Shown: in pieces, positions 1 through 64,000 of the stretch
Numbering within the stretch: the stretch's first letter is position 1
How the letters are laid out: each line of letters begins with the position of its first letter
Notes under the pieces: generated by a model
What the model saw: the letters and a program-made list of their open reading frames with translations, nothing else
Told to the model about the DNA's origin: nothing
Databases searched by the model: none
Program-made: the position numbers and the translations under genes
Assembly: GCF_019649055.1 (NCBI RefSeq)
Contig: NW_026570265.1
Coordinates: 682,001-746,000 of the forward strand
Reading direction: 5' to 3'
Origin: Paramacrobiotus metropolitanus
Lineage: Eukaryota; Tardigrada; Eutardigrada; Parachela; Macrobiotidae
Length of the DNA: 64,000 nucleotides

Positions 1-2750
1 AGGAAGCTAGCTAAAGGAGTACGTAAATCAGCAACACAGATTTGCGAGCGGCTTATCACTAAATGCGATACGAAGGTATGGAAACGATCCACGAGCGAAG
101 TCAAAGTATGAATGAACTGTGGAAGAGTGCCCTAGTATCCTTTTTTATAGCATACATGCACACTTGGAGAAACCACTGCAAGAGCTGAAAGGGTTCAACA
201 CAGGAAACAATAAGAAATCCAACCTCCAAAATTCCAGCAAATTACCAATTGTGGAGCCGCAGAGCCATAACCGTTAACACAGCGAGCGCTTACCAGGAAT
301 GAGCTGGGTGGGACGTCCTTATCGGTGCAGGGAATATGGCTCTATATTGCTTGCTGCGTACGAGGCAGCCAAAGAAGCGGATCCCGTGCGCCGGACTTAC
401 ATTGTAAGTTGTACAGCGTGTTTCCATGTCGCTTATCAATTTATCCCAGCCGTAAATTAAACCCCACATGACTAGCTAGGAACAGATGGACCACCGCTAT
501 TCAATGCCACCATTGCCCTTGCTGACGTAATACTGTGCACGTTTTAGCGTTAGGGCATTCTTTCTGTGCAACGGATAGTTAAATCCTTTTCCGAATGTAT
601 TTGAATTGCATGAATTAAATGAGCCCCCGGTTTGATAAAGTGTATCAATTTTCACAATTACAGCGATGCATCCGCCGGCTCGGCAGCAGGGATCAACTAA
701 TCAAAGCTGATAAGTTGTTAGCGACGTTGGGGTTTTCCGTATTATCAAATTCTGATTCAGTGCGCTTTTAATTCAGTGCTTTTACAAGTGTTTCCCGCTC
801 GTTGTTGTGTTTTTGTTATATACAGTAATACAATTTTATTTAGAACATATTTACTGAACACAAAAAATCGAAAACGCGACAATGTTTATCGCAATCGTGA
901 TATATGGATAACGATATCAAAGTTAACTGCAAAAAGTATGAACAACTGCATTAAACGCTTAATTAAGTGTGCCGGCCTCCGTATGGAAGTGTAGTCTTAC
1001 TCACATACTGTATAGAAGTATGCGTTTTATCTGAACGTTGGAATAAAACTACAATGCGATCTTTTGCAAATTTTGTTTTTGAATTAATCTTTTGCATTGA
1101 TAGTTTACTAATGGCACTTAGTGCAGCACTAACGTAGTGTTTCCGTGCCAATAATGAACTACACCAAATCTTCGAAAGTTTACAGTGGAAGCAAGTTTTC
1201 TCCTGAACAAAATTCTACTTGATTCTGAGAAATGGTCTCTAGCTTAAAAACTTTATTTTGCTGCTTGTGATATGGGCCAGTGGTCAGATCATAGCAGCTG
1301 TCATAATAATTAAAATTGTGTAAAGAGAAAACCGTAAAAAAATAGGACATGCCGTAACTGACGGTAAAAAAATATCTTAGCTGTATGAGTATCGTTTTGG
1401 TAAAAAACCTGCAGCTTTGCTTATAGTGATGATTTAAAAGAGTTTTTCCGTGGTAATATAACGTGCAAGTGTACAACCACCCTTACAAGACAAGACTAAT
1501 TAAAAACTTTCATCTTCAATCTAAACCTCATTGTTACTGTAAAAGAGCTAATTTAAAAAGTTACCGTGGTAATTATTTTAAAGCTACAGCGTCTTTTTGT
1601 GAATAACTTCACTCCAGGAAATGCAAACAAATGAATTAAAATTGATTAAATATAGCCTAGTTATAGTAAAAGCTTCGGAGTTTCTTACGAAGATTGCTTT
1701 TGAAATGCAACTGTACATCTATAACGATAGGACCGATATAGTGACAACATTACTTTAAGTATTTTATGCCGTGGATATGAGAGCGCCATACAATGTCTTC
1801 TTTCTGATTCAAGTACAATATGATGTACTAGTGTTCGTATATAATATTATTAATTTCTCCATTAACAATAGTACAAGAACTTATCGGCTTGTCGCACAAA
1901 ATTCTAGTTAAATAGGCTACGTTGTCGTCATCGTTCATGATCAGTATGCGGCCAAATGCAATACATTTTTCCTCCGTTAGAGCTTTCAACTAAAAACGAA
2001 TTTATCGTTGAAATGCAGCCCGCGATGATAAAATTTAAAATCACGAGCTCAGCGGGTGGTTGTTTTCCAAAAACCTGCTGCAAGGAGAAAATTAGACATC
2101 TTCTAGCGTAACACCTGCAAAGGTCACGGATCAGGCTAACCACCCACCTTTCCCAGACCGTGCCCAGCATCAAATTTTCATCGTTACCAATTACTTTAAA
2201 AGCATTATCTATGAGAAGAACAATTCGGAGTCGTGGTATTTGTGAATGGAGCTCGAACATTCAACCATGCGTGATATTACAACAGCGCACCTTTATATTG
2301 TAAAGGCCCAGCAATTTTGAACGTATGATAGCATGTAAGACACCTTTCATTCAAACCTTTCTGCGTCATTCCTTATAATTAGCCGTGATCATCTTTCAGT
2401 AAAACTACCGCATTTAATATCTGCTTGTTTTTTCTGAGCTTATTAATATGATCAGTGCCAAGCCGGAAGGAAAACCTACTAAACAACATATGAATGAATA
2501 AACAAAATGATCATACTGCATCCCTGGAAAGTGTTCATGAAGACCAAATTCATTCAAAGCGACTAATTGCCCACTCGTGCATTGCTGATTGCTTGCTGTA
2601 ATTCGTACAGTAGTCGCCTACGTGCAATTGTAATACGTATTTTATCGTCTGTAGACTACCGTCATTCAACATGCTTACTTTTATGAGAATTTTTGTTATA
2701 CAACTTATATTTTGTCTATACAAATTAACTCGCCAATAAATTTTTGTTAC
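1..2750. other. Region without a supported gene
   Basis: I see no exon chain with family similarity here. The longest open stretch is a 110-codon minus-strand frame at 1928-2260. Its interior holds splice-like signals, but I could not join it to other exons in phase and recognise no domain, so it may be chance. The rest is AT-rich noncoding-looking DNA. Confidence 0.5.
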
Positions 2751-2803
2751 AGTCCGAAGCCTATACCTTTTCGATTGATTGAGGAACTATAGTCCTCCAT
2801 AAG

Positions 2804-2998
2804 ATGCCGGCAATACGTAAATCTTCCTCACATTCACGTGCACTAGCATCAGCACTGTTTATACTCCTTTTGTCCATGTATCCGGTTTATCCCAGTACGC
2901 GTACACAAGATACGAGTAATACGTACTCACCATTTCAGGCTGATCTGCCAGATCGGAACTTTGAACTACTGCAAATAATTAAGAGTTCTAAAATTTAG
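2804..2998 (+). CDS. Possible small secreted protein
   Basis: This 64-residue open frame starts at an ATG about 50 bases after a good splice acceptor (TTTTTGTTACAG, ending at 2752). That suggests a spliced 5' UTR. Residues 13-30 form a hydrophobic stretch like a signal peptide (ALASALFILLLSMYPVYP), leaving a predicted mature peptide of roughly 33 residues. An AATAAA-type signal lies near 3093. The C-terminal part (RNFELLQIIKSSKI) has no Gly amidation site, no dibasic cleavage site and no cysteines, so it is not a typical neuropeptide precursor. I do not recognise the protein. The acceptor, signal peptide and poly(A) signal together support a gene, but length alone does not. Confidence 0.35.
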   Translation: MPAIRKSSSHSRALASALFILLLSMYPVYPSTRTQDTSNTYSPFQADLPDRNFELLQIIKSSKI

Positions 2999-3099
2999 CC
3001 TCCTTTACTAAATCTAAAAACTGAGTGATGTGTGTTTTTACGTACACTTTCGATCGTCCAACTCCAACCCCGAAGGAAGTAAAACCAGCTTAAAATAAA

Positions 3100-3700
3100 T
3101 ACCGAACAATAATTTTGTGTATAGCAAAACGAAAACTACGACGCCTTGTGAATAATAAAGGGTGTGTTCTCCTGGTTAATAGTGCGCGAATATCAATAGC
3201 CTTTACAGCCCGGACTTATTATACAATGCGTTTCCCAGCAAAGCCCCGCAGCATTCCTGTTTGTGTGTGACGTACACCGCATCTGACCGTGGTTCATGTA
3301 ACAAAAACGGACGAAAACAGATGAGAATCGTACCGGAAACCGACAGACAATTATGCTTATCGGTCCGCTCGCCTAACAGCAGATGAAGGCTTGTCAAAAG
3401 AATTTTCAACACTCGTTAAAATGAGGATTATAACTAAGTCCCTTTACAATGAACTGCTTCCAGAATAAAACAACATTATAATACTGGTGCTCTTAAATGA
3501 TTATCAGAATTCCAAAGAACCGTCTATGGCGAAAACAGTGTCCCAATGCCCGGTTTCTTGAAAATGTCACTTCACATACGTTGTATAACCGCATTCGAGA
3601 CAAACAGTTAAGCCATTATCATGTCTGCTATACAAAAAAAGTGGAACATTACTCGTTAGATGAATATTTTTACTGGTTTTCAATAAAAGACGTTTCTGAT
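3100..3700. other. Intergenic, nothing recognised
   Basis: I see no coding exon here. A TTTATT at 3709-3714 reads AATAAA on the minus strand and is the likely poly(A) signal of the MIF gene upstream of it. Confidence 0.5.
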
Positions 3701-3918
3701 CTTCTTCATTTATTCAACTTACAATAAGTTCTTAAATTTAATGACCAAAATTATACTAAACGAAAATTTCTAAACTCCGAATTCGTAGAATAATTTGCAT
3801 GGTTAGAAACGGCAACACAGAGTATAAAACACAAACGTAATTATTTTCAGATGTAATACGAAATAGTTTGAATTAGGGCGTTCACAGGCGCATTGAACCG
3901 AGCTGCGGGAACGACGCT

Positions 3919-4808
3919 TTATCGGAAGATGGCAGCAAAAGTTTTCCCTTCGTGACCGATTTCAGATGCCGGTTGATCATGGTACGAAACATAAAATCTG
4001 AAATATAAAAGAAAATAAGCGAAAACAGATCAAACAATTACAATCCTTAAACCAGCACCAATCCTTGCACTCATGGCACTACGACAACCGGTTATGGAAT
4101 CATTCGGGTACATAACTGCGTTTTAACATGCGCTTATAAAGCATAGAGATCAAGATCAACAACGTACAGTTTGAAAATGCTTAAAATAAATATGAACTTG
4201 CAACCTTGCAACTGCCAACGTAAGCGTGACCAGCAAAACCTACTACTTTGGAGAACTGTGTAGTGAACGGAGAAAATGCAAACATGCACAACAACAACAA
4301 AAATTAGCAAACAATTTTTCTTAGAGGCCCTGTGTTGTTCAATCTTTGTTGCTGATTCCAACCTAGCAAACTTCTGCAGTTGACCGCAAGCATTTTCACT
4401 ATAAAGTGTATAGGAAGTTACCGCTTAATAAAAACGGCAAATTAAAGCGCAGACATATTACCTATCACCAGGAATGCCCAGTTTCTTCTCGATAAAGTCA
4501 AAGATGGCTTTGGAATGTCCTTCATTTTTGTCCCCTCCGATGGCGCCGATTGAGACCAACACGGCATATCCACACGGATCAGTGGTTCCCGCAAACGACA
4601 TGATCTGATCCGGTACGACATGGATGCACAAATACTGCAACACACCATACGTATGTCAGCTGACACACAATTCGAATTCAAATTAATTTTGAGTCCCTAC
4701 CTTCACCGGTTTTCCAAGGATCTTGGCCAGCAGATCCGTCAATTCCTGGCAGAAGTTGGCCGGAATCTTGGCCTTGGGCAGATTTGTGTTCAGCTGGAAA
4801 GTTGGCAT
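3919..4808 (-). CDS. MIF: Macrophage migration inhibitory factor homologue
   Basis: Three exons (4701-4808, 4462-4634, 3919-3997) join in phase to give 119 residues; the mammalian protein has 115 counting Met. MIF is a small homotrimeric cytokine-like protein with keto-enol tautomerase activity. The start gives Met-Pro, and that Pro becomes the catalytic N-terminus. The lysine of the GKP motif and the Tyr of the DRFYVS segment are present. The signature HVVPDQIMSFAG matches the family closely. Two family residues differ. The CxxC redox motif is reduced to CGYA, so thiol oxidoreductase activity is unlikely. The active-site Asn two residues after the Tyr is Ser. The gene is divergent from WASHC1. 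Poly(A) is probably at 3709-3714. Confidence 0.95.
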
Positions 4809-5465
4809 GGTGGATGTGTGGTCACGGAAGACTGCAAATTAGTAGAATGTCCGAAAACAGGAGACGATGCGTGGAATCTAGCAAAAGTTACAGAGCAAAT
4901 GCACACCTGGATTTCCTGTTTGCAGACTGCAACCTGATGATAACGGGGCGTCGGATGGATACGTGTTTGAATAAATAATAATCGGAAGAAAATCTCACTT
5001 GGTAGAAACAGCTGATTATGCTGACCGAGGCGAGCATAGTTAGCGGCAATACACCCCTATCACCATACAAACGACAAAAACCATACGAACGCTTATTAAT
5101 AAAACGAATATAAATTTTTTTAACTTTCCTGAATTCATTTATAAATTTGGTAGAAGTGATGAAATTCTTTTGCCACGGTTGTATATCATAGTCGCAAAAG
5201 AAAAAAACAACACAGGCTACACAGCGATACTTCCTTTATATGATTACTCGAATACTGCCTATGTCTTCAGCGCGCAACTCAACAGATGCTCGTTGCTTTC
5301 CAAATCTCATAGCTTCGTAATTAGGTAAACGTAAAATTGCAGCTGCCTAATTACAATACTTACCTTCATCTACATATCCATGTACTTTAGTTTTAGAGCA
5401 ACTCAGCTGCAACTGGTACTTAAATTTACATTTATGTGAGATAATCGACATCCGTTGATGCCTTG
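4809..5465. promoter_or_regulatory. Divergent promoter region of MIF and WASHC1
   Basis: These 657 bases separate two divergent start codons and must hold the 5' UTRs and promoters of both genes. I see no clear TATA box at a suitable distance from either, so the start sites cannot be placed. The assignment rests on position. Confidence 0.4.
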
Positions 5466-7400
5466 ATGGATATACAAGTGCCGCTGGTCAGCTCGAGTCT
5501 GCGACCCGAGGAAGCTTACGTTCAGCTTTTAGATTCTTTGCGATACTTGGAGCAGGTATCCGACGATGTATTCTCCAGGATTGAACGCAAGACCGCTGAG
5601 CAGCATCTCCGCTTACAGGTAAGAAACGTTTCTGCACTGTTACTTCTTTAAGCCACAATTTATGGATGCTCCTCCTGGCTCCAGGCCGTCAACAATCGAC
5701 TGGCTGCTGCTGAAGCGCAGATCAGCCACATCAAAGGCAGCAAGAAAGCCATTCGAGTGTTCGCCGCGCCGTCCTTTCCTGCCAGCGATCAACCTGCAAC
5801 GTATACTTCCATTTTCTCAGAAGAATCCCCAGCTCTAGCCGAGCCTCTGCGATCCAATACGGCCATACGCTCGAGATTTTCCCGTGACGTGAAGCCGCCG
5901 CAGAAGATTGAAATTCTTCCCTTGGTGGCTGCTTTGGATCCTGGCTTGCATTTTGACGAGCCACCGCGCGATGTCGGACTGGGCAAACTGCCTAATACCG
6001 TCAAAAGCGTCAGCAGTCTCTTGTTGTTCAACAGCGACCAGAATCCGTACAACCGACACATCGCCATAGATCCGCTGGGCGGAACAGGCAAGAGTCGTCG
6101 CCTGGCTGAACCCGAAGTGCAGACGCCGTCGCTTGACGCCGCTCCCGCCAGCTTCACACAGTTGGATGTAAATCAGACGAAGGACGATTTAAGTTACATC
6201 CCGGGATTTGGCGACGTACCGGAGTTTGTGTTGCCTAATATGCTACCGGATCTTCCAGGTGCTGAACACTTGAAAATGAGAAAATGCTACGCAATACAAA
6301 TATTAGTACCTTTTTTATCTCATTTTTTGATACTGGTAGCTGGAAGTATCGTACCTTGCTAATTTGTTTATGACATTCTTTTGCTTGAAATTGCACATTT
6401 CGACAATTTTGCATTTCACTGATGGTAAAACGCGAATTTGAATTTACGAGTTAATGTACCAAACGTAAGCTCCGGAAATGGTTTGAAAATCACGTAGAAA
6501 TCCACGACAAAGGAAAATCACTTATGAATTCCTGGTTATTACGTTGAGCTGTTTTTATAGGTGTTGTTGAAGACTTTGGATTTGGTGAGCTGAGCGACGA
6601 TTTCGGCGCCGCAATTCCTGCTATTGGAGCTTTTACCTTGGAAACTCCGGTACAAAAGACCGCTCCGGAATGGCCGAAAGTTGTTGCTGTTCCGGAAGCT
6701 CCACCCCGTGCGGTGGTTAGTGCTCTTCCGCCCATTCCCGGAGCCACACCTCCGCCTCCACCGCCCGCACCGGCGCCTGTAGCTGCGGGTCCTAAACCAC
6801 CGGCCCCACCACCACCTCCGCCTCCAACTGCGCCCGGTCCACCTCCGCCACCACCGCCAATGGCCGCTACATCGGATTCAGCGGCAGCGGGCGGCAATGT
6901 GCCAGTTATGAATGATGCTCGCAGTAGTTTGCTGGAAAGCATCCGTGCGGCGGGTGGAGCCGGTAAAGCCAAACTGAAGAGTGTCAAAGAGCGGAAGCTG
7001 GAGCAGAAAAAGAAGAAACAAGAGGAGAAAACAAAAGGTGGGGGAAAACCTAATGAAACGAATGGTTTTCATTGTTTCACCACTGTAGTTTTGTCTGGTA
7101 TCTAGCCTTTACGTTATTGCCAAATTACTGCTTGTAGCGATAATTGGTAAATGAATTAATTGCGCCATTGTAGCTGTTTCTGGAGGAGGCGATTTGATGG
7201 ATGACCTTAAAAGCCGTCTCACAAACTTGAGGAAGGGCATATCTGCCGGCAAGAAAGGCGGCGATGAAGAAAGCAGTTCATCACGACCCGCTAATTCTGG
7301 ATTCAATAATGCTGCTATGAATCGAGTGTCCGATTTGATTCCGCATTCCCCGACAGTACCCAGCAAACCTCATGAGGACAACGAAGAATGGAGTGATTAG
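5466..7400 (+). CDS. WASHC1: WASH complex subunit 1 (Arp2/3 activator)
   Basis: Four exons (5466-5618, 5685-6258, 6561-7037, 7174-7400) join in phase to 476 residues, close to the family's usual length of about 465. WASH1 is the nucleation-promoting subunit of the endosomal WASH complex and activates Arp2/3 to build actin patches for cargo sorting. The N-terminal part (to about residue 240) matches the WASH homology region, including LPDLPG. Residues about 280-345 are a proline-rich stretch. Residues about 359-385 form the WH2 actin-binding helix (SLLESIRAAGG then KAKLKSVKERK). The connector helix (MDDLKSRLTNLRKGIS) lies near 410-425. The protein ends in an acidic tail with the Arp2/3-binding Trp (NEEWSD). 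Poly(A) signal at 7640-7645. I chose the ATG at 5466 because it begins the conserved N-terminus. Confidence 0.95.
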
Positions 7401-7639
7401 TGAAACATTCTTGGACGTAGCATATTTTGATTGTGCCTGTGATTCGTTGAAGGTAATAGCCGATTTATTGAATTTTTCCAGTGGAAGTTTTAATTTTTTA
7501 CTGTTATGATGTAATTGCTGAGTGACTTGGTCATGTTCGTAATTTTCATGAATGATTAACGTTGTTAGTTATTTCCTGATATTGTTATCTGGAGTTAAAC
7601 ATGTTTTGTGTCCAGTTATTGACAGTGTAGCTAAATTAT

Positions 7640-7645
7640 AATAAA
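7640..7645 (+). terminator. Poly(A) signal of WASHC1
   Basis: An AATAAA hexamer lies 240 bases after the WASHC1 stop, in AT-rich 3' UTR-like sequence. Confidence 0.6.
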
Positions 7646-9841
7646 ATTTGTTAAATTACCGTGGAATTAATTTGGCATTGTATTTTGTTTCGCGATATAA
7701 TGCTTTTCTTTTTCGGTAAAGCAAAGTAAAGCTTCTCGGGTTGCAAAGTAGACTTCAATAGGGTTTATCCAGTAGCTCGTTTTTGCTGTATGATTTATTT
7801 CCGGCATGCATGCAGGTCGGATTTCTTATCCTTTCCGTTTTTGCAATGTGGATCATTTCAGCAACTGTAGCAACTGTAGAATGTTGTCATTAAACACTTT
7901 GTAAGTGCACTTCGCGCGATGCTGTGGCTCAGTCGGTTTTCCTTTCTGTTATTTTGGGTACTTATTTTATCGAAAGTCCTGTGAAATTACTGACAATTAG
8001 GCCTTCTTCTTCCGGCTTCCGGCATTTCTGAAACTTTGTGGTAGCATCATTTTATCCGATTTGCTACACCTTTGTTTTACAGCAGTTGTGTTTTGTTAGG
8101 CAAATATTTTTTGACACTTCTGGTATACTTGCCATAAATGCTACATAGCCCTCACAAGAGTCAAAAAGTTTCAGACTTGTATGTTATATAGATATTGTGG
8201 ATTTGTAAAGATATTTGTGGATTTTTTTCGTATTAGAAATGACAGCCTTTCTAATACGAAAATGCAACCAAGTACGAGTAACAGTGGAAAGTATAGAAAG
8301 AAGGCAGCATTGCGTGCCACATTAGTAATTATTATCTGTGGATAATGCTAGGGTAGATATTGTGCTATCGTGTGCTGTCGCCGCATGCAACGGGAACGGG
8401 AGAGACACTGTTTAACTGCGACGGACAAAGGCTGGTCGATGGTTGGTATATCGGGTCGTATATGTGTATTGTAAGTGTATGACTGTATACTTTCAGGTAA
8501 CCTGCCGCACAGTTAATCTCAAAGCGGATCGATCACCGGAAGACCATGCTTGTTGGAGCATCCCCGACCGGTGTAGCCGTGTAGCTGTGGAGTGGAAAGC
8601 AAACATGCGGTAACAGCGCCTGTTTGTTGGGAGGTATTTTCGGGAACGTTCACTCCAGCGCATAGACTGCATGTTCAACCAGCGTACGAATGCCGGTTCA
8701 GCGGATCCGCCGTGGCTGCGCTACCTGGCTGAATGACGTGATCATGAGTCGATATTCATATTTTGTCCATATTTGAAGGTCTAGTTCAGTTCAATACAGG
8801 ATACAGGAACGAGGAAAGTGCAATGCTGAAGGTCCACGAGAGTGGCGTAGGACTCGTTGCCATCATCTTCCACTTCAATTAGACGAGCTGCGTTATTGTC
8901 TGAGCATTGATTTTGAACAATAGGAATGGACACAGTGCAGGATAACGTACGCTATACCATAATCTACCGTGACAACGGATAATCTCCTGAAAGTTACTCC
9001 ACGTTGACGGACCAATTCCTTTATTGTTTCTTCTGTAACAGTAAGTGTGTTTAACAAAATAATCGTTACTGTCAAGGATCATACATAATAAGAGCAAATG
9101 TTTTGCGGTTTCGAAATTCGCTAAGGATCTACGATAACCAAGTAATCACTAAATAATGTACGAGTACTGTATTTATAACGCCGAAATCGTATTGGGAATG
9201 CAATTCCACTTTGTAGTTTGTACAGATAATGCGCATTACGATTTATTTCACATTTTAATTGTAAGAATTTGGATGACTAATTAGGGGACTGTACAAAAGA
9301 TATTTTCAAAGACGATACTATTGTATTCTAAATTTCTAATCATGAACAACAGCTCCAGACCCAAACTCAAGCGGCTGTTGTAAAGAAACAGCTGTATTGC
9401 GGCGTTAGGATTTAAAAAAATACTAAAATAAACTATCAAAAGCCGTTGTTTTAAACAAAATTAATTGCTAGATTTAGCCACGGGTATGACAAAACCGGAA
9501 AGGTATGAAAAAAATCTTCGTCCTTTGTCGCGTTACTAAAATGTCAGCAGTAACATGCCGACAGCAGGATATATTGATTGTAGCTGGAAATGATAATAGG
9601 TATATGCAGTATCGAAGCTGCCCTCATAGATATACAATTGCGTTTCCGTTCATTATTCTGACCCTGCAAAGTGAGAATTTTCTTGTTAGATCATATATGA
9701 GACCGTATTTCATCGTCGGGATGGTTGTTGCACAATTTTGTTAGCGGAACGCGGGAGTTAATAAGAAGACTCGAATTAAGCGCTTCAGTTTGATTTCCTC
9801 GTTTTCACACTTTTCTGATTTCAGCTGTCGATTAGCGTGCC
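7646..9841. other. Long intergenic region upstream of the first channel gene
   Basis: Apart from the coding-like fragment at 8354-8736, listed separately, I see no exon supported by similarity and splice signals. Promoter and 5' UTR sequences for the channel at 9842 are expected at its right end. Confidence 0.4.
8354..8736 (+). pseudogene. Coding-like fragment with in-frame stops
   Basis: This GC-richer island sits in AT-rich DNA. From 8497 to 8736 one frame is open except for a TAA at 8611. Its translation looks like an extracellular cysteine-rich exon (TCRTVNLKADR, ACWSIPDRCSR, RIDCMFNQR). A TTTCAG acceptor lies directly before it at 8491-8496. Upstream, 8354-8470 also reads as a Cys/Trp-containing frame ending at a GTAAGT donor, but the intervening 26 bases are too short for an ordinary intron. 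The pattern fits a decayed gene or exons split by features I cannot resolve. No family is recognised. Confidence 0.3.
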
Positions 9842-12800
9842 ATGACTGGAGCACCGGCTGCCGTTGGCCCAACGCTGGAAGTGAAGGATCCTTATAAAAT
9901 CGGACCTTTCAAGTAGGTGTCTGTTTGGCTTGGTCATAAACGGCATTGATCTATTTGTATGGATTGTGTGTTCTTAGATTCAATCCACAATGGGTGCAGA
10001 AACCATATTCGGACAGCTACTTTAAATGGCTCATCGTCATATCCTGCGCCGTGTGGTACAACCTGATATTGACCCTTCCACGTGCCGTGTTCCACGAGAT
10101 ACACGAAGGCAATCAGTTGTACTTCTTCCTTTTCGTCGATTATCTCTGTGATTTGTTGTATCTGGTGGATATGGGAATAAAGACTATTACAGGCACGTCG
10201 ATTATAAGTGTTAGCATTTACTGTTTAATATTGCATTAACAGTGCACCTGCAAGAAAGAAACATTTTCGTCTTGCTTTAAGATAGTAATTAATGTCTTGT
10301 GTATGTTACTGTATTATTATATACACTTGCTTAATTGCAATCTTTGCCGTTTGTAGGTTATTTCGAAAACGGTATACTTATAAAAGAACCACGGAAGCTG
10401 ATGGCCGCGTATAAGAAGTCCAGCACTTTCATCTGGGATATAATCAGTATACTGCCGACGGATTTGTTTTATTTTTTAACTGGCTGGTACGCGCCATACC
10501 CCATACTGCGGATTAACAGAATCTTCCGCTTGGGTCGCACGCATGATTTCTATTATCGCGCACAGACGCGTTTGGATTCTCCCAATACGTTTCGCCTCAT
10601 ATATTTGGTAGGTCCTTTTTGCAGGCTTTGAAATAAGCTTACAACATGCGGCGTATGATTCAATCGTGGATCGTCTTGTCACTTGTCACGTATTTCGTCG
10701 AATGTGCTATGATCATCAAATTGTCATATTGCAGATTCTGACGATGATCGTCGTTGTGCATCTGAACGCCTGTGTGTACTACTGGGTCAGCTCACAAGTC
10801 GGCATCGGTTCCGACCGGTGGGCGTATCCCGGCCGGGCCGGTTGGCGTTATGCGGAGCACGGTGGTGGTCACGGCGGTGGACACGGCGCGGCTCATGGCG
10901 GACACGAAGGCAACGCCACAGAAGACCTTTCCTTGGACCATAACGAACTGGCGCACGATCTGGGTTTCGCTCACGGAGTGGAGAACGGAACGGACTCTGG
11001 CCATCTGAACGGCAGTCTCAGTCACGCATTCCCTCTCGAGCTCGACCACTTGGATGCCGTTCATCACCGAGAATGAAACATTAGCGCGGCCGGTGATGAT
11101 CACTCACACTCGGAACACGGCACGGAAACGCATGATAACAGCCACACAACAGAAGGATCGCATCTCCAGGACGATAGCGCAACTGTTCCCCCCGATAAGT
11201 CCGCATTGCATCATGACGATAGCGAAGTTCTGCCGGCTGATCACAAGCAGTCCAAGTTGAAATATCTCATCGCTGATTCACCGAAGAGTATCGCGGCCGA
11301 ATCACCATGACTTTCCTTCAATGTCAACCGTGCCGCACCTGGTGTCTCATGCTGAGCGGATGCGACGACAAGTTGTTCTGGCGCATAAGGAAACCGATAT
11401 CGATTTTCCCGGATCACTCAACAGTTCAACAACGGCGCACGTCTCGGTGACGATTCGCGGAGGCAGTGAGCTGGGACATGTCGATTTATCGGTTACGGGA
11501 TTCGCCGGCGGTCCGACCAAGATGAATGTGGAGCGGTCAACCGCCCGCGTGGCTAGTGCCGGTCTGACGTCAACGGACCGTCCGACAACTGGCCAATCAG
11601 CGCGCACGACGATCATCGCGGCGAGCGTGCGGTTGGCTAGCTCGTTTCCTGATTTGCCGGGTTTCCCGAATCATCATTCGACGGATTCGTTTGCCAACAG
11701 TGTTAGTCGTACGATGAAACGAAGCTTACCGGAAAGTACGGTCACGCATACACCTGCCAGAACAACAACGAGCAAACTGCATTTGTCGTTGGACAACGCC
11801 CATGCGGCACAGGAATCGACCTGACGCCGCAGGTCACGGAAAATCCATTAAAAGCTCTTGAACGGCGGATGCAGGAGGAATTTGATCAGAGTACTACAAT
11901 TCTACCACAAACTACTGCACCTACTACCGGTACCACCAATGGAAACGTGCAACATGAAACGAATCACAATCCCAAGAGCGATACCTCGCACCAAACGGCC
12001 AATGGGGAATCACATGCCGATGGGAAAACAACTGACACTGAAAGTGCCAGTCGCACACAAGAACATACAGGCTCACCAGCGGAAAACCATGAGAGTGTCA
12101 GCGGAGCCGGTGGGCACGCTGCGCAGGGACAATCGGCATCGGGGAATGCCGGCGGTGTCGATGAAAATCCCCGTGAGTTGAACATGTTGGCTGCGTCATG
12201 CGGATAGAGCGTTCTGAATAGAACGTAATTGAATGTTTATTTGCGTGTTAATGGTTTGAAAGATTGGGACTCCTCTCACGCACTTCTGCATATTTTAGTT
12301 ATTATTTAATTCATGTTCGAAATGCCAGTTAATATGATTGACACATAGTGGAACTCGTGTGCGTGGTTTTCCAGTGATATCGTTCTTGATTTTTGCAGCT
12401 AATGCACACGGAACAAGTCATGGAACGGCAGGAACGCCACAATCTCCACAATCGCGGTCTGATGATTCCCAGAACCAGCATTCAGGTAAATATATGAACA
12501 CATAAAGATATGACCCTTTTGGTCAGTCCCGGTGCAGCGATCAGCAAAATCACACAGTTACAATAATCTTCCTGCGGTTAATAGTACCAGTGATTTTCCA
12601 GTTGGAATCAGCTAGTATTTATGGGATGTATTTCTTTCTTTAATCGCATACAGTAATTAACGAGTAAAACTGCTGTGGAGTTACTGAAACGCGTGCAGCG
12701 GTGGAGTTACTGAAACGTTTGCCATATTAATTATCCGAATTTTATTTTATAGAGGGTCAAGCGTCCGAAACCCATGGATCGTTTGCGGACACGGGAAACT

Positions 12801-15026
12801 CTTCAGGTTGGTGGCGAAAAATTACAACAGATAACCGCTGCTCAGTGCTCACTAGTCACAAAAAACAAATAGACCCTTTTTGCAACTGCTCCGCTTGTGC
12901 CGTTGTTGACCTTTCTATATGGAGTACTGCTGCTGTACACACCCTGTGCAGCTTGTTGTGTGTATATGGTTTTTTGGAAATATTTACGTTGATTAGCAGC
13001 AAGTCTTTTTTTTGGAGTTGCACTTAATAGAAATCATAGCAGCTTAAAAAGCGCTTGATTTTGAAGGCTTTTTATTTTTTTAAGCCTAGTTTACTCCACT
13101 TACCACTTTCGAACAATGCAGGTGATCATGGAAATACACATACAGAAGACACTACTGGTCACGGTGAATCGAGCGCCCATGCACAACCAGGAGCGCACGA
13201 TAACGGATCCGGTCCAACCGAAGGCAGCGGTCACGGAGAGTCAGGGACACATGGTAGGGCCGATCATGCCGCTGGGGATCACGCAGAAGCGAGTGGGCAT
13301 GGTCAGTCAGATACTCATGGCGGAGGAGGCCATGGCGACAGCGCAAACAACGCACATAGCGAGGGAAGCGGCCATGGAGAAACGACGGGGCATGAAACTG
13401 GTGGACATGGTGCTAGTGCTCATGGTGAAGGAAGCGGTCACGCATCCGATAGCCATGGCGCAACCGGCGGTCATGGCGAAGCAGATCATGGAACAGGAGC
13501 TGAACATGGTAGTGCCGAACACGGCAGTACCGGGCACGGAGAAGCTGGCGGACATGGTGGAGGAGGGCATGGAGAAGGAGGTCACGGGGCCGGTAGTGGG
13601 CATGGGGCGGAAGGTGGGCATGGAGGTGGAGAAGGAGGCGGAGAGGGAGAGGGAGGGGGCCATCACAAGCCGATCGTGATTAGCGACAAATTTCTCAACG
13701 ATACGCTGCTGCAGAAATACTCGTACTGTCTCTACTGGTCGGTAAAAATGATGACATCGAAACCGTACGAATTGGCCAACCCCACCACCACCAACGAATT
13801 CCTCTTTCATATCTTTGACGCTTTCTTGGGAATATTTATGTTCGCTAGTATTGTCAGCGAGGTCGACGGGATTATTGAACGCATCAACAAGGCTTCCGAC
13901 GACTTTAAGGAAAAACTGGATTCCGTGAAGCAATATATTAGTATGCGCAAGGTAATTACTACGTTAAACGTTGCTTACCATCAGTTAGTAAAGAAGCGAT
14001 GGACATATGTGAGTTAAGCTGTTTATTAAATTGGTTATGCGTTTAACTAGGAAGTAGTGTCGTGAGGGTAAATATGAGAACTTGGGAGCGTACATAAGCA
14101 GAACTATAATGTTATGCGTTATTATTTAAAGGTGGGACGTGAAATGGAAAGTCGCGTGGTGAAATGGTTTGATTATGTTTGGGCCAATAACGGATCACTG
14201 GACGAAGATTCCGTTCTGGCGGTATTACCGGCGTATCTCAGGATGGAAATCGCTCGCTTCGTCCATCTGGACGTCCTGAAAAAAGTGCCTATATTCCAAG
14301 GAATTGATGAGCAGTTTTTGCTGGAACTGGCCGAGAAGTTGCGCTTTGAGGTGAGCCTCTCAAACATTAGTACACTGTGGCATGGGCCATTTCTGATCGA
14401 TTATTGCCTTATCAATTATTTTTCAGGCATTCTGTCCGGGGGATTACGTGTGCCGGAAAGGTGACATTGGCCGGGAAATCTATGTGGTACGGCGTGGTCT
14501 GCTGAATGTGATTGCTGCGGATGGAGTGAAGGTGATTGTGACGCTGAAGAGCGGTGTGGTCTTTGGCGAATTAAGCCTCCTCAACGTCCCTGGCTCAGCT
14601 AACGGCAATCGGCGCACCGTCACGGTCCGGACCGTGGGCTACGCTGACCTGTTTAGTCTTTCCAAAGAAGCCTTCTGGACGTGTCTGGAAGAGTATCCCG
14701 ATGTTAAAGAACAGCTTATGGAGAAAGCTCGAAAGATCCTACAAAAGGACAATCTGTACAATGAAGAAGCGGCCCGGGAAGCTGCCCGCCGGGGGCGGAA
14801 TTTTGAGGAGGTAGCCGGTCGACTGGAAGAGAATCTGGACGTTATGTCACGGCGCTTAATGCGCTTCTGGCAGGAACAGATTGAGATTAATCAGTCGCTC
14901 CTCAGTAAACTGGAGCGATTAGAGACACTGCGACGACAGCAGCGGAAGAACCAGACTAAAGTGCGCGAAGTGGGCGATTTGTTGGACCTGTCGCAGGATA
15001 TAACCGGCGCTACGGTTGCGCCGTAA
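9842..15026 (+). CDS. CNG-type channel with giant His-rich turret (frame-disrupted)
   Basis: Nine exons: 9842-9912, 9978-10192, 10357-10607, 10735-12172, 12399-12485, 12753-12806, 13122-13951, 14132-14350, 14427-15026. In order these encode S1-S4 of a cyclic-nucleotide-gated channel (S4: ILRINRIFRLGR), S5 (ILTMIVVVHLNAC), the extracellular turret, pore and S6 (KYSYCLYWS, FLGIFMFASIV), C-linker (VVKWFDYVW) and the cyclic-nucleotide-binding domain (FGELSLLN and the phosphate-contacting RRT). A C-terminal coiled coil follows. The turret is about 670 residues, against roughly 20 in known CNG channels, and is full of HG[EG]-type repeats. The usual TIGE filter is replaced by TSKPYE. Exon 4 has an in-frame TGA at 11074 and a shifted frame between about 11308 and 11820. 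Its overall length still keeps phase. Intron 2 has a GC donor. This is either a pseudogene, a gene with assembly errors, or one with unrecognised splicing. Confidence 0.8.
10860..13670 (+). repeat. His-Gly-Glu-rich coding repeat (channel turret)
   Basis: The coding sequence for the S5-pore loop is a degenerate short-period repeat of His-Gly, Gly-Gly-His and Gly-His-Gly-Glu units, spread over four exons joined by phase-1 introns. In the last exon (13122 to about 13670) I count about 31 histidines in about 186 residues. The first exon adds GGGHGGGHG and similar runs, then a longer Ser/Thr-rich part. Confidence 0.75.
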
Positions 15027-17079
15027 CTGTCATTATTCTGTGCGGGAAATGCAGGCATTGGGTCGTGCTTTCTGGACACAAAGTGTCCGTAGGGCTTTAC
15101 AACATACCTGTCATTTTTCGGAATGCGTTTTTTATGAAACGCGTTACGAATTTGTATAAATTTCGTTACCGGCATGTTTTAAGCTTGCAAAAAATTTAGG
15201 TTATGAAATTTACTACTGTCTCATTTTTTCATGGTAGAAGCTTTTTCTGTACGGAAGTACAGTTCATAGCTACGGTACTCGTCAGTCGTCACTGATTTTA
15301 CAAGAAAAAGGAAACTTGTGGATGTAATCCGGAAGTCAGACATTTTGTACTGACAATACACTTTCGACCGGGGTAAAATTAATTTAAAAGCAAACATACA
15401 GCAAACACAGCATGAGTACGCACTGATTTTGTGCAAGGCCAAATATACCAATAAACTCGCCTACTCACGTTGCAAGAAATTTTTGACATCATCCTTTTCC
15501 GGGCACTATGATCGTTTATGTAAATCAGTTGTCGCCACAAATTAATGTATAGAATGCGCTTATGGAAGGAACTATGCTTAAACACCCAGAAACCGGCATA
15601 AATATAATTAAGCAAAAGAACTCTACGTACAGTAAGTGTCTGGTATTTACATGTCGGTGAGTAACTCGCTTATATGGATACAATAGGTTATAACTTCTGA
15701 TCAGAATACTTTTTATGATTACATGTACGCTGCTCAAGTAGCCGTTTAGTTTTTGATAAAAAATTTCGTTCTGAAACTTCCTTTAATCGATACGAGCACA
15801 AGTCTTATCTCACAATATAGATATAAGTAGACATAATAAAATGTCTCGCGCAAACACCTATCGTATGACCCATGATGTGGTACTCGTAATTCGCCGTTAT
15901 TGCGCTTGGGAAGAAAGTGGGTATCGTATAGAGAAATAAGAAAATGCAGGGAAGTTCATCACATTCCTACTTTAGCCTTTCAAAAACAACTCACCACATA
16001 TTTGTACCGCTCAGAATTAAGACAAATATATTGCACAGTGACAGGGACATTATTATGTCGTGCAACCTTCTGGCACACTTCGTTGTCGCATTCATGTGCC
16101 GCGAATATAATGATATTAATATTGGAATGTGGGAGATTTCAATATACATAATATGAAGTGCTTGTAGTGTGTTGTCAGTGGGCTGCGTCGCAAGTGTTTA
16201 TTAACCTCACGGCACAGCAATATATATATATGTATTGTATGTGGCCATGGGCGTTTGTGCACGTAACCTTTAATGCGGAATACCGGTGTTGTGGCTGTTG
16301 TACAGGTAGCTCGCCGGTTGGATCGATATTGACTTTGACATTCGGCTGGTTCCCACTTATATCCATCGTCAAAAGAGGAGAGTCAGGACGATAAAATAAT
16401 GGAATGAACGAGCGCATGGACGGTCTATTCAGCGCAGGTATAGAATATTACCAGCACACATATTGCTGCCAGTTGGCACAACGCCAAAAACCATCCCTAC
16501 AAAAGACAACACCTCAACCCCAGTCGATAAAACAAATCTAATAACATGCCTCATCGTGACGCAATCCTTATCGACTTTTCCTTCCAGCCAGCGTTTCCCA
16601 TGTAGAGCAGGTATAACGCAGTTGCGCACAAGTTACACGCTCGAGCATGTTACGGTGAAACGTTAAAGAGGGAAAGTCAATCCTGCGGACCGATTTTATT
16701 CCGGATCTACCGGAACAGCGAATGAGGCCTTTTCTGTAACCGAATACGTCCCGTGGAAATAATTTGCCTTACTCTTCTGTTTGTAAATGCCAGTAATTAT
16801 ACCGGCTACGGAAAAAGCTTTTAATTTGAACATAATTTCGTTACGTCCACATACGTTGTTACGTCTGCCGTAAAGGTATAAATTATAATAATTGCAGCCA
16901 TGAGCAGGATCAATAGTTGTGTACCAGTTTTATAACTATGGGATACGTGAATGATTGTTGAATGTGGATATGCTACGGTTATCCCAGCAGCGCAAATGGC
17001 TTATGCTGACGCTTTCCCATTGTAATCACCAGTATGATGAGGACATGATAACGCTGGCGGCGTATAACGAGCGATTTCG
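15027..17079. other. Intergenic region between the two channel genes
   Basis: No supported exon. A short AT dinucleotide run lies at about 16220-16232. The right end should carry the promoter of the second channel gene. Confidence 0.45.
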
Positions 17080-20000
17080 ATGGCAGAAGAATCTGACGTT
17101 AACAATATCCCTGCAAATGAAGATGCTCGATCTGAAAATCCTCAGGCCCTACATGATCATCATCATCAGTCGTTTTTCGGCGTCGCGCTTGTTGTCAGGC
17201 TTCTTGTGCTGGTAAATAATAATGACATTTAATTTTACGTAATTATTAGCGCTCTTTATCCCAATCGCTAACTTTGCCTAGCGTGGACAAAACTGGACGC
17301 GCTTATTAGTCATGTTAAACTGCTAATACGAATAGTTCATATAATTTCAAAACAAAATTTTATACTAAATATGTTTTCTACTTTTCTTGAATCTTAATTC
17401 TTGCCCGCGAGTCTGCTGCTTCGGGAAGGAGGTCGAGAAATGCTTGTAGCGCACAAATGCAGGAGAGATACGTAGGTGAATTTTTACCTATGGGCCTATG
17501 GCTAAGTGATGTAGCGGGAAAACCAGGTTAAGAGCGAAATAGATACTGTTCACTGGCGGCACCACTGTACAAGAAACGGAAAATTATAATTTTTAACTAA
17601 ATATATTTTTACGTTGTTGTCTTAGTTTGGGCTTTTTTAAAGCATTGTAGAAGCAAAATTTATTGGTCACCTTGCAGGCTGCTCGCCGACGACGGAATAG
17701 GAAGGTGCGACCGGACTTGGACCCTGACGCTGTTACGGTTGATCCCGTGGCCGAGCCAGTTCAGTTTCACGAGCAACTTCCTGAAGCTGACCCTTACGCA
17801 TTACGATGGGGATTAAGGTGATCCGTATATATAACTTTGCTCTAATGACGCAAATATTCATTTTGCATCGATATAATCACATCTACGCAGATAATTGCGC
17901 ATTATAAAATGCTACTGACGATTACCGCCAGTGGCTCTGTACATTGCTCCATTGTAGAACAGCCAACTCGTAATCAAATTCAATTATCACCTGCCAGTGT
18001 ATTTAGTTAACAAGTGTTTCATGTAGGTTTAATCCTAAATGGGTGTTAAAACCGTGGTGGCGATCTTATTTTTTCTGGCTGATGATTGTATCGGGCGCGG
18101 TGATGTACAATCTGCTCATAATATTTCCCCGTGCGGTTTTTGAACAAATGGAGAATTACAATACATACCGGATAACCTGGATTGTCCTGGACTATTTCTG
18201 TGATGCACTTTATCTTTGTGATACGGTCATCAAATTTTTGACAGGTAGAAGGATAATACATCTGTGTTTTAAACTTTTAATGATATCATGCCACTTTGCA
18301 TCGGTTTATTTCTGCCCCACATCAGCAGTTCACTTAAACATATATCGAGTTCATCATAAATGTTTACCGACTCTTAAGTAACTGGGCAGCTGCGGTAAAG
18401 TCAACATTAATTTTATTTCATAAACTATTGTACACCTTCATGCTTCACCATAATTTATGTCAGCCATTCGGTTGAATTAAATTTTGCTCAGAATTATCTT
18501 CGCTCCTGCTCTTTTTCTGGTTTATAATAATCCACCGCGCACACATATCTTCGCTTAATCCGCGTTTACGAGCTTTCGTATTTTATTTCGTAATAGATTT
18601 AAAGTTGACTGTACGTTACGGTAGCAAAATGAATTAATTTTGATGAGAATGAAATAACTTTTGTTTATATAAAATAACAGCTCCACTAATGATTATGCAG
18701 AGTGTAGAAGTTTTTGCACTTAATTTTTCTAGTGTAAGCAATTGAGTAAGGACTATACGTTGGTAAGCTGTGTCTGAGTAGAACACATTGGTGAAATTCG
18801 TAGAACACGTCGACATGATATGGTGTCTTAAATAAAATATACATACGCTACCGTTTCCTTACAGGCTACCTCGAGAACGGCATAATCGTCCGAGAACCTC
18901 GCCGGCTATGGGTGAAATACCGGTCTAGTCGAGATTTTAAGTTGGATTTAATCAGCATACTACCAACTGATTTCGTTTTCATCTACACCGGCGAGCGTGT
19001 CCCATGGGTAATTCTTCGTGTGAACCGTCTCTTCCGGCTACCTCGCCTCGCTGAATTTATTTATCGAGCCGAGACGAGATCTGATTATCCAATATTCCTG
19101 CGGATATCCGTTCTTGTAAGCAGTGCGATCTGGACAGATGTCGACGTCAATGCTCGTTATATGAGCGCTGAATTATAAAAAATTTTCCTTTCTTCACAGA
19201 TAGGGTCCCTTTTAGTCATCACGCACATTAATGCATGTCTCTACTATTACGTCAGCTGTCAACTTGACCTCGACCAAAGAGATGGCTGGAAATATCCAGG
19301 TATGTGTACGAACAACAAAGTGCTCAATTTTAAACAACTATACGTATAATTGTCAATCGTAACTCTGTAAGCATGATTAACGAGTATGCGCTATAATTAT
19401 GATACTGTTAAGTTTAATTATCATGCAATAAGATTTATTTGAAAAACAATTGCGCACACGGCAAAGTATCTGTACATGTAGTTTGCCGGATCAGATGTCA
19501 GTTACAGTATAATAGAATATTTGTTTTCAAAAAGTAGTTCGTTCCAGAGTCTATCACACTGTCTGCTCTTACCGTAGTTTAAAATAAGTACTTATATTTT
19601 CATTGCGTTTTGATGTAGCAGTGTCAGTTTTTTAAATGAGACGTTATAAGGAGTTCTCTAACCGAAAGCACTTCCTTTTAGGCACGGCGAGATGGAACGA
19701 CACCCTATCCCACTACGACGACACGCTACAGCAGAAATACATCTTTAGTTTTTACTGGTCAGCGATGCTGTTAACGTCCATTTTACCCAATATGAATAAC
19801 CCGCGCACTACGGCCGAAATTTTCTTTCACTGCATGGAGATCTTTGCCGGCATGTTGATTTTTGCCACCATCGTGGCCCGAATCGGTGGGGAAATAGCTA
19901 ATATCAGCCGGAAACGCGACATCTTCCGGCGGAAAGGCGAAGGTGTCAAGGCTTACATGAAAGTTCACCGGGTATGTGCTCAGGCGATTGTGCGAAATTT

Positions 20001-21338
20001 TATGACGTACAACCTGTGATCCGACATTTTATTTTGACTGCAGGAAGTTGGGGAAGATCTGGAGACACGAGTTGTTAAATGGTTCGATTACATCTGGTCG
20101 ACGAAGCAGGATTTAGATGAGGAATCCGTCCTGACGCTGCTGCCCACCAAACTCAAAGCAGAGATTGCCCGTTTTGTGCATTTTGAAGTACTAAAACAAG
20201 TACGGCTATTTCATGACGTGGAGGACCAGTTTCTGGAAGAGCTGGTGCTGAAATTAAAATTCGAGGTAAACGGATGTATGTATTGCATACCGGTGACGTC
20301 GAATACGTCGTTCTTGCACAAGTCTACAATAGCAACGGCGTAAATCAATACTGCAATATTAATTCTGTATAGCCCTTCAGTCCCGGCGACTACATCTGTC
20401 GGAAAGGCGATATTGGAAGTAAGTGAAAGAGTAAACGACAAGTATCATCCCTAACCGGTGCAAAGTGAACAGCTTTCAAGCTTTCTATAACAAGTTGACC
20501 TTAGTAATCATAATCAATGCGCCAATTTCAAAATACATTTAACAAAATAAGTACGGTGCATGATTAAATGTTTTCTGCAAACTGTTGAATTTTTTCTTGT
20601 AAGTACTTAATTTCGATTTCGGTGGTGGCTTCTTTGGTCATGAAATAATACATCTACAATTCTACACGTCAAATTGTGTCGCGCAAGATACCATTACCTT
20701 TTAGCAAATTAAAATAGGTATTATAATTAAAAAAATAAGAAAGCGTCTTAACAAGTATAATTGAACAACCTCTTTGTGCAGGACAAATGTACGTTGTTCG
20801 ACGTGGAAAACTGAGCGTTGTGTCAGATGACGGTACGAAAGTCTTCGCCACACTGGCCGCCGGAACAGTTTTCGGTGAATTAAGCATTTTAAATATTCCG
20901 GGAAGTAAAAACGGCAATCGCCGCACCGCTAACGTCCGCGCTGTGGGCTATGCTGACCTATTCAGTCTGTCAAAGGAAGATCTATGGGATGCGCTCAAAG
21001 AATATCCCCAAGTTCGGGACAACCTCCTGCACAAGGCCAGCACAATACTGCATCGTGACGGACTGATTGACGACAGTGTTGCCGAACAGGCCCGCCGGCA
21101 GGAGCGCGATTGGCCCGCTGTCACTGAGACCATTGAAAAAGGCCTGGAAAATCTCAACCTCCACATGCACAAATTTCTTAACGATTACTTCGAAGCTATT
21201 AGCAATTTGAACAAGGAACTATCCGAGCTGGAATCTCGTAATCACGGCATGTTGCACCGCAGTCATAAAAGTCATTCAAGCGAGCGGGGGATCGGCGCCG
21301 ATTACGTTCAGCCGGCGATATTTTTGCGGATGACTTAG
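17080..21338 (+). CDS. CNG-type cyclic-nucleotide-gated channel, tandem paralogue
   Basis: Nine exons (17080-17211, 17678-17817, 18027-18244, 18865-19115, 19200-19299, 19682-19971, 20044-20265, 20373-20418, 20782-21338) join in phase to 651 residues, a normal CNG subunit length. Six transmembrane segments are recognisable, with S4 ILRVNRLFRLPR, S5 with THINACLYYYVS, and S6 MLIFATIVARIGG. The C-linker (VVKWFDYIW) and the nucleotide-binding domain (FGELSILNIPGS, GNRRTANVR) match the family strongly. The coiled-coil tail follows. The pore loop reads LLTSILPNMNNPRTTAE, without the TIGE-type filter, as in the neighbour. The turret is short. It shares exon borders with the upstream gene (for example an identical 251-nt exon), so the pair arose by tandem duplication. 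The start ATG at 17080 opens the only exon that joins in phase to 17678. Confidence 0.92.
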
Positions 21339-21666
21339 CCGAGCCATTTCCGGTCGACATCGTGGATGTTTCGTTCCGTTAATTATCCGAATCACACCGA
21401 TAATAATCAAACCATTCCGTCTTCTCAAAAACTCTTAGAACTTCTTTCCTTTTACACATGCCCTGTAACACTGTACCAGTTTTTTTGCTCACGAGTTCCA
21501 AAAGACTACTTTTTGCCGCTACCTGTGATACGCCCCTCTCGAGCTGCATTATAAGAATATTACCGTGTCGAACACAAATCTGGTGAATATTTATCTTTGG
21601 TCTGTCATTTCCCTGTTCGCAATATTTACTAGGCACAAAATTTTCGGAACAGCTTTGTACAAATGA

Positions 21667-21672
21667 AATAAA
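21667..21672 (+). terminator. Possible poly(A) signal of the second channel gene
   Basis: AATAAA on the plus strand lies about 330 bases after the stop at 21338 and just before the stop codon of the convergent gene. Confidence 0.4.
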
Positions 21673-21684
21673 AACGCAAGCACA

Positions 21685-24271
21685 TCAGATTTCCATCTTC
21701 GGCGGTGGTCGTTGCTTCACTCCACCTCCGAAAACTGTCCGCTGATAGAACGGAACTGTGCTCGCTTCCGTTTTCCAGTAAGACTTTTCGTCTCTTAGAA
21801 GATATGGCCGCAAATTCACATCCGTTGCCTTGCTCGGAGATTTCAAGTACTGCCGCAAAAAATTTTTCAGAACATCATCATTAAATTCTACCACTTTGTC
21901 GTCTTCCAAGCGCTCAAACAGTTTAATTGGCTTGCTTATCCAGCACAGGTTCCGATGAGGATTGAACTGATCCTCGTGCCAAACTGCAATGGTGTTCGCT
22001 TGGTATGTGCCAAAAATCCAATCACGCCCATTAGTACAGATGGACTGCGTAGTTATTGGATAAGTCAGTTCATTCAAATAGGAGAAACCTAATAAAAATC
22101 CAAAACAGTACAGCAGTTTGCAAACTTGACGGATAACATTTATGACTGTACTACAGTAACAACCAAAAATAAAACGAAACAATACTCATGAAAAGTAGTA
22201 TTTACCACCCAAAGTCAGATAAAAGTAAAACCAAGAGCTGGCTCACGGTTTAACCATACTCGACAACGGGACCAAGTAAATGACCAAAGAGCAAAAAAAA
22301 GCTATTCGTAAAGCATATTTAAATGGTTGAAGGAAATCACTTACCCAAATATAGCGCCTGTGCCATTACCCGTCCAAATGAACCGATAATCAGGTTGGCC
22401 TTCATGTTCTGCAAACCTTCCTCCTCGCCATACTTCTCCACTATTTGCTGCCAGGATCCGGGGATCTTCACGCTTAGTGTACTAAATTCACACGGATCTC
22501 CAGGCCAAAATCCTGAAAACCATCTCTTGTCAGCAACTTTGATACATCTACGGTGATCTACCTAATATTACCCAGAGTAGTTTAATTCACAACTGTCAAA
22601 AAGAAAGGTTTTGAAGTAATCGCTAAACCTGAAAATGGACCAGCTCTTACGATTCCTTAATGTAATCCATCACCGCTACGACAATGAGGGGAAACAGAGG
22701 TGAACACACCGGCGACTTTTAAAACAGCTCAGTCATAATATGTACATCCAGCTCACCAGGAATCCATTTGGGATAATGCATGTCTTCTTCCACGATCTCA
22801 AAGCCATACGCGCCAGGATGATAGGTTTCCATTGCACCGGAGAATTCTGGCTCTTCGCACGGATAAAAATCTATATTGACCGGCGTTCCGATAGTCAGCG
22901 ACGACTCGCGCGGCACCACCTGTAACAACATCCAGTCAGCTTTTATACAACCTTTGAAGTCTTCCGTATTTGGAAACGACACTGGAAAGTCTGGAATACT
23001 GCATGCGGAGCGGGTTAGAAGAGGAATTCTCTTCCCCTCAAGAATATCCTATTCTACTGAAAATTATTACAGTATCAATTCTGCCAAGTCTAGGAGCTGT
23101 ACGATAAGCACCAGAACCGATTAGGAATCCCAATAATAACATGACCGATTAAAAGTTTTAAAACTTACATACATCCAGCCCCAATTCAGGGACTGTTATC
23201 GGCCAAAGCCGCGATTTGTGAGGGTATGAAATGCGCTCACAAATTACAGTTATCATTAATTCCCTACCGCATTCTTACCGGAGGCAGTGGATTTTCATGG
23301 CGAAAATTTTTGAACAGCTTGTCAGATTCTTCGTACTGCACTCGCTGCTCTCCACTGACATAGCAGGCCGTCTTAAAACCCAAGTCCCCCTTCCACCTTT
23401 TCGTGTTGCGCTGGCTTGGATGTGTTTCTCTCGCTGCTTTCCTGTACTTCGGATAGTCCGGATATGGCATATCTTTATGCTTTTCAAACCCCGATCGTCT
23501 CCACATCGCTTCACACCGCGTATTCGTGTCCACCTGCAGCTCCGTCAGGTGCGGATAATCTCTAGCGCACACAATATCCACCGCACGCACCAGGGCTTCC
23601 ACCACATTCTGGGCCGAATTCAGTAGTCCCTGTTCTTCCTCGGGAATAAGAGTCAAATTCTTATTAAAAAACTTTTTCTGCATCAACAGCGCATCGATGA
23701 CAGGCAGGCGAATCTTCTCCACGATGGCATCCAGTGTGGCCGCATTAATATAATAATCCAGCGGCAGATCGTCGCCCACCACGGCCGTATGTGTCAGATG
23801 TTGGTAGAACGGAAGAATATCATACTTGAGCGAAAATCCCGGAATCATCCATGGCTGCCAAAACGCTTTGTAGCGGTCGTTTAGCCGCTGACGTCTTTTC
23901 AAGATAAGAGGATCAGGAGCGTAAGTGAGCGATCGGATTTTGTCATGAACACCAGGTTCAGCGGCAATCTTCGCGCCTTCCAACCGCCTTTGGTACCGAA
24001 TGCCATCGGGAGTGTTAAGTGGCTGAATGATCTCTGGATATTGAGGTTCTTCAGTCCAGTCATCCGGATTGTGGTACAGCGATTTGCTTACTTTGGCATA
24101 GATATCGCGCGTGTAGTCTTGGGGGCTGTAATGCAGAGTTTTACTGGTCCGTTTCGTGCCGTGGCGTACTGGAACGTGATGGACAGCTATGGGACTGACC
24201 ACACTAACACGATCCCGGAGTCCGCAAGTCCCCGACGAATACAGCGATGATACAGACCGAAGCAGACGCAT
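21685..24271 (-). CDS. MRPS30: Mitochondrial ribosomal protein mL65 (MRPS30/PDCD9)
   Basis: Five exons (23279-24271, 23169-23235, 22757-22990, 22345-22512, 21685-22088) join in phase to 621 residues. The protein is a metazoan-specific component of the mitochondrial large ribosomal subunit. The C-terminal third is diagnostic. It holds a FWPGDPCEF segment, then an FGRVMAQALYLG helix, then NPHRNLCWIS, and EFNDDVLKNFLRQ aligns with the VKGFNDDVL region of the vertebrate protein. The first 20-25 residues (MRLLRSVSSLYSSGT) are Arg/Ser-rich without acids, as expected of a mitochondrial presequence. It is longer than the vertebrate protein (about 440), the excess lying in the first, intronless 331-codon exon. 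It is convergent with the second channel gene. Confidence 0.9.
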
Positions 24272-24417
24272 GACTTCTCAAATTCAGGACTTATCGTTAG
24301 AACTTAGAACTGCAGCATGTCAAGTGGCTGGTCCAATACCCAGTGGCTTAAATTTACCACGACACTTCTCTTCCGTTACAGTTTCCGAGGTAAATCTAAG
24401 TAAGTAAACTGGAACTT

Positions 24418-24606
24418 CTACGCAAACATTCCGAAGAACAATGCCAGGATTATCCGCGGAGTTAAAATCAGTGCCTTTACCGTCTCTGAAAATTCATGTT
24501 TCTGTTTTCTATGCAGTTGTTCCGCTCGCGGGCGACAGTTGCTTCCACGTGGTAACGTGGCCGCATTCGATGAGGCCGTACAATTGTCCAAAAAAAACTG
24601 TTTCAC
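24418..24606 (-). CDS. Possible small tail-anchored protein
   Basis: A 62-codon ATG frame ends in a hydrophobic C-terminus (ILTPRIILALFFGMFA) after a polar, basic N-terminal half, an arrangement seen in tail-anchored membrane proteins. It lies 147 bases upstream of the mL65 start on the same strand. I recognise no family. The length is within what chance gives in a window this size. Confidence 0.22.
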   Translation of the reverse strand: MKQFFLDNCTASSNAATLPRGSNCRPRAEQLHRKQKHEFSETVKALILTPRIILALFFGMFA

Positions 24607-25140
24607 GGTGACTTAACTTACATAAAGTAAGATAAGTGACTAGTGAAGATTAAGATTGTTTAAGATTTCAACTAATTCTAAAATTTCCTGTCTGTCAAAA
24701 AGTAAGAAACAGCAAAAAACGAAACCTTTATTATCAATTATGGTACGTAAAAGCAAACTAACTCCACAGTCCACACACACTCCAATGACTATTCTGATTT
24801 ATTAGTTACGTAAAGTAAAGCTATTCCAGCGATCTCCTATCCCATGTTCGAATCTTGGTCCACTAACAGTAAATGCCTATTTACTTCAACGAAAAACCTT
24901 TTCAGTATACCGCATGCTGCACGACTTTCAACAAAAAATACTAGCAACTGCAAAACGTCGCTATTGAAAACGTCGCTGCCGGTCGACCATGCCATCCATG
25001 CGTGTAATATAGGTGATTCGAATTCGAACAATCAAGGTCAATTCGAACTAAAAAATCACGGTATTGCGTACTAGCGAAATGGCGTTTATAACATTCACCA
25101 ACGTGTAGTTACAAGAAAAGAATAAACATCGTCCACGATT

Positions 25141-25958
25141 TCAGTCGCTGTCGGCGTCCTCATAGGGTGATGCCGGGATTCCTGGAGTACGCTTTTTAGC
25201 GAGGGGCTCGCCATGGGCGGTTACGGCCTGTGCACTGCCAATTTTGATTCCGGCTTCGTACGCAGCCTTCTCCTATTAAATCAAACAGTTAAACGAACAG
25301 AACTTGGTTTTACATCAACAAAATTAATGTCATCAACAGCAACATTAATTTGCACAACAATTAGTAGCAAACATATTAATATGCACAATCAGCAACTCAC
25401 TCTGGCATATCTTGCCTTATCGTCCAGTGCCTTCTTATCAAAGGGAGTCCTGTCTTGAACAGCGGCCCATCGACGACCCAATTCTTTTGCAATTTCCGCA
25501 ACCGAAACATTGGGCATCTGTGCTCTCACACGCGCTCGTTCATCCGAACAATAGTGAAAGAACGCCGACCTTTATACGGGAGAGAGTAAAATTACAAGCA
25601 TACAATATTTAGTTCCAAACTCTAAAGTTTGACTTAAAAATGAATGCCTAAAAGTTCACACGCAGAATCAAAACTGATACGTGTTTTCGAAAACAGACAA
25701 AACAATGCATGCAGTCTACATTTTCAATGCCGCATACTCTTTAGACGGATTAGCTAAAACCAACACTTACATGTTCCGTTTAGGTGCATTTGGATCCTTG
25801 CGCTTGCGCTTTCCAGTGCCCGAGCCAGAGGTAACAGCTGTGCTGGAGTCCGCTTTTTGCGGACGTTTGGACTTCTCCGCGACCTCGACGTTTGGATAGC
25901 GTTGTTGCTGCTGCATGGTCATATTGGTCAGATAAGGCTGCGGGGGAATGTCAGACAT
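25141..25958 (-). CDS. Single HMG-box chromatin protein
   Basis: Three exons (25771-25958, 25401-25569, 25141-25272) join in phase to 162 residues. HMG-box proteins bend DNA non-sequence-specifically in chromatin. The box spans about residues 55-125. It starts with the hallmark basic linker (KRKRKDPNAPKRN), continues through MSAFFHYCSDERAR, and contains VAEIAKELGRRW and a third helix (FDKKALDDKARYAREKAAYE). The N-terminus is Gln/Ser-rich and a short acidic end (YEDADSD) follows. A lone box with a short acidic tail resembles HMG-D/Z or Nhp6-type proteins rather than two-box HMGB1. I cannot name the orthologue. Confidence 0.9.
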
Positions 25959-26888
25959 GTTATTGTTATGTAATGTAAATTTTATAATACTGCGTTAAAA
26001 AAACAAACACCCAAAGGAAAGAAAACGGAAAGCTGCAAAACTAACAAAATTTAATCGCAGCCCAAAAAACGAATGCGTCGAAATTGGTCATGTTCGTTTC
26101 GGTCTACAGCCGGGCTGCAGCCGTGACGTATGCATACGCTCCTGTCTCTTTATGACGTCACTTTAATGGCATTAAATTTTTTGTATCCGAAGTTCGCCAG
26201 TACGTATCTGTATAAAAGTGGTAACTGCGCAGCCAATAGTTTTCTTTATCCGAGTTACAAAGATGTTTTTCACTTATTTACGTTGGTTTCATAACTTCGC
26301 TGACCTTTTATAGACGTGCAACATTTCCTGTAGGCTCATCGGGAGGGAAATAGTGGGAATTGTGTACACGTCCACTCGTCCAGGGATATCGGTTTTGCTC
26401 CAAGACCGGCAACGAAACCGGTAACACTTCCACGATAACACTTACATAAGTATCTCATGATCAAGCTCACTCACCATCAGTACATTGCGCAGTTATTGTG
26501 TCAAAACCACCATGGTGCAGTACCTGTATGTGCATACTTTATCCTATACATACACGAAATCATGGAAAGTGGATTCATAGTTTAAGTCACTGTAGAAATA
26601 TGACAAGGATCGGTCCACTACTTTTGTATATTCCAGAGTTATGGGCAAACAAATAGTATAACTGCCTAGTTTGATCGTCTATATTACTAGTAGTTGATGT
26701 TGACAGGAATTCACTTTCCCAAGAAGGTAATCACTTCAATTTCGTCATTAGGGAATAGGGATCAAAATTTCTTTAATCACGTTACAAGTACAATTGTAAA
26801 AAGCACGAATTCTCTAAATCAGAATCAGGCACATGATCACAACTACACTGAAGCAGGCAGCTAGCAGCATTTTAATTGATTTGACGCG
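25959..26888. other. Intergenic region with a promoter-like cluster
   Basis: No supported exon. It separates the divergent HMG-box gene (-) and the first receptor-like gene (+). The CRE and TATA elements at 26153-26218 are listed separately. Confidence 0.5.
26153..26218 (+). promoter_or_regulatory. CRE plus TATA box promoter-like site
   Basis: A perfect palindromic CRE (TGACGTCA, 26153-26160) stands about 50 bases before a consensus TATAAAAG (26211-26218). A CRE-like GTGACGTA lies just upstream at about 26123. This spacing fits an RNA polymerase II core promoter on the plus strand with a start near 26245. The nearest downstream gene starts translation at 26889, so a spliced or long 5' UTR, or a separate short transcript, would be needed. 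Confidence 0.45.
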
Positions 26889-29019
26889 ATGGAGCGAATT
26901 GTTTTTGGCTTGTCCAGTTCGTATATTCAGTTTCTCACAGGGATTCGTCTTTCCACTGGTGGCCTTTCGTGTGGTGGTATAAACGATGACCACAGGGACA
27001 ACCCGGAATTTCACTTAGTACCAAAACGATGTGCACGCAGGCTGACCATGTACTGTCGCATTTTCCGATTTTTTCCGCTGTTGATCTTTTGCGTCATGTT
27101 GTTTTTAGATATTTTTGATTGGCTTCTGCATAATCAAGCTTTGGCAAACGTTAATGCTAGTGATATCCGCGAATCACGACAAAGTCCAGTTATTACGCAG
27201 CTGGCATTTTTACGCAGCCAATTCACGCTAGCGGTGGCTGTAATGATCAGTTTATATTTTCTGCGGAATTCTAAGCAAATAACTCAGTGCTACCGCATGT
27301 TGCATGACCTGCAAAAGCTTACAGCAGCTGAGAAAGCCAAAGGTTCTACCATTCGGAATCTGGTGTGCATTGCGATAAGTTTGTTATTTATGACGAGTGT
27401 ATTACGGTTGATATACTACTGCTACAGCACGACAAATGATCGGTCCGCATTCTGGGAGAGCACGCAATATTTTGTTTTTTACCTGCCAGCTGGCCTAGTA
27501 ATTCTTGCGATACAGATTGCGGTGATATTGTGTGAATTGTCTCTGCTACCTGCTTATGTGCTGATTGCCGACTACTGCATTGCATTCTGGCAGTGCGCTA
27601 CGTATCTCAACTATCGCACTGCCCTCGTGGGCGAACAACTGTGGATTAATTCGCCACTGTCCACTTCCTTGTTTGATGATGTTTTGAAACCTTTGATACA
27701 TCTGGACAGCAAACTAAATGAACTTCTCGATCACCTGGATCGTTTATTGGGAAGTTTATTGGGCATTCTGATTTGTGGAAATACTATACTTTTAACATCA
27801 ATAACGGCCCAAGGTGTGCATGAGATAGTTCGCATGAAGTAGTATTCAATCTATACTCGCTTCTTTCGGTTAATCTAGATCTGTTGGTAGTGATAATTAT
27901 GACACATAAAATACTTTTAGGAAACTGTCTTTTTATTTCCATTAGGTTTTATTTCTGCAACATTGGTTACACCAATTTATCTGGCATTGTTTTCCGCGAG
28001 CGTATCTTCGCCAGTGATCGCGCTCATTGTGGTGATAACGGTTTCGACGCTCGTTCACGATTCCGTAAGAAAACGAGTACAGAATTAGCGATTAAGAACA
28101 ATAGGAGTACAGTATTAGCCCAAAAAGTGTAAATACATTATACAGTAAATACATAGGTTTTACTGTATAGACATGTCTTCACAATACCTATTATCCATAC
28201 ACTGATTTTATAGTCTAGCCGTGTCGCACTTGTCCTTAAAAATTGTGAAGTGAATTTATAGTTATTAACCTGTTTTAAAAACAGCATGCATGCACCTGTT
28301 GCGAAATTAACCGAAGTTGGATACTTCAATTGTAAGTATGATCTCGATAAAATCTTAGTGCGAGTTTTATAATGCCGGTATCATAGCATTTACAAATCAG
28401 CAAAGGTTCTTCGTTTTCGCAACAGTTCTTTCGTATTAATTGTATTTTCCTTACAGGCTGTTGAGTCCAACAAACGATGGGTGTCTCTGCTGTTATCCCG
28501 CCAGCATAACCGCGAGAAAGTTCGTCTCATATTCTCGTACACACAACGCTGCGCATTCCAGGCGTTAAAATGGGCTTAAATTATTTTTACGAAGTGTTCT
28601 GATATTACAGGGAAATTTCCAAAGTGAAAGCGAGCGACTTATGACCCTTATGTACTTAACGGCAAATCGGAAACACTCGTTACTGATAATGGGTGCCATC
28701 CATGCTCAAAGGTCATTTGGAGTAACGGTAAGGATTCTGGAATCAGAACATGAGAGCGCTACCGGCGCTCCTAGCCTTACGTTTATCAAGTGGTAGGTGG
28801 TAGGTGCAGTTTATGCAATGCTAATGTTTCATGACGATAACGGCCCCATAGGAATGCAACTCGGTGACGTGATATATACAGACTTACAATTCTTGGTCGG
28901 CTGGTATATTGCAGTTAATTGCTGGATTCGTGGGATTCATCTGCTTCCTTATTGAAAGAGCGGAACACTTCGCACATTCTAATTACATTGCAGAATTTGT
29001 AACCCACAACAAAACGTGA
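26889..29019 (+). CDS. Gustatory-receptor-like multipass membrane protein 1
   Basis: Five exons (26889-27813, 27946-28064, 28457-28519, 28611-28727, 28915-29019) join in phase to 442 residues, typical of arthropod gustatory receptors. Several hydrophobic segments are visible, including FPLLIFCVMLFLDIFDWLL, VCIAISLLFMTSVLRLIYY, GLVILAIQIAVILCELSLL and the final LIAGFVGFICFLIERAE. Every exon aligns with the neighbouring paralogue at 29898, and the 63-nt and 117-nt exons have identical lengths in the two genes. The arthropod TYhhhhhQF motif is not present as such, so family membership is inferred from size, topology and the last helix. Ligand unknown. The donor after 28519 (GTTCGT) is weak, but the alignment fixes it. 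Confidence 0.75.
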
Positions 29020-29897
29020 CCTTTCTGCAAGTGTTAATGATGTCACAGCGAAAAGGCGAGCAACGAGTTGGAATTGTTTATTAATCATGTAATAGTGAGC
29101 GAAGCATTACAAGATATCCAGAATAAGTTAATAGACTATTAAGGTCGTTATTACGTAGTTAACTGCTTGTGCGTTGTACCGTTTGCCCTTTTTCCTGTAC
29201 CAACACGCCTTTGCATCGACAGCCCATTTCTTCAATTTAATGTGCATACATACCACTTTCACGGCATATAAATAGTAGTATCACGATTGTGGTATGAAAA
29301 TCCGGTTCCGCTTCATATCGCGGTGACAAAGTACACTCCATCGCTCCTGGCAGCTCATAATCGCCTACTGTGCAAATACAGAATGAACATCCCCAAAGTG
29401 GGCATCTAAATCTTCTTCGTTTCGTGGAAATATTTTGAAAAAGGAATTGTACATAGTTTGAAATTCCGCGCAATTTGCATTTGCGGGAAATGGGCCGGGG
29501 GAAGAGAGCGATATTTTGGCACTACACTTGCGTTTTATATGGACAGACCTCACTATACTCAGTATTACTCACATCTAGCAAGCGGGTTCTTTCCAGACTT
29601 GTAATATACATTACAATGCAGGAAGAGTATGCGTGAGGGAATAGATAAAACAAATCTCCGTGTTACATTTTAACTTTCCCGACTGTTACGTAGCACACGT
29701 CACAGTCTATCACGCGTTATTTGATACAGCAGCTCAAATAATACAGGTCGAATGCAGCTGTTTTTGCAGTCTTCTTATCTCTGGATGTTTATTTGCATTT
29801 GACCTTTAGCTAACGGTTTCAATGCTACAATGTTCAATGATAGGCTTCAATAGTAATATAAGACAAACGCATGTATGTTTCAAAATAAAGCGTGAGT
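29020..29897. other. Intergenic region between the receptor-like genes
   Basis: I see no exon similar to either neighbour and no other supported coding sequence. It presumably carries the promoter of the second receptor-like gene. Confidence 0.5.
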
Positions 29898-31924
29898 ATG
29901 TTCCCGTTGAAAGCCAAATTGATGCCGAAGAGGGTTATTTCCAGCGAGTCATTTGATTTCCTGATGGATTCAGCCTTTGTCAGTGCTGGAGGATCTCTCC
30001 CTAGTTTAGCTGAACTCGGTTGGTGTCCGTGCCGGTCTTACATTCGTCTACTACTCGGAAAGCACTGCTCCACAGCAGCGGGATCCTCGTTTACCAAAGT
30101 GAAAACATTTTATCATGATTTGTTTTGGTCCATACGGTTTGTGCTGCCGATCCTAATTTTTATGGAGTTTTTCATTGATTTCGGCGACTGGTTAATGCAT
30201 GACGAAAACCTGACCGGCCTTTCGTCCCGCCATGTTCGGGGTGAACAAAGTTATATTATTACCGTGTTTGCGTACCTGCGCAGCCAGTTTACCTGTTTTG
30301 TGGCCTTGAACTCCACACTGATCTTTATTAAACGCGCTCCGAAGTTTGTTCGCTGCATGGATGCCTTGGTAGAGTTGCGCAGGGCGGTGGTCGATGCGAA
30401 ATACCGAAGTGCCACTAGATCCACATTCCGGTTAAAATGCGCGTATGCTGCAATTGGATATGTGTGCCTTTGCAGTCTATTGCGATTAATTTATTACCTG
30501 TACTCGACGTACGAGGACCGAGCCAGTTTCTGGAATCCTACCAAATATTTTCTGTTTATGCTCCCGGAAGGAGTGGTCATGCTGATGATCCAGATAACCG
30601 TGATTATCAGTGAGCTATCGCTGATACCGCTGTATTTCTTTTTTGTTGCCGTTTGTACAGTCTACACACAATGCTGTAAGGCATATAATATTCATCTACA
30701 CGAAATTATCCAGACAAAAATTGTAAATTATCCATCAAAAGGGGAAACCTTTGATTTTGATGCTACTTTCCAAGAACTTATGAAGAAAGAAATTCTCTTT
30801 ATTGACGTCTTAAAAGAACTGGACCGGGCTTTTTCGATATTCCTGGCTTCTTTGTTACTGGGTAATTCTGCTATGCTGGCGTCAGTGATTGCACAAGGGT
30901 TTATGCGAGCAGTTTTTGCCACGCCTCTGGATGCCGCGTTGTTTTTGGGCTCTTTAAGCAATCCTATAATTTCCCTGCTAACCCTGATAACATTTGCAAC
31001 AATTCTACATGAAACCGTAAGTTGCCGGTAACAGGTTTTATGAGCCAGCTGCCAGATAATAACTGCTTTCGTCATGTATTATAATGTATTCATTAGTGGT
31101 GGGCAGACGTCGGCTTTGTTAGCTTTTTTATTCATATTTATACAGAGTTTGGAATCAAAAAGTCTTTGGACATCTTTGGTTGCAAATCGACAGTTCTGCA
31201 GAGGGAAGGTACGTACGCACGGTGCACGTGTGTTTTTATATTAACACTCCTGCACCGGCTTTTTGAGATATACGTATCTGTATTGTATATAATCGTATGC
31301 TATGGTTATCGTAAAAAAATTAAAACGTACCTTTGGTCAAATTTTCAGTTTTAGCAAGAGCACACTATATCAGTACTTGCACCTTCACAACTAGCTATAA
31401 AACGATAGTCATAAACACATTTTTACAGTGCAGTTTTGATCGTTAATTTAAATGCAATAATATATATTAATATTGATCGCGCTATCGCTCCAACATGGCA
31501 TCGCGAACACAATCGTTCTAGCGCGAAAAATTTATTATTTCTCGATATTATGCAGAAATTTGATTCAGAAGAAGGAGAAAAACTCCTAACGATTTTGCAC
31601 ATCACGGAAAGTCGTCCTCACTCACTCAGTGTTATACGAACTGTCAATATGGAGCGCGGATTCGGGATAACAGTAAGTTGGAAATAAAAAATTTGCCGTA
31701 CAATCCTGCAGGTGTGAAAGGTTCAGATATCTTCATGCCTATTGCCATCTGTAATTCAAAATTATACAGTAACCTTAAACATAATGACGATGATGATGGA
31801 TTTTCGTTTTCGACAGCTCGTTATGGGGTTCTTTGGATTCGTTTGTTTCCTGATCGAGCGATCAGAAAACTTCAAAGCTCAGGTGGATTTGGTGATGGGA
31901 GCACTTAACGCCACAATGAGCTGA
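29898..31924 (+). CDS. Gustatory-receptor-like multipass membrane protein 2
   Basis: Four exons (29898-31016, 31146-31208, 31556-31672, 31817-31924) join in phase to 468 residues. It is the tandem paralogue of the gene at 26889 and shares LRLIYY, the AQGF motif, the ESK...W core of the 63-nt exon, the FG[VI]T exon end and the last helix GFFGFVCFLIERSE. Its first exon is continuous where the paralogue has a phase-1 intron within AQG, so one gene gained or the other lost an intron. Multiple membrane helices (LPILIFMEFFIDFGDWLM, YAAIGYVCLCSLLRLIYYLY) support a plasma-membrane receptor or channel. GTG at 29892 is not used; ATG at 29898 starts the frame. Confidence 0.75.
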
Positions 31925-33335
31925 TCAATCTCCTAAACAGCTGCTGAACGTAACGGAAACCTGTGGCTGCAACACTGGTGTATGTGTCGCTCCAGAAAAT
32001 TTATTGTTGGACATACTTAATACAGTAATTTAAAACCTGTGCTCAACAAAGATCTGATACAGATGCTGTGAAAATTCTATCGGTTTGCATGTGGTACTCG
32101 TACTGATACATTTGCGTAAGTACAGTTATGCAGGGGCCTAATCCTGCCGGCTAACGCGAGCCACCCGGCTGGAAGTGGACACTCAATCTGGAAATTAACC
32201 TTGATACAGATTCATGCAAGAGGACGAATTTAAATAAGATGATTATCTTTTCATAAAAAGCATACTTAATCTTTAAGGACTTTTTTCGCCACCCTGTTCT
32301 TGGAGTGGACGAACTGGAGTGGACGAACATAACTACGATCAACTGTTGCCAGAAAGGTCACTTCTCCAAAGCGACATTAATATCAATGCGGTTGTGTAAT
32401 GTGTTACGGCAGAATGTTTGTCTGTTTTCTGGAACACATGCAGTCGCATGCATGTACAAATAAGCGTGCGCTTTGAATGGGTCAAATCCATCTGAATTTC
32501 AAGTATTGTGACAAAGACACAAACAAACGTTTAGCAGCTTTTGTCATTTAATTCTGACCATGTTTACGCTCATATTAGTCATATAATTATATGATATTGT
32601 GTACTTGCATGCTTTATGTAATGTACTCGGTGTTTTGACTACTTAACAATAAATTTTTTGTTTTTCTCTAATTATACATGACAATTATAACACTTACCCG
32701 ATCCACTATACTCCAAACAAATAAATTATGTCTTATAAAATAACAAATCACCAGTTGCCATTTACATTTACTGCGTAAATGACCAATTTATATTTACATT
32801 AAGGACGAAAAAATTCTGAAAGACAAAGTTAGCAGCTAACCGAGCGAAGCACTAATCTATTATAAATACGAGTATAATAATATCGCAGTTATACTGTACT
32901 TTTTGTCTTCCTACTTTGTACTCTCATCCAGTCTTCAGGAATAATTTTACTGACCACGGTCAGTTTATCCCGGCTACATAGCTGTAAGAGGTAAGTATTT
33001 TATGCAGACATAAGAACATATAATATACTGTATCTATAGCCGAAAAAATTGCTCCCGGCAATGCCCTAATCACCTGCACCAAACTTAGGCAAAAAAGTGA
33101 TATAAATTTTATTGATTGCACAGTCTTCGGGTTTTAGGAAAAACCAGATTTTTGCAGTACCTACTGGTACTGCTAATTGTGCCCAGTAGGCATTACTCTG
33201 CCGCGTCGGTCTTTTTGCAGACAGTTACTGATTTCTTCGGTTTTCATTTCACTGCTCAAAATTTTTACGCGGAAGATAAGTACAAAAATACCACAGTCAG
33301 TTTGAAGCGTTAACCACGTAACAAAAGTTTTGAAA
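31925..33335. other. Intergenic, nothing recognised
   Basis: AT-rich DNA without a supported exon between the second receptor-like gene and the sulfotransferase. An AATAAA near 32649 might end the receptor transcript, but it is more than 700 bases away. Confidence 0.45.
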
Positions 33336-35491
33336 ATGGGCGACGATTATGAATTTGAAAACGAAGGGTTGCCCATCGACGGGGTGGGAATACCGCCTCC
33401 TGTTTCGTCGGACTGCTCTGACTGCATGTAAGAACACAAAAGTGATGCTAGTATTAATTTCACATAACTTATCTTTATATCAAAATTTTTTCAAGCAAAT
33501 TGCTTTTTGCAGCAAGGTTTATAAAGGCTGCAACGTGAACTATCCCTACTATTTGGCATTATCGGATCTGGAGCGCCTTCAAACCTTTCCCAACGATGTT
33601 GCTATTTGCGGGTTTCCGAAGTCTGGTAATTACACAGGCTATGATGTACAAAAAATTAATGAGTTGCGCATCGTGATAGATTATGCGTTACAAGTCGTGA
33701 TAGATTATGCGTTACAACCTTTTATAAAAATTATCTGATTATCTGACTTAATAATCTACTTATTCTTTGCTGTCTTTTATGTATGACTTCCACCGATTAT
33801 ACGGATTACAATCTTGCAGGTTCTGCGTGGCTATCTGCAGTCGTGGCCATGATACAGGCGGATGGGGATCCAGCAACACTGCAGGAAGGTCCTCCTCTGG
33901 AGGAGAAAATACCGTATCTGGAGTTCTGCACACCGGCAAACTACGCCGGTCACCGCGTTGTAGACTCGTTGTCTGCAATGCCTCCAGGGAGAACGTTCTT
34001 CACGCACCTGTCGTGCGATGCGTTACCTCCTAGTATTTTAAAGAATAAAACCAAGGTAATTATGGCAACGCTTTAGGCTTTCAACTATATGGATCATATT
34101 CGCTCTAGATGTACTTATTAATTCGTTTTCGTACTCGCCAACTGTTATAGCTGTGCATGTTGCAATATGACATTTCATGGCTTGGCATCATATATATAAT
34201 ATATATGTGTATGATAAATACTTATATAATTATCAAAAATTCTTAGAAATATTAAAGTTTAAAAAATATTAAAGTTTAAAAAATAATAAAGTTTAATATT
34301 AAGGTTTAAAAAAAACAAGGAAAGTGAAATCAGTTTTGGAATTTCGGGTTGAACATGCATAAGGGCAGAATTATCATCATACTACCGGTAGAGCTCTTAC
34401 AAGAACCAGTGGCCGGCTCTCTTTTCATGTTCTTGACTGATGTGAGAGCTTATTCTATCCCACATAATATTACAGCATATAATATTATGTAATTTAATTT
34501 TTTTTGACTGCCATTCCAATATTATAACAAATGGCGTTTCATAAACTAAAAGCGATTACAATATGCAATAAGCTGTAAATGTTTGTGAGTCGAAAGGTCA
34601 ACAGTATACTATATTATACATGTCCCCGTGTCCTTTTCAGGTCATTTACCATATTCGCAATCCGAAAGACGTTATAGTCTCAACGTATTTCCATTTGAAA
34701 GCGAGGCGGCGATCGAAATTTGCTGGCGATCTCGGCGTTATGATCGACGCGTTTATCAAAGGAAAGATCTGTTATGGACCATACTTTGACCACATAGCGA
34801 GCTACTGGAAACATCGCAACGATTCTAACTTTTTTGTTCTCTCCTTTGAGGAGCTTAGTGATGTACGTAATTTAAATTTCTTTGCAATTAAACATTAGCT
34901 GTGCTCCAAAAATCACCCAATCGTACGGAATCAAGCTGGCTTAATTTGCGCATGTATTTTACAGGATTTTACACTCACCGTTTCCAAACTTGCTCATTTT
35001 CTCGGAAAGGATTTATCTGCAAAACAGTTGCAGACAATATCCTATCATTGCTCATTTGATCAAATGAAAAACAACGACTTGACCAATCGCATTGCCAGTG
35101 ACCGGGCGGGAATTCTGGATTTTCAAGTTTCTCCATTCTTACGAGCAGGTGCGTTTCATAAAAACAAAAAGCTGTTGAATAAGACGTGAATTAACATTTT
35201 CAGCCAAAGTAGGTTGAAGTTTTTGCTGAAGTAATAAATTCATTGTAACGTAAAGCTTCTGTAAATATTATAGTAAGGAAATTAGTATAAGATACTTGAA
35301 ATTAAAGCAGACTGCCGTAACCCGAATTAAAGTTCCATACCGAAATGACGTACATAGCTAGTATCTATGCAGGGAGCGTGGGAAACTGGAAACTACATTT
35401 CTCGACTGAAATGGACAAAATGGTGTCGGCTTGGATTGACAAGAATATGCAACGTGAAGACCTAAAAGAACTGCAGTTTACTTACACGTAG
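33336..35491 (+). CDS. Cytosolic sulfotransferase (SULT family)
   Basis: Six exons (33336-33427, 33513-33625, 33820-34055, 34641-34862, 34965-35148, 35373-35491) join in phase to 321 residues, near the family norm of about 295. SULTs transfer sulfate from PAPS to hydroxyl or amine groups of small molecules in the cytosol. The 5'-phosphosulfate loop is GFPKSGSAW and is split by an intron. The catalytic His lies in RTFFTHLSCDALP. The 3'-phosphate-binding Arg and Ser are in VIYHIRNPKDVIVSTYFH. The C-terminal PAPS motif reads RAGSVGNWK instead of RKGxxGDWK, so the Lys and Asp are substituted while Arg, both Gly and Trp-Lys remain. Poly(A) signal AATAAA at 35630-35635. The acceptor substrate cannot be deduced. 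Confidence 0.92.
33671..33718 (+). repeat. 24-bp tandem duplication in a sulfotransferase intron
   Basis: A unit of 24 bases beginning TCGTGATAGATTATG occurs twice in direct succession with one mismatch at the end. It lies inside intron 2 of the sulfotransferase gene. Confidence 0.8.
34245..34312 (+). repeat. AT-rich tandem repeat in a sulfotransferase intron
   Basis: About four imperfect copies of a 15-17-bp unit resembling AATATTAAAGTTTAAAA lie in the 585-base intron 3. Confidence 0.7.
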
Positions 35492-35629
35492 TTAAAAACT
35501 TAAACTTAGCCCGGGACAGTTGCCAAACTGGTTGATTTAACGGACTTTGTTATAACAATTTTATGAAAGAATAATTGTTTGGAAATTGTGGGACGCCGAT
35601 GCAGCAGTTCTGCCTGCAAGGCTGACGCT

Positions 35630-35635
35630 AATAAA
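35630..35635 (+). terminator. Poly(A) signal of the sulfotransferase
   Basis: AATAAA 139 bases after the stop codon. Confidence 0.6.
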
Positions 35636-36039
35636 TTTTAAACTTCGAAGCCGGTTAACGAATTTGCTGTTATACGCGGGTCTGTCTCCGGGGAAATTAG
35701 AAAAAGCCCAAGAAAATACTTTTCTCCTGTTCTGTTCGTACGTTTAAAAAAAGGAAAATGTTCACAGATGAATAGTATAATTTATTTATTTACTGCTATG
35801 TCGCTGGATAAAAATCTTTCCAGATTTCCAACAAGAATGGATCACAAACTAATAAGATCGCAAACAAGTGCATTTGTAACGGACGCGCGCCAAATGGTGA
35901 GCGACGTTCATCCGTGGTCACCTTTCCCCGGGCGTAAAAACTGCAAACGCAGTCCGTGAGAAACGGTTTTGAGAGAGAATAAAATCAATAATTTGTTAAT
36001 TTTCGCAATCGTAACAAATCACCAATTCAGAAGTATGTG

Positions 36040-36930
36040 TTTCTACCGCTAGCGCTGTTATCTACCATAGGACTTTCTGATCTGGTATTCTGGTGGTCAG
36101 TTACATCCTGTCCTTCTCCTGCGTTGTTGGCTGGGCGTTCCTGGGGTGGTGTGCAGGGCTGTCCGGCGTTAGTGGCACACCATTTTCGGCCCTGGAGTAC
36201 GCGGAAATTACTGTCGCCGTCAATTACCCTCTTGGCCATCGGCGGACTGCTCATTCGTGACAGTGTCCGTGTCTTCTATGACAAAGTGGCATCAAGGGGT
36301 CGTAGCACAGAGAAGCATTGATTCCGGCGACAGCGATAAATCGTCGAAACCGTTAAATGCGGACCTTGCGGCACATCAGACCGGTACACGGGACAGTTCC
36401 TTTAGATCATTTGCCTGCACCAATTAAAGCGATCTACACCGTGCCACTCACCATTCGCCAGGGAACGACATTGCCAACCAGGTCATCTGGGGAGAGAAAG
36501 TGAAATCCGGCGCGCGCAACTATTGTGTGCGCACCCAAGGCTATCACGCCGAAAAACACAACATCCTGCCTGTGCAAGAGACTGCGCTATTGTGTGTTTG
36601 AGAGAGTGAGCAGTATCTGGACATCCTGTTCCTGCCTGCCTGAACATCTGCAATTGCCCGGTCTGCTGCTGCTCATGCATGACCGCGTAGACGGTTTGGA
36701 TGTATCTCGGGTTTATGGAGTTTGTGCGACAGATGTGGTTCTATGTGCGATCCAGAAAAAAGAAGTACAAAAACTGTGACGTTCATGGTGGAGACGGCAT
36801 TGCAGCGGCCAAGGTCAAGCGTCCAGCTGCTGAAACGCTCTTTATCAAATGATTCGATCGAACCCCGAAAACACCGGCCGCCGGATAATCACGTTGACTC
36901 AAATTGCAAAAGTCTTCGGAATTCGGAGTA
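36040..36930 (+). pseudogene. Decayed coding-like stretch
   Basis: This stretch is GC-richer than its surroundings and shows protein-like segments that jump between plus-strand frames and contain stops. They include a hydrophobic piece near 36090-36180 (YILSFSCVVGWAFLGW), an open piece near 36485-36590 (WGEKVKSGARNYCV) and a basic piece near 36705-36855 (MEFVRQMWFYVRSRKKK). A hydrophobic segment followed by a basic cytoplasmic tail suggests the remains of a membrane protein. No splice pattern restores a single frame and I recognise no family. Confidence 0.3.
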
Positions 36931-37717
36931 GCTCCATATTTCCCGCTTTATGCTATAAGTACTACACTAGATACTTGACCCTGCTCTCTGGGAACCGACC
37001 GTCTGCCGAATAAATCCTAAACTTTTCTTCCACGCTTCCCTGTGCGGTGATCTGTTCGGCACTTCCGGAAGGGTAGGGCACCCGCGAAACCGCTGCTCCT
37101 TTCCCATCCGGCAACCGGCTCATTTATGTTGATAGCCTATGCGCCTGTGGAGTATTTTTTGCAGAATATTGGGACGTGTAAATAACGTGAATTCGTTACT
37201 GAAGCACAGAATCTCATAAAAATGTAGGGTAATTTCATTTAACAACCTCGCTTTGTTCAGAACTTCGGAATCTACAATGGTATTTCCACCTTTCTGCATT
37301 TTGCTTGTAGTACCGTGCAGTGTGTCCCATTAATGAGCATTTGACGATGAAATCAAATGAAGTTGTCACAAGAGTACGGGATCAAGTAGAACAAGAAAGG
37401 ATCAATTTTCTCCTTATATTCTCATTAATTTTTTTCCAAGAGTACTAGAGTAGTACTTTTATAAATACACAGAAGTCACACTGTTACACAGCCCTACCTA
37501 CCGCCCTGCGTGTTCGGTATGGTGAACACGAGCAGTTGTTTGTCAAAATTAATGGTCAAAGATTTCCTTAATAAATGGCTAATAAGCCGTTTCCACTACG
37601 GTCTTGTGCTTTCTGCAGCCACGCATATCTATATTTGTCTACGTAGTATTTTAAAGTTATGAGTTAGTCGACCATTGTCCCATCGAATCCAAAGCTGTGA
37701 ATTCATTAATACAGTAA
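36931..37717. other. Intergenic, nothing recognised
   Basis: No supported exon. It should hold the promoter of the CCNB1IP1 homologue. Confidence 0.45.
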
Positions 37718-39842
37718 ATGTCTGCTTATCTTACCTGCAATTTTCCTGGATGCGGAGCAGTGGTGCAAGAGTTCGCATGGGTAAGGGAGTTGCTAGACTT
37801 GTTTGCGTAAGACGGCTATCTGATACAGGTGTACACAGGAGTTAAAACAGATACGAGATTACTTCGTATTTCCCAGAATGGTTTACGAAACATCTGAATA
37901 TTTGCAGATCACTTCATGCTCTCGTAAGTCTGCTCCCTTTGGACATCTTCGTGTGCTTAATGACGCATTCTGCTGTAATGGAATTACCGCAATCGCCAAC
38001 CATTTCAGATGTGTTCTGCAATGAGCACGGCCAGCTCGAATTCTCCTCCAGACGCCGCGAAAGCCGATGCCCTTTGTGTGAGGCCACATTGACTTCTTAC
38101 GGCTCGCTTCTAAGTTCTAACCTTACCTAACCAACCTGCTGGTTCTGCTAAAGGTTCCACGGAGCTTCCTGGTCAGTTAGATGTTGTTAAAACAGAAATT
38201 AGCCCTTCGGAGCAATACAAATCGGTAAGGTACTCTACTAGCTCGTATTCATGGTAAAGCCATTACAGTACGCGTTGTTTGGGTTTCTCGAGCGGCTTGT
38301 TTTTCCTTCTGGTACTATTCGAGCGCATAAATATGCGCATTTGTGTTTCTTTAGTTTATGCGCAAAATTTGTCGGGCGTACGTGCTTCGCAATCGTTGTT
38401 GCTTTTAGATGATCTTAGCCGGACAGAAACCAGAGGTTGTGGTGGAAATAGCATCTCGAGCATTGGCTTTGTGGCACTACCAGGTGCGGCAAATTGAATT
38501 TATTCGGTCGCTGGTCATACTGTATATGGTACTTCGTTTTAATAATTTGCTACTTATGGAAATTGGTAATCGTAAGCTGAATTTTAATATTGACTGTCTT
38601 CGCGGTAATTGCAGACTCAGCTGGTGTTCTCTCGAGAAAAACAGGAAAGACTGGCAGCCGACAAGAAAACACAGGAAATGGTTGCAAAACTAGCCCAGGA
38701 AAAAGCCGGTAAGCCGATGTGCAGTCACGAAATTACAGTAATTTTCAACAGAAAATTAAGCAATCAAATAATAATTAAATTAAATAATTTTCAACAGAAA
38801 TTAATTAAATAATCAACAGAAATTAATCTCAACAGAAATTTCAACAAAAATTAAATATTTAATTAATAAATTAACTGAATAATTTGACTCGATCACCATT
38901 ATCGCCTAATCCTACATTATATATCTGAATTTGCTGAAAATATCTCTTTTTTGCAGCACTGGAAATGGACTTAAAAAGTTAGACGCGAGCGGTCTAAAGG
39001 TCAAGCTTTACTGCATAAAGCACAAACAAGTATTTCCGTTTTCTGTATAGATGCAGAAAGGGAAATTGACGAATTGCAAAAGAAAAACAGTGATCTGGAA
39101 AATATTCTCGCGGAGAAAACACGTCAAAATTTGAAACTAAGCGTCAGCTTGATTGCATTATAACCAGCTTAATTAAGTTTCTTTAACTCTTCTTATTTCG
39201 CGTATGCGTTTTGTGTCTCGACTTTAGGCTGCGTACGACGCTCTGCGATGCCGCCTGACAGAGCAGGACGCCAGTCGGCAAATGTTGACGAATTCGCGCT
39301 GCGCACAGGAGCATCCTCTTGACCACAATCAGCGAACACTCCCGTTGCAAAACAAAGGCACTGCTCGCTCTGGTAAGTTTCCGTAGATCTATGCATGCCG
39401 TAGGTTCCTCGCACCTCAGTTTTCTGGATTGATAGCAAACCATAAATCTTTGCTAGCAGATTACTTCCCTTCCGAGGCAAATCCAAATACACCTCCTGTG
39501 CAATTTCGCGGTACCATAGCTGCTAATCGTAATATGCTTCATTCACGGCAACATATGGGTCCGCTGCAGACAGCAGAGCATAATGGTAAAGTACTATCCT
39601 GAAATTCTTAAGAAACTGTTTTTGAGATGCTATAATTATGGTAACTGGCTCGGTTGTGCCGATTGTATGACTGTTTTATTTGGTTTATGATTTTAGAGCA
39701 CAGTCATTTCCCGTTCTTACTGGGCAATACCAACACCGAGCAGCATCAGAATCGAATCCGTTTACCAATGGCGCAAAGAGCCTCAACCCGGAGCATACCA
39801 TCTGACCCTTCCGGCATGCCCAGATTTAATTTGAATTTTTAA
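37718..39842 (+). CDS. CCNB1IP1: CCNB1IP1/HEI10-like RING ligase
   Basis: Eleven exons (37718-37780, 37908-37923, 38009-38113, 38154-38224, 38409-38483, 38615-38708, 38957-38977, 39051-39142, 39228-39372, 39460-39585, 39697-39842) join in phase to 317 residues; the human protein has 277. HEI10 is a RING-family E3 that concentrates at meiotic crossover sites. The variant RING runs from CNFPGCGAVVQEFAW through ITSCSHVFCNEHG to SRCPLCEATL. The strongly conserved block VKTEISPSEQY, then MILAGQKPEVVVEI, SRALALWHYQ matches the human sequence closely. A Lys/Glu-rich coiled coil (residues about 115-180) and a Ser/Pro/Arg-rich tail follow. Exon 2 is a 16-nt microexon. The 40-base intron at 38114-38153 and the donor at 39143 are the least certain joints. 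Confidence 0.88.
38750..38880 (+). repeat. AT-rich imperfect repeat in a CCNB1IP1 intron
   Basis: Several copies of a unit like CAACAGAAATTAATTAAATA lie in the intron between 38708 and 38957. It has no coding content. Confidence 0.65.
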
Positions 39843-40165
39843 CTGCCATGCTGGAGAAGATTATCGTTTATTTATTGTTGTTTTCCTTACTTTATGTTTG
39901 CCTTGTATATATTGCCATGGTGGTGCGATAATTTTTTGTGAAGTTGCACACAGGTAATTGTACTCGCAGTTTATCAATTTTTATTCAAATTGAACGAGTT
40001 AGCACTTCCTCATCGGTCAGTTATTACTGCAGAAACGCAGCTGTAGGCTTTTGTGCCGTATGGTCTCATAATATTTTGCACATGGTAATCTTAACTGATC
40101 TACCGATACTGATCGATATTCTGAATAAAGTAAAACAACGAAACGTACTAAGTATCGTGGCACTT

Positions 40166-42256
40166 TCAGGTACAGTCCGCAGCAGTGGTTATCTGCAAAA
40201 TTGAAACGTTTCTGCATAGTGCATATTATTTGTCATTCTCGTAGCCGCTTGTAGCTACGCTTTTTTCATACGAGTGTTGTTATTATGAATCATTTATTAA
40301 ATTATTTGATATTTGATATTTAATTTAACAAAATCAGTTCATGCGTATTGCGTACCTGAATCAACAAACTGGGACAATTTTGCCCGACAGCGTTTGTGGC
40401 AGTTACATTGTAACGCTCGATAAATATTCCGCCATGTGGTTGTTTCACTATTTGGATTAGCCCAAGATTTGAATCAATTTTATAATAAGTGTTGGCCAAA
40501 ATTGAAGTGGATGATATGAGCGTCATTGTGAAAGCTGTTGGCGCAACACTTCCAGTAGCCTACAAAACAACACAAAACCGAAATTATAAACGAGGTAGGA
40601 GTATACAGAGATTAATTAATATTTAAAGAGTTTGAACCATCTACGTAATTTTAACTTATTTCCTTACTAGAACGGTGGCCACGGTGCTTCCCACAGTGTT
40701 AAGTGTGCAGGATACAAAAATATTGTTCCCGTTTTCAAAACTGCAAGTTGGCGCTACAAAAGGGTAGTCAAACTTTACTGCACAATAACAGAAACATAAA
40801 AATATTTCAGTGTACACTAATTACAATGTCATTTCCAAGGGCATCGGTTACGGAGCACAGTATTATGTGAGTACTTACGTGTACAGTTGTAGGCAACCTA
40901 AAATTGTAGCGACTTTTAATACTCGTACATGTATTACAATTTACAAAAGCAGCCATTATGTTATGTATGGTAAGATGCACGTAGCCTATTAAAAACGATA
41001 TTAGTTTGTCTCATTACAGCGCCTGTGTGAATGAAGAAGTGCTCCACCGACGAGCGTTATTACCTGAAAATACTAACCCGAAATATTAGCGTGCTGTATG
41101 TTCCTGAAGAACTTCTGGCGGTGACCTGATACGTTTGATTTTGGACTGTGGCTGGGGGTGGCTTCACCGATAAAATATTTCCGTTAGTCTGATCAATCGT
41201 TATGTATTTGTTCGTATCGCCCAGAGGAGAAGAAAACAGCAGCGTCAGATTGTAAAACGTAACTGCTTCATTCGTAAGCTTCTAAAACATGAAAATGGGG
41301 AAAATAATTTTTTTTATACCGAATTTTCTTTTAAAAGTCTTAACGAATGCAAAACGACAATCGTAGAACACTATGATGATCATACTCTATAGACAAAGCC
41401 TTCTCACCGGTAATGTGCCGATTACTCCATTTGCCGGCAGGAAACAAGATGCCGTGATTGTTGGACTGCTGATTACAAAAGGTCTCAGGACGTTTTCTAA
41501 AAATATGTGCGCCAAGGCAGTCCAAAACATATGCTCACGCCACAGCCGTTTCACGGTTACTTACGGAGTACTTCAAGCACTGACCTATACTTAACAATGT
41601 TTCGTAGCAGAAGAAACTAAGTAAATTTAATTTAACTCAGTCATGAATGTTATAGCGCTGAATAATTTTAATGAGAAATCAAACATTTACTTGGAGTACC
41701 GTAAAAAATAACATAGTAGCGATAGTACCATTATTAATGCCACTAACGTTATATGGGGTAAATCAACACCTAATGGCTTACGCGTATAGTACTGCTGCGT
41801 GACGCAAGTGGAGTTCAACAGAACGTATCCTTTAGCACAGGCGCAGTATCCATCGCCGTCTGGATCGCGGGTACACACGGAATTCGCGGGCAAACAGGTC
41901 TCTCCAATCAGTAAACACGGACAATCTAGATTGGCCCTTGCAGTGGTTGATCGGCAGAATTCCGGTGGATATGTGGATACATAATGGTCATCGGATTTTA
42001 GTGGAGAATAGTCCAGTGTCGGTAACTGCACCGCCACTGGCAGATACTCCCAGTGCAGCGGCTCCGCAATCCGGATCGGAGACGGTGACGAGTATCCCGG
42101 CTGAGCATAGGATGGCTGGTGTGGCTGGTAACTACTGGTTTGTTGCCTTTTGGATGCTGATTCCACACAACGAAACCGGAAGAAGACAGATGCAGTCGTC
42201 AGTACGAGCAAGTGGAGCATGTGTACAGGTAGCGGAAGTTGTATAAGACGAACCAT
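40166..42256 (-). CDS. Secreted EB/cadherin-like repeat protein A
   Basis: Seven exons (41782-42256, 41408-41496, 41078-41281, 40879-40897, 40668-40753, 40356-40559, 40166-40192) join in phase to 367 residues. In order it has a signal peptide (VHMLHLLVLTTASVFF), a Pro/Ser/Tyr-rich spacer, an EB-like cysteine module (CPCLLIGETCLPANSVC to CACAKGYVLLNSTCV), then two repeats of about 97 residues. Each repeat is encoded by an 86-89-nt exon plus a 204-nt exon, with a 19-nt microexon (VAYNCT) between repeats. The repeats look cadherin-like (YITIDQTNGNI, YKIDSNLGLIQI, YNVTATNAVG) but lack the calcium-binding DxD and LDRE motifs. No transmembrane segment follows and the protein ends ITTAADCT. Its function is unknown; an extracellular matrix or cuticle role is possible. 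Confidence 0.78.
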
Positions 42257-42909
42257 TTCGATCGAAAGTAGTATGATGTTTTACCACATTTAGGACGATT
42301 ATATGTACACGTGCTTTTAAGTATAATTTAACCAATACTTCTATTAATTAGTATTCAGTAAGTGTGTGTTTCCCTTGCCTGTGTTTGCGGTCTATAAAAG
42401 CAGTAAATATATGTTGCAGAATAAGCGACGCTTATACTATAATATACGTAGTTAAATGACCGGTAAAATAGTGAAACACAGTACAGCGTTCATTACTATG
42501 GTTCAAGGCTCGCAGCTTTGCAAGCTAAAGATACAGTACTTTAAAAAAAGGTTCGCATAGGCGCAATTTGCTTAGAAATTTCGTGCAAAGCTTACTGCAG
42601 TACATTCAACCTTTGCCGATTTACTTTATGTGATTGACCTTTGTGACATGAAAGCGGTTTAGGCAACAAAAACCTCGAAGCTCATCATTAATATTGCGAT
42701 CGAATATCTTTTTTGATACTCTTTGTTTGCAAATTTCGTTCTGATTTATAACCGAAAGAAATAGCAGAATAGTATACATTTTCTTCGTATCTGTTTTTAT
42801 CTCAAACTTGTACAACCAACCTATAAATGCTCTTTACACTTAAAGAATCAAATACCTTGACTCAAATATCCAATAGCTAGAACAAATAAAACAACTCTTC
42901 TAGATTTTT
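42257..42909. other. Intergenic, nothing recognised
   Basis: No supported exon between protein A and the LINE remnant. It should contain the promoter of the protein A gene (minus strand). Confidence 0.45.
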
Positions 42910-43290
42910 TTAGCAATCAACAGTTCGCAGAACAAAAGCGGCGGCGGCATTTCCGCGCTGAATTTCAATATGTATGCGCTGCCACAACTCGGTAGCGCGC
43001 GCCTCACCTTTTTAATCGTTTATGCGTCGACCAACTGACCGATTAACTGACGGGTATTGAACGCAACTTCCCGTGGTCTCGAAGGCCAGAGGTTGGAAAA
43101 AATAACGATCGGTCAGTTCTTCATAATTGCGCCCCTTTCGTTCTTCCGTATCCTCTGGTGCTGATCCCGCTAGTTCTGATGAGCCGGCTATGTACGATAT
43201 TGCGAATGTATCACACACTGCCACATCCCAAATCAAAGGGAGATCGTTCTTCCAGGGGAAAAGTGATAACCGTCTAGCCGCATTTTATTC
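42910..43290 (-). mobile_element. Decayed LINE (non-LTR retrotransposon) fragment
   Basis: On the minus strand the sequence matches the conserved C-terminal region found downstream of the reverse transcriptase in many LINE ORF2-type proteins: PWKNDLPLIWDVAVCDTFA, then NYEELTDRYFFQPLAFETTG, VGRRI, and finally LWQRIHIEIQRGNAAA. The frame is broken by a TAA at 43012-43014 and upstream by a shift near 43275. No reverse transcriptase or endonuclease domain lies alongside, so this is a dead 5'-truncated copy. It sits between the two tandem cadherin-like genes. Confidence 0.7.
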
Positions 43291-43751
43291 TGTTTTCTAT
43301 ATTTGGTTGATATTATTAGAAAAACCTCTACGAATTCGAAGCCGAAAGTTTACCGTTTATTTATGCCAGTAAAAAACACTTTATGGTACAAATTATACCA
43401 CACAGCTTTGCAAAATAATGATTTGTGTAAAATTGTGCATGATATAATTCTGAACCAATTGATGCATTCTTAAATCTATATCTAGCTGGGCGTGATCGAA
43501 TTAAATTTGAAACTGCGTCAGTGCGATCAATCTTATAAGCATAACGATTTTATTTGCATACAAAAGATTACGATTTTCGCTACCATCGTTTTGCATTTCA
43601 ACATTCATAATTATTATTGCGCCTAATTAGTAGAGTCACATTCCACGGGCTATTTCTTTAACAACAGACTGGTGTTTCTGAAGATGTCCAAGATATACGA
43701 GTACCAAACAAAAACTTTCAGCGGCGCTGCACTGCTGTGGATCTTGCTTGA

Positions 43752-46227
43752 TTAGGCGCAATTTGCGGCAGTCGTAAACTAGAAAGAAACACAAAAACAT
43801 GTATTGTATACCTTGGCCGTATGCTCGTTAGCATGAGCCGCTATAATCTCCGCTGATACGCCTTAAGAAAAAATTTATTATGTTTAAACAGTATAAGATA
43901 GCAAGTAACATTTACTGCGCAAGTACAAGTAACATTTTATTGCAGCATGGGAGTTAGCAGAACCAGCGGAACTCGATCAGATATGTATCAGGTTAAGGTA
44001 TTGCCAAAAAATGCTTGTTGTTGTAAAAAGCTGTGTTACTGATTTTGGTCTAATAGGTAGCAATAAAAATTTAATGGCCTAAAAGATTACATTTTCAAAT
44101 CCTACGTACTGTACCGATCTTCAAACGTACCGTAATATTTTTCGTCGTGCACGTTAAACCGGCAGCATTTGTTGCGGATAGACTATAGACTTCCACGAAA
44201 ATTCCCCCGTGTGGTTCTTTCTGCAGAAATATTTGTCCAGTTGTAGGATCAATGGCGTAAAAACGAATACCAAGCGTAGACGTTGAGGAAAGGAGTGTCA
44301 AAGCAAAAGTCGTCGGCGCTACAGTTCCTGTTGCCTGTAGGCGATAAAAAAATGTGTTAACTGTGAGCATTTTTCTGATTGAACTTGTTTTGTGATCAGC
44401 TGCAAAGTACAGCTTGTTATCGGCTACCAGTTCAAACTGATTAAAGGTGATTTCAATACAGCCAGAGTTAATTTTGTTCTGGGTTCAGTATTACTCAGTA
44501 TCCCACAAAACGTGTGAACGCAGATTAATAATAAGGTCACCAACCAGTGCAGTTACGATGGTGTCAGCTACGCCGAAACGAGTGCAGTCGATCGTGAAAC
44601 TATTTCCCAGATCAAAGGAGCATGTAGGAGCTGCAATTATGAAGTACAGTGATGCAGGAAACAAGTACTTTAAAGCGCAGTAATTATTTTGTCATACAAA
44701 AACCCAGGAGCCTGACTTTACCTGTACAGTTGTACCCAACCTGAAAAAACAACTGGTTTATGTTAAACCCTGGCTTTTATTCATATAAAATTTTATTCAA
44801 GATTTCATATGCAGCATGAATGTTGCCTGTGATCTACAAGAGTTGGTATCGATTACTCAAAGGGCAAGTACCGTAAAAGTTACGACGTTGCTAGTTATTC
44901 CCGACGCATCTTTCCCCACAACTGAGTACGTCTGGCTGCTGACGGTGGAAAGATCGGGCGTTTTTAGAAAAAGAAGGTTGCCGCTTGGTGATTCAACAGA
45001 TATGTATTTGGTGGTGGACGGATTGGGAGAAGATGACAGCAGAGTTAGCGTATACGTGACCGATCCGTTAGCACCAACTTGCTACAATTTCATGATCAAC
45101 AAATCATCGTATCACGTTTGTAAACTTATTAATATTTCTGCGAATAATCAGAATATATACAGTTCGAACCACATTTTGTCGAACACTGTACCGGTATATT
45201 GCCGATAACAGAATTTGCCGGCAGGAAACACGATACCAGAATGGTTGGCGAAAGTAGCGTAAATGGCTGTATCGTCTCTGCAAATGTCATTTAATGATAT
45301 AGGTACGGTATTATTCATAAATACTACAGTAGTTATGTTTCTTGTTTACGCTTGTTTTATACAGTAAAATTTTAGTTTCTGTTCATAACCGGAAAATCAA
45401 TTTCGTTGATACTTCAAGTATAGGCTGTATGTATATATAGCTGTAGAACCGACAAACACCGGCAAACCGACACGACTGCATTCATTATGTTATAGTTATT
45501 ATCTCAAATTCTGTTTGATAATTACAAGATAATCCGGTATAAATTCAAATCACGGTAAATTTGTACTTCACGCACGATTGTAAATAGTTGCGGAAACGCA
45601 GGTGTTGTTAACTGCAACGTAATTATCCTTACATCCACATATACCCCCGGTTGTTCCGGAAATGCTTTTGCAAACGGAATTTGACGGAAAACATCTAACG
45701 AAATAAACACTTTATGCATTGGATTACTCACTGTGATTCAAATAGTTCGAAAGATTCAGATTATTTTATGCAGGCTGTCCTTTCTGAACATTACATCATT
45801 CCTCAACGCAGAAAAAATATATATAAGTTTGTGACCTTTCGTTAACAAGTTTGCACGGGCATCCTATGTTTGTCCGAAAAGTAGTAGATTTGCAAACAGT
45901 CGGTGATACTGTGCTCACTGGCAGCTTTCGAATGCCTCCAGCATACTGGAAAGAAAATCGGCTAATAACACTCATTGTTTCCATTTTGTGTTGGCTTACC
46001 GGATATTCAGATGCAGCAGGATTCGGCTCAGGAGTAGTAAAAGGCACGAAAACGTAATCATAGCTGCTGATTTCGGGCTTATAAGGGGCACTGTAGCTGT
46101 TGCCGTTGGGGGACGAGTAGGAATTCGAAGTAGAATAGCCATATGGGTAAGGTTTATCCGCGGAATTTATTAAAAAATAAAGCGAGTGCATCCATGCAAT
46201 TAGGAGATACATCCTGACGTACGCCAT
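43752..46227 (-). CDS. Secreted EB/cadherin-like repeat protein B
   Basis: Eight exons (45836-46227, 45576-45694, 45192-45277, 44872-45081, 44722-44740, 44545-44630, 44131-44334, 43752-43778) join in phase to 380 residues. It is the tandem paralogue of protein A with the same architecture: signal peptide (MYLLIAWMHSLYFLIN), Tyr/Ser/Pro-rich spacer, EB-like module (here split by an intron inside NER|CFPSNSVC), and two cadherin-like repeats (GSVTYTLTLLSS to YSVVGKDASG; ATGTVAPTTFALTL to YSLSATNAAG). The 19-nt microexon (VGYNCT), 86-nt, 204-nt and 27-nt exons have the same lengths as in A, and the C-terminus FTTAANCA parallels ITTAADCT. The calcium motifs of classical cadherins are absent. Function unknown. 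Confidence 0.78.
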
Positions 46228-47539
46228 TTGCCCCGTTTTAATTTGATAAAGTTTGCTTGCTGGTTCGAATGCAGTACTTGATTTTGACCTTACGATTACT
46301 TAATGATTATAGACACACTTATTTTTGCTTCTCGTATATTGATAAATTTATATCGATATGGTAGAAATTAAAATAAAAAGCTGAAATTTTGTTGCTCGTA
46401 TAAATAAAATTGCACGCATATATATACTCGTAGGAACTGTTTTGCGTTAGCGGATCTTCGAAATATTTTTCCGCTTGATAACATCCTCTGTGACATTATT
46501 TTAGCGCAATTACATACATGCTTTACCGCGCTGCCCTCCAGCTAAAAGGTAAATACGAATTTTATGTACACGCAGAAATACTGCTCGAGAATGGCAGTTT
46601 TTTTTAAAATTACCAGCAATTAATAAAAAACAGGCATAACCGCACAAGTACAACGAAAAATTTATTAACCTGCACCTGTGGTAACTAAATCAATCTGCAG
46701 TTTTAATCCAAGTAACAACTATGTATGTAATTTATAAATTTTGCCGGGTTGACCGACGTCGACACTCCACAGAATTCAATATTTTATCGCTCCCGCACCG
46801 GAAGTGGGCGGTGCATTCACTTATATGTTAGTGACAAGGGGGACTGCAAATGCAGCAGCTCAGCTGACATTTTCTACGGTAGGAGTTTCAAGCAAACCAT
46901 GCAGTGTTGATCCAAAATGGTGCATTTTAAATCTGAGCTCTGGATCAGTAGCGTATGCGATTATAGCATTAATTATAATAACCACTGATAAAAACCTACA
47001 TGCATAGAAGTATTTGCTCCGCACAACAAATGCGTTCTTGCGGTCAGTGATTCGTAGACATTCTGTGAGTCATACGGCGCAAGAAGGTTTGTGATTCGAC
47101 AACCGGAATAATCACGTCTGAATGTCCAGATCTCTTGCCATCTTGTGGCAACTGCGCGCGTGTTTGGGCAAGCTCGAATCGGTTTGCATTTTTTATCTTG
47201 TTTGTACTTGGAGCACTGGAGATATGAGGGCACCAAACCATTTTTAAAAATTGTTCATTAGTTTCGGAAAACAGAGAAGCTCCTTGGTTATCACTTCGAT
47301 CATTCATTGGCCATTGCCTTAACTGCCCCAGCGTTTTCCTGTTTTCTGTAAGTATTAGCTCAGTAGCGCGTAAAGGTATCTGCCGTTCTTCGCTTATTTT
47401 TGTATCACTCCTGATCATCTTCCCGCAGCGCTGTGCAGCTCTATAAATGCTAGTTGTCGACAAACACCTTTGACGAACTTTTTCGCTGGTCATTTATTTA
47501 TACTGTCATTTTATTTATTCAGGTTCAACCACCAGGAAA
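46228..47539. other. Intergenic region with two doubtful open frames
   Basis: This lies between the divergent protein B gene and the acidic-tail membrane protein. Two open frames occur: about 46755-47007 (+), ending in a hydrophobic stretch (SVAYAIIALIIITT), and 47044-47493 (-), 149 codons. Neither shows a recognised domain or splice partners, and a frame of that length is expected about once by chance here. Confidence 0.35.
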
Positions 47540-49385
47540 ATGGTCAATTTCGCCCGTTTCGGTCCGCTTACAGGCGCCAAGAAGGCTCCAGCAGTCGAGA
47601 ATGATGTGAGTCTTCGTCTTTCCGAAAAATAAATTTGTTGCTGTAAATTTAAAAGGAGAGTTATTGTACTTTCGTAGCGCAGAAATAATCGTTTTGTTAA
47701 ATTTCATCACGGGAAATGTTTTGTCACCGTTTGCATTAAACTGTGCTGCTGCTTGATGATAGAATTAGGGAAAGCCGAAAATGTTTTGTTTAGTTAAAAG
47801 CAAAGATTTAACTTGATATGGCTACCGCTTACAGCTTATCGACTGCATTCTGCAGTTAATGTATTAATCCACTTCATTAGAGTAATCGCCGCTAATCGGC
47901 ACGAATATATGATATGACACTGTCAGTAATGTTACGGAATTCAGCTTTTGTTCGATAATTTTGTTGCCCTTGGTTTGGTTGCAAAACATTCAGATTGCAT
48001 GTCAAATGATTGTGCGAAAAAAGCTGTGCTCAAAACTGTACAAAGTGGTTGGAATAAATGGCATGCATTTTTTCAGCGAGTCCCATGTGTTAGTCGACTC
48101 TTTTTGAGCTCTTGATATGCTTATTTTAGCTGTCCTCGGGTGAGAAGGGCTGCAAGATGAAGTTGATCTCACCCTCACCATCGGATGTGGAAGCCAACTT
48201 GTTGCCGGTGTTGGTAGCTAGTGAAAATCGATCAAAGCGTGCAGGCCGTTGGTGCTGTATGGCGTGTGTGGCCGATGTCTGCGCAGTAGTGGCGCTACTT
48301 CTCATCGTAGCGTCGACCGGCTTGCTTTTGTACAAAGTCTGGTGGGTGGTAAGTGATTTCTGTATGACCGTGTTTATTGAATAAAATGCTAATATGTCAT
48401 ACGCGCGATCATAAAGACATCTTGTTACTGTAAAGTTTAATGGTCCTTCTCTAGAAGAAAGAAGTGGACCGCATTGAACCGGTGGTGGCACAGCTGAGCA
48501 CCGATCTCAATCTTCTCCAAGCAGCAGCACAAAATGCCGCTGAGTTTGATGCGGAAAATGATGGTAAAACCCAGTTCACTCCGGGATTCAATGTTTCGCC
48601 GTTCGACGACAAAGTACGAAAAAGGAGTTAATTTAATGGCTTCAGTAATGGATGCCGGCCGTACAATTCGACTAAATAGTTACGTTTTATGCTGACATAA
48701 GAATATTTTTCCAGCTGGAAGACGTTTCTCAAGATGCTCTTCGGCAGCTGAAAAAAGAGGAAGAAATGATGGAAGCACAGGTGGGGATAAATTGGCTTCT
48801 TTGCTGCAGCTTATTGTAGATTCGTTGAAAAGGTAGCTCTCTTAAAGTAGCCGAAAATCGCCGGTTAGGCACGGAATCCGTGCCGCCTATAAGGAAGTAT
48901 TTTTATTTCACGCTTCGTTTTCTTGGGCATTATGCATATGCCGTACAGTGCCTAATTTGACGCTCACTGGCTGCCACCGTAATAATGACCGTATGCATCT
49001 ATCGATCAATGATCAAAGTTTTTGGTAATTGTGATATTTTGTTCAAAATTTTTAGGTGGAATCCATTAAAATTGCGGCACTGTTCATTCCGATTAGTGAT
49101 AGTATGAGTTCCAACTTCTCTTTCAACAAACTAAACGATAACGGAAGTGATGAAACGGTGTTCGACGAGCCGGACAACGATGCGTTTACCACTGAATCGG
49201 AAACAGTGGCTGTCAGCACCGCAGTGAGACCGGTTAACACCAAGAACGATGATCAGGATGATAATGACGACTCTGATAATGAAGACAACGTTGCAGACGA
49301 CGATGCTTTGGATAGTGGAGATGACACTGTCACTCCGGCTTTTAATGATGGGAATGACAGCGATAAAGGTGCGAATTCGGATTAA
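47540..49385 (+). CDS. Single-pass membrane protein with acidic tail, unrecognised
   Basis: Five exons (47540-47605, 48130-48348, 48455-48613, 48715-48780, 49056-49385) join in phase, all at phase 0, to 279 residues. After a polar N-terminus of about 58 residues, a Cys-rich stretch (RWCCMACVADVC) leads into one hydrophobic helix (AVVALLLIVASTGLLLYKVWW). Charged, coiled-coil-prone segments (KKEVDRIEPVVAQLSTDL; DALRQLKKEEEMMEAQ) follow, then a long Asp/Asn-rich acidic tail, about 80 residues. There is no signal peptide, so a type II or tail-out topology is possible. I do not recognise the family. Good splice sites at every border support a real gene. Confidence 0.75.
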
Positions 49386-49951
49386 ATCGCATTGCTGTTT
49401 TCTCCCGTCTTTAATATGTTCCTACAGTCATTCAGCAATACCAGTTGCCGGTAGCATATACCTATTCCGCATCTGCAACTATAAGCAATGGCGGAATAAT
49501 GTCCGGTTTGAGTTCAGCATTTTGTTTTTAGTTTTTCTTGTTTCTCTCCCATTTAATTTTCTTTCCATTTAATTGCAGTTTTCTCACTAAAGAGAGCAGT
49601 ATTGTATTGGCCGTTTGTTGGAAAGTATTGCTGTCTTTGAAAAAAGTTCGAATTAAATTGTAAAACCAGTCTTACCTGTCAGGACAAGAGTCCTGAACGT
49701 ATTGCCCGGCATCTTCTTGCATAAGCACACATCTACCGTACAAATGTCAAATACTACTGTATTCAACGGTGAACTAGTCATCATCATAAAGATTTATTTC
49801 TGCAGCTGTTCTGAACGCCGAAAACATTTTTCCCATTTCCAGCGGTCTGCGTCAACAGTAAAATGTATGCATTCATAATCGCAAGAGAAAAAAACATTCC
49901 ATCATTTGTTTATCCAGCGAAGTTCGGGCATCCAGTGTCACACCGGTATTA
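49386..49951. other. Convergent intergenic region
   Basis: These are the 3' ends of the acidic-tail protein (+) and the TMEM223-like gene (-). No other exon is supported. Confidence 0.5.
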
Positions 49952-50888
49952 TTACATTCCTTTTTGCTTCATTTTGAAATTGTATAATTCACCTATTCGT
50001 TTGGCATTTAAAGCCGATAATTCCTGAGCTTTTTTCTCATCTGAATCTTGATGCCTTGCCAGTAGATTATATTCCGTTAGAAGCGGGTCACCAACACCTT
50101 GCTGAGAACCGTCAAACAATCTGTTCCAGTACCAGGGCAGCAGAAAATTATCTTGTAATAAGATAACTGATGTCAGCGGGCTGCGATCCGCGTCCAGCAA
50201 AACCACATTCCCCAAAAACTTTCCAAATCCCTCCCTCTGTACGTGCTTAGCATGACCAGCCTTGATATGAAATGGTGTCGTCCTTCCCAGGCCGGTGATT
50301 TTAACCAGAGTAAATAAATCCGTTTTGGAATCGTAGTAGCCGCGCAGTATCGCTCGTCGCCGCAAAAAATTTACGGCAAAAAACGTAAGAAAGGCAAAAC
50401 CAACAGCAATGCCGTACTGGTACCGATGATCGAACTTTATGGGATTTCCGGCCATTGTGCGATCTACTTCTTCGAATGACTTAATCCGAAATCCCGATTC
50501 CAAATACCATTTAATTCCGCTCAGCACGATAAAAGCGAAAACAATGTTGACTACCGTACAGGCGGTACGCAGAGTTCCGTCCAGTTGGTAACTACGAAGG
50601 TATGCAAATTAATAGACAAAAGCTGGAAACGTCTGAAATAACAACGCATGCTTACGTGTAGACCATGGCAGCAAGTGGGGAAACGCAATCTTTTGCTTTC
50701 AGCTTCTGTATTCTCATAGCACTCATCGAGTTCTGGCCTGTTATAACGCGAAATACTCCGAAATTGCTAATGTATTTCCACAGCCTTCGAACAGCCGACA
50801 GTTTTTCGGTCGGAGATGGCCCGGACGATGCGCTGCCGGGATTAATATGAGGACGAACTTTGGGAATAGAGCTGCTTATCGTCGGCAT
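49952..50888 (-). CDS. TMEM223-like membrane protein
   Basis: Two exons (50656-50888, 49952-50591) join in phase to 290 residues. Two hydrophobic segments, TVVNIVFAFIVLSGIKW and YQYGIAVGFAFLTFFAV, are separated by a loop of about 36 residues. A soluble C-terminal domain follows that includes RAILRGYYDSKTDLFTL and TSVILLQDNFLLPWYWNRLF. The second helix beginning YGIAVG, then an R-rich turn and a beta-rich domain ending in a LFD-like motif, resemble TMEM223, a mitochondrial inner-membrane protein linked to cytochrome oxidase assembly, and more loosely the TMEM70/TMEM186 group. The match is by eye and moderate, so I give no symbol. The C-terminus is extended and charged. Confidence 0.65.
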
Positions 50889-52344
50889 CCGACTTTCAGC
50901 CTACCAAATTATGAATCTAGTTAATGACCCAAGAAGGCAAGGTATAAACGCCCATAAGAATACTATTTACATATCGCGTCTTACAACGACGTCGTTACGA
51001 CGACAAAAGCACAACACGAATAGCAATGGACTTCATAGCCACTGCTTACGTTATCACTGCTAATACAGTTATACTAATGTTATTACTAAAGTTAATACTA
51101 ATGTTATTACTAATGTTAATACTAATGTTATCCTCATTCAGTTACGCTGGACTGGTACTTCTTAGGTACTGTACGTAGGTACTGTACCTGGATAAACAGC
51201 CATCGCGACGCCAACAGTCTGGAGCGACTGCACACCTGACAGACACCGACAGTTTGCTGCAGAAGCATGGCTCAGAAAATAAGGCTTCCCGTAGCTTCAA
51301 TAGTCTGAAAGTATTCGCATCGCCCAGGATAAGACTACATCTACGGACTACGACCACAAAGGACCATGAACAGCCAAACAAACAGTCCTGCACAGGGATC
51401 TTCAACGCAAAAAGTTAGACAAAAATGCGCACGTAGTTTACTGGTGATAAGCCAGATAAGGTTATACTGATCATGATGGCGGAATCTATTTATAATTCTA
51501 ATCAATCTGTTAATAAATACACCAATTCATAATTATAGGTTTGAACTACGATTAGTATTCTAAAAAACTGATAAAAAGACTGATAAAAAATAAAAAAAAA
51601 CTAAAAAAACTTAACTTATAGGCTTTAGGCTCTAGCCTTCTAGGTACTGCCACTATACTGGCACCAAAACCATCCAATAGAAAGCGTTCATTCCGCTACA
51701 ACTGACCGCACGATCGCGGGGGCGCGCTGTAAGTAACCTCTGAGTGGCTGCGCTTGGAGCTTCCCGACTACGGACTACCCTACAGTAGGTTTAAGTTATT
51801 TTTGCCTTCCATCATTTAAAAGATTTTCATAATAATTTTCTTTTTGGTTTTGCAAGTGTTAAAATCGAATGCTGCCGCAAGCAACATCTAAAGAATCTAG
51901 CAGGCATTAAAGTAATCACGGCTGTGAACTTACTCATCATAATACTTGTGAACTTACTCGCTGCAGTGTTGACATTGGACGTCGAGAATGATTTAACTGC
52001 AGTGTTGCCCTTGGGTTCTTTGAAGTTTCCAAGGTCCTCTTAGTTCTTACCCAGTAAATTTACTGTTTTATATCGGGACGCGTCGTTGTGACCATTTGTT
52101 CTGCAGGTTCGTATGGTCTTTTGCCAATTTGTTTGATATATGATTCGTATGGTCTTTGATATATGATTCTAATGAAAAAAAAGCTTACTAAAAACGTGGA
52201 GCACTGTCATATTGGCGCCAGTGTCAGCCTAGAATATCCTTCACTTTTCCCTTTTGTTGCAGGAGTTGCGAAGTAACTCGGCGCCTTGCTGAATTTATCG
52301 TTTTACAGTTCTTCGGGATCTGAATTCTGCAATCTGACGGAGCC
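50889..52344. other. Intergenic, AT-rich, with simple repeats
   Basis: No supported exon. It contains an imperfect tandem array at 51065-51132 and an A-rich tract at about 51565-51612. At 52108-52171 the phrase GTATGGTCTTT...GATATATGATT occurs twice. The promoter of CARM1 should be at the right end. Confidence 0.5.
51065..51132 (+). repeat. Short tandem repeat (ACTAATGTTATT-type)
   Basis: About three imperfect copies of a unit of roughly 24 bases built from ACTAATGTTATT and ACTAATGTTAAT occur in succession. Confidence 0.75.
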
Positions 52345-54464
52345 ATGTCAATGGCGCCACCACAGTCAACTCCTAAAATGTACTCGGTTCCGCGGGTGCG
52401 TTTGTGGAGAATCAATGGTCCGTCATTCGAACCCTTGTCGGCAGACAAGGAAAATGCTTGCTCCGTGGTTGTTCAACGTACCAACGATCTAGACTCGTCC
52501 GCGGCATTCGTCATGCACGTTCTGATGGATGATCAAGAAGTAATGAAGATCCCCTTGAACAGCCACACAGAAAGTGCTGTCATTGGTGACAAAACGCTGG
52601 TTTTCGGCCCCAACGAAAAATTCCAGCAGTCTCTGGCCGTATCCGTGGAAAAGGAGGAAGATCTAAAAAAGCTGAAAGACATTGTTAATAGCATCAAGTC
52701 TGGCAAAATCCAGTCAATTTTCGAGAAAAGAACCGAGGAAACGTCGGCGATTCAGTACTTCCAGTTTTACAGGTATTAAAATAATAATAATTAAATATTC
52801 ATTTGATCATCAGTTTTTTAATGCGGTGACGCCATAATCATACCATAAGCAGATTAAATGAACAGTGAGTTCCAGCGCATTGTTTTCCGGAAATTCAATG
52901 ATTCAATCCATGTTATTTTACGGGAAATGTGCTTACCATTAATGAAAGTTTTGCGTCGGTTTGCAGTTTCCTTTCCCAACAACAAAACATGTTGCAAGAT
53001 TTCGTGCGCACTGCAACCTATCAGCGTGCGATCCAGTTGAATGATGTGGACTTTCGTGATAAAGTGGTGCTGGATGTGGGAGCTGGCTCAGGGATTCTTT
53101 CATTTTTTGCCTGTCAAGTCGGTGCTCGGAAGGTGTACGCCGTGGAAGCCAGCTCCATGGCGGAACACTGTAACAGCCTGGTTCGTCATAACCGAATGGA
53201 GAGCGTGGTCGAAGTGGTCCATGGAAAAATTGAGGAAATTACCTTGCCGGAAAAAGTTGACATTATTATATCCGAACCCATGGGTTACATGCTGCTGAAC
53301 GAACGCATGTTGGAAACATATTTACATGCTAAGAAATTTCTCCAACCTGGCGGAAGAATGTTTCCCACCTTTGCTGATCTGCATATCGCTCCTTTTAGTG
53401 ATGAGGCTCTCTACATGGAACAACTGTCGAAAGCTAACTTCTGGTGAGCGAATGGATGATTTAATGCAGTTATTAGTGATGCCTCAGTATTCGCAGTTGT
53501 CCTTGTACTGTTTGGAGCTATTTTACAGATTTGTGGCGTTTCGCAATTTTTGAACATCTCATATGTTGTCCTTTTTAGGTATCAAACTTCTTTTCATGGA
53601 ATTGATCTGAGTGCACTGCGAGAGAAAGCCTTTGAAGAATACTTTCGACAGCCAGTGGTGGACACCTTTGACGTTCGGATATGCCCGTCTGGTTCCGTAA
53701 AGTGGAGCGTAAATTTCGAGCGCGACAATGAAGCGGATTTGCATCGCATAGATATTCCCGTTAGTTTTCCATTGATTAACACTGGCATGATCCATGGCTT
53801 GGCGTTTTGGTTCGATGCTGCCTTCCAAGGAACGAATACGACCATCTGGCTGACAACCGCGCCCAATCAGCCCCTCACTCATTGGTATCAAGTGCGCTGT
53901 TTGTTAAAAACGCCGTTATTTGGCGTGAAAGGGCAAATACTTAGTGGACGTGTCCTCATGGAGGCCAACGGGCGACAAAGCTACGACGTGACCATCGATT
54001 TGGCCATTGCCAGCACAAATTCGCGGTCCGTTAACGTCTTGGATCTGAAGAATCCCTACTTCCGCTACACCGGCCAACCTGTCGAACCCCCACCGGGATC
54101 AAATACTGCATCGCCTAGCGATGCATACAACGCACAGATCCAGCAGCAGTATCAGCTGTGCCAGAGTACGGCTAATATGCAGGTGAACACGCCTTACATG
54201 GCCAACGGACCGGCGGCGAACTATCATGCTTACGGTCATCCGGGTGGGTATGCTACTATGGCTGCTGGAGAGACACCTGTTAATGCGGTTGGATACCAGC
54301 CCACTAATCCAGGCGGTAGCCAGATTCAGTTAGGACGAAATATTCATCCAGGAGGAATCCCTTCCATTGGTGGCTTTGCAAATACCAGCACGGGTGGCCA
54401 GCCACAGAACGCGCCTCCTGCTCGCTATCAAACATCGAACCACGTTCAGTACGGTTTTAGTTAG
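52345..54464 (+). CDS. CARM1: Histone-arginine methyltransferase CARM1/PRMT4
   Basis: Three exons (52345-52772, 52967-53443, 53579-54464) join in phase to 596 residues (human 608). CARM1 asymmetrically dimethylates arginines of histone H3, coactivators and splicing factors, using S-adenosylmethionine, in the nucleus. Residues about 10-120 match the N-terminal PH-like domain. The catalytic core follows with YFQFY, motif [15 protein letters not shown], post-I YAVEAS, the double-E loop [17 protein letters not shown] and the THW loop (LTHWYQVR). The beta-barrel and dimerisation region includes [12 protein letters not shown] and [10 protein letters not shown]. The C-terminus is Gly/Asn/Gln-rich and disordered, like the coactivator tail of vertebrate CARM1. 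It is tail-to-tail with QNG1, 440 bases apart. Confidence 0.96.
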
Positions 54465-54903
54465 TTAACCTCGGCAGGAATGCCTGTTATAGACAGTTTG
54501 TGACACAACCTGGCCTGTACTGTTTATTTTTCCCGCTTTGATCACGCTGCTAGCTTTTAGCATCTGTTTGCGTTACAATCTTTCAAAGTTTTCACCAGTT
54601 AGCTGAATTCTCGCTTTTTGAATCCGTTATTTAATTTGGTAGAATGGAATTTTTTTTGTTTCCGTTAATGTTCAAACGATCCGTTCGATGTAACAGCAGC
54701 GTTTGCAGTTATTAATTTTTGTATGTTAGGGGTAACTGGCTATCGCGTTGAGTAAAGACTCAGTTAATTCTGCAGCCTCGCGCGCTGCCATTCTTATTTA
54801 CTTGCATAATTTGGCTAGTAGTAACGCACCGTCAACCGTCCGAAATCATACTTCTTCATTAGAAGTTTATTAAATTATTTTTCGACAGTCTCATTCAGTC
54901 AGA
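54465..54903. other. Convergent 3' region of CARM1 and QNG1
   Basis: No exon. A TTTATT at 54866-54871 reads AATAAA on the minus strand, 33 bases after the QNG1 stop, and is its likely poly(A) signal. Confidence 0.55.
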
Positions 54904-57142
54904 TCAGTAATAGATACATCGAATTTTATGAAAGGGTACATCTTTCATATCGTCATTGTGCGCCTGCCTATAATCCCAAAGATAATGATCCAGAACAATA
55001 GCATTAACGGAACCCACTGCATCTTTTCCCATTATATCTGAGATTTCCTTCCAGAGTAACTGTAAAACAAACACGAGATTTCGTATAATCCCTGCTTGCG
55101 CATTAAGCAACCAAATGTACCTACAGTTACTGCACAACGAGCAATCACTCACTTCAACCACCCAAACACTACTTCCCCTTATTTCCAGTTCCTCTTTCTC
55201 CCCATAATGAAATAAATAATTTTTTCGCAACTTATTTTCCAGCGTAGGAGAGTAGACCATTGTTTTGAAATAGTTCAACACTTGAGGTACTCGGTAATCG
55301 GGGAAAATTGTGAGATGATCGATGTCAGCGAAATTCAACAGATCCTTTCCTTCGAAGCATGCCCAAAGATCGGCCACGAGAATTTGCGCTCGCTTGTAGA
55401 AGTACACTGAGGAAGATTATTTGTTACAGTACAGCTATGCAGTAGTTTCAGTGGAAAGTTATTCAAAAGAGGTTTCGCTCACCTGTGCGGCCCTCGAAGA
55501 TGGATTCATCCCGGTAAGAAGGGAAATCATTTACAATGATATTCAAAAGTTCCTTAGCAGAATGCGCTGCCTTTTTGATGCATGTGGCAAATGTTCCATC
55601 GAATTTCTGCAACCGATATCACGTAAATAAGTCCGTAAATAAGTTCGAAAACCTGGTTCTCAACGGCGTACTCGGCAAGCGATACTCATGTACAAGCTTG
55701 TCCGGTAATTTCCTACGTAAAGGTACAGCTAGCGCGAAGTTTGCGCTTATAACGATGGCCACTTCACTACGTTTATCAAATTGCCTAAATGCGCTCCGCA
55801 GTCAGGTTGTCGCTTACTGCATCAACCATTTTCTAGCCACCTTCCGCCAGACAGTTCCTATTATTTCATAAAATTAAATGGCGTGTACCAAGCCACCAGG
55901 CAGCCAAATGCTAGTTACGTGTTTAAGCAGTGTTGGCGCGCCGTAGCGTGAAGTTTGGCGTAACACGCAAATTTGTGTAGCTCGCTGTATTGATTCGTCA
56001 GAAATTACCGGACAAGCTTGTACTCTTGCTTACAGAGATTAATGTTTTAGCGGCATCATGGAGATTCTGTTTCCTTTCTTGTATCATGGGCATAACACCA
56101 TGCGTGCTAGTACGGAAAACGTATTCAAGCTGTTGATCGGTAACTGCCTCATAATATTTCGGGTCCGTAATCGGAATGCCTTCCTGAAATAACACACAAT
56201 AATTATACAGGGAAATATGAACCATAAAAAAACTACCATCGTTCTGTGCGTATTGTACAGTATATTTATAAGAGGAGCTTTTCTGAAAACGGTTGTTGAC
56301 TAGTTGACAATCGGTAGTTGACTATTTGGCAAAAGAGAGCAATCTCAATTGACAAAATACAATAATAAATATCCACTATATAAAGCAGCAGTCTTCTCGA
56401 CGCAAAGCAGCGGTTACTTCAAAATTTTTAGCACGTTTCGTTTGCTCTAAGTGACTGCCGAATATACTCGCAAATCGCAACAAACTTTAAATATCACTAA
56501 CCGCTGAAAGGCCAAGATCTTACATCAAGAGCTCGGTTAACAGCTGCACACAATGCCCAGTAGCCAGTCCACCGCTTGCCATTGTATTCAACGCAGAATT
56601 TTTGATCGGATTCATCCTCCGACCAAAAAGAAAAATTCAACGTATCCACGAAGAAAATCCTGTAAACACCTGAAACGTTATCATCGTTACAGTCATGCCA
56701 GAATCCGGACCACGTTGTTACCACAAAATAACTGTTTCACCCGGCAACCCACTTTCTAAAACCTCATTTCTAATTTCACCACATACAAGCAGCGAAATTT
56801 CATTCAAAATTATTTCGCTAAAACGTAACAACGGCGGAGAGATTATTAAATGCAAGCGTTAAGTAGTTTTTGGCGTAGTTAATATGACAGGTATTATATT
56901 AATTTAACTCACCAATCGACCGCTTTCTGGTCTGCTGTTTTCGGGTGCAGTTCATGCTTCTTCCACCGATCCAAGCCCATATCACCCTGGGCGATTTTTC
57001 TCGACAATAACCCGGCCAATTCCCGAATTTTGGTCATATCGACGGAAACGCTTTCCGCATGTTTACAGATGAATTCCGCTGACTGACGCACTAGATCGCT
57101 GCGGTGTGGTCCGCTGTCGCTTGCGCAATCGAGATTTTGCTC
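54904..57142 (-). CDS. QNG1: Queuosine-5'-phosphate N-glycosylase (queuine salvage)
   Basis: Six exons (56913-57142, 56524-56659, 56034-56183, 55483-55606, 55153-55406, 54904-55059) join in phase to 349 residues plus an initiator; the human protein (C9orf64) has 341. QNG1 releases queuine from queuosine 5'-phosphate so that the base can be reused for tRNA modification. Diagnostic blocks are [76 protein letters not shown] and ILDHYLWDY-like [11 protein letters not shown], ending FHKIRCIYY. All the conserved regions are present. Exon 1 as found starts at an acceptor, not an ATG. The only start I find in phase is an ATG at 57512-57514 directly before a GTACGG donor, which would make a first coding exon of one codon. 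The exact start is therefore open. Confidence 0.93.
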
Positions 57143-58079
57143 CTATGCAGAAACCACATTGTTATCGCCGGCGCTTGAATTTTAATTACGTACTGAAATC
57201 TAAACGGAGACAATTCTCTTCACTTTCTTTAACTTTAACACGTATTATATAATAAAACTCGATTGTACAAATGCGTTTTCAGCAACGACTCTGAAATGAA
57301 TCGTTCCAAAACACAAACGCAGTTAAAGTTCTGTCGCGTACGCGTCCCCTGCGGACAGATGAAGCCGTCCGAGCTCTTTCGCACGCAATTAAAACTATGC
57401 AACTCCTGTAAAGAATCACCATTCCTCTTTTTCCCATAACGAGATAGGAAGGCGAAACCGATAGTAGAAATATGTATTTAAGGCTACAATATCCTTACGA
57501 ATTTACCGTACCATGAGAATATTTCGCCGGCGATCCGCCGATGTGCGGGTTTGAAAAGCGGAATAGGAGCTTCAGATTCTGGCTCTCCAAATTCCCGGTA
57601 CGAAACCCTAAAAGTATTCCAAGTTTAGCAAAGCGAAAAGCCACAAACAGCCTATCCCTGTTTCCAAAACCCGAATAACATTTGTTGTAGCATATTTGTC
57701 CATGCCAGCGTTCTCAAAAGAAAAACCCTGGTTCTACTTCATATGCACCACCGATCCAAAAATCACAAAGTTTCTCTGTTTCTGTTTACAGTTTTACTGC
57801 AAATATTGCCGGATTATTTTAAGTAAGTACTTACAACAAGCACTGAGTCTCACCGAAAGTCGATAAACACAATTGGAATACAACTTCAGTTTATTAAAAA
57901 ATGGCACACACACCGACAAAAAAGTTGCTCCGAATTCTGAATTCGCGAAAATGTTTTGTGAGAAGTGAGAACTAAGGCTGGTAATAAGCCGCACTCGTAG
58001 TTGGTGAGCCGGGAGCCCGGGAAACACTACGGTATTTTATTCCGTATGTATTGTACGTACGGTACAACAGACGCGAGTG
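57143..58079. other. Upstream region of QNG1
   Basis: It holds the QNG1 5' UTR or first intron (candidate start codon at 57512-57514) and then DNA without recognised content up to the mobile-element nest. Confidence 0.4.
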
Positions 58080-58186
58080 CTGTACCATAGAAAAGAATAA
58101 TACTGTGTAGTACGTGCGCTCGTAGCCGATCCTCTCTGCCAGTCTTAACAACCTGTGGTCGAGTTGTAGTGAATTGTGTAAACACG
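58080..58186 (+). repeat. Left arm of a large inverted repeat
   Basis: About 105 bases match the reverse complement of 63895-64000 with only scattered mismatches; the two arms share, for example, CGATCCTCTCTGCCAGTCTT. With the right arm it encloses about 5.7 kb containing the hAT element, a foldback element and one open frame. Confidence 0.85.
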
Positions 58187-58241
58187 CTGTGCCTGCATAT
58201 TTAATGAGAAGCGATATCTCGAGATATTAGTGAGTCGGCGG

Positions 58242-61200
58242 CAGTGATGTCCCGTTTTTTTCACGGGCTCGGTAAATCACGGGAATTTCCCGCACCCCGC
58301 ACCCGCTTTTGCTCGGAAAGCGGTGCGGGAGATTTTCTGCTCGGATCGGGTGCGGTCGGGATTAAAGCTTGATAAGTACGCCCGCCCGCTGCTCGGAAAA
58401 ACTCGGGATTTATTTGAATGGTGAAAAATTAAATTATTTGCAAATTAGAAATTTGAAAATTATTTTGTAAGCAAGCCAAGGTAGCATGTAGCAGTAACTT
58501 GCTGTAACTAATTCCACTGCTCCGCATTCCAGTAGCTGTTGTAATCCCATTGCCGCTGGCTGGCGGCTGCAGACTGCAGTACACTTTCAGTACCGTAACT
58601 TTCACACTTCCAGTATCGCGCTTTGTCTCGTGCCTTGGCACTGGAATTAACGAAAATTCAATTTTTCTGCCAACCATCTGTTTTTAACTGTTTGGCCAGA
58701 GACCGTAAACTGTAAAGTGGAGATCAAACGTGTTATGATTTATCGGGAGTTTAGAGTTAGTTAATTTTTATTCCATTTCTAAGGAACTGAAGATTGTTCT
58801 TTTATTGCTCTAAAGCAAGGCTGGGTTACTGTGTTGAGTGTGTTCTCATTATGTTCGACTTCTTGATGATTGAAAAGCCATGCAGCAATCTATTGTTATT
58901 GACGATGATGACGGCCAAGAACCCGAAACCAGCGCTTCTTCTCCGAGTTCTCCGACTGCCCCGGAATCTCCCCAAGCGCCGAATAATTCCTCTGCTGCGA
59001 AGGTTTCCGCAAAAGAATACTATGAGACATTCTTCGTTAACCCCGTATGCAAGACTGAATGTGCTAAAGGACAGGCGAGAAGCTGGAAAAAGTACTCCGC
59101 GACGTGTAAACTCTGTGCTGAATCGGATGCAAAGAGACTGGTGAATGGAGGAGCGGATAGCTTTGACGCGTTCAAAAAACATGTTACGCGGCATCATTCG
59201 AAGACGAAGGTACGGTTTTTATTATGCATTTCTGTATATCAGCTGATACAGAGTATGTAGGACAAATGCAATCTAGAAACTAGACAGTATATTATAGCTT
59301 GCCGTCGCGTTTGGCACTATTATTTCATTACTCAGTGGCATTTTCGTGCTTTGCAGGACTATACGGAGTTTATTGCCAAAAAAGTCAAAGATAACGAGAT
59401 CTCGCAAACTAAGCTGTCCAAGGAGCAGCCAACCTTGACCGAATTCGTGATACAAAAAGTTGAACCGTACGGCAAAAACCATTGGAAGCAAGTTCGGCTA
59501 AATGATGCAGTCGGAAATATTATGCTAAAAACCCTCGCACCGCCGTCCATGCTTGGCGACCTAAGTTTCGATGAAGCTATCAAAATTGGTGATAGCAAAC
59601 TCAAGGTTAGTACATACTACATAATACATAAACCTTTTTATTAATTGACTTGAAGAAAACAACTGTTATAAGTGCAACGTAAAATTCAACATAAAATTAT
59701 TTTGAATCTTTCCATGCTCCTTTATTGTAAAATTCACTATGTTGTAAAGTTTTCGTTATTTAGTGGCCTCGACGACACCAGCTGACGCGCCACATCCTGC
59801 CGAAATTCGAAAAAGAAATTCGTGGGAAAATACAGATCTTGTTGTCTACTGCCACAGCAGTATCATTAAATGTGGATTTATGGACCAGCAAGAGGTGCCA
59901 TGGCTATATGGGTGTAACTGTTTCGTTTATCGATGAAAAATTTTGCCTACGAAATTTCGTGCTGGGATGTCCGCGTTTTAAAGAGTCGCACACTGCAGAG
60001 AATATTTTTCAACTAGCTACCGTCTTGATACTCGACTACAACTTGAAGGATGTCCTGCATTATGTTGGGCTTGACAACGGCCGAAATTTTGTAAATGCTT
60101 TTGACGACTGGATGCCAAGCCTTTTTCCCGCGGAGTTTTTGCGCAAACCGGATGCGGAAGATGAACACGTTGTCGGTAAATTGTCATGTAGTAAACTGTG
60201 CAATTAAAATCAGAAGCATCTGCATTTTTCAATGGCTAACTCTATTGTGATTTTTAATATACTAGTTTTGTGTTCTATGCTGCTTACTGTGTAGATGAGG
60301 ACGGATTGAATGACTGCGTGGAATCCGTAGAAAACGATGATGAAAGAGCGGAGGAAAGCGACCTTGATTTTGATTCCCAGCGCACAGAGCAAGCCTTTCA
60401 AAAAATCCGTGACACATACTGCCGGATTCCCGATAGAAACATTGTGGTAAGTTTGTGTGCGAGTGTTTTGTGTTATAGTGATTTCTTGTGTATTATTTAT
60501 ATTTCGTATTTAGTATTTTCGCAAAACGTTTAGTTTTTTTATATACTCGTTTGTTGTATTTGTCCTCGCGCGTACTGCCGCATAGTTTATTTGTGATTTT
60601 TTTTAATTTTGATTTGTAATCATTTTGTTTTTTCGTGTAGGTCCGGTGCGCGGCGCACACCTTATCTTTGGCCATTGGTAGCGCAATGGCAGATGCGCAG
60701 GTTATCAACCAAGTTATAGATGGTCTTGCTGGGATCGTTAACCGTGTTAAGCATTCGCATTCGGAGACAACCATTCTGGAGGAAGCGTTCAAGAAAACCT
60801 TTGTCAGCCGCAATCAGACCAGATGGAACTCGAACTTTTTAATGGCCAAGCGGGCAGCGGAATTTGATTGGGAAAGATGTGGACTCTCTCAGAAAAATAT
60901 TTTGAAACCTGCGCACCGCCTTGTATTGCAAGCGTTTGTAAATCTTATGGAAGTTTTCAATGCATCGTTTAAGATTCTGCAGACGGCTGACTATCCTGTA
61001 ATTGGAGACGTTATTCCTATTTTATGTGGACTTCGCAGGCATATCAAAACATGCCAAAGAATATAGACTTCGTGTTATTGCAAGATTTTATGAAAGGCTT
61101 GCTGAAACAACTAGACGAAAGATTTGGTGCTGTGGAAAAGACAACCTGTACCTTGCCGCTGCTTTTGGATCCCAAATATAAGCTTCTGTGGTGTAATAGT

Positions 61201-62129
61201 TTTGGACCTGAGAAATCTGCTGAGATGGTTATCAAAATCAAGGCGCTCATGCTGGGCATGATGCAAGAAGTTGGCTGCGGTCAAGACGTGCAGTTTAAAG
61301 AAAGTAAGTGAAAAAGAATCACAGTTAAACTAATTAAGTATTAAGTCGTGTTTGATTTTTACTGAATCATTCGCTTATCCTTTCCGCATATTGATTATTT
61401 ATTTATGTTTAGGCAAGAATAGTTTTGTCGGTCCGGATTTCCTGAACTTTTTATACAGAGGACAAAGTAGCTTGAGCGGCCGTTTGTCGATGCGACAGGA
61501 CAGCGGAAGTGACAAAGCTGCAACGTGCGAAACTGAACTAGAGATGTATATTGCCTCTTCGTGGATAGGGACGAACCCCTTGGAATTCTGGAAAAGTGCT
61601 GAAGCGGCCTGCTTGCCACGTTTGAAAATTCTTGCCAAACAAGTTTTATGCGCTCCAGCAACGACCGCTGACGTCAAACGGATGTTTAGTGTTGCGGGAA
61701 ATTTGCTCAGTAACAGGAAATTAAAAACTTCGGATGAGCATTTCGAGAGATTACTGTTTTGTAGTATTAATAAGCGGCGGTTAGATGGTGATTTAAATGT
61801 CGGTGGTAAGAGAAAGCTGAATAGTTGACGGTGATAATAAAATGTACGGCGATACTATAATTTCAAGCTAAGGGTGAAATTTCTTAAAAGTAAGATTTAC
61901 GATGCAGGTTGAAAAAATAGTAACTTTCCAAACGTATGGCATACTTGAAACATTTTTAAAAAAAAGGCTGTAACAATAACATGGTTAAAAAAAATTATTT
62001 TATTGAAAATCGGGAGTCGGAGCGTGGTGCGGGACTGTCCGAGCGCTCGGGTGCGGGAGCGGGTGCGGGAAAGTTTTTGATCGGGAAAGTGCGGTCGGGA
62101 CATGAAAAATTGTAAACGGGACATCACTG
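58242..62129 (+). mobile_element. hAT-superfamily DNA transposon (3,888 bp, with TSD)
   Basis: Terminal inverted repeats of 16 bases (CAGTGATGTCCCGTTT at 58242-58257, its reverse complement ending at 62129) flank a spliced hAT transposase. The element is bracketed by an exact 8-bp duplication GTCGGCGG (58234-58241 and 62130-62137), the hallmark size for hAT. GC-rich subterminal motifs (GGTGCGGG and variants) occur inside both ends. The intact TSD and TIRs indicate a fairly recent insertion, but the transposase has a frameshift. Confidence 0.93.
58880..61828 (+). CDS. hAT transposase (one frameshift)
   Basis: Coding segments: 58880-59209, 59357-59605, 59764-60175, 60295-60446, 60641 to about 61060, then a shifted frame to 61303, and 61413-61828. 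The N-terminus is acidic/Ser-rich and followed by a BED-type zinc finger (WKKYSATCKLC ... FKKHVTRHH). The RNase H-like core shows the first catalytic Asp in LNVDLWTS, the second in the YVGLDNGRNFVNAF block, then CAAHTLSLAIG and RNQTRWNSN. The C-terminus is the hAT dimerisation domain (LEFWKSAEAACLPRLKILA; TTADVKRMFSVAG). Between 61030 and 61066 the frame changes by one base (TAG at 61064-61066), with no plausible intron, so this copy is probably not active as it stands. A poly(A) signal (AATAAA) lies at about 61835. Confidence 0.88.
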
Positions 62130-62292
62130 GTCGGCGGTATCCGCCGTAAACCGTAAAACGGGCACCGCTTTTAATCAAAAGTACAGAGTTAGACAGTGCG
62201 TGTGTCTAACGAATTTCTGTCTGCTCCCTTGATTAAATGCGTTTTACGGCGCCCGGTTGCTTCCCCAGGCGGACATCGCCGACTCACTATTG

Positions 62293-63083
62293 TGGTCATA
62301 TTTAAAAACTAAACAGACGGTTGTGATCGTTAAAGCGTAAGGAGAATGAATCTTAAAAAAAATTTGAAAAAGAACATACGCATAAGCAAATAATTCATTA
62401 TCCAAGCTAACGGGGGGCATAAATCGCGGATGGAAATGCATTCTCAATGGGGCATGCCGACCTTCTGTCCGGCTCCCTTGGCTCGGTTCCGGACCAGTAG
62501 CACTGCACGTGTGCCTTTGTTTGCATAGACCGGCCGGACCAGCGCGCGCTATTTCTGCGAAATGCTCAGTGTATTTCTGTTAGCAGTTTGCTCAACATAA
62601 TAATATTATGCAACTTAAAATGCCACTTTGTACTCAAATATGGATGGATGCGTGTTTGGTTAATGATTACAAATCTTTTTGAATGGACTCAATGCACATC
62701 TCGGGGATATAGTCTGATTGTGTACCTTTAAACGGCTGTTTATTTGACATTGGAAACAGCAAGGCAACCAAACCCGTATATTGGTGATTGGTGAGCACAT
62801 TTGTACAAGAACCTGACGCATAACTTATCAAAATACTTGAAAAAGGCTTTTCTGCATGACAGTATTTGGCCATCCGTCGTAATTAATGTTAACGTTACGC
62901 ACAACTTTGCAAGGAGAATAATTGTTTTTTCGTCATAAAATACTTATGTAATAACATGTATGTAGCATGCACCTATTTTAAATTTTCATGTTGGCAACCG
63001 CCCACGGGAGTCAGTTACAAATTTTAGATATTTTGCAGGCATTCTAGCACTTATGTACCTAACTCCACGGCGTTCTTCTGCAA
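62293..63083. other. DNA between foldback element and the C-C-C-H frame
   Basis: No exon recognised. A TTTTGCAG acceptor-like site near 63031-63040 could precede the coding frame at 63084. Confidence 0.4.
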
Positions 63084-63416
63084 ATGGCAACTAAGCCGAA
63101 ACTAAAAAAATACGAAATTGTCATTAAAGACGGATGTAGAAAGATCTTTGATGGACGACAACTTAGAAGATTGTGCAACGGGTTAGGCGGAGAACTGTGC
63201 AACAATAATGCCACCGCGAAGCAGGGCTACTGTGCCCGACATGCTGCACTTCTTCCGCCACCCAGCTGGGAAGTAAAATCAAGCGGGACAAAGAAGAATC
63301 GAAACGACAAAACGCGGCCACGAGAAAAACGAAAGCGGTCAACAGATATGGCCAGACGTAATGTTGCAACGTTGTTTTCTTTTTGTCACTGGAATGTTCT
63401 GTTGCTTCGTACTTGA
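63084..63416 (+). CDS. Possible protein with C-x7-C-x10-C-x2-H motif
   Basis: A 110-codon ATG frame. Residues about 14-52 read like a compact cysteine/histidine module: RKIFDGRQLRRLC, then a C-x7-C-x10-C-x2-H spacing ending QGYCARH. The middle is Lys/Arg-rich (TKKNRNDKTRPREKRKR), suggesting a nuclear protein. The final 20 residues (FSFCHWNVLLLRT) may be intron read-through, since GTAATG near 63358 could act as a donor. The spacing resembles small zinc-binding modules, but I cannot name the family. It lies inside the large inverted repeat and could be its cargo. Confidence 0.4.
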   Translation: MATKPKLKKYEIVIKDGCRKIFDGRQLRRLCNGLGGELCNNNATAKQGYCARHAALLPPPSWEVKSSGTKKNRNDKTRPREKRKRSTDMARRNVATLFSFCHWNVLLLRT

Positions 63417-63894
63417 GTTTTAAGGGTAGTTTTTTTTATGTTTGTTTTAATTGTTTTCTGGTATTCCTTTGTTATCGTCGTACAATTGTGAATGCTTCAA
63501 CTTGTGAACTGTAGTGGGTTGCTGTGTTAAACTGATTTTTCTGCACTGATTCCTTTAGTATTACGCTTGGATTGCAGAGTTAAAAATAATTGTTGTTTTT
63601 CGTTGAGAACTGCATGTGTCATTGTTTGTAATTTCCAGTACGTAATAATAAGCACCAGTTATATGCTTGAATGAAATTACACCAATATATCTGTACAATT
63701 AAGTGCTTTAGTAGTAAGTACATCAATAATTTTGTAAGTACGGTACTTTATGGTATCCTTTTTGGAAATAGTAACGGCTACTGTAATGGAAGTACTGTAA
63801 GTGCTTCTACGGCTCGGAATTAGTTCAGCTCTGAACTGCAAATTGCCTGAGCCGTTGCTTCGCCGCCCGATCAGCAAATTGTGGGTACAGTTTG
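63417..63894. other. Region before the right inverted-repeat arm
   Basis: AT-rich. The stretch 63700-63810 contains several AAGTAC/AGTACTGTAAGT-like phrases. No coding sequence is supported. Confidence 0.45.
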
Positions 63895-64000
63895 TTTGCA
63901 CAATTCATTACAACTCGACCACAGGTTGTTAAGACTGGCAGAGAGGATCGGCTACGAGCGCGCGTACTACACAGTATTATCCTTTTCTATGGCTGTACTG
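63895..64000 (-). repeat. Right arm of a large inverted repeat (cut by window end)
   Basis: This is the reverse complement of 58080-58186 with scattered single-base differences. The similarity reaches the last base of the window, so the true end of the arm lies outside. Confidence 0.85.

Follow-up and report, generated by a model that had tools for sequence, protein, structure and literature searches.

Does the CNGA-like channel gene at 9842-15026 of the window (the 64,000-nucleotide stretch of Paramacrobiotus metropolitanus DNA analysed here) carry a long histidine-rich turret between S5 and its pore, and is that turret intact? An earlier note on this DNA described an insertion of about 670 residues at this site. 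Its downstream third is convincingly coding, and the upstream part is interrupted in the assembly.

Identity and layout of the channel gene

The locus contains two tandem channel genes, of which gene 1 is the subject here. Its features are as follows; splice-site scores throughout reflect a general consensus, not one trained on P. metropolitanus.

9842-15026, + strand: gene 1, CNGA-like channel
9842..9912, +: exon 1, inferred start codon and N-terminus (ORF, splice sites)
9978..10192, +: exon 2, S1-S2 region (homology, splice sites)
10357..10607, +: exon 3, S3-S4 region (Ion_trans match under the Pfam cut-off; CNGA1 alignment)
10735..10848, +: start of exon 4, S5, then the conserved YPG-xxx-WR that opens the turret (homology, paralogue alignment)
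10849..12172, +: remainder of exon 4, turret coding sequence that is a relic, is skipped or is wrongly assembled (shuffle test, splice-site scans)
10910..10911, +: candidate GC donor, AAG|GCAACG, phase 1, which could remove the broken stretch (splice-site scan)
11074..11076, +: in-frame TGA that breaks the turret (frame reading)
11261..11308, +: interval of a change from frame 1 to frame 2 (frame-2 stop 11258, frame-1 stop 11308)
11707..11824, +: interval of a change from frame 2 to frame 1 (frame-1 stop 11704, frame-2 stop 11822)
12399..12485, +: turret exon E, phase 1-1, 29 codons (splice sites, frame)
12753..12806, +: turret exon F, phase 1-1, 18 codons (splice sites, frame)
13122..13951, +: exon G, Gly/His-rich stretch, pore helix, altered filter and S6 in a single open frame
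14132..14350, +: C-linker and beginning of the cyclic-nucleotide-binding domain (homology)
14427..15026, +: last exon, cyclic-nucleotide-binding domain (PF00027), CLZ leucine zipper (PF16526) and stop codon (Pfam)
17670..21338, +: gene 2, tandem CNGA-like neighbour (approximate limits, first exon unsettled)

The claim of a CNG-type channel gene is borne out. The best phmmer match of the gene 1 core is solved CNGA1 (E 8.9e-133, query 32-557), and both PF00027 (56.7 bits, cut-off 27.5) and PF16526 (40.4 bits, cut-off 26.7) exceed their Pfam cut-offs. Pfam Ion_trans is also matched, yet below its cut-off on single exons. Gene 1 shares the six-helix core, C-linker, cyclic-nucleotide-binding domain and CLZ zipper with the CNGA1/CNGA3 chains 9zpv and 8ev8 (E about 1e-132 to 1e-129). 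It is one of many CNGA-type paralogues in this genome, which yields six CLZ matches plus the locus L008. Exon 2 appears to be followed by a GC-AG intron, whose GC donor at 10193 (CAG|GCACGT) preserves the frame into exon 3.

The pore itself departs from CNGA1, with TSKPYE in gene 1 aligning to the TTIGE filter. A T-x-x-G(E) selectivity filter is a defining feature of conducting alpha subunits. In the alignment, T-x-x-G is absent from gene 1, gene 2 and L008 and present in L009-L012 and both CNGB-like genes. Gene 1 is therefore named CNGA-like, not a conducting CNGA channel; the altered filter makes conduction uncertain, and on its filter sequence the subunit may be non-conducting.

The insertion begins after the conserved Trp-Arg. 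In gene 2, a phase-1 intron (donor 19300) falls at YP|G, and the earlier note placed the insertion at that intron and read it as growth of the turret at the neighbour's exon border. Gene 1 instead reads through the intron site and keeps WR, while the W of gene 2 lies past its intron (a by-eye reading), so that growth exactly at this border is unsupported. The turret measures 14-47 residues in four paralogues (L008-L011).

The intact Gly/His-rich stretch

Exon G holds a Gly/His stretch of 182 residues (181 codons at 13124-13666 plus a split Gly), the pore helix and S6, all in one open frame. As had been claimed, an insertion rich in His and Gly thus separates S5 from the pore helix, in frame with the pore. 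The stretch lies directly before KPIVISD and contains 31 His in its 181 codons, in agreement with the count of about 31 first given for the final part of the insertion. Exons E and F add 47 residues upstream, giving an intact turret part of 229 residues with 35 His, 32 acidic residues, 2 Lys/Arg and no Cys. The introns within the insertion had been described as phase 1 throughout and splitting Gly codons; all three in the present gene model are indeed phase 1, but a Gly codon is split only by the last, the first two giving Pro and Glu.

There is convincing evidence that exon G's Gly/His stretch encodes protein. None of its 181 codons has T at the second position (P 2.6e-13), and periodicity across 13124-13666 is strong (chi2 p 8.2e-35). 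Histidines are regularly spaced, with 24 of 30 gaps equal to 5 or 6 residues, more than in any of 10000 random placements (mean 4.5 such gaps, maximum 13). Across 28 His-anchored repeats, the codon after His shows identities of 0.86/0.58/0.28 at positions 1/2/3 against a background of 0.44/0.35/0.27, and the residue after His is Gly in 20 of the 28. At the second and third codons away from the repeated His, every position sits near background, so constraint is evident mainly for His and its neighbours. Because third positions are at background while His spacing and adjacent residues are kept, lasting selection on the peptide is suggested.

The turret is probably a long, disordered, low-complexity chain. 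A single-sequence AlphaFold2 model gives nearly all of residues 1-184 a pLDDT below 50, without secondary structure. Its 229 intact residues have a computed charge of about -27 at pH 7.4, -6 at pH 6 and +2 at pH 5.5.

DNA 10735-12400 matches only itself in the genome, as do the proteins of 13124-13669 and 11312-11821, in a search that skips simple repeats and common words and so carries little weight. With the same reservation about skipped repeats, an origin as a mobile element or duplicated exon is rejected, as no second copy turned up in the genome. Prokaryote and viral collections return 597 and 32 pattern stretches, none related to the insertion. Among solved structures the Gly/His stretch has no match at E up to 1, and in Pfam 10735-11073, 11261-11821 and 11833-12204 have none at E up to 0.1. 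A full-text search of one literature collection with a single wording found no paper on a histidine-rich turret in cyclic nucleotide-gated channels.

The broken upstream stretch and its explanations

The figure of about 670 residues is not supported as the assembly stands: 229 are intact, but the first 440 or so (10849-12172) contain one stop and two frame changes, which the earlier note missed. To arrive at 668 (75+77+171+116+229), one must disregard the stop and translate every segment in a frame of its own. Nor is 10735-12172 an open exon, as once supposed; frame 1 has nine in-frame stops, the first of them the TGA at 11074. The stretch is nonetheless strongly coding-like, in frame 1 (10849-11073), frame 1 (11077-11298), frame 2 (11311-11800) and frame 1 (11824-12171), and the observed score of each of these segments, A-D, is reached by 0 of 1000 shuffles. 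At 11309-11821, frame 2 alone is open throughout. This coding signal in frames 1, 1, 2, 1 marks 10849-12172 as a real or former exon. The break may be an assembly error or particular to this allele, or the exon may have decayed and perhaps be removed by splicing.

Residual frame shifts are present elsewhere in the assembly, where conserved genes show about 5 per 82 kb. That reference comprises 59.6 kb of HSP70, 13.1 kb of CCT, 8.1 kb of CNG paralogues and 1.7 kb of gene 1; its HSP70 part scores 69 of 130 first-look candidates, some of which may be pseudogenes, and contributes four frame shifts, one of them (a 20-nt gap) ambiguous, with a further 40-nt gap per family taken as an intron. The rate predicts 0.08 frame shifts in 1.32 kb, with a probability of 0.003 for two or more, so that ordinary assembly error is by itself a poor fit, unless such errors are commoner in low-complexity DNA. 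We think skipping or true loss a little less probable than an assembly error or an atypical allele.

Splicing around the damage was scanned against accepted sites, 14 donors scoring 1.3-5.9 and eight acceptors scoring 1.1 to 7.2. Skipping of the whole insertion, from about 10850 to about 13670, is the outcome that the earlier note had set against its own proposal; it is rejected for want of a usable acceptor, the best AG in 13141-13680 scoring -1.5. A single GT-donor intron rescuing exon 4 gives 142 solutions, of which the best (summed score -2.4) removes 1230 nt and the one with the longest protein removes 648 nt from a donor scoring -8.8. GT or GC donors before 11074 give 246 solutions, the best joining 10910 to 12070 (score 2.4, 1161 nt removed); this intron is not adopted; its acceptor, at -1.1, lies under the accepted range.

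A shorter turret, of about 200-265 residues, would result if exon 4 ended soon after YPG/WR and spliced to 12399 or 13122, leaving the rest to 12172 as a decayed exon within an intron. This is unlikely on balance, yet it accounts for all three disruptions falling in 10849-12172. The GC donor at 10910 scores 3.5, inside the accepted donor range, on a scale that does not mark GC donors down for being rare; a second GC donor, at 10193, also seems to be in use in gene 1. Since 10910 scores within that range, the skipping reading gains, and both the favoured reading and a null gene lose. Open frames (817, 810, 770 and 763 codons) also arise when a GT donor at 10862 or 10841 is paired with the acceptor of 12399 or 13122, with 194-248 turret residues between WAYPG and NDTLLQKY across the four models; these two donors, 10841 at -1.3 and 10862 at -1.6, score lower than any of the 14 accepted ones, and 10841 would delete the conserved Trp-Arg. 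The removed stretch, moreover, is still coding-like.

That the gene or allele is null, with translation ending at 11074 after S5 and about 75 turret residues, seems improbable. With a nonsense codon and two frame changes, the 1.32 kb stretch does exceed the measured frame-shift background, but the remaining 2441 nt of gene 1 coding exons carry 0 disruptions where 5.5 are expected at equal density (P(0) 0.004), and the CNBD and CLZ are intact. The insertion might also be translated yet without functional consequence, its Gly/His repeats having expanded and been tolerated in a possibly non-conducting subunit. This is doubtful taken by itself, and it overlaps the other readings, so its chances are not exclusive of theirs. 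Low complexity, the hint of disorder, the non-canonical filter and the absence of the insertion from the four measured paralogues are in keeping with neutrality; the spacing of His and the residues kept beside it, with third codon positions at background, speak against it.

The reading favoured here, held tentatively and at somewhat below an even chance, is that gene 1 encodes a divergent CNGA-like subunit in which growth of the S5-pore turret has produced a long chain, probably disordered, that would act as a pH- or metal-responsive brush, with at least 229 residues intact and about 440 upstream codons that were or are turret, their frame broken in the assembly.

A possible titratable brush at the pore

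If gene 1 is expressed and forms a tetramer, four turret chains would form an anionic brush above the pore mouth. Acid would titrate the charge of this brush towards neutrality, and Zn or Cu might bridge its regularly spaced histidines. In addition to gating by cyclic nucleotides, either event could alter pore access or how concentrated cations are locally. Metal binding, pH sensing and any extracellular effect are predictions, that of metal binding drawn from composition (35 His in 229 residues). The boldest version is a long shot: four disordered Gly/His chains, each up to about 670 residues long and with a His spacing of 5-6 residues near the pore, would serve as an electrostatic gate, titrated by pH and metal, over a non-canonical filter.

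Known systems offer partial parallels. About 11 residues separate YP from RKY in the CNGA1 chain, whereas the gene 1 turret has at least 194 in every open model. The Gly/His-rich, zinc-binding Nereis jaw protein Nvjp-1 and the His-rich region of histidine-rich glycoprotein are likewise repetitive and His-dense, with possible Zn binding in the turret as the point of comparison; neither is part of a channel, and the likeness is one of composition only. ZIP/ZnT zinc transporters have His-rich loops, and gene 1 resembles them as a membrane protein with a His-dense loop, but they belong to another protein family and their loop does not adjoin an ion-channel pore.

What such subunits conduct, if anything, is a question that the altered filter of three paralogues raises as well. 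The other CNG channels in this comparison have a short turret. Should the loop be translated, gene 1 would be a natural experiment in which the pore mouth carries a long polymer, disordered and titratable, with electrostatic and metal-buffering effects open to simple deletion tests. Were the brush gate real, it would make a channel whose pore access is set by an intrinsically disordered external brush, not a folded domain, and that is perhaps tied to ion and pH changes while the animal dries.

A partly intact His/Gly-rich turret in a CNGA-like gene

The CNGA-like channel gene with the turret insertion (gene 1) lies in the window G000:C45:682001-746000 and has nine exons between 9842 and 15026. 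Its core, compared without the insertion, best matches CNGA1 (E 8.9e-133), followed by CNGA3 and other cyclic-nucleotide-gated channels, and its CNBD and CLZ domains both score above Pfam cut-offs.

Exons of gene 1
9842-9912, +, exon 1
9978-10192, +, exon 2
10357-10607, +, exon 3
10735-12172, +, exon 4 (long, broken turret exon)
12399-12485, +, exon 5 (87 nt, phase 1-1)
12753-12806, +, exon 6 (54 nt, phase 1-1)
13122-13951, +, exon 7 (turret end, pore helix, filter, S6)
14132-14350, +, exon 8
14427-15026, +, exon 9

Intron 10193-10356 is apparently GC-AG (donor CAG/GCACGT) and keeps the frame. A tandem CNGA-like neighbour, gene 2, lies at ~17.6-21.3 kb. The pair is flanked upstream by a WASH complex subunit gene (5652-7400; PF11945 match 5652-6362, with 6548-7400 attributed by eye) and downstream by a mitochondrial ribosomal protein S30 gene (PF07147, minus strand, 21685-24277).

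Exon 7 reads in a single frame through a split Gly and 181 codons (31 His, 64 Gly), then KPIVISD, pore helix, filter and S6. With exons 5 and 6, the intact part of the turret spans 229 residues, of which 35 are His and 71 Gly; Cys is absent. Codon-position composition of 13124-13666 is extreme (chi2 p 8.2e-35), and none of its 181 codons has T at position 2 (P 2.6e-13); the same codon-position test gives p > 0.2 in all seven control introns. His is followed by Gly in 20 of 28 repeats anchored on His. Over all 28, identity at codon positions 1, 2 and 3 is 0.86, 0.58 and 0.28 after His and 0.75, 0.40 and 0.25 before it, against a background of 0.44, 0.35 and 0.27. Codons two or three places away are near background. 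Thus, the peptide pattern round the turret histidines is retained while the underlying DNA repeats are old. Codon composition and these identities suggest that the intact part of the turret is translated. Tandem Repeats Finder reported no array in 13124-13666. His-to-His gaps measure five or six residues in 24 of 30 cases, while 10000 random placements average 4.5 and never exceed 13. Single-sequence AlphaFold2 prediction of exon 7, made without an alignment, hints at a disordered turret, with nearly all of residues 1-184 at pLDDT <50 and neither helix nor strand predicted until residue 188.

The interrupted exon

Frame 1 of exon 4 contains nine stops, from TGA 11074 to TAG 11704. Open stretches run in frame 1 to 11073 and over 11077-11307, in frame 2 over 11261-11821, and in frame 1 from 11707. 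If the stop is disregarded and every segment is translated in its respective frame, the total comes to 75+77+171+116+229 = 668 residues, 74 of them His, a sum that is probably the source of the ~670-residue turret claimed in the earlier note. Scored by codon usage trained on the downstream turret exons and gene 1 core, segments 10849-11073, 11077-11298, 11311-11800 and 11824-12171 (frames 1, 1, 2, 1) each reach values found in 0 of 1000 dinucleotide shuffles; two of three control introns are ordinary, with the observed value reached by 563 and 368 of 1000 shuffles, and the third is reached by 29. GC content is 0.52-0.61 in these segments and 0.31-0.39 in seven introns.

It is quite possible, if short of probable, that the turret exon is truly open in the animal. 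Indel-type assembly errors seem to exist in this assembly. The genome searched comprises 169.8 Mb in 533 contigs; the assembly report for Paramacrobiotus sp. TYO gives 170,483,395 bp in 684 scaffolds from Nanopore R9.4 with Illumina polishing (PMC8277472). In the CNGB-like gene L007, the nucleotide-binding domain is shifted in frame by one base relative to the intact tandem copy, L006; the shift, at ~1175-1180 of L007 on the reverse strand (G000:C26, ~194.5 kb), is either an assembly error or a recent pseudogene. HSP70 matches covering 59.6 kb contain four adjacent pairs that change frame without room for an intron. These sites gauge residual indels (G000:C2:3564221, C72:211248, C6:858054 and C72:241698, the last ambiguous because of a 20-nt gap). 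CCT matches over 13.1 kb contain no such change. At ~5 frame shifts per 82 kb, 0.08 are expected in 1.32 kb (P of two or more 0.003), so assembly error would need to be concentrated in the low-complexity turret stretch. That gene 1 is instead null is improbable, since the disruption density seen predicts 5.5 disruptions in the other 2441 coding nt, where there are none (P 0.004). A decayed exon skipped by splicing is doubtful. Joining 10861 or 10840 to 12399 or 13122 does leave open frames of 817, 810, 770 and 763 codons, but the GT donors behind 10861 and 10840 score -1.6 and -1.3 on a generic splice consensus, under all 14 accepted donors of genes 1 and 2 (1.3-5.9), and donor 10841 deletes a conserved Trp. 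Upstream of TGA 11074 every GT donor scores <= -1.3; across 10830-12210 the top GT donors score 1.5 (12110) and 1.4 (12173, the donor used), and the top acceptor, at 11700, only matches the weakest of the accepted ones with 1.1. More favourable to skipping is a GC donor at 10910, in the same phase as the 10861 and 10840 joins and within the accepted range at 3.5, with the rarity of GC donors not penalised; spliced to 12399, it yields a turret of ~264 residues (248 + 16).

Insertion site, filter and possible function

In the CNG paralogues of this genome, YP(G/A/S) is followed three or four residues later by W-R and then a short turret. Between YPx and (N/D)D lie 15 residues in L008, 47 in L009, 19 in L010 and 14 in L011, a count that omits L012 (pattern not matched) and gene 2 (intron at the site). 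In gene 1 the insertion follows YPGRAGWRYAEH with no intron where gene 2 splits YP/G, a site also intronless in L008-L011, leaving unsupported the earlier proposal that the turret grew at the neighbour's exon border. The three introns inside the insertion are all phase 1, as claimed, but they interrupt one codon each for Pro, Glu and Gly rather than Gly throughout.

The intact 229 residues include 32 acidic and two Lys/Arg. With assumed pKa values, their computed charge is -27 at pH 7.4, -6 at pH 6 and +2 at pH 5.5, and that of all 668 residues is -55, -9 and +8, respectively. Composition and His spacing would be consistent with four turret chains forming an anionic brush round the pore; acid might neutralise this brush, as might Zn/Cu held by the His comb, altering cation access. 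A full-text search of one paper collection for cyclic nucleotide-gated, histidine-rich and turret together found no paper.

The altered filter of gene 1 counts against this mechanism. CNGA1 has TTIGE, whereas gene 1 has TSKPYE, gene 2 TSILPN and L008 TSIIPQ. These three lack the T-x-x-G motif, whose Gly is kept in L009-L012 and both CNGB-like genes, and their pore loops exceed those of the other aligned CNG sequences by one residue.

Non-canonical pore loops
13727-13790, gene 1
19754-19805, gene 2
~6040-6095, L008 (own coordinates)

The three also split from the other sequences with support 0.805 in a stitched, query-anchored alignment. A CNG survey credits tardigrades with nine CNGA-type genes, the highest number (PMC9803222), and a tardigrade genome paper mentions a CNG-3 that is up-regulated in an anhydrobiosis comparison, which seems to concern H. 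dujardini (PMC5531438). Gene 1, gene 2 and L008 possibly form a clade of non-canonical CNGA-like subunits, which may be non-conducting or differently selective.
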